Source: a virus
Virus record (IMG/VR): IMGVR_UViG_3300029319_000400
Location: 1-26,976 of that record
Reading direction: 5' to 3' (one strand)
DNA length: 26,976 nt
The position numbers and the translations under genes are program-made. Within the stretch, counting starts at the first letter, position 1; each line of letters begins with the position of its first letter. The notes beneath the pieces are model-generated. The model searched no databases and was not told where the DNA came from. It saw nothing but the letters and a program-made list of their open reading frames with translations. This document shows positions 1 through 26,976 of the stretch, one piece after another.

Positions 1-1
1 C

Positions 2-139
2 AGGAACCTGCGTGAGTCTATTGAAAAGATTGAAAGTATGTTTGATCTTGCCTCACCAACCAAGCGTGGTTGGTACTATGTAGATTATGTGTTGGCAGAG
101 GATGTAATTGAGGAGGAGTCTGATGAGCAGGACTCCTGA
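2..139 (+). CDS. 3' end of an unidentified phage protein (5' truncated by window edge)
   Basis: An open frame enters from the left edge and runs 45 codons to a TGA at 137-139, so only the C-terminus is seen. The visible part has a helical, charged start, the aromatic patch RGWYYVDYV and a very acidic tail (EDVIEEESDEQDS). The next gene starts inside this frame at 123 and uses the GAGGAGG of the acidic codons as its ribosome binding site, a compact overlap typical of phage early operons. I do not recognise the family. It is called coding because the overlap and its ribosome site make sense only if both frames are translated in series. Confidence 0.5.
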   Translation, partial: RNLRESIEKIESMFDLASPTKRGWYYVDYVLAEDVIEEESDEQDS

Positions 140-347
140 TTATTATTATTATCAGACGTTTGATGTAACGGTCTATGTCACCTATGAAAAAAAATATAAG
201 ATCAGGGCTATGAACGAGGATCATGCGCTGGCCTTGGCAAAAAATAGGTTGAAGAAACGTAGAAAATCAACCGACAGGAAAGGTTTGAACTTTATTGATG
301 TTGTTGGCAGCAAGATCAAGCGCATTCGTGAGGAGGATGACGAGTGA
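123..347 (+). CDS. small basic phage protein, unknown function
   Basis: A 74-residue protein starting at ATG 123, preceded by AGGAGG at good spacing. A TTG 15 bases upstream is open but has no better ribosome site. The N-terminus is tyrosine-rich (DYYYYQTFDVTVYVTYE) and looks like a beta strand pair. The centre, with AMNEDHALALAKNRLKKR, resembles the short strand-helix unit seen in many small phage proteins, and the end is charged. It overlaps the gene before it by 17 bases and the gene after it by 4 (GTGA). No function can be assigned. The basic helix could contact nucleic acid, but that is speculation. Confidence 0.65.
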   Translation: MSRTPDYYYYQTFDVTVYVTYEKKYKIRAMNEDHALALAKNRLKKRRKSTDRKGLNFIDVVGSKIKRIREEDDE

Positions 348-529
348 AAGTGGTATGGGTTCTGGTAATCTTGAGGGCAGTAAGTGTTAACGAGTTTGTT
401 CCAAGTAGTATCGGAACCTATGACACGATAGCTGAGTGCCATCTAGCGGCGACAACATTGTTCTGGGACGATCTACCTGACAACCATGAGGCTGTGTGCA
501 TACGAGTCGAATACGCAGACCACAAGTAG
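344..529 (+). CDS. small protein with export-like N-terminus and two cysteines
   Basis: A 61-residue protein starting at GTG 344 with GAGGAGG about 8 bases upstream, overlapping the previous stop by 4 bases. Residues 1-15 (MKVVWVLVILRAVSV) are hydrophobic with an early lysine, like a short signal or membrane anchor. The rest is acidic and contains two cysteines 20 residues apart, the first within GTYDTIAEC. The protein encoded at 11219-11488 has the same layout: hydrophobic start, then GPYKNIAVC, then a later cysteine. A periplasmic or membrane-associated role with a disulfide is possible but unproven. Confidence 0.6.
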   Translation: MKVVWVLVILRAVSVNEFVPSSIGTYDTIAECHLAATTLFWDDLPDNHEAVCIRVEYADHK

Positions 530-536
530 GTGTGAT

Positions 537-701
537 ATGAGACCAAACTGTGAGACATGTAAGAAAGCCCCAGCGGACACTTATACTGACAAATATCAGT
601 GCGCTGGTTGTCGGTTGAAGGAGATAAAAAATGAAACAACGAGATCCAAACTGGCGCGAAATACGCAAGCATCACGTTATCCCAGACAAGCGGGACGATG
701 A
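537..701 (+). CDS. two-knuckle zinc-ribbon miniprotein
   Basis: A 54-residue protein starting at ATG 537. An in-frame ATG at 486 would lie inside the previous gene and lacks a ribosome site. Cysteines at residues 5, 8, 22 and 25 form CETC and CAGC knuckles separated by 13 residues, as expected for one bound zinc. The remaining 29 residues are basic (KNETTRSKLARN). The last 71 bases overlap the next gene in another frame, so the basic tail could be real or the frame could be under weak constraint. DNA, RNA or host-protein binding would be plausible; there is no evidence for a specific partner. Confidence 0.5.
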   Translation: MRPNCETCKKAPADTYTDKYQCAGCRLKEIKNETTRSKLARNTQASRYPRQAGR

Positions 702-858
702 GATATTGCGTCAGCATCAGCAAGAAATGGCAGATGCTGGGCGTTGCCCAAGGTGCGGAGCAACGGGTAGGATTGAAGTGCATGGACATGTGCAGTGTGC
801 ATCGTGTTCCAGCGTCATTGATGACTGTTGCCAAGGAGAGTATGGATGCTTCATTTAA
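631..858 (+). CDS. zinc-ribbon protein with helical N-terminus
   Basis: A 75-residue protein starting at ATG 631 with GGAG 9 bases upstream. Residues 1-35 are charged and helical (DPNWREIRKHH, DDEILRQHQQEMADAG). Residues 39-59 form a zinc ribbon: CPRC, a 13-residue hairpin GATGRIEVHGHVQ, then CASC. A further CC pair at 66-67 and C73 follow. The CPRCG...CASC pattern is the classic zinc-ribbon fold found in transcription and primase-like proteins, but here it stands almost alone. It overlaps the frames on either side, as is usual in this cluster. Confidence 0.65.
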   Translation: MKQRDPNWREIRKHHVIPDKRDDEILRQHQQEMADAGRCPRCGATGRIEVHGHVQCASCSSVIDDCCQGEYGCFI

Positions 859-1061
859 GGGCGTACAATGGCTGGATGTTTGAATGCACGGTTGATCCAG
901 ATTTTGACGTAATTATGGGCACAACAGTTGATCCATATTTTCAAGAGGAGCCGTATCAGACTCCAAAAACTTGCGAGAACATGAACGGATACATCGTGCG
1001 CAGAGGTAAAGTTACGAACGCAAAACCAATACCACTGAAAGGTTTGAGGAAAAAATTATGA
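846..1061 (+). CDS. small phage protein, unknown
   Basis: A 71-residue protein if translation starts at ATG 846, which has AAGGAG 8 bases upstream. ATG 876 (MFECTVDPDFD) is the alternative start and would give 61 residues. The sequence is acidic at first, with an internal near-repeat (TVDPDFDVIMG / TVDPYFQEE), then basic (YIVRRGKVTNAKPIPLKGLRKKL). Its stop overlaps the ATG of the next gene by 4 bases (ATGA), which supports translation. I do not recognise a family. Confidence 0.5.
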   Translation: MLHLRAYNGWMFECTVDPDFDVIMGTTVDPYFQEEPYQTPKTCENMNGYIVRRGKVTNAKPIPLKGLRKKL

Positions 1062-1240
1062 AACTATCAAGTAGAAATCTTCCTTTTTGTGTCTGCCCTT
1101 TTTGTCAAATAGGGTTTCATGGCGATAAAGGGGAGGATGGTTCAGATTGCCCAGAATGTGGAGAATGGATTGGCGCAGATTATTGTGTTGAGGAGATCAA
1201 TGATGAAGAAAGTTATGAAGCCAGACGATATGTCTGTTGA
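1058..1240 (+). CDS. zinc-ribbon miniprotein, acidic
   Basis: A 60-residue protein starting at ATG 1058, coupled to the previous stop by an ATGA overlap and preceded by a GAGG. It contains FCVCPFC (cysteines 11, 13 and 16) and DCPECGEW (31 and 34), making a CPFC...CPEC zinc ribbon with a 14-residue spacer that is glycine- and acid-rich (FHGDKGEDGSD). The tail is acidic (EEINDEESYEARRY). It is the third cysteine-knuckle protein in 1.3 kb. Function unknown. Confidence 0.65.
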   Translation: MKLSSRNLPFCVCPFCQIGFHGDKGEDGSDCPECGEWIGADYCVEEINDEESYEARRYVC

Positions 1241-1463
1241 GACGGCTAACAAGGCCGCGCATAAACTAAACGAGGTCATGGAGTATTACTGCAAATTAGA
1301 TTTGGACACAGACTTTGCGGCATATTTATTGCTTACGTCTGGTGTGTCACTTCTGATGCTGAACAATAAGTATGACTCTATGTCCGCGCTACGTCTTATT
1401 TCAGCAGCGATACGTTGCGCGGAGGAAAACGTAGAGGCGGCAGAAGAGGAGACACAACATTGA
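1200..1463 (+). CDS. small helical phage protein, unknown
   Basis: An 87-residue protein. ATG 1200 (or the adjacent ATG 1203) is chosen because GAGGAG lies directly upstream; the longer frame back to 1119 runs inside the zinc-ribbon gene without a ribosome site. The protein looks all-helical: ETANKAAHKLNEVMEYYCK, a hydrophobic helix DFAAYLLLTSGVSLLML, then ALRLISAAIRCAEENVEAAEEE. The hydrophobic stretch is short and probably a buried helix rather than a membrane segment, though a peripheral membrane role is not excluded. Confidence 0.6.
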   Translation: MMKKVMKPDDMSVETANKAAHKLNEVMEYYCKLDLDTDFAAYLLLTSGVSLLMLNNKYDSMSALRLISAAIRCAEENVEAAEEETQH

Positions 1464-1828
1464 TTATACAGGGTGATGGAAGCTGGGCAAAAATTATCAG
1501 GGATGGTTTGTGCCCCAGATGTCATGTTGGTTTGCAAGGTTCAAACAATCAATGTAAGCAGTGTGGGTGGATATGGAGTTCAACTCATGATATGTCAGAT
1601 GTTAAGTCTGAGGAGACTGACATGCATGCAACAAGATTGACAGCCAGTGAGCAGGAAATATGCGAGGAGTCCATGACCAAGCCGTTAATGGAATGGCCCC
1701 AGGCTATGAGTATTGTTGAGGACGCAATAAGGTTCAAACTTGATTACATGACCGATTATCCTCACGATTACACGGAGGCTGACAGGCAGCGCCTTGAGTC
1801 TGCTTGGAACCGAATGTTAAGAGGATAA
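1460..1828 (+). CDS. zinc-ribbon protein with helical C-terminal part
   Basis: The best start is TTG 1460, which overlaps the previous stop (TTGA) and has AGGAG 8 bases upstream. A TTG at 1415 extends the frame but is read through a purine-rich stretch of the upstream gene. The product has 122 residues. Cysteines 18, 21, 32 and 35 make CPRC...CKQC followed by GWIWSS, a rubredoxin-knuckle zinc ribbon. From about residue 60 on the protein is helical (TASEQEICEESMTKP, MSIVEDAIRFKLDYM, EADRQRLESAWNRMLRG). It may be a fusion of a ribbon with a separate small helical phage protein. The partner is unknown. Confidence 0.6.
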   Translation: MIIQGDGSWAKIIRDGLCPRCHVGLQGSNNQCKQCGWIWSSTHDMSDVKSEETDMHATRLTASEQEICEESMTKPLMEWPQAMSIVEDAIRFKLDYMTDYPHDYTEADRQRLESAWNRMLRG

Positions 1829-1831
1829 AAC

Positions 1832-2116
1832 ATGAGCGATAATATTCATTACTTACAAGAACCCAATGGTTACATAGTACCGAATAAGGACAATTTAGAG
1901 GTGTTGTTTACACCGGATGAGGATTTGATCGCTGATGATGTAGCTAGGTTATGTGCTACTGCGTCAGAAGTGCTGACCGATGTTGTGATATTGGGGTCAA
2001 CAGATGATGGTACGGTTAAAATGTTAACCACACAAAACGATGTGGCAGACATTTTGTTTTATCTTGAGGTCGCCAAAAAATCGATCCTTGAAAACAACAG
2101 TATTAGCGACGATTAA
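1832..2116 (+). CDS. acidic small phage protein, unknown
   Basis: A 94-residue protein starting at ATG 1832, three bases after the previous stop, with AGAGGAT as ribosome site. The predicted fold alternates strands and helices: GYIVPNKDNLEVLF, LIADDVARLCATASEVL, DVVILGSTDDGTVKML, DVADILFYLEVAKKSIL. The isoelectric point is clearly low. It ends 6 bases before the SNF2 helicase, so it could be co-translated with it or regulate it, but no family is recognised. Confidence 0.65.
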   Translation: MSDNIHYLQEPNGYIVPNKDNLEVLFTPDEDLIADDVARLCATASEVLTDVVILGSTDDGTVKMLTTQNDVADILFYLEVAKKSILENNSISDD

Positions 2117-2122
2117 TCTCAT

Positions 2123-3568
2123 ATGTTTACATTCAAGACCGAGCCTTACAAGCATCAGCTTGAAGCTCTGAGGCGTTCGCACGACAAAATAAACTACGGT
2201 TACTTCATGGAGATGGGGTGTGGTAAGTCGAAGGTACTTATTGACAACGCCGTTTGGCTGTACGAGCAGGGTCTCATCGACACGGCTGTTATTGTTGCGC
2301 CCAAAGGTGTTTACCGTAACTGGGAAACGTCGGAGATACCAGCGCACCTACCCGATCAGATTCCGCACGAGGTTTATGTATGGAATCCGAGTCCCAACAA
2401 GACACAGGCCAAGAGGCTGGGGGACGGTGTTGAGGAGCGTGGTGTCCTCCGCATCCTGTTGGCAAACGTCGAGGGATTTGCAACTAAAAAGCTGCCAGCG
2501 TTTGTGGAGCTTTTCACAAAAAACAGTGCGTTCCTACTTGCTGTCGATGAGTCTACTACAATCAAGAACCCCAAGGCCAAGCGAACTAAGAGCCTGGTGC
2601 GTGTCGGTGCGAAAGCTAGTTACAGACGCATCCTGACCGGATCACCTGTCACCAAGTCACCAATGGATTTGTACGCACAGTGTGGGTTTCTTGACAAGAA
2701 TCTGCTGGGCTTTGACTCCTACTACTCATTTCAGGGGCGGTATGCGATTACTAAAACGCAGCGCATGGGTGGGCATAGTTTTCAAATGGTAGTCGGGTAC
2801 AGAAATCTTGAGGAGTTAACAGACAAGCTGGACAGGTTTACTTTTCGTGTGACAAAGGAGGATGCATTAGACCTGCCTGCTAAGATATACACAACCAGAC
2901 AGGTATCAGTGACAGACGAGCAGCGTCAGTATTACATGTCACTCAAAAAGCATGCCATTGCCCTGCTGGACGATGGTGAGTTGGTATCTGCGCCCGCTGT
3001 AATCACACAACTACTCCGCCTGCAACAAGTCTTGTGTGGACATATCAAGACCGACGATGGTGAGTTGGTTGAAATACCCAGCAAGCGCATTGATGCGATG
3101 ATGGAAGCCGTTGAGGAGATGACTGGCAAGGTCATAATTTGGTCACGATTCCGCTACGACATACGCAAGATAGAATCCGAGATCGCAAGAGTTCATGGAC
3201 CGGGGTCCGTGGTTACCTATTTTGGGGACACAAGCGATGATGCAAGGCAAGAGGCCATACAAAAGTTTCAGAACGATGAGTCTGTACGGTTTTTTGTAGG
3301 CAACCCACAGACAGCGGGCCGTGGTCTAACGCTGACCGCAGCATCGAACGTGATCTACTACGCCAATGACTTCAACCTTGAGAGCCGTATACAATCCGAG
3401 GATCGATGCCACCGTATCGGTCAGCATAAGTCAGTTACCTATGTTGATCTGCTTACACCATCGTCTATCGACAAGCACATCGTTAGCTCCCTTCGGAACA
3501 AGATTGATTTGTCCGCGAAGACTCTGGGTGAACAAGCTCGTCAATGGTTGGAACTTTCCCCCCGTTGA
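2123..3568 (+). CDS. SNF2-family DNA helicase / translocase
   Basis: A 481-residue superfamily 2 ATPase. Visible motifs: a Q-type start (EPYKHQLEAL, residues 7-16), Walker A in MEMGCGKSK (29-37), motif II VDES (141-144), motif III TGSP (172-175), and motif VI QSEDRCHRIGQ (424-434), the hallmark of SNF2 proteins. Motif V lies in GNPQTAGRGLTLTAAS. The length fits a minimal SNF2 core without accessory domains. Such proteins translocate on double-stranded DNA and are common in phage replication or recombination blocks; the exact job here (fork remodelling, recombination or removal of bound proteins) is not decided by sequence. The start ATG has only a weak ribosome site. The last 86 bases overlap the opposite-strand nuclease gene. 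Confidence 0.9.
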   Translation: MFTFKTEPYKHQLEALRRSHDKINYGYFMEMGCGKSKVLIDNAVWLYEQGLIDTAVIVAPKGVYRNWETSEIPAHLPDQIPHEVYVWNPSPNKTQAKRLGDGVEERGVLRILLANVEGFATKKLPAFVELFTKNSAFLLAVDESTTIKNPKAKRTKSLVRVGAKASYRRILTGSPVTKSPMDLYAQCGFLDKNLLGFDSYYSFQGRYAITKTQRMGGHSFQMVVGYRNLEELTDKLDRFTFRVTKEDALDLPAKIYTTRQVSVTDEQRQYYMSLKKHAIALLDDGELVSAPAVITQLLRLQQVLCGHIKTDDGELVEIPSKRIDAMMEAVEEMTGKVIIWSRFRYDIRKIESEIARVHGPGSVVTYFGDTSDDARQEAIQKFQNDESVRFFVGNPQTAGRGLTLTAASNVIYYANDFNLESRIQSEDRCHRIGQHKSVTYVDLLTPSSIDKHIVSSLRNKIDLSAKTLGEQARQWLELSPR

Positions 3569-3932
3569 AGTGTCGATTAGATGCCTTTTCCTCTGCAATT
3601 TTACGACATATTTCACTTTGTTTGGACCGTGATCCGCCGATCTGGTGTGGGTATAGTCCGCAGATGTTAGCCTCCATGTCTACATACATTAGCTTTACAC
3701 CCAGTTTACGTTGCGTGTCTGTTAGCATCCGAGAAATGATAGATCCATTGTCCCGTCGTGCAACCTTCTTAACATCAAACAACAACACCTCACCATCAGG
3801 ATTGATGGCTATTAGGTCAACTGGTCCTTGCTCAAGAAACGGAGAGTAAACAAAGCAGCCCTGACTGAACAACCAGTTCGCAGCCAGAAGTTCGCATCGC
3901 TTGCCGTCACTATTTTTAGTAGCTGGTCGCAT
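3483..3932 (-). CDS. PD-(D/E)XK-fold endonuclease / resolvase-like protein
   Basis: A 149-residue protein on the minus strand within an otherwise plus-strand early block. The restriction-endonuclease-like core is clear: E14 in the first helix (GKRCELLAANWLFSQG), D39 in GPVDLIAI, then D53 and K55 in VLLFDVKK, which gives E...D...DxK. Family members are single-chain nucleases such as Holliday-junction resolvases and recombination nucleases; the specificity cannot be read here. The start ATG at 3932 has GAAGGG upstream, somewhat far away. The C-terminal 28 codons are antisense to the end of the SNF2 gene, so the two are convergent and overlap. A helicase beside a nuclease suggests joint DNA processing, but the opposed orientation means separate control. 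Confidence 0.75.
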   Translation of the reverse strand: MRPATKNSDGKRCELLAANWLFSQGCFVYSPFLEQGPVDLIAINPDGEVLLFDVKKVARRDNGSIISRMLTDTQRKLGVKLMYVDMEANICGLYPHQIGGSRSKQSEICRKIAEEKASNRHFNGGKVPTIDELVHPESSRTNQSCSEGS

Positions 3933-4004
3933 TTTTTAGTTGACCCTTCTATTTGTTGTGATGTAGGGTGTGACCTTATCAGGATTTATAGAAAGGCACA
4001 ACAG

Positions 4005-4178
4005 GTGGATACAAAAAAATGGAAGTCGGTGGCAATCACTTGGGAAATGCATGAGCTTCTAGTGAAAATGGCAGAGCAAGCTGATCGTCCTGTCAGTAGA
4101 CAACTGACACATATTATTAAGCATGCTTGGCAGGCTCGGCATTTTGACGGTGATGTTGAGAATCATGATAATAAATAG
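4005..4178 (+). CDS. ribbon-helix-helix (Arc/CopG-like) DNA-binding protein
   Basis: A 57-residue protein starting at GTG 4005, with AAAGG 8 bases upstream. The frame is open back to 3828, but that part is antisense to the nuclease gene. The core fits a ribbon-helix-helix dimer: strand WKSVAIT, helix A WEMHELLVKMAEQADRP, turn, helix B SRQLTHIIKHAWQAR. RHH proteins bind operators as dimers through the strand pair, here expected to use residues in KKWKSVAIT. An inverted repeat overlapping a promoter begins only 11 bases after its stop, so it is the obvious candidate regulator of the replication operon and perhaps of itself. That link is inference. Confidence 0.7.
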   Translation: MDTKKWKSVAITWEMHELLVKMAEQADRPVSRQLTHIIKHAWQARHFDGDVENHDNK

Positions 4179-4188
4179 TAGTTTAGTT

Positions 4189-4220
4189 ACGGTGTACATT
4201 TTGGGGTTGCAGTACACTGT
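4189..4220. promoter_or_regulatory. inverted-repeat operator candidate
   Basis: The arms ACGGTGTAC (4189-4197) and GTACACTGT (4212-4220) match as an inverted repeat at 8 of 9 positions, with a 14-base T- and G-rich centre. The right arm lies in the spacer between the -35 and -10 elements described separately, so a protein bound here would block polymerase. The neighbouring RHH protein is the natural candidate ligand. The other reading, an RNA hairpin, is less likely because the repeat is upstream of the predicted transcript start. Confidence 0.55.
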
Positions 4221-4235
4221 TGGAATATGTATAAC
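4207..4235 (+). promoter_or_regulatory. sigma70-type promoter of the replication operon
   Basis: TTGCAG at 4207-4212 and TATAAC at 4230-4235 are separated by exactly 17 bases and match the bacterial -35 and -10 consensus at 4/6 and 5/6 positions. Transcription would begin near 4241-4243. The element lies in one of the few non-coding stretches of the window, directly ahead of the replication genes. It indicates use of host RNA polymerase; no phage RNA polymerase gene or promoter family is seen here. Confidence 0.6.
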
Positions 4236-4242
4236 CCCGTTT

Positions 4243-4283
4243 CCGTCTGGTCAGATTTGAAGCACCTCGGTCTGACCGGGCGG
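4243..4283 (+). promoter_or_regulatory. 5'-terminal leader hairpin of the replication transcript
   Basis: The arms CCGTCTGGTCAGA (4243-4255) and TCTGACCGGGCGG (4271-4283) pair over 13 positions, eleven Watson-Crick and two G-U, around a 15-base loop. The predicted transcript start falls at or within two bases of the first arm, so the mRNA would begin with this hairpin. 5' stem-loops of this kind are known to protect mRNAs from 5'-end-dependent decay, and some leaders bind regulatory proteins. The GGAGG ribosome site lies 42 bases after the hairpin and stays free. The 52 bases between the hairpin and the ATG hold no other convincing structure. Confidence 0.55.
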
Positions 4284-4335
4284 ACCTAGAGCCGAAGGGC
4301 GTAAACTTTAGAACGATTATACATGGAGGTATGTG

Positions 4336-4902
4336 ATGAGCGATGTGTTTTCGCTAATAGAAGAAGAGGTCGATGCTAAAAAGTTCGACAGTGTTGATGA
4401 GGGCAAAGGTTCTCGTCTATCAAGTCTGGTGCGAGAGTCACTCCACCTAGACGACAAAATCTCTGAGGCTGAGAAATACCTCAAAGATTTAAAAGCTCAG
4501 AAGAAAAAGGTAAGCATGCAAGACATCCCCGAGTTGATGCGGGAGATGGACATGGACAGTGTTACCGTGGGTGGTAACAAGGTGTCTGTCCGTCAGGTCG
4601 TTCATGCTCGGATCGATGAGAACAATCGTGACCAAGCCTTTGAGTGGCTACGCTCAATAGGCGAGGGCGATATTATCAAACATGATGTGACTGTGTCTTT
4701 CAACACTGGTCAGGATAACCTGGCTGGTTCTGTTGTCGAAGGTCTGCGCCAAGAGTATGGCTTGGACCCCGCACAGAAAACGCATGTACACCCACAGACT
4801 TTGAAGGCGTGGGTTCGCAATCGGATTGAGTCTGGTCAAGACATTGACTTCGACACATTCGGTGTATTTGTAGGACATGAAACGAAAATTACGAGGACGT
4901 AG
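4336..4902 (+). CDS. conserved-type phage replication-operon protein with N-terminal coiled coil
   Basis: A 188-residue protein starting at ATG 4336 with GGAGG six bases upstream; GTG 4333 is a poorer option. Residues 1-70 are charged and helical, with a likely coiled coil (SEAEKYLKDLKAQKKKVSMQ). Then come DIPELMREMDMDSVTVGGNK, a basic strand region, and a C-terminal part with the pattern HPQTLKAWVRNRIESG and FGVFVGHETKI. I have the impression of a family often found next to SSB-like genes in podovirus-like genomes, but cannot name it with certainty. It is the first gene of the operon after the promoter, which suggests a role in replication or recombination. Confidence 0.7.
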   Translation: MSDVFSLIEEEVDAKKFDSVDEGKGSRLSSLVRESLHLDDKISEAEKYLKDLKAQKKKVSMQDIPELMREMDMDSVTVGGNKVSVRQVVHARIDENNRDQAFEWLRSIGEGDIIKHDVTVSFNTGQDNLAGSVVEGLRQEYGLDPAQKTHVHPQTLKAWVRNRIESGQDIDFDTFGVFVGHETKITRT

Positions 4903-4906
4903 AAAG

Positions 4907-5710
4907 ATGGCTAGTAGTACAGCAGTAGCGCAAAAGGCGGAGTCGCTACCCGCAAATGTTATGGATGATCTGTTTGCAAACGCAGGTCAGGGTATGGAAA
5001 ACATAGGTGTTGAGGATATGCAGATTCCGTTTATGCGGATTTTGCAGCCACTGTCTCCTCAGTTAATTAAGACTGACCCGAAGTTTATTAAGGGTGCGTC
5101 GGCTGGGGATATTTTTAATACTGTAACGGGGCAGTATTGGGATGCTGACGAGGGCGTGTCTATCATTCCTTGTGCCTATGAGGTCAAGCTCTTGGAGTTC
5201 CAACTGCGTGAGTCTGGTGGAGGTTTCTTGGGCGAGATCGATGCCAATAGCCCTGATGTAAGTCAGGCCCAGCGTGTCGGGGCACAGGAAATGTTGCCAA
5301 ACGGTAACGAGCTTGTCCGGTGTGCGCAGTTTCTTATCGTTGCCGTCGGGGCCGATGGGATACCGCAGCAGATGATTCTTGATATGAAAAAGACTCAGAT
5401 GAAAGTTGCGAAACAGTGGAATACTCGTCGCGCTGGCATGAAGATTATGCACCCTGAAAAGGGTCTGTTTACTCCACCCATGTGGGCAACTGTTTGGAAT
5501 ATTAAGACAGTGCAGGAGAGTAACGATAAGGGTTCTTGGTTTAATTACACTATCTCTCCCCTTGGTATGGATGCGGTAAGTCAAGACGCTATCAAGGAGG
5601 CCAAGGGAATCTACGATAAGTTCCGTAAGGGGGATATAAAAACCTCCGCTGGAACTGCCGAGGAGATGACCTCTGCCAATCCTAGCGACGGAGACGAAAT
5701 ACCATTCTAA
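4907..5710 (+). CDS. putative single-stranded DNA-binding protein
   Basis: A 267-residue protein. ATG 4907 is chosen because GAGG lies 10 bases upstream and the previous stop is just before it; ATG 4877 would add ten basic residues but has no usable ribosome site. The protein is mixed alpha/beta (QIPFMRILQPLSPQL, GASAGDIFNTVTGQYWD, VRCAQFLIVAVGADG, MWATVWNIKTVQ), followed by a low-complexity linker and the acidic tip SDGDEIPF. This tail copies the architecture of bacterial SSB, where the last residues DDDIPF dock replication and repair enzymes. The DNA-binding role is inferred from the tail and the position between replication genes; no clear OB-fold motif can be read by eye. Confidence 0.6.
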   Translation: MASSTAVAQKAESLPANVMDDLFANAGQGMENIGVEDMQIPFMRILQPLSPQLIKTDPKFIKGASAGDIFNTVTGQYWDADEGVSIIPCAYEVKLLEFQLRESGGGFLGEIDANSPDVSQAQRVGAQEMLPNGNELVRCAQFLIVAVGADGIPQQMILDMKKTQMKVAKQWNTRRAGMKIMHPEKGLFTPPMWATVWNIKTVQESNDKGSWFNYTISPLGMDAVSQDAIKEAKGIYDKFRKGDIKTSAGTAEEMTSANPSDGDEIPF

Positions 5711-5843
5711 CGGGATCCGGTAATAAATTTGCCTGACAGGGGGGAGGCAAAACCCAAGGGATGTTCTATGACGGACCCGGAGATGCTATCTCAGATACCG
5801 GAACTCTCACCCCCCTGCCCTAAACCAACCAAGGGGAACGGTT
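5711..5843 (+). promoter_or_regulatory. structured intercistronic region before the primase
   Basis: This 133-base gap holds two long-range complementary pairs that cross: CCGGTA (5717-5722) with TACCGG (5796-5801), and CAGGGGGG (5737-5744) with CCCCCCTG (5810-5817). A local GCCT/AGGC stem (5731-5734 with 5745-5748) competes with the second pair. A short ORF with a good ribosome site starts at 5768 between them. The arrangement could form a pseudoknot or switch that sets translation of the primase. No promoter is evident. Confidence 0.35.
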
Positions 5844-5878
5844 ATGAACCTGGACCAAAGGTTCATGGCTGCATTTGA
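5768..5878 (+). CDS. possible 36-codon leader ORF overlapping the primase start
   Basis: ATG 5768 follows AAGGGA with a 7-base spacer, and the frame runs 36 codons to TGA 5876, past the primase ATG at 5844. The peptide is proline-rich (LSQIPELSPPCPKPTKGNG). The primase has its own AAGGGG ribosome site inside this ORF, so ribosomes translating the leader would pass over it and could affect primase initiation. It may be a real small protein, a regulatory leader peptide or chance; nothing in the peptide points to a family. Confidence 0.35.
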   Translation: MTDPEMLSQIPELSPPCPKPTKGNGYEPGPKVHGCI

Positions 5879-7376
5879 AGGCTTTAGTGCAGCGCATGGA
5901 CAGACACAAATATCGAATGAACGACGAGCGGGTAAGCAGAAAGCCAATTCATTTATTGTACGCAAGCCCCTGACAATTGATCTTATAAGAGCGCACCTCA
6001 ACGGCACTAATGGGGTGGGTTCAATACCAATAAACGAGGACAACAAGTGTAAGTTTGGGGCCATCGATATCGATGAGTATCCACTTGATCTTGTGGCTCT
6101 GGACAACAAGCTGCGCGACATGGAGGTTCCGTGTGTGGTGTGCAGATCAAAGTCTGGTGGGGCACATGTCTTTTTCTTTTTTACAGAATTTATGAGCGCA
6201 GGTGAGTTTCGTGATAAGGCATCAGAGATTGCTGCGTTTATAGGGTTTGGTGGTTGTGAGATATTCCCTAAGCAGGAGCAGTTATTGGTGGAGCGTGGTG
6301 ATGTGGGCAACTTCATCAACCTACCATACTTTGACGCTGAACAGACGTTGCGGCATGCGATTCGCGAGGATGGTGAGCCTGCAAGTCTTGAGGAATTTCT
6401 TGATCTCGTTAGCTCCCGCACGACTACGCCAGATGTTTTTGGTGGTTTAGCGTTTGGCGTTGTTGAAGACGAGTTCAAGGAGTGGGCACCCTGCCTGAAC
6501 TGCATGTTCGGGCAGGGTATTCCCGAAGGCACACGCAACACAGTTATGTTTGCAGCGGCAGTCGGGTGTAAGAAAGAAAGCCCTGACAACTGGAAGCAGC
6601 GCCTTGAGGAAATAAATCAGAAGTTTTGTACGCCATCACTGCCTGCATCAGAGGTTGTGACAATCCAAAGTCAGCATGAAAAAAAGGAATACGGTTTCCC
6701 GTGCGACCAAGAGCCACTCAAGAGCTTTTGCAACAAAACGCTATGCAAGACTAAGAAGTTTGGTATCGGCTACCAGTCAACGTCTATCGACGTTACAGGG
6801 CTATGCGTGGTCAAGTCGGAGCCTCCTGTTTGGTTTTGCGATGTTGGTGGTAGGCGTGTCGAGTTAACAACGGATGATCTGCAAACGCCACAGCGTTTTC
6901 AAAAGGCATGCATGGAACAGATACATGTTATGCCACCGATGATGAAGATGCATGATTGGCAGGCCATCGTCACGATGCTGATGGAGAACATGAATCACAT
7001 CGAAGTGCCGCATGAACTCACATACAAAGGTCAGTTCAACGAACTTGTTGAAGCCTATTGCGATGGTCGTGTTCAAGCGCAGTCCGCAGAGGAGATATCA
7101 CTTGGCAAACCGTTCACAGACGAGGACGGTCTAACGTACTTCAAGATCGAAGCTTTGATGAAATTTTTGCGCAACCACAAGTTCGATAGCTACAGTCGTG
7201 GTCAAGTACAGGAGCGACTGAAGGAGTTGAACAATGGTGCGGTGGCAAATGGCACTAGAAGATTCCCCACGTCACGAGGAGATCAGAAGCAGATACGGGT
7301 GTGGTGGGTGCCATCGTATGTCGATGAGGTAGAAGTCCCAGCTATCAAGGTGCAAGAAGATGAGGTGCCGTTCTAA
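5844..7376 (+). CDS. archaeo-eukaryotic primase (Prim-Pol, TOTE-type) with cysteine-rich C-terminal region
   Basis: A 510-residue protein starting at ATG 5844 behind AAGGGG. The AEP catalytic set is visible: metal-binding DID in KFGAIDIDEYP (D75, D77), the SxH-type motif in RSKSGGAHVFFFF (S104 to H108), and the third motif region EIFPKQEQ to GNFINLPYF (139-163). Around residues 280-305 a C-9-C-4-C cluster (FPCDQEPLKSFC, TLCKTKKFGIG) probably binds metal, as in other phage AEPs. The role would be primer synthesis and possibly limited polymerisation. The protein ends in QEDEVPF, a second SSB-like acidic tip in the same operon. It touches the helicase gene by TAATG. Confidence 0.8.
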   Translation: MNLDQRFMAAFEGFSAAHGQTQISNERRAGKQKANSFIVRKPLTIDLIRAHLNGTNGVGSIPINEDNKCKFGAIDIDEYPLDLVALDNKLRDMEVPCVVCRSKSGGAHVFFFFTEFMSAGEFRDKASEIAAFIGFGGCEIFPKQEQLLVERGDVGNFINLPYFDAEQTLRHAIREDGEPASLEEFLDLVSSRTTTPDVFGGLAFGVVEDEFKEWAPCLNCMFGQGIPEGTRNTVMFAAAVGCKKESPDNWKQRLEEINQKFCTPSLPASEVVTIQSQHEKKEYGFPCDQEPLKSFCNKTLCKTKKFGIGYQSTSIDVTGLCVVKSEPPVWFCDVGGRRVELTTDDLQTPQRFQKACMEQIHVMPPMMKMHDWQAIVTMLMENMNHIEVPHELTYKGQFNELVEAYCDGRVQAQSAEEISLGKPFTDEDGLTYFKIEALMKFLRNHKFDSYSRGQVQERLKELNNGAVANGTRRFPTSRGDQKQIRVWWVPSYVDEVEVPAIKVQEDEVPF

Positions 7377-8899
7377 TGGAAACTACAATTTTTGGACCCC
7401 CAGGTACAGGCAAGACAACTCGGCTCATCAACATCGTGAGGGATGAACTGGACCGTGGTACAGCGCCCGACAGGATCGCATTTATGTCCTTCAGCAAGAA
7501 AGCAGCGGAGGAGGCACGGGAACGTGCGGCACAGAGTTTAGGTATCGATGATCAACAAATGATATGGTTTCGTACCTTGCATTCGTTCGCTTTCAATGTG
7601 CTGGGCATGAACAGTCAGAATGTTTTGAAGGGGCATGACTACAACAAGATAGGAGATTTGCTCGGGCTACCCATGCAGTCAACGGCATCACTTAAATCTG
7701 ATGAGGGTGTCTTGTTCTCACCGGGGCAGGCTCTTGGTGATCAGTATCACAGCATCATACAGTTGGCTCGTGTAACAGGTAATTCGCTTGAGGATCAGTT
7801 CAACAAGGAGTGGGGCAACAATCGCCTGCACTATCAGCAACTCAAGCTGGTTGATCAGGTAATCACAGACTACAAGAAACAAACGGACAAGATAGACTTT
7901 GTGGACATGATCGAAAGGTTCGTGGTCCGTGGTGATTGCCCCTTGTTTGACGTGCTGATAATCGATGAGGCACAGGATTTGGTCCCACTACAGTGGCGTA
8001 TGATACATGAGGTTATCAAACCCAACGCCAAGCGTGTGTACTATGCAGGAGATGACGACCAATGTATCTACTCCTGGATGGGTGTAAACGTGGCAGACTT
8101 CCTTAACGCATCAGAACATAAGGTAGTATTGGATAAGTCATACCGTCTTCCAAGACAGGTGTATGACTTAGCAGACGGTATGGTTAAGGGCTTGGATATG
8201 CGTCAGCAAAAGGTGTGGTCACCCACCGATAAAGCTGGATCGGTTGTTTGGCACCATGATATCCTTGACGTGGACATAACAACTGGCGAGTGGCTTATCC
8301 TTGCAAGAACCAACAACATTGCAAACAGAATTGCGACCATGCTCAAGGAGCAAGGATTTCTGTTCTGGCGTGATGGTGGGGCTGGTTGGTCCATATCATC
8401 AAATGTGTTGAACGGGATAGAGGTCTGGCTACAGCTATGCAAAAATCAGTTTGTGTCTCCAAAAGATTTGAAGATCCTGCAAAAATTATTACACCCCTCC
8501 GTAATCACCAAGTCTGGCAGGCGCAAACTTACAAACCTAGACCCCGAAGCCGTTTACAATCTAACCGACTTGCAAAAGTTGTGCGGTGTGACCGCGACAT
8601 CCGAGACCCCGTGGTACGATGCGCTGAAGGTGTCGGAGAACGAGCGGATATACATTACCTCTGTACGGCGGAGGGGCGAGTCTATATTGTCGGGAAAGCC
8701 GAGGATTCGGATATCGACGATACACAAAGCCAAAGGTGGCGAGGCGGATAACGTACTGCTATCATTGGAGTCTAGCCCGGTGATAAAAAGACTGGGTGAC
8801 CCTCAAGAAGAAATACGCACGTTCTATGTAGGGATGACCAGGGCCAGGGAGTCCCTTCATATTGTTGACTCATTTTCCAACTACAGGTTTGAGCTATGA
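7376..8899 (+). CDS. UvrD/Rep-like superfamily 1 DNA helicase
   Basis: A 507-residue SF1A helicase with nearly all motifs: I GPPGTGKTTR (7-16), Ia FMSFSKKAAEEARER (36-50), Ib RTLHSFAFNVL, II IIDEAQD (195-201), III AGDDDQCIYSWMG (224-236), IV SYRLPRQ (255-261), V ISTIHKAKGGEADNV, VI YVGMTRARE (484-492). It is shorter than host UvrD (about 720), in keeping with reduced insert domains in phage enzymes. Family members move 3'->5' on single strands. As no DnaB-like helicase is present in this operon, it may be the fork helicase. It starts in the overlap TAATG with the primase and ends in ATGA overlap with the next gene, so all three are translated together. Confidence 0.9.
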   Translation: METTIFGPPGTGKTTRLINIVRDELDRGTAPDRIAFMSFSKKAAEEARERAAQSLGIDDQQMIWFRTLHSFAFNVLGMNSQNVLKGHDYNKIGDLLGLPMQSTASLKSDEGVLFSPGQALGDQYHSIIQLARVTGNSLEDQFNKEWGNNRLHYQQLKLVDQVITDYKKQTDKIDFVDMIERFVVRGDCPLFDVLIIDEAQDLVPLQWRMIHEVIKPNAKRVYYAGDDDQCIYSWMGVNVADFLNASEHKVVLDKSYRLPRQVYDLADGMVKGLDMRQQKVWSPTDKAGSVVWHHDILDVDITTGEWLILARTNNIANRIATMLKEQGFLFWRDGGAGWSISSNVLNGIEVWLQLCKNQFVSPKDLKILQKLLHPSVITKSGRRKLTNLDPEAVYNLTDLQKLCGVTATSETPWYDALKVSENERIYITSVRRRGESILSGKPRIRISTIHKAKGGEADNVLLSLESSPVIKRLGDPQEEIRTFYVGMTRARESLHIVDSFSNYRFEL

Positions 8900-9213
8900 A
8901 AGATTTAATGGCAAAAGACAGAGAGTATTTTTTATCTGCCGCGCAGCTTTTAATTAATGGCCCAAGAGCTAAAGATTATGGACCCGCTCGCAAAAATCAC
9001 CAGCGCATAGCTGACATTTGGACAATACTACTCGACAGTAAGCTGCGTGATGTTGACGGAGTTAAGTGCAGTGTAGAGCCAGAGGAAGTGGTGGCCTGCA
9101 TGATAGCTTTAAAGCTAGCTAGGTTGGCAGAAGACATTAACAAGGATGACTCGTGGATCGATATCATAGGTTATGCTGCCTTGGGTGGGGAGATTATCAA
9201 CGATGAAACCTGA
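8896..9213 (+). CDS. DUF6378-like conserved phage protein
   Basis: A 105-residue helical protein with the pattern LLINGPRAKDYGPARKNHQRIADIW ahead of EEVVACMIALKLARLAED and DDSWIDIIGYAALGGEI. I associate this run of motifs with the DUF6378 family of phage and prophage proteins, which has no settled function. The helical, acidic layout (EE...ARL..., DSWIDI) is suggestive of an all-alpha nucleotide-binding fold such as MazG, but no catalytic set is proven. It is coupled to the helicase by ATGA and overlaps the polymerase start by 11 bases, so its dose is tied to replication enzymes. Confidence 0.65.
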   Translation: MKDLMAKDREYFLSAAQLLINGPRAKDYGPARKNHQRIADIWTILLDSKLRDVDGVKCSVEPEEVVACMIALKLARLAEDINKDDSWIDIIGYAALGGEIINDET

Positions 9214-11077
9214 TTTGTTTGACAATGAAGAGGAGTGGTTACCGCCAGCCTCGCTTCCCGATCTTACGTCGTGTGATCGCATAGCGATAGATTTAGAAAC
9301 TTGTGATCCTAACTTGTTAACTCTTGGGCCGGGGTGGTGCCGCAATGACGGCTTCGTCATTGGCTTTGCTGTAGCCGCTGGGGACTTTGTTGGTTACTTC
9401 CCTATACGTCACAAGGGTGGTGGCAACATGCCTGAAAAGGTTGTGTTAAACTGGCTCAAAAAACAAATGGATACACCTAAGATTGAGAAGATTATGCACA
9501 ACGCCATGTATGACCTTGGTTGGTTGCGTTGGGCTGGTGTTGAGGTTAAAGGCAAGATTATTGATACAATGATTGCAGCCCCGCTGCTCAATGAAAATCG
9601 CAGATTCTATAACTTAAACTCGTTGGCAGGCGAATATCTTGGCGAGTGGAAGAACGAAAAGATGCTGAAGGCTGCTGCCTCCATGCATGGTGTGGATCCT
9701 AAAAGTGAGATGTGGAAGCTACACTCCTCATTTGTAGGCAGGTACGCAGAGCAAGACGCTCGCGTCACATTACGCCTGTGGGATCGGCTACGTTCTGACA
9801 TAAGCATGGATGAGGTTGCAGGAATTTTTGAGTTGGAAACATCGTTGTTGCCTGTAATGTTAGACATGAAAACAAAGGGTGTTCGTGTTGACGTTGACAA
9901 GGCACAAATTATAAAAGGCAGCTTACAGAAAAGAGAGGACGCCTTACTTGAAGAAATAAAGGAAGTCACTGGCATTGCCATTGAGCCTTGGGCCGCTGCA
10001 TCTGTAGCAAAGGTGTTTGACAGTCTCGGTCTTTCTTACAACAGGACAAAAGGTTCTAATGCGCCCTCCTTTACAAAGGCTTTTCTTGCGAACCATACGC
10101 ACCCTATCGCACAAAAGATTGTACGCCTTCGTGAGTTTAACAAAGCCAACACAACATTTGTCGAAACTATTCTTGAGCATGCGCATAATGGTCGTATCCA
10201 TTGTGATTTTCACCCTCTTCGTACAGATGAAGGGGGCACAGTTACCGGACGATTTTCTTCGTCCCATCCGAATCTCCAACAGTTGCCAGCGAGAGACCCC
10301 GAAATTAAAAAAATGATACGGGGTTTGTTTATACCAGAGGAGGGCTGCAAGTGGGGCAGCTTTGACTATGCCTCACAAGAGCCTCGTTGGCTGGCACACT
10401 ACTGTGGTCAACTGACGGGCGTTAGACGAGACCCCCAGATTGATAATGTCATAGCAATGTACCACAAGGGCGATGCAGATTTCCACCAAATGGTTGCAGA
10501 CTTGGCGGGTATTACACGCAAGGAGGCCAAGACAGTTAACCTTGGTATCATGTACGGTATGGGGCGTAAGAAATTAGCAGGCACACTGGACATCACAGAA
10601 GACGATGCTAAGGTTTTACTTGATCAATATCATGAAAAGGTTCCCTTTGTTAAAGGCATAGCGGATTTAGCTATGGACCAGGCACAAAAGAATGGTGTCA
10701 TACGGACATGGCTTGGCAGAAAATGTAGATTTGATATGTGGGAGCCGCGCTCCTATGGCTATAACAAGGCGCTGCCACTAGAACAAGCTGCTAAAGAGTA
10801 TGGCGGCAAAGGTATGATACGCAGGGCGTTTACATACAAAGCCTTGAATAGGCTAATACAAGGATCAAGTGCAGACCAAACAAAGAAAGCAATGGTTGAT
10901 TGTTATGCCGCAGGTCTAACACCTATGCTAACTGTGCATGATGAGCTATGCTTTAGTATTGATGACCCGGAGGAGGTTAATACAATCTTAGACATTATGA
11001 CTACTTGTGTTGAAGGATTGAATGTACCTTTTGAAGTAGACGCCGAGCTTGGTGACAACTGGGGGCAGGTAGGATGA
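9203..11077 (+). CDS. polA: family A DNA polymerase with 3'-5' exonuclease domain
   Basis: A 624-residue replicative polymerase. ATG 9203 (MKPDLFDNEEEW) is preferred over ATG 9173, which lies inside the previous gene; GGGAG precedes it. Exonuclease motifs: IAIDLETCD (D30, E32), HNAMYDLGW (N100, D104), YAEQDARVT (Y181, D185). Polymerase motifs: A FDYASQEPR (D388), B RKEAKTVNLGIMYGMG, C TVHDELCF (H579, D580, E581). All catalytic residues are present, and there is no 5' nuclease domain. At the position matching E. coli Phe762 there is leucine (residue 447 in NLG), a variant associated with slower, more accurate viral enzymes. It follows the primase and helicase in one operon, so it is the phage replicase. 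Confidence 0.92.
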   Translation: MKPDLFDNEEEWLPPASLPDLTSCDRIAIDLETCDPNLLTLGPGWCRNDGFVIGFAVAAGDFVGYFPIRHKGGGNMPEKVVLNWLKKQMDTPKIEKIMHNAMYDLGWLRWAGVEVKGKIIDTMIAAPLLNENRRFYNLNSLAGEYLGEWKNEKMLKAAASMHGVDPKSEMWKLHSSFVGRYAEQDARVTLRLWDRLRSDISMDEVAGIFELETSLLPVMLDMKTKGVRVDVDKAQIIKGSLQKREDALLEEIKEVTGIAIEPWAAASVAKVFDSLGLSYNRTKGSNAPSFTKAFLANHTHPIAQKIVRLREFNKANTTFVETILEHAHNGRIHCDFHPLRTDEGGTVTGRFSSSHPNLQQLPARDPEIKKMIRGLFIPEEGCKWGSFDYASQEPRWLAHYCGQLTGVRRDPQIDNVIAMYHKGDADFHQMVADLAGITRKEAKTVNLGIMYGMGRKKLAGTLDITEDDAKVLLDQYHEKVPFVKGIADLAMDQAQKNGVIRTWLGRKCRFDMWEPRSYGYNKALPLEQAAKEYGGKGMIRRAFTYKALNRLIQGSSADQTKKAMVDCYAAGLTPMLTVHDELCFSIDDPEEVNTILDIMTTCVEGLNVPFEVDAELGDNWGQVG

Positions 11078-11226
11078 TTAAGTGTTTCCATTGTGAGCAT
11101 GAATTAATATGGGGTGGGGATCACGACGCAGAGGGTGATGACGGTGAGGCTATGCTTGAATCTAATTTAAGTTGCCCAAACTGTAATGCCTTCTATCTCG
11201 TGTGGCTCCCGATAGACAATGACTGA
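11074..11226 (+). CDS. zinc-ribbon miniprotein
   Basis: A 50-residue protein with ATG 11074 overlapping the polymerase stop (ATGATTAA; the TGA of polA is inside). CFHC (4-7) and CPNC (34-37) form a zinc ribbon with an acidic middle (WGGDHDAEGDDGEAM) and a hydrophobic end, FYLVWLP. The combination of CxxC, WGGDHD, NLSCPNC and a final strand is a recurring phage miniprotein pattern. It is a fifth two-knuckle zinc-ribbon protein in this window, far from the left-hand group. Function unknown; it is co-translated with polA. Confidence 0.7.
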   Translation: MIKCFHCEHELIWGGDHDAEGDDGEAMLESNLSCPNCNAFYLVWLPIDND

Positions 11227-11488
11227 GTTTTTGTTCATAGCAAATTTATTGGTTTGTTTTATTGAAACACCAAACGCATGTTTCCTGGCACAGGATGATC
11301 GTGGACCATATAAAAACATTGCTGTTTGTAACGACAGACTTGCTGAAATGACCGTGTCAATAATGAACGACCCCTACATAGGAAAAATACACTACGTTAG
11401 GGGGGCTAGATGTGACGCAATCGTAGCGCCTAACTCAAAAACATCGATTCTCAGCGACCTCAAGGTACTAGGACACGACACTCGTTAA
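11219..11488 (+). CDS. small protein with hydrophobic N-terminus and paired cysteines
   Basis: An 89-residue protein whose ATG 11219 overlaps the previous stop by 8 bases. Residues 3-15 (EFLFIANLLVCFI) are hydrophobic, as in a signal or anchor. Beyond them are C21, a GPYKNIAVC motif and a late cysteine (RGARCDAIV). The layout resembles the product of 344-529 (GTYDTIAEC and a later cysteine), suggesting a shared small family. It is the last plus-strand gene before the convergent late operon. An envelope role is possible but not shown. Confidence 0.6.
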   Translation: MTEFLFIANLLVCFIETPNACFLAQDDRGPYKNIAVCNDRLAEMTVSIMNDPYIGKIHYVRGARCDAIVAPNSKTSILSDLKVLGHDTR

Positions 11489-11514
11489 CGAAGTCCACGA
11501 GAATCGCTATTTTT
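11445..11514 (+). terminator. possible convergent-operon terminator
   Basis: CGATTCTC (11445-11452) can pair with GAGAATCG (11499-11506), followed within a few bases by five T residues (11510-11514). The loop is long (46 bases) and contains a second palindrome, TCGTTAACGA (11482-11491), so a branched structure is more likely than a simple hairpin. It overlaps the end of the last plus-strand gene and sits between the two converging operons, where a stop signal is expected. The weak stem keeps confidence low. Confidence 0.3.
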
Positions 11515-11533
11515 ATTCAATGATTTTAGTTAC

Positions 11534-11986
11534 TTACTGAAGCTCTGCAAGTGCCCGCATACGCTCGACCAAGCGTCTTGCGCGGTTGGGAACCTGAGTA
11601 TACCACCTGGAATCGACCATCTCGTCGGCTGCTGCCATAAAGTCACGAGCGTCCACACCACGTTTCATACCCTTAAACTTGCTAAGTCTTGGCCTGCCCA
11701 TGTTGAACATCATGTTTGCAATTATGTGCTGACACTCTTCGGGTAACTCATCGAAGTCTGGGTACAGAATTTTGCACTCCTCAACCGTGACAGCCATGTC
11801 CAGATTAAACAGTCGTTTGACCCGCTCTTGCTCGACCACTGTACCGACAGGCTTGCCGTGTTCTTCGTCCGACTCTGTAATCAAATGACCGATACCCGTT
11901 GTGGGTAGACCAAGATGATCCAAATAAATTTCGTACTTGCAGCCCTCGTCCTCTGCAATTTCCTCGCGCAATCTATCTTTGTTCAT
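11534..11986 (-). CDS. endolysin, T4-type lysozyme (GH24)
   Basis: A 150-residue muramidase that cuts the glycan strand of peptidoglycan to release progeny. The start is ATG 11986, six bases after a GAGG; an upstream in-frame ATG (12007) lies in the small ORF before it. The catalytic triad matches T4 lysozyme in spacing: E14 (EDEG), D23 (YLD) and T29 (PTTGIGHLI), with E to D 9 and D to T 6 residues apart as in E11/D20/T26. No signal peptide or signal-anchor is present, so a holin should be needed; none is recognisable in the window. It is the last gene of the late operon. Confidence 0.88.
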   Translation of the reverse strand: MNKDRLREEIAEDEGCKYEIYLDHLGLPTTGIGHLITESDEEHGKPVGTVVEQERVKRLFNLDMAVTVEECKILYPDFDELPEECQHIIANMMFNMGRPRLSKFKGMKRGVDARDFMAAADEMVDSRWYTQVPNRARRLVERMRALAELQ

Positions 11987-11997
11987 AGCTAACCTCG

Positions 11998-12096
11998 TTA
12001 CATGCACAGGTCTTCATACTTAGTAGTATGAACTCTGTGCTGGCTCATATCGCCTGTGTGTTTGCTTAACAATATCTTTTTTATCCAACTCCACAT
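11998..12096 (-). CDS. 32-residue small protein before the lysozyme
   Basis: A short ORF starting at ATG 12096, one base after the stop of the 1424-residue gene, with GAGGGGTGGG as a strong ribosome site, and ending 11 bases before the lysozyme start. The N-terminus (MWSWIKKILLSK) could form an amphipathic helix; the C-terminus contains HRVHTTKYEDLCM. Spacing, ribosome site and tight fit between genes support translation. It is too short to be a classical holin, and its hydrophobic part is only about nine residues. Whether it has any part in lysis is unknown. A strong hairpin lies in its second half. Confidence 0.55.
   Translation of the reverse strand: MWSWIKKILLSKHTGDMSQHRVHTTKYEDLCM
12004..12040 (-). 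promoter_or_regulatory. long hairpin within the small ORF upstream of the lysozyme
   Basis: On either strand, an outer stem (GCACAG 12004-12009 with CTGTGC 12035-12040) and an inner perfect 8-bp stem (TTCATACT 12013-12020 with AGTATGAA 12025-12032) enclose a 4-base loop, with a small internal loop (3 versus 2 bases) between them. It is transcribed in the late mRNA between the 1424-residue gene and the lysozyme. No T-run follows on the minus strand, so it is not a simple terminator. It could be an RNase processing site or a brake on lysozyme translation. Confidence 0.5.
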
Positions 12097-12097
12097 A

Positions 12098-15000
12098 TTA
12101 ACCCACCCCTCGTAGTCGTTCAAACAAATCCCTGGTCCGTGGATCGGAGATCGTAGCCGCTGCATTAGATACCTGTGCTGTTTGCACGGGAGCCGCCCCT
12201 AACGCGGCTCCCGGCTCTGCTGTGGCGGAGGAACTTTCCACGGCAGACACTTGATCTGACTGTTTAGCTTCGCCTTCAAAAATTGTTTTGCCGGGACTAT
12301 TAAACGAAACTATCGGGCGTTCTGCCCTTTCTAAATTACCCTCTGCGCTAAGTGGTTTTCTTATGTATTCTTTTCTTATTTTTAACAACTCACGTTGTAT
12401 TCCTAGTCTATCAAACTTTTGACCTCTATCCTTATAAGCTTTAGAAATTTGAGCCATAATTTTAGTATCAATTTTTAAAGGATCAAACCTACCGCGCATT
12501 ATTTTTTTGTAGCCTGCAAAAGTAAACTCCTTGGCGGCACGTCTAATCTCTCTTTCATCCATACCAAGAGTTTTCATATTTTCGATTAAACGATACGCCT
12601 TGTTAAAAGTTCTAAATTTACGTTCGTTCTCGCGTCTATAGTTTTCAATTATTTGATTTGGATCTTCAACAGTGCGGGCAAAAGCACGAAGCTGCCTGTT
12701 AAAATTAGACTGCGCCTGTCTAGATGCCGTGTTGTGTTCGTATGTTCTGTATAACAATGACGTTTTAGGATTAACCTTTACTTCACCAATACCAGTTAAT
12801 TGACGAAGAATCTCTTCTGATACCAGGCGAACATTACCACGAGTATCAAGGCCATCCTCCTTCAAAAACGAAGTAACAAGACGACCAGGTGGGAAGTAAT
12901 CTACGTCACCTGTTGGCGTTATTTGTGGGACAACACCAAATGTTTCTGTGAAAATTGTTGGTTCAAAAGCTTTTGCGACATGAAATATACCCTTTGCAGC
13001 TTTTTCTCCAGGTGTATCGTTAGACCTCCATACTTTAGCGCCAGTTTTTGTCGTGCCATTGCGTAAGTCAAGGATGCGTTCTGTAATAATTGACTCCTCT
13101 GCAAACGGACCCAACATTTCCGATATGACTCCCCCCGCTGCTTTTAGTGCTACATCTGTCGCATCAAGATCTAACTCACGACCATCATTAATCGCATTTA
13201 AAACTGCTCTTACGGGGCGCTGTAAGTAGTCGTATGGGTTTGTGAAGCTGTAGTCTACATAGCCAACAACCTTACCATCCTTGTCTACAGATGTAGGAAT
13301 AAGTGTACTGTTCTTACTCCAAGGTGCGGCAATCTCTCGTAACGCATCTATGGTATCACGGGACAGATCATTTGCATATAATGCGGCCTCTTGTAGTGCT
13401 GGACCCATAACAAACACAGTGCCAGCAAATCCGTTGAGTCTGCGTTTTCCAATGTCCCGAATCCGATTACCTTGGTCAATCAAAGCCTGGTTGCCTGTCT
13501 CTCGACCTTGGTTCCGCATCCGCGCACCCAACTGAACTTCTTCAATCGCACGACCAATAGTGTTTGCCGAAGTGCGAACAATTTCAGCGGGAAATGCTAT
13601 GAAGTTACCAATAGGCAGCTTGCGAAGACTTTGAATAAATTCAGGCACACGTTCATAGTTTGGAACTGTGTTCTTAACTATATCCGCAGCATAACCATTC
13701 AAGCCTTTTTCATAACCTTGTGACCTTGCAAATTGATTAGCCGCATCTATGTCTCCACCAAAAGCGTTGATAATTTTACTGCGCTCAAAGTCAAAGTTAT
13801 ATATCTTCCATATATCATCGCCACCTTGATATAAGTCTCGCGCTTTCTTGTCTATTCCCGCAAGAAACTTGCCTCCTCGACTACGAGACTTCTTCTGTCC
13901 AAGGTGAACACCAAACGTGTCGATTTCATCATCCGAGGCTCTTGATAAACCATCTTCAATAACACGCTCAAGCTCACGAAGTTGAGCTTGAGTTCCGACA
14001 ACACCAAGTTCTTGCAACTCTCGGAAAAATTCTGCTCGTTCGTCTGGAGATGTTTTTCTGATGTTTTCAAGAACCAAATCTACGGACTCAAAAACATTTG
14101 CTCCGCGCCCCACGTTACCTTGAGCCAGGGCAAACAAGGCAGCAGATGTTAGGTTTCTGATCTGTGTAATAGGACTGTATACAGTTTTTACTTTTTGTGA
14201 AAAACCTTTGCCCAACATGAACGCACTAAAAGCAAGATTAAGCACAGGTCTGTGCTGTCTAACATTTCTAGTTAGGTCATTGTAAACGGCCCTTTTTGCA
14301 AAAGTTCTAGACTCAGGTGGTGCCTCTCTTCCTGCTGATGTTAGCGAACCAAAACCTGTGTCCGATAGTTCCTCATACTGTGCCCTCTGACTTAAAGACA
14401 ACGTATCATACACCTCACCATCAATGATGTCGTCGCCACCAATACGAGGTCTAGCACCTTGAGCATCACGAAGGCCAAGTCTGCCCCGACCTTGACGCAA
14501 GAATCCATAAAAGTCATCCAAGGCTATGGTCTCAGCGAGGTCACCCACAGTTTGTAAATATGCTTGTTCAGGACTTTTTACTTCACCTAATAACTTTTTA
14601 AGAACTTCTTGATCCAACTTCCTTGGCTGAAAAACATCACGTTTCATCTTACGTCTAGCTGTACGAGACAGTGTTTCACTTCCCTGTAAAAATCCCTTTT
14701 TAGTTCTGTATCTGTTTACAAATGTATCGATGATGTCATTGATAACTCTGGGTGTTACAGGGGCGTCAGCATCCATAACGTCCCCTAAATCTGCTTCTGA
14801 CACAATTTTATTGTAAAGATTACGGGCAGCATTTGGATTGTCTTGTAAGAACTGTGCAACCTGTCGCCTGTTTTGCCTGTACTCCTGTGACGCAAAGTAC
14901 GCATCTGGATCGTCAAAAACTCTGTACTTACGACGTAAATACTTACCAAAGTTTCCAGCAATCTCATCTCTTACTTGTTGCGATACATTTTGTGTGCCGT

Positions 15001-16372
15001 AGTCACTGTTTAAAACACGGGCAGATAAGTCATCAATCTGTTTGCGCATTGCAAGAGCCGACTTTTGAACAAACTCAGGTAGAGCTTGCACTAAATCTTC
15101 TGAGCTATTGGGGTTTAATGCTCGGCGATTCCTGACAGCAAAACGAAGAGCCGCCCGTCTGGTAGTGGCTCCCTCTACAAAAGATGGATCCCTGGTTAAG
15201 TATGCATATATGCCATTCAAAACCTCTGTCCTAGACAGTTGTCCAAAACCCTCTAAATCAACCTCCTCGGCACCTTTAAATACTTTTTTCATTTCTCGTT
15301 CAAGGTTGCGCATAACATACGCTGCTTGGTTGGCTTGACTTTCAATAAACCCTTGAACATCTGCACGTTTTTCAGCAGCCTCGGCAGTAAGATTGCCTCT
15401 AAATCTAAACCTTGCCTTCACACCCTCATACACATCAGCAACGGTTGTATCCACGTCCGCGCCCGCTCTACTCGTAAAGACTCTTGGGACCGTGATGTCT
15501 CCTATTGCCTTCGCAGTTTCAGAGTCGCCCACGACTTCTGATATTTTTTTCAATGTTTCTTTTGTGGTCGTAGCAGCAGGAGCAAGTAACTCACCTGTTA
15601 AAAACAATGCTGGCTTGGCTGCAAGGGCAGTTGTGCTTAATAAATATGGAAAGGCCATCGCAAGGGCACCAGCTTCGCCAGCTATACGAGCTTTGTTTCT
15701 AAACTGACGACCAGCTTCGGCTCTGCCACTAAGACCTATGTCTTTTTCTGTGAGTGTTGGTCCACCTTCAACAAAGTCACCGATGGTTGTAAAGCCATCT
15801 TCGGCGACAGCAGCATCAACCAAGGCTGCGGCTCCGGCTTGCTGCGCTCTCAACTTTGCTTGTTGACCAGTTGTTAGCCTGGAGGGAAGTGGCGGTCCAA
15901 TTTCAGCAACCTTGCCGCGTCCTTGTTGTCGGATTGCTTTTTCTAATTTACCTAATTTAGTAACTTTGGATACGACTCCGGCTGCACCCAGACCAGGAAT
16001 TACAAACTGTGTAACAATTTCTGCGCCTTTTCCAGCTATGCCTACAGGGTCAAGTCCAAGAGCCTCTCTAACATCATCTCCGGCTTGCCCGATGGCTCCC
16101 AAAGTATTCGTGTCAAATATACCATCGATTGCCATGCCACCAACTTCAGCAACCCCCTGGAGACCTCTGGTAACGCCAGAGCCAATACCTTCAGCGATTT
16201 CTTGAAACGTGCCTTCGGACTCCGTAGCCGGGTCCACAGTTCTGCCCTTGGCTACGAGTTCTTCTTGTGGCTCAGAACTAAGTATTTGATCAACGCGGCG
16301 TTGGGCTTCCTCGTCCGACATGTCGTCCGGGACTTTTATTGATCTGCCCCTGTATTGGATGGTTCTAGCCAT
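12098..16372 (-). CDS. giant internal virion / ejection-type protein
   Basis: At 1424 residues this is the largest gene in the window. The N-terminus (TIQYRGRSIKVPDDMSDEEAQ) resembles a short domain found at the start of large phage virion proteins. Two hydrophobic stretches near residues 118-134 and 231-268 could meet a membrane; the rest is long, charged helix with few cysteines. In T7- and P22-like phages, large helical proteins next to the tail hub genes are packed in the head and ejected to form a channel in the cell envelope. That assignment is inference from size, composition and position. No lysozyme or transglycosylase motif is visible in it. A tape-measure role is the alternative but less fitting with the hub-like and collar proteins. 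Confidence 0.6.
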   Translation of the reverse strand: MARTIQYRGRSIKVPDDMSDEEAQRRVDQILSSEPQEELVAKGRTVDPATESEGTFQEIAEGIGSGVTRGLQGVAEVGGMAIDGIFDTNTLGAIGQAGDDVREALGLDPVGIAGKGAEIVTQFVIPGLGAAGVVSKVTKLGKLEKAIRQQGRGKVAEIGPPLPSRLTTGQQAKLRAQQAGAAALVDAAVAEDGFTTIGDFVEGGPTLTEKDIGLSGRAEAGRQFRNKARIAGEAGALAMAFPYLLSTTALAAKPALFLTGELLAPAATTTKETLKKISEVVGDSETAKAIGDITVPRVFTSRAGADVDTTVADVYEGVKARFRFRGNLTAEAAEKRADVQGFIESQANQAAYVMRNLEREMKKVFKGAEEVDLEGFGQLSRTEVLNGIYAYLTRDPSFVEGATTRRAALRFAVRNRRALNPNSSEDLVQALPEFVQKSALAMRKQIDDLSARVLNSDYGTQNVSQQVRDEIAGNFGKYLRRKYRVFDDPDAYFASQEYRQNRRQVAQFLQDNPNAARNLYNKIVSEADLGDVMDADAPVTPRVINDIIDTFVNRYRTKKGFLQGSETLSRTARRKMKRDVFQPRKLDQEVLKKLLGEVKSPEQAYLQTVGDLAETIALDDFYGFLRQGRGRLGLRDAQGARPRIGGDDIIDGEVYDTLSLSQRAQYEELSDTGFGSLTSAGREAPPESRTFAKRAVYNDLTRNVRQHRPVLNLAFSAFMLGKGFSQKVKTVYSPITQIRNLTSAALFALAQGNVGRGANVFESVDLVLENIRKTSPDERAEFFRELQELGVVGTQAQLRELERVIEDGLSRASDDEIDTFGVHLGQKKSRSRGGKFLAGIDKKARDLYQGGDDIWKIYNFDFERSKIINAFGGDIDAANQFARSQGYEKGLNGYAADIVKNTVPNYERVPEFIQSLRKLPIGNFIAFPAEIVRTSANTIGRAIEEVQLGARMRNQGRETGNQALIDQGNRIRDIGKRRLNGFAGTVFVMGPALQEAALYANDLSRDTIDALREIAAPWSKNSTLIPTSVDKDGKVVGYVDYSFTNPYDYLQRPVRAVLNAINDGRELDLDATDVALKAAGGVISEMLGPFAEESIITERILDLRNGTTKTGAKVWRSNDTPGEKAAKGIFHVAKAFEPTIFTETFGVVPQITPTGDVDYFPPGRLVTSFLKEDGLDTRGNVRLVSEEILRQLTGIGEVKVNPKTSLLYRTYEHNTASRQAQSNFNRQLRAFARTVEDPNQIIENYRRENERKFRTFNKAYRLIENMKTLGMDEREIRRAAKEFTFAGYKKIMRGRFDPLKIDTKIMAQISKAYKDRGQKFDRLGIQRELLKIRKEYIRKPLSAEGNLERAERPIVSFNSPGKTIFEGEAKQSDQVSAVESSSATAEPGAALGAAPVQTAQVSNAAATISDPRTRDLFERLRGVG

Positions 16373-16381
16373 AGCAGACCC

Positions 16382-17566
16382 CTATGATGTTAAATCAATG
16401 TCATCGCTAGGGATATTAAAGATACTCTTATCCAAGGGTGTCAGTGTTACGCCTTGCTCTTTAGCAAGTTTTGCAAGCTGATCACCTAGCATGCTGGTGC
16501 CGTCCGCTAATTGACCCAACAATGTTGCACCACCGAGAGCAAGATAGGTTGCGCCTAATGGGCTGTGACCGTCATCAATAAGATCTTGACGTTTATCTCC
16601 GTATTGAGAGGTGCTTGTGCGTCCTGGATACACCATTTTAATTGCATCTTCTTGACCCACATCGTATTGATCCATAAGAACTTTAATCTGCTGAGACTTG
16701 TCTGGTATGTCATTAATTTTATCAAATATGTCAGCGGCAATATCATACTTTTTAAGAAGTATAGCTTGCTCTTTAGCTTCTTCCCGAGCCTCCTTAGTTA
16801 GGCCCATCTCAACACCAGCAAGAGCAAGCTTTTGTTCTGCCTCCTCAAAGTCGCGTACATCTTCACCATAACCTTTAACAGATGTTTGTGCCGCTTGTGC
16901 AACATTGGTAGCGGCATCAGGTGATTGACCCGCTGCCATGTTTAAGAAAAATTCCATGATGCGCATGTCACGGCGACTTTTAAGGTCAGGTGCTTCGATA
17001 CCGTACTCTTTCAATATATTTTTAGCATCGTCGATATATTCTTTTGTTGTTTTATTTTTAGAGTCTTGGTTCTTAAGTAACGCATCAAGGGCACCAAGGC
17101 GACCAGTCACTTCAGACCCTACTGTTGAGTCCGGTTTTTTTCTGCTCGTTAGATTCAAGTCTGGTCGCACCTCTCCTGGGACTGCTGTACTAAATGTGTT
17201 AAGGGCAGCAGGCTGATCGGTTACCTGTCCAAGGACCACTTGTTTTGGTTTTGGTTTTGGCTTTGGAGAACTTGTAGAACTTGTAGAGGTTCCTGTTGCT
17301 CCTTCTTGTTGGGTTGAACTTCCACCAATTTGTAAGTTGGGACCAAGAATATTTTTATTTAGGAAATCTATAATATTAATTCCGCTGCCTTCTTGTGGCA
17401 ACGCGGGGGGATGATACCCACCATGTCTCATTTTAACAGGCTCCTGCTGCATAGCAGCCCTCATCACGTTTGGCCCGGATGCCAAAATACCTGAAGGCAT
17501 GCGAGACATCTGCCTACGCTGTTGAGGATTGGTAAACATTCTACGAGATAGTGGATTCCGCATCAT
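16382..17566 (-). CDS. putative internal virion protein, helical
   Basis: A 394-residue protein starting at ATG 17566 in a 1-base overlap with the previous stop (TAATG). The N-terminus is basic and methionine-rich (RRMFTNPQQRRQMSRMPSG, then ASGPNVMRAA) and includes KMRHGGYHPP. A Ser/Thr-rich linker with a KPKPKPK run follows (about 80-110). From residue 160 on, most of the chain is helical (NVAQAAQTSVKGYGEDVRDF, EAEQKLALAGVEMGLTKEA). The RHGG-type motif recurs in the 262-residue protein of the same operon. Position between the hub gene and the giant protein suggests a virion component, possibly a second ejection protein. No catalytic motif is seen. Confidence 0.55.
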   Translation of the reverse strand: MMRNPLSRRMFTNPQQRRQMSRMPSGILASGPNVMRAAMQQEPVKMRHGGYHPPALPQEGSGINIIDFLNKNILGPNLQIGGSSTQQEGATGTSTSSTSSPKPKPKPKQVVLGQVTDQPAALNTFSTAVPGEVRPDLNLTSRKKPDSTVGSEVTGRLGALDALLKNQDSKNKTTKEYIDDAKNILKEYGIEAPDLKSRRDMRIMEFFLNMAAGQSPDAATNVAQAAQTSVKGYGEDVRDFEEAEQKLALAGVEMGLTKEAREEAKEQAILLKKYDIAADIFDKINDIPDKSQQIKVLMDQYDVGQEDAIKMVYPGRTSTSQYGDKRQDLIDDGHSPLGATYLALGGATLLGQLADGTSMLGDQLAKLAKEQGVTLTPLDKSIFNIPSDDIDLTS

Positions 17567-18474
17567 CAGGCTGTTCCTCCAAACATTGGGTTAAACAACC
17601 CGCCATACAGACCTGCACCCAACAGACCAATACCCTGTGTCAGCGGGCTAGGTGGTGGTGTTTGTGTCGTTGATGTAGTCTGTTGTAACGCCGGAACACC
17701 ACGGAAAATGTCTGACAAGAAGCCTAGCTGTTGGAACGGAAGCTGCTGCTGCGCCAACAAGTTTTGTTGTTCAATGTTAAGGCCAGTTTGTGCTTGCTGC
17801 TGTTGCAATCCACCAATACCCAACAGTGTGTTGATATCCTGTACACCCATCTGTTGTGCTTGCTGACCAAGACCTGCAATACCTTGTGCTAAAGCTCCAC
17901 CAAGTTGTGCCTGTTGTAACTGCTGGTTAGCTGCCTGCTGTGCCAGTTGTGATGCTTGCGCAAAACCTGCACTGCGCAGTCTTTCGCCTGTGCGAGCCTG
18001 CTGCTCCAACACATTTCTGCCAAGTTCACCTTCCGCAATGGCCTGCCTTGATCCTCCAAACGCACCTGCACCCACAGCCTGCGCACCAAGTTGGTTCTCC
18101 TGCATCCGTCCTTGACGTGCAATGTCTGACTGTGCCCGTTGAACAACATCCTCAAGAAATGGATCCATGTAGTCTTGATAAGCCGTTGGAGTCATGCCTG
18201 CGCCAGCGGCTGTTTGCATAGCACCAGTCAGACCCTCTTGTGCCTGCTGCAAGAATGGCTGATAAGCACCGACCCCAGACATGGCAGCATCGATAGCTGC
18301 CGTTTGCCCTGCACCAAAGCCTGCTTGCTTTGCTTCAGCAAAAGGCATTGTCAAACCAAGACCGCCCTCTTCTGTCGGCTTGAACAAGCCTTGAGCCGAG
18401 GTCAGAAGATTAGCCAGAAATTGTTCCTGGAATTGTGGTAGCCGTGTTACCTGTTCAACTGTTGATGTAGCCAT
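17566..18474 (-). CDS. glutamine-rich helical virion protein
   Basis: A 302-residue protein, start TAATG-coupled at 18474. The central region (about 100-165) has YMDPFLEDVVQRAQSDIARQ and then NQLGAQAVGAGAFGGSRQA, a pattern I associate with conserved small-phage virion proteins. After it comes a long Q/A-rich helix (QQAANQQLQQAQLGGALAQG) and a Pro/Thr linker, then a Gly-rich hydrophobic C-terminus (LTQGIGLLGAGLYGGLFNPM). The Q/A coiled region and hydrophobic tail would suit a protein that forms helical bundles at or in a membrane, such as an ejection protein, but the function is not established by sequence. Confidence 0.55.
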   Translation of the reverse strand: MATSTVEQVTRLPQFQEQFLANLLTSAQGLFKPTEEGGLGLTMPFAEAKQAGFGAGQTAAIDAAMSGVGAYQPFLQQAQEGLTGAMQTAAGAGMTPTAYQDYMDPFLEDVVQRAQSDIARQGRMQENQLGAQAVGAGAFGGSRQAIAEGELGRNVLEQQARTGERLRSAGFAQASQLAQQAANQQLQQAQLGGALAQGIAGLGQQAQQMGVQDINTLLGIGGLQQQQAQTGLNIEQQNLLAQQQLPFQQLGFLSDIFRGVPALQQTTSTTQTPPPSPLTQGIGLLGAGLYGGLFNPMFGGTA

Positions 18475-19262
18475 TACGCCTGTGCCTCCAATTCGGACAT
18501 CATATCATACATTCGTGCCGCACCGATATCTCTATCTCCCCCTCCAGCACCACGAACAGCTTTAGCGGTTAGTACAAACTCACCGTCGGATAGTCTAGCA
18601 GGCACGGAATCAGATGTCCCAGTCCCTGGTCCGTGGACCTCCCCACCGTGCATGCGAGATATTGGCGGCATAAACGGAGTTCCAGCAAGCTCCCTTTGAT
18701 ACTGAGCCAAGTCTTCTGGATCAGTCAAAAACAAAGTTCGATCTTCGTCCCTGGACCGTGATGTTATGTCAAACATCTCGCCTACAGGTTCCGGTCTACG
18801 CTCAAATTCTTCTTCCTCGTCCTGTGTCAATGCTGCAACGGCACCAAGACCACCAAGACCGAGCGCAAGTTTCTGTCCTGTGGTCATGTCAGTAAACAGA
18901 TTGCCGAATATTCCAGAGGGTTGGGCACCAATGTCCTCCACAGCAGCGGTGTTTACAACAGATGCTGCTGAAGTTGGCGCTCCTGTTATACTAAATCCTG
19001 TTGCAGCTTTTGGTCCAACAAACTGAGGCATAAATCCCCCCGCCGAGGCAGGCGCAAATCCTGCTGCTCTTGCCCCATAGCCAAGCGTTCCACCAATCAG
19101 TGCTGTTTTCATAGCCTGGTCAACATCTTGTCCTGCTACCAGGCCACCGATTCCTGAACCAATGCCCGCGCCCACTGGACCGCCAAGACCAAACCCAACA
19201 ACTCCACCGATGACTGGGGCGGCATCCTTTATTGCATCTGTAAGTTTGCTAAATAGCCCCAT
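18474..19262 (-). CDS. glycine-zipper virion protein
   Basis: A 262-residue protein whose ATG 19262 overlaps the previous stop (TGATG). Residues 16-44 are a glycine zipper (GGVVGFGLGGPVGAGIGSG), a membrane-active helix type; a second short one lies around LALGLGGLGAVAALT. An acidic linker (DEEEEFERR) follows. The C-terminus carries SRMHGGEVHGPGTGTSDSVP then ARLSDGEFVLTAKAVRGAGG, a motif recurrent in phage structural proteins. Together with the next three genes it forms a set of helical, membrane-prone proteins. A part in DNA ejection through the cell envelope is likely but inferred. Confidence 0.55.
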   Translation of the reverse strand: MGLFSKLTDAIKDAAPVIGGVVGFGLGGPVGAGIGSGIGGLVAGQDVDQAMKTALIGGTLGYGARAAGFAPASAGGFMPQFVGPKAATGFSITGAPTSAASVVNTAAVEDIGAQPSGIFGNLFTDMTTGQKLALGLGGLGAVAALTQDEEEEFERRPEPVGEMFDITSRSRDEDRTLFLTDPEDLAQYQRELAGTPFMPPISRMHGGEVHGPGTGTSDSVPARLSDGEFVLTAKAVRGAGGGDRDIGAARMYDMMSELEAQA

Positions 19263-19492
19263 CAGGTCACCACCTTCACAGTACCACTGTCATTATACAG
19301 AGCGCCTGTTTCAAGTCCAGTTGCGCTTGTCGGCAGGTTAGTCAACGTAATCTTTGTACCACGCAACTCGCCAGGGTTGCGCTCTTGTGCAATGAATGTC
19401 TCAAGCGCCCTCAACAAGTCCTGCATATAGGCCGTAGAATACTCGGATGGTGCCTCCGGCAGTCTAGGTGGTGCAATCTGATTCGATGACAT
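19262..19492 (-). CDS. small structural-type phage protein
   Basis: A 76-residue protein. ATG 19492 is chosen because it overlaps the stop of the hub gene by one base (TAATG); the longer frame to 19543 would lie inside that gene with no ribosome site. The sequence is a helix (SEYSTAYMQDLLRALETFIA) followed by beta strands (GTKITLTNLPTSATG, GALYNDSGTVKVV). The last part resembles a short beta unit seen at the ends of fibre or decoration proteins. It sits between hub and glycine-zipper genes, so it is probably part of the virion or its assembly. Confidence 0.55.
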   Translation of the reverse strand: MSSNQIAPPRLPEAPSEYSTAYMQDLLRALETFIAQERNPGELRGTKITLTNLPTSATGLETGALYNDSGTVKVVT

Positions 19493-21630
19493 TAGCGTCT
19501 CCCATCCTGTCGCACATCCACACGAGGACTGCCCAGCTTCCACCGTGTGCCAAGGGTCGAGGACTCTACTCGTAGGGCAAATGACCTGCCTCGTGATCTT
19601 ACATGTAATTGGCTTGTAAACAACTCAACAGGTGATGATGAGCTTCTTACTGCATCGCCGGAGTCTGTGCTAGAAAAAGCAACACCAGGAAAGTTTCTAG
19701 ACTTTACTGTAAATGTAGCCTGTGGGTCTACTGATCCTGTTGACCCGTCAAAGGTCAAGTCAGGTATTATTTTGCTGATATAGGCAAACTTGTCACCATC
19801 ACCGATGTCTATGGGCGAAGACTCAATAAAGGATGACATGGCAGAACCGTCATCATCATAGCCAACCTCATGCCTAAATATGTACTGAGACCCCGCTGCT
19901 AACGGATCTTGTCTAGTTCCTCTGTCAAGCCATGCAGTTCTAACCATAGAACCAAAATACCAGACCTTTTCGCCGTAGTTGTAGACAACATATTTATCAT
20001 TGTCTGAACTGCTTGCACTAGGATAGAACCAGAATACCTCAGAAAACTCTGAGTTCACACCTGATACAACTTTGTCAGACTGCTCATGGTTAAAGTCTAA
20101 GAATATCTTGTCTTTTACAGGGCAAGGCAAAGATTGCGTCTGTCCAGCATAGACGTAGAAGTTGTCAATACCCATCCAGTATACAACGTCCTCTGTTGCT
20201 GCCGCAGCATTCGGACTCATTATCGTAATATTAGATGCTAACTGCTGTAGGCCAAACGTAAATGGTGGGCCGATAAACCGCATAGAGTTTAAGGCTGTGT
20301 CTGTCCACACAAGGATCTCACGTTTTGTTTCCAAGGCTTGCATAAACGTAGAGCCTGCACCAAGTCTAAGATCACCCGCTGTGTTGGTAGCGGCTGGAAA
20401 CCACACTAACGGATCTTCTTGTGTAGAAAAGCGGATGAGTAGTGGATCTTGGACCCCGTTGCCCTGATTGGCAGAACTGCTTGAATTCACAGCATCACAT
20501 CCAAAGGCTATAACGTGCCTGTCTTGGTCTGATACCAAAACCTGCTTTGCAATCTGCGGTATGCTGGTCTTTGTGCCGGAAAGTGTGGACACTTCGACAG
20601 CCCTAGTTGAGGTGTTGTTTGTTCTGTCCCAATAATAAATGCCGCCATCACGCGGGTTTAAAAGTAAGTCTTCGCCAAAGTTATCATGTGACCACAGTCG
20701 TATCTGCGTGGTTGTTGTCAAACCACCGGAGGCAGCGTCACCCCACCCAGAAAAATCAGAGTCAGAGTTTGCGTTACCAGAGATAAGAAAGACAGTGGCT
20801 CCGTTAGCATGAGTAGAGGCTTCAGTTCCTGATTGCGCTCTTGTAACAGTCAGATCGTTTGTTGATACGTTAGTTACTTTAAGTATTTCTGTGTCTATTA
20901 AGATAAAATCATCAGCGGCAATTCCTGTACCACTGGTAACAGTTAAAGTGGTGTCGGAGTCAGAAAACGTACCACCCTCGTTTATGGTTGTCTGCAAGGC
21001 AGTGGTTGTCGTACCGCCATATGCACCAGCACCCCAACCTGTGCCTCCTACAGATGTATCCAAACCCACGTTAATCTGATAAGTACCAACGACACTGCTG
21101 CCACCATTGCCAGAGTCAGAACTATTTGCCGCAACAGATGCTGTGATCTCATAGCTGTTGGCATCAATGATGCGAACTATCTGGTACTCAATGTTTAAAA
21201 CTGCGGCAGTAATGGTGCCACCTAACGTGGCTGCACCAGAAAAAGTAACAAAGTCATTCTCGACTGCACCATGACTCGCGTCAGTTACAGTGAGTGTCGT
21301 GCTACCGTTGGTGGCTGCAAAGGTTACATCGCCAGAGCTTGTTGTTTCTCGTATAGGGGTTATGTCATTAAAAGACTGACCCTCTTCGATGTAGTATTTT
21401 AAGTGTGTGCCTACACCAAGATAATTAGATCCATCTAGTGCAATCCAGTTGTGTAACGCACGAGCAGAGCCAAGGTAAGTTGAACCGGAATATTTCTCCC
21501 AACCACCTAGTTTTTCTGGATAACCAAAACGAAACCTAATTTTGTCACAGTCGTTCCACCCACCCTCGTTGCTATACGAAGTGATTTCTCTATTTACACC
21601 CGGTCTAAACTGTAACTTTGTTAATGGCAT
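19492..21630 (-). CDS. tail hub / stabilisation-type protein (P22 gp10-like, putative)
   Basis: A 712-residue, beta-rich protein. It begins MPLTKLQFRPGVNRE followed by YSNEGGWNDCDKIRFRFGYP, a start I associate with phage hub or stabilisation proteins of short-tailed phages. Repeated strand blocks (GGWEKYSG, ARALHNWIALDGSNYLGVG, DDDFILIDTEILKV-like turns) suit a propeller, and two Ser/Thr/Gly-rich insertions (about 95-290) look like added Ig-like domains. Well-preserved aromatic motifs such as VVYWMGIDNFYVYAGQ and KYVVYNYGEKVWYFGSMVR occur late. Its position after the fibres and before the ejection-type genes supports a hub at the head-tail junction. T7 gp12-like nozzle is the alternative. Confidence 0.6.
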   Translation of the reverse strand: MPLTKLQFRPGVNREITSYSNEGGWNDCDKIRFRFGYPEKLGGWEKYSGSTYLGSARALHNWIALDGSNYLGVGTHLKYYIEEGQSFNDITPIRETTSSGDVTFAATNGSTTLTVTDASHGAVENDFVTFSGAATLGGTITAAVLNIEYQIVRIIDANSYEITASVAANSSDSGNGGSSVVGTYQINVGLDTSVGGTGWGAGAYGGTTTTALQTTINEGGTFSDSDTTLTVTSGTGIAADDFILIDTEILKVTNVSTNDLTVTRAQSGTEASTHANGATVFLISGNANSDSDFSGWGDAASGGLTTTTQIRLWSHDNFGEDLLLNPRDGGIYYWDRTNNTSTRAVEVSTLSGTKTSIPQIAKQVLVSDQDRHVIAFGCDAVNSSSSANQGNGVQDPLLIRFSTQEDPLVWFPAATNTAGDLRLGAGSTFMQALETKREILVWTDTALNSMRFIGPPFTFGLQQLASNITIMSPNAAAATEDVVYWMGIDNFYVYAGQTQSLPCPVKDKIFLDFNHEQSDKVVSGVNSEFSEVFWFYPSASSSDNDKYVVYNYGEKVWYFGSMVRTAWLDRGTRQDPLAAGSQYIFRHEVGYDDDGSAMSSFIESSPIDIGDGDKFAYISKIIPDLTFDGSTGSVDPQATFTVKSRNFPGVAFSSTDSGDAVRSSSSPVELFTSQLHVRSRGRSFALRVESSTLGTRWKLGSPRVDVRQDGRR

Positions 21631-23000
21631 TACGTTTTGATTATGTAGTTTAAGATGATTGTTGGCTGTACGTTGTTGTGTGCGCTACCGCTACCAGTGC
21701 TTCCACTTGTGCCAGAAACGGTGAGATTATTAGTGCTATCGTTTCCTTGATTCCCGAAACCCCCTTGGCTGCTATTGCTTCCACTTGTAAGTGCAGCGGT
21801 ATACGATCCCGCCCCGTGAGTGTGTGCGGCTAGTTGAGCCTCTGTAAGAGTATGAGTTTCTGAACCACCTGTATCACCAAGCGTGTCACCATTAAGACCG
21901 CCCGTCTGATCTGTTAGGCGATTAGCGGAGGAACCGCCCATGTCATCCTTACCAGCAACTACGCGACCTCTAAGGTCTGGCAGATTAAAAGTGCTACTGC
22001 CGTCTCCTGTGCCGTATGTAGTCCCTATCGCAGAAAACAGATCTGAGTATGTAGATCTACTAACCGCCTGACCTTGCGCTAACAAATATCCAGTAGGTGC
22101 AGATGACCCTGCAAATGGAACAACGGTTCCGCTGGGTAATGACGCAGATACATCTGAGGTTAGGGCCACGGTTCCAGAAGAATTAGGGAATGTTATTGTG
22201 CGGTCTGCCGTGGGGTCCGTAACGGTTAAAGTAGTTTCATGGGCATCTGAAGTTGCGCCCTCAAGCACGATGCTACTACCAGTTATGGTAATCTGCCCCG
22301 TTACTGTAACACCCGCAGAGTCTGTTTCTATCCGTTTAGTGTTATTGTGATAAAGTTCTACAGCGCCATCATCAATAAATTTGGCGAGTGTCTCCCCAGA
22401 ACCATCTATTGTTAAAGTTCCTGCAACATCCACATGGTTGTCTGTACCATCGTGGTATATAGACAAATCTGTTCCAGCACCAAAAGTCAGGCGGTCATCA
22501 GAAGCACCGCTGCTATCTCCAAACGTAATATTATTATTATTAGTGCTGAGACTACCACCCAACTGCGGAGAGGTGTCCCCCACAATGTCAAAAACAGCTT
22601 TTTGAACCTGCGCCCCTGAACCCGCACCATCTGCAAAAATCCAAGCAGTTTCTCCGTCAGAAACAGAAGCGTTGCCTCCACTGCCTTGTGTAAAGGTGGC
22701 TGTTTGACCAGAACCATTTTTTACAAGATACACCTTGTCTTGATCATTCGGATCAATCGTAATCGTGTTAGTTCCAGAGGGTGACCCAGCAAGCACCAAA
22801 ACTTTGTGTCCAGCATCAGATAGTGATCCATCCGTAGTGGTCAGCGTAGTGGTCGTGCCAGTTAAGGACAGACTTAAAACACCGTTTATAGCACGGTCAA
22901 TGATGTCAAAGTTTGTATTGGTGGTAGTTCCCCAAGTTCCTGCCTGTTCGCCGGAACCAGGTTTTTCTATACCTAGATTAGCTGTATATGAGCTTGCCAT
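21630..23000 (-). CDS. tail fibre with phage tail-collar domain
   Basis: A 456-residue fibre-like protein, ATG 23000, ending in TAATG overlap with the hub gene. Residues 1-40 (SSYTANLGIEKPGSGEQAG, TWGTTTNTNFDIIDRAING) form the attachment-type start common to marine phage fibres. A long Ser/Thr/Gly beta region follows. Residues 288-350 are a tail-collar domain: LPSGTVVPFAG, GYLLAQGQAVSRSTYSDLF, TFNLPDLRGRVVAG. The end (GSAHNNVQPTIILNYIIKT) matches the usual collar-family C-terminus. The protein probably forms a trimer at the tail tip or side and contacts the host. The glycine- and serine-rich HTHGAGSY region may bind metal or sugar, which is inference. Confidence 0.85.
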   Translation of the reverse strand: MASSYTANLGIEKPGSGEQAGTWGTTTNTNFDIIDRAINGVLSLSLTGTTTTLTTTDGSLSDAGHKVLVLAGSPSGTNTITIDPNDQDKVYLVKNGSGQTATFTQGSGGNASVSDGETAWIFADGAGSGAQVQKAVFDIVGDTSPQLGGSLSTNNNNITFGDSSGASDDRLTFGAGTDLSIYHDGTDNHVDVAGTLTIDGSGETLAKFIDDGAVELYHNNTKRIETDSAGVTVTGQITITGSSIVLEGATSDAHETTLTVTDPTADRTITFPNSSGTVALTSDVSASLPSGTVVPFAGSSAPTGYLLAQGQAVSRSTYSDLFSAIGTTYGTGDGSSTFNLPDLRGRVVAGKDDMGGSSANRLTDQTGGLNGDTLGDTGGSETHTLTEAQLAAHTHGAGSYTAALTSGSNSSQGGFGNQGNDSTNNLTVSGTSGSTGSGSAHNNVQPTIILNYIIKT

Positions 23001-23477
23001 TTAAACCACCGTTTCTGTCCATGTTTCTGTTGTATCATTACCAGAGATTTCTGTCCATGTGTCACCCGTATGCGTGATAGATGACCAATTCTCTGTTGTA
23101 GCAGAGGCATCCACTGGTTCCCACAGCAAAGCTCCTGTTGTCGTCTGTGTAAAAGAGTAGTCCATGCTTGATACAGCAGAAAATATAACGCTAGTGTTTG
23201 TTTCTTGACTAAATTCTGATGTAACAGATTGAGTAGCCTCTTTTACTGTGTTTGCCGCAGCCGTCTGATCAAATTGAAAGTTGAGCGTTTGTGCGCCTAC
23301 GACTGTGGCTGCTGCTGTAGTTGTCTGATCAAACTGTGCTGTGATAGTTGCCACACCAGTAAGGATGCCAACTCCAACATTTACAGCAACGGTTGTTCCA
23401 ATGAAATCAGCAGACCCAAAAAACAACACGCCTTGGTCTGCTATAGCCTTTTCACATATTGGAAACTCACCGAACAT
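23001..23477 (-). CDS. virion-associated protein with four 20-residue repeats
   Basis: A 158-residue protein starting at ATG 23477; the ribosome site is weak (GGTAGAA). After a hydrophobic first part (GVLFFGSADFIGTTVAV) there are four repeats exactly 20 residues apart, each centred on F-x-Q: AQFDQTTTAA, FQFDQTAAAN, SEFSQETNTS, YSFTQTTTGA. The C-terminus carries three spaced tryptophans (ENWSSI, DTWTEI, ETWTET). Such periodic beta repeats suit a fibrous, trimeric or solenoid structure. It lies between fibre genes, so a fibre-associated or adhesin role is likely, but I recognise no family. Confidence 0.6.
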   Translation of the reverse strand: MFGEFPICEKAIADQGVLFFGSADFIGTTVAVNVGVGILTGVATITAQFDQTTTAAATVVGAQTLNFQFDQTAAANTVKEATQSVTSEFSQETNTSVIFSAVSSMDYSFTQTTTGALLWEPVDASATTENWSSITHTGDTWTEISGNDTTETWTETVV

Positions 23478-23484
23478 TAGTATT

Positions 23485-23832
23485 CTACCAGCTAGATGGT
23501 GTCCCAGTTAGAACTGATGGGGTCTTCTGTTCTGCGATACTAGCGTCAAGAACGGCCTTTAGTTCTTCTTCTGTCTTACCCATACTAGCCAAGACCTTTT
23601 CTTTACACCAATCTTTGGTGATTGAGTTGTATGCTACAAAAGATGCACCCTCCTCCATAGGAGTGGCGACTGTGCCGTACATGGTTGCCGTGAGAAAGTT
23701 GCCATCAGCGTCTTTATCACTGTCACTAACGCAGTTTACTCTCCAGTGTATTGTTTGAACAACGTCAACCTTGTCGCCCTCTTTGGCAACACGGTCTAGT
23801 TGCGGATATTCAAAGGTTATTGTCGTTGCCAT
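23485..23832 (-). CDS. conserved-type phage protein, fibre-linked
   Basis: A 115-residue protein starting at ATG 23832 with AAAGGAG, one of the best ribosome sites in the late operon. Layout: strand pair (TITFEYPQLDRV, DVVQTIHWRVNCVSD), an acidic turn, strand (LTATMYGTVATP), then FVAYNSITKDWCKEKVLASM and helix EELKAVLDASIAEQK, ending PSVLTGTPSSW. Small proteins with the HW...Y...L...W arrangement are commonly encoded beside S74 fibre genes. It may be a fibre chaperone or small virion protein; the function is not known to me. Confidence 0.6.
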   Translation of the reverse strand: MATTITFEYPQLDRVAKEGDKVDVVQTIHWRVNCVSDSDKDADGNFLTATMYGTVATPMEEGASFVAYNSITKDWCKEKVLASMGKTEEELKAVLDASIAEQKTPSVLTGTPSSW

Positions 23833-23843
23833 CGTTTACTCCT

Positions 23844-25163
23844 TTAGTTGGCTTCAAGCGCAGCCACACGACTACGCAATTCTTGGATTTCTTTCAGTAA
23901 CATTGGAACCAATTTGCTGTAATCCACGCCCATCATCTCATCGCTGTCGGCATCGCCTGTCACAGCTAATGGCTCAATCGGCTCTAGCTCCTGTGCAATC
24001 AGGCCATAATCCTGATGACTGCCGTCCACGTTCCAATCAAACTGCCTCACTCGTAGTGCGTCTATCTTATCGGATGCGGATTCAGCGTCTTGAATGTTAG
24101 ATTTTAAACGGCGGTCAGAAGTTGTGCCGTATGCTGTGTTTGAAGCTGTTGTTGAAATAGTGCCAACAGTAGAACCATTTCTATCAAATATAACTTGATT
24201 ATGTGTGTTGCCGCTTGAGTCGGTAGATTTTAAAGTTATCCCAGAACCATTAACTGAGTCGTATAAGTGGGATATGTGTGCGCCAGCAATCGTTGAGGTA
24301 GTTCCCAGTAAAAGTTTTCCATCTTGGTCCAGCCTCATTTTCTCGCTGCTGTTAGTAAAAAACTTGATTATGTTAGAGCCAGTCATTTGGATTGATGTGT
24401 CTGTATCGTCTCTTCCAGTAAACGCTTCAGCGAAAACAGTGCCAGTGAAATAGGCGTTTTGGAAATGATTGCTGGAATTACCAAGGTCAATCGCACCATT
24501 TGATGTGCCATCTGCTGCTGTACGGGGGATAACCGCTGGGGTTGCATCGAAAAAGCGCAGGTTAACCGCGCCTGTGCCGATTAGTAAATCACCGTTTCCA
24601 GCTTTGATTGACCCAACCGTTGTGCCGTCTTTAGAAACCCTAATGACTTCACCGTCATCAGACAGCCTATTGAAGTCAGCAACATTGCCTCCGCTTCGGA
24701 TTGAACTTTGCAGTCCATCAGCACGGAAGATATGCCCAGCGTTGCTGTCATACTCAAGAGAGGTCTTGCCAACCAGCAGATTACCGTCAGTGTCAATTCT
24801 CATCCGTTCAGAAGCAGATGTTGCAAAACCAAGATGTTGAGCCTCACGTTGTTCAATAAGCGCACTACCTCCGTTTTCAATAACTAGCTGCATACCATCA
24901 GATGAAGCAGACCCCGTGCTATTGTTAGTGAGAGATAATCTAGTCTGTGCGCCGCTTGTATCATTGTGAATTTGCATACCGTAGCCAGAAGCAACAGCAG
25001 GAGTTTTTGTCCCCACCCCAACAATTCCATCTGAACCTTGAACAAACAGTGCGTCATCTAAGTTGTCAGACTCAACACGGAAGTCTAAGTCAGCACTAGA
25101 CTCGTTGATTGTGACAGCCTTACCGTCAAAATTGAAGTCAGCTAAGTCTCTTGCCCTACTCAT
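23844..25163 (-). CDS. tail fibre with C-terminal S74 self-cleaving chaperone domain
   Basis: A 439-residue fibre. ATG 25163 overlaps the stop of the upstream fibre (TAATG). The first 340 residues are beta-rich and contain an internal repeat: SERMRIDTDGNLLVGKTS (118-135) and SEKMRLDQDGKLLLGTTS (273-290). From about residue 345 an S74 intramolecular chaperone follows: TSDRRLKSNI, FDWNVDGSHQDYGLIAQELE, and a final coiled coil EIQELRSRVAALEAN. The catalytic Ser349 and Lys354 have the five-residue spacing of the Ser-Lys dyad in endosialidase-type chaperones. The domain guides trimerisation and then cuts itself off, leaving the mature fibre. Confidence 0.88.
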   Translation of the reverse strand: MSRARDLADFNFDGKAVTINESSADLDFRVESDNLDDALFVQGSDGIVGVGTKTPAVASGYGMQIHNDTSGAQTRLSLTNNSTGSASSDGMQLVIENGGSALIEQREAQHLGFATSASERMRIDTDGNLLVGKTSLEYDSNAGHIFRADGLQSSIRSGGNVADFNRLSDDGEVIRVSKDGTTVGSIKAGNGDLLIGTGAVNLRFFDATPAVIPRTAADGTSNGAIDLGNSSNHFQNAYFTGTVFAEAFTGRDDTDTSIQMTGSNIIKFFTNSSEKMRLDQDGKLLLGTTSTIAGAHISHLYDSVNGSGITLKSTDSSGNTHNQVIFDRNGSTVGTISTTASNTAYGTTSDRRLKSNIQDAESASDKIDALRVRQFDWNVDGSHQDYGLIAQELEPIEPLAVTGDADSDEMMGVDYSKLVPMLLKEIQELRSRVAALEAN

Positions 25164-26976
25164 TATGCGCTCTCCAAAGCAGTAATTCGTTTCTCAATAT
25201 CTGATAATCTCTGCTCCGTCGCTGCGCCGATGAAAGCCAGCAATTCTGGGTAGCGAATACCTAAACGTGTACGTTTGGTTGCGCCCTCTGGTGCTTCACT
25301 TTCTGTGTTGTATGTGTGTATGGCGGTGTAGGCGTCTTTGGCTTCTACAGCCTCAGTAATTACGTTGCCATCTTTATCCAGCTTTTCCTCAACAGCCTTA
25401 ACAGCAGCAATCTCTTCACTTGTCTCCCACCAAGTGTTGCTACACCAGAACGCATACTTTGTTGCATCTAGGCCAGCGTCAGACATAGCTTTCTGTACCT
25501 CTTGGGCAACAACACCCGCGTGGATACGGGCTGCATCACCTTTAGCAACAACCTTGTCTTTCCATTTAAATGTTTTGAATAGTGCGCTGATGGCTTTTGC
25601 AGCAATTATCTCTGCGCTTGTTAAGCTGGCAATATCTTGCTTTTCATTTTCATCAGACGTTTGAATAGTGCCGTTAGTAGCAAAAACATCATCCCAACGA
25701 GTTGCTCCACCACCTAAATCTTTTGAGTTATCGCTTAAAGCACCGGAACCGTTAGAAGGAAAAGCATTATCACTTCCATAAGCAATACCACAACCAGCAT
25801 CATTCGCTGTGAAAAAATAACTTTGTCCAGAGTTGCTTCCGATTGCGCCAACCTTTGAGCCATCCTCACTAAATGTAATAATATCACCGCTGCTTGATTT
25901 ACGGTTAAAAGTGGCACACGCATTACCATCATTTGTTACACTTAAAAAGCCGCCGCCTGTTCCTGAACCTGCCAGTGATATGCCATTGTTTGCGATACTG
26001 TCGGAAGTCTTACCAACAAGGAAAACTCCTGTGTTTGTTAACACTGCTGAGTTGCCGCTCGACACTGCACTCAATTCTAAATAGTTGCCTTGTGTGTTGC
26101 GAATACGAAAGCCGTCAATGCTGCCGCCCACACCGCCAAACGCAATCTCACCAGCGGTTCCACCAGATGCACCAACGGAGCCTACATTAATTATTCCGGG
26201 TATTGTTGCACCAGCATTAAACGTAGCAAAACCAGCTTCAGACATATCAAATGTAAGAGCCGTAATTTCTGAGCCACCATCGTTGCCCATAAAAATCATG
26301 TCTTCGTCTGAGGCTTCAGATTTAATATGTAAATCACTGCTACTTCTAAAAATTGACCCATACAGTGTCCCATCATCTTTCAGCAAAACACCATTACCAG
26401 AGCCTTGAGTGTCAGCATCAAGAATAATCTGACCAGCCACATCAAGTGTTAAGTTACCAGAACTCAAGTCAATTTCCGTGCCATCAATCGTGATGTTATC
26501 AACAACAACTCCTGCGTTTGCAGTTACTACACCCCCGACAGCTAATGTAGTTGCCATATCTACAGCACCGTCAATATCCACAACATCAAGGTTAGTAGTG
26601 CCATCAACGTCTAAGTCACCGTTAAAATCTACGTTGCCAGAAGCAGATATTGTGGTAAACGCACCCGTGCTTGCACTAGCTGCACCGATGGTGGTCCCGT
26701 CTACAGCACCGCCATTTATGTCCACTGTGCCAGCAGTTAGTGTGCCATTGCTAACAGTAAAATCAGCGTCGACGTTACCTCCAAACACACTGAACGTATC
26801 GTAGACAACAATCTCTACTTGGTCGTTCGCAGACAGGGCAGACAGGCCAGCAATTGTGTTAGCAGTGTCTGTGTTGTAGTCGGTGCCAGCAACCAGTGCC
26901 ACACCGTTGACTGACACATCAACAAACTCACCGTCAGTAAAGGTAAGAGTACCACCAACAGTCATAGTGCCAGAGA
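25163..26976 (-). CDS. tail fibre with S74 chaperone domain (5' truncated)
   Basis: At least 604 codons, open to the right edge. An ATG at 26965 is possible but has no ribosome site, and the frame stays open upstream (SGTM), so the true start probably lies outside the window. Early residues (counted from that ATG) have FVDVSVNGVALVAGTDY and IVVYDTFSV, typical of a fibre's shaft. Long beta repeats follow (DFNGDLDVDGTTNLDVVDID), then VFLVGKTS. The S74 domain starts near IQTSDENEKQDI with Ser437 and Lys442 spaced like the paired fibre, though the motif is DENEK rather than DRRLK. It ends in a coiled coil (LSDIEKRITALESA). It is coupled to the next fibre by TAATG. Confidence 0.82.
   Translation of the reverse strand, partial: SGTMTVGGTLTFTDGEFVDVSVNGVALVAGTDYNTDTANTIAGLSALSANDQVEIVVYDTFSVFGGNVDADFTVSNGTLTAGTVDINGGAVDGTTIGAASASTGAFTTISASGNVDFNGDLDVDGTTNLDVVDIDGAVDMATTLAVGGVVTANAGVVVDNITIDGTEIDLSSGNLTLDVAGQIILDADTQGSGNGVLLKDDGTLYGSIFRSSSDLHIKSEASDEDMIFMGNDGGSEITALTFDMSEAGFATFNAGATIPGIINVGSVGASGGTAGEIAFGGVGGSIDGFRIRNTQGNYLELSAVSSGNSAVLTNTGVFLVGKTSDSIANNGISLAGSGTGGGFLSVTNDGNACATFNRKSSSGDIITFSEDGSKVGAIGSNSGQSYFFTANDAGCGIAYGSDNAFPSNGSGALSDNSKDLGGGATRWDDVFATNGTIQTSDENEKQDIASLTSAEIIAAKAISALFKTFKWKDKVVAKGDAARIHAGVVAQEVQKAMSDAGLDATKYAFWCSNTWWETSEEIAAVKAVEEKLDKDGNVITEAVEAKDAYTAIHTYNTESEAPEGATKRTRLGIRYPELLAFIGAATEQRLSDIEKRITALESA

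Follow-up and report, generated by a model that had tools for sequence, protein, structure and literature searches.

Comparison of related leader sequences shows that a stretch of about 20 nt, just before the replication genes of an IMG/VR virus, is a real conserved RNA element (the core) whose stem pairing is under selection. The analysis covered viral record IMGVR_UViG_3300029319_000400, the whole stretch of 26,976 bases being referred to here as the window. Its early genes encode an SNF2-type helicase, a divergent protein on the minus strand and an RHH protein, followed by a replication operon in the order gp33 (PF23984), gp34 (PF23977), AEP-type primase, UvrD helicase and family A DNA polymerase. 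The region before gp33 would comprise a promoter and a structured 5′ leader RNA for this operon, in which the core may be a gene-32-like translational operator worked by gp34, a reading to which we give slightly less than an even chance. The features concerned, with their positions in the window, are the following:

4005–4178, plus strand: RHH gene, 57 aa, GTG start; RHH_5/Arc/MatP-like at the family level
4189–4197, unstranded: left arm of the operator dyad, ACGGTGTAC, recognised as an inverted repeat and in relatives
4207–4212, plus strand: −35 box TTGCAG, at an equivalent position in relatives
4212–4220, unstranded: right arm of the operator dyad, GTACACTGT, between the −35 and −10 boxes, with one mismatch in the window
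4230–4235, plus strand: −10 box TATAAC; relatives show TA-A-C/TATCAC types at this position
4241–4243, plus strand: predicted transcription start, deduced from the −10 box
4242–4284, plus strand: 5′-terminal hairpin H1, arms 4242–4255 and 4271–4284; pairing kept, optional among relatives
4290–4301, plus strand: core hairpin AGCC-GAAG-GGCG, in all 92 leaders, with strong covariation; stem pairs 4291–4300, 4292–4299 and 4293–4298, loop 4294–4297, outer A4290 and G4301 unpaired in the window
4303–4308, plus strand: invariant tail AAACUU, of which CUU (4306–4308) can pair with AAG of the loop (4295–4297)
4325–4329, plus strand: Shine-Dalgarno sequence GGAGG, read in the window sequence
4336–4902, plus strand: gp33 (PF23984), ATG start, the same in relatives
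4907–5710, plus strand: gp34 (PF23977), probable single-stranded-DNA-binding protein, second gene after the leader

The leader sample consisted of 92 distinct upstream sequences drawn from gp34 and gp33 protein searches of IMG/VR, the leaders being picked by protein homology to avoid selection by the motif itself. Many close relatives were retrieved from IMG/VR with gp34, the RHH protein and gp33. No near DNA relatives were present among the isolated phages of the collection searched, and short leader queries against isolated phages returned weak matches alone, probably due to chance. A start of gp34 at the in-frame upstream ATG at 4877 is less likely because of the stops found there in relatives. 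A search of the window for tRNA genes gave none. Elsewhere in the window, a DUF6378 protein (PF19905; 8896–9213) matches PHROG families labelled phosphofructokinase, a label that looks doubtful since the protein has only 105 residues.

The core (4290–4308) lies just outside the interval covered by the preliminary description of this DNA (4189–4283) and reads NNCC-GAAG-GGNN followed by nnAAACUU. It was present in 92 of the 92 leaders, 89 of them exact to the search pattern and three as variants, and was always 35–45 nt upstream of the gp33 start codon; AAACUU follows the hairpin at a fixed distance and is fixed in 91 leaders. The third stem pair is C-G in 48 leaders, G-C in 34 and A-U in 10, so that it is paired in all 92, and in leader L302 the closing pair has become U-A with the loop kept. 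Among the 56 distinct sequences, 97.3% of the stem cells were paired and the covariation score was 0.522, compared with 0.121 in shuffles; both pairing and covariation lay above all 500 shuffles and collapsed when the partners were slid. As relatedness inflates covariation counts, the gp33 tree matters here, and on it pair 3 changed at least eight times and pair 4 at least 11 times. Among the matches listed by a pattern scan, each contig had a single core site, which in nearly all cases immediately preceded gp33. By covariance model, the core of the window scored 30.6 bits (E 1.3e-4), the window being within the model's own alignment.

The loop AAG and the tail CUU could pair in 56 of the 56 sequences, and together they probably form a small H-type pseudoknot, as judged from the sequence; both sides are invariant, and as its pairs never vary the pseudoknot is beyond proof by comparison. 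PreQ1-I riboswitches consist of a very small hairpin with an A-rich tail that forms an H-type pseudoknot just before the Shine-Dalgarno sequence, and the core, also a very small hairpin with an A-rich tail, can form the same kind of fold. The core differs from them in having replication genes downstream and in lacking an Rfam match: with the Rfam 15 covariance models, none was obtained at E values up to 10 for the window region and up to 5 for seven relatives. When bacterial and archaeal genomes (257 Gb) were searched for the core pattern plus AGGAG at one spacing, two exact matches turned up, in unrelated organisms, and were taken as chance. By word search, reading and covariance model, the leader was not found before gp33/gp34 in PB1, MTx, R5C, Pan1 and Pluto, nor in Carpasina, Sonora, DSL-LC04, ct3Et533 and HTVC023P. 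A covariance-model match in L084 (20 bits, E 0.046) was also taken as chance, the stem being missing. Downstream of the core, the Shine-Dalgarno GGAG lies in the loop of a predicted 6-bp hairpin, AUACAU-GGAG-GUAUGU (4319–4334), and many relatives carry GUACA-GGAGAU-UGUAC at this place. The ribosome-binding site may thus be either exposed or masked by a second hairpin that is specific to lineages.

The product of gp34 is probably a single-stranded-DNA-binding protein (SSB), as indicated by its C-terminus and its modelled fold. Across distant homologues the C-terminus is acidic, D/E-D/E-I/V-PF, which is the tip of bacterial SSBs; it is present in homologues from the window as far as R5C and HTVC023P and is weaker in PB1 and MTx. 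The best matches of the model (mean pLDDT 74) among solved structures were phiC31 RDF, RB69/T4 gp32, BRCA2-DSS1 and PRD1 P12 (Z 4.0–7.5), the top one being a phage recombination directionality factor and RB69/T4 gp32 and PRD1 P12 scoring Z 6.7 and 4.0, respectively; all these scores are under 8 and below the level decisive alone. Annotated phage SSBs in BFVD were matched at E 7e-4 and 3e-3, and no PDB entry was matched by Foldseek below E 0.001. The predicted structure of gp33 was of low confidence, and no function was drawn from it.

According to the proposed mechanism, excess gp34 would bind the folded core, probably through the AAG:CUU pseudoknot. From there it would extend along the A/U-rich sequence and cover the ribosome-binding site, so that gp33 and the closely spaced gp34 would no longer be translated. 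Single-stranded DNA would then draw gp34 away and end the repression. The core lies anywhere from about 5 to 90 nt from the predicted transcription start but always 35–45 nt from the start codon; its position thus follows the start codon rather than the promoter, which points to translation and not to transcription. A UUAAA/UAAA-like word is found between the fold and the ribosome-binding site in 85 of the 92 leaders. The leader tail has an A/U content of 66%, compared with 57% for the first part of gp33, and is only about 59% unpaired in predicted ensembles. As gp33 stands ahead of gp34, control of the latter would rely on coupling between the closely spaced genes.

In T4, repression of the gp32 mRNA by its own product begins with nucleation of the protein on a 5′ pseudoknot, from which it spreads across UUAAA-rich sequence as far as the ribosome-binding site (PMC535899, PMC3014915). 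The leader described here resembles the T4/RB69 gene 32 operator in its 5′ folded RNA followed by A/U-rich, UUAAA-like words into the ribosome-binding site, in the probable SSB gene within the regulated operon, and in being missing from some relatives: RB49, of the T4 group, has no gene 32 leader operator (PMC3014915), and PB1-like phages and HTVC023P carry gp34 homologues without the leader element. In contrast, the fold is of about 20 nt instead of about 28, has another sequence and is closer to the start codon, the SSB candidate comes after gp33, and the pseudoknot is deduced from sequence and the repression a prediction. The operator of T4 gene 43, through which the DNA polymerase represses itself, also has a hairpin, some 40 nt upstream of the start codon, and sequence running to the ribosome-binding site, and it too controls a replication gene (PMC3014915). 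The likeness to this operator is one of layout; here gp33 and gp34 come first and the family A DNA polymerase gene lies about 5 kb downstream of the leader.

Upstream of the core, the promoter that had been described, with TTGCAG and TATAAC 17 nt apart, is present, and a promoter was found at the same place in about 60 of the 92 leaders, the −10 box of the best match ending 11–13 nt before the conserved core (9 nt in two). A sigma70 scan of the window left the TTGCAG/TATAAC promoter unlisted and found 22 sites, with 22.4 expected by chance; on the window alone it does not reach significance, and its position is supported by the relatives. The inverted repeat reported over it was also borne out. 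In the window, ACGGTGTAC and GTACACTGT are complementary at 8 of 9 bases with a spacer of 14 nt, and five other distinct leaders carry GTACACCGT as the right arm, which yields a perfect 9/9 dyad. When the perfect dyad of the relatives, and not the window's own copy, was used as a 32-mer query with up to three mismatches, it occurred once in the window and in none of 100 shuffles. The segment TTACGGTGTACATTTYGGGGTTGCAGTACACYGTTKGAATATGTATAACCCC is nearly identical across six distinct leaders (the window, L001, L025, L205, L208 and L211), several of which stand apart on the gp33 tree. The view that a conserved palindrome overlaps the promoter is supported. In most of the remaining leaders, a promoter of the TTGACA type occupies the corresponding position, and its palindrome, which often covers the −10 box, is a different one. 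Palindromes that are diverse yet symmetric suggest exchangeable DNA operators, and in the proposed model the promoter dyad would be a separate, lineage-specific DNA operator for some repressor.

The 5′-terminal hairpin H1 folds at −27.3 kcal/mol in the window (z −5.5). Its 11-bp common stem is unbroken in the window, L001, L205, L208 and L211, in which pair 6 is U-G, U-A or C-G and the loops, of 3 to 17 nt, are unrelated in sequence. A hairpin at the 5′ end of the transcript had been proposed, and the five leaders agree with it, their stem pairs being kept through compensatory change and changes that break pairing not being seen. In the other lineages folded, hairpins at this place have unrelated sequences and begin 1–2 nt after the predicted start. 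An H1-like hairpin is absent in about 70 of the 92 leaders, L025 and L101 have the same operator and promoter without H1, and at least six gains or losses were counted on the gp33 tree with 22 leaders assigned. The hairpin cannot therefore be upheld as a necessary half of a switch. H1 is real but optional, which fits a 5′-end stabiliser better than an essential switch part, and where present it most likely protects the mRNA 5′ end; mRNA-stabilising stem-loops of the ompA type have a stable stem that starts within a few nt of the 5′ end. In the clade of leaders L002, L007, L011, L014 and L016, the 5′ hairpin has a short form and a long form, the latter carrying a structured insert of about 50 nt, and the promoter and the core are unchanged between them.

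The RHH gene is located where the preliminary description had placed it. The assignment has weak support when the single protein is searched (Pfam RHH_5, E 0.18) and is sound for the family, in which the strand-helix-helix signature was found, 14 of 20 members matched RHH_5 (best 6e-8) and a PDB search returned Arc/Mnt/MatP chains (best E 0.0017). The family of the 57-residue protein aligns with Arc, Mnt, AvtR and MatP, as expected of RHH (CopG/Arc/MatP-like) regulators, but unlike these the protein does not follow operator palindromes. An RHH gene lies at most 2.5 kb upstream of the leader at 105 of 106 testable sites, five further sites standing outside the 106 because they had no upstream sequence or were due to chance. 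In the window the gene has its own TTGACC-type promoter region (3930–4005), lying between it and the divergent minus-strand gene and common to many relatives, from which transcription read-through would also reach the replication operon; no shared motif upstream of the RHH gene was found beyond this promoter and the start of the divergent gene. An extra open stretch with cysteine-rich (CPHC-like) codons lies between the RHH gene and the operator in L001 (3867–4200) and L025 (3897–4230); it is present in L001 and L025/L026 and missing in the window. An RHH homologue (E 1e-7) is also encoded at a different place, without the leader element, in pelagiphage HTVC023P (gp13; L305, 8538–8660).

In the preliminary description, these parts formed a single switch, with the RHH protein repressing the promoter from the dyad and the 5′ hairpin governing mRNA decay. 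The conservation of the dyad and of the pairing in the 5′ hairpin agrees with this, as does an RHH gene that neighbours the promoter in nearly all relatives, but the operators do not track the protein. The RHH recognition strand, [KR][WFY][KR][ST][VI][AS][VI], hardly varies among relatives, and by inspection their promoter palindromes differ completely; conversely, one operator is common to the window, L025 and L205, whose RHH proteins differ outside the recognition strand. This evidence, although indirect, argues against the RHH protein as the reader of the dyad. The open stretch between gene and operator in L001 and L025, and the same promoter without the 5′ hairpin in L025 and L101, are also at odds with the single switch. 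With operators that vary, a near-constant RHH strand and a 5′ hairpin absent in most relatives, one switch for both initiation and decay appears improbable.

The nature of the core itself leaves two further explanations. It could be a DNA element, either a protein-binding site or a replication origin, since its arms are an inverted repeat in DNA too and it adjoins replication genes, but the three pair types at stem position 3, always paired, the invariant and asymmetric loop, the one-sided tail and a position set relative to the start codon rather than the promoter make this very improbable. It is a serious possibility, if short of even, that a factor other than gp34 (gp33, the RHH protein, a host RNA-binding protein or the ribosome) binds the core as a structured leader RNA, or that the core acts alone as a translation enhancer or 5′ stabiliser. 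All the RNA evidence on the core fits any ligand, the gp33 and RHH genes are linked to the core in nearly all loci, and in about 60 leaders the core itself is within 3–7 nt of the predicted 5′ end. RHH homologues without the leader element in HTVC023P and L084 argue, however, against the RHH protein as the ligand, and nothing else points to a particular alternative.

The wider claim that goes with the gp34 operator, namely, that the leader found across a large group of marine phages is a second, independently evolved case in which a phage SSB regulates the operon that encodes it, here by way of a minimal, roughly 20-nt pseudoknot, is tentative, and we regard it as rather unlikely. Such a leader before a probable SSB operon in many marine phages would offer a second, simpler system, in which a short RNA could be studied with a single small protein. 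Regardless of what binds it, the core represents an uncatalogued RNA family, in a short intergenic gap of the kind that annotation skips.
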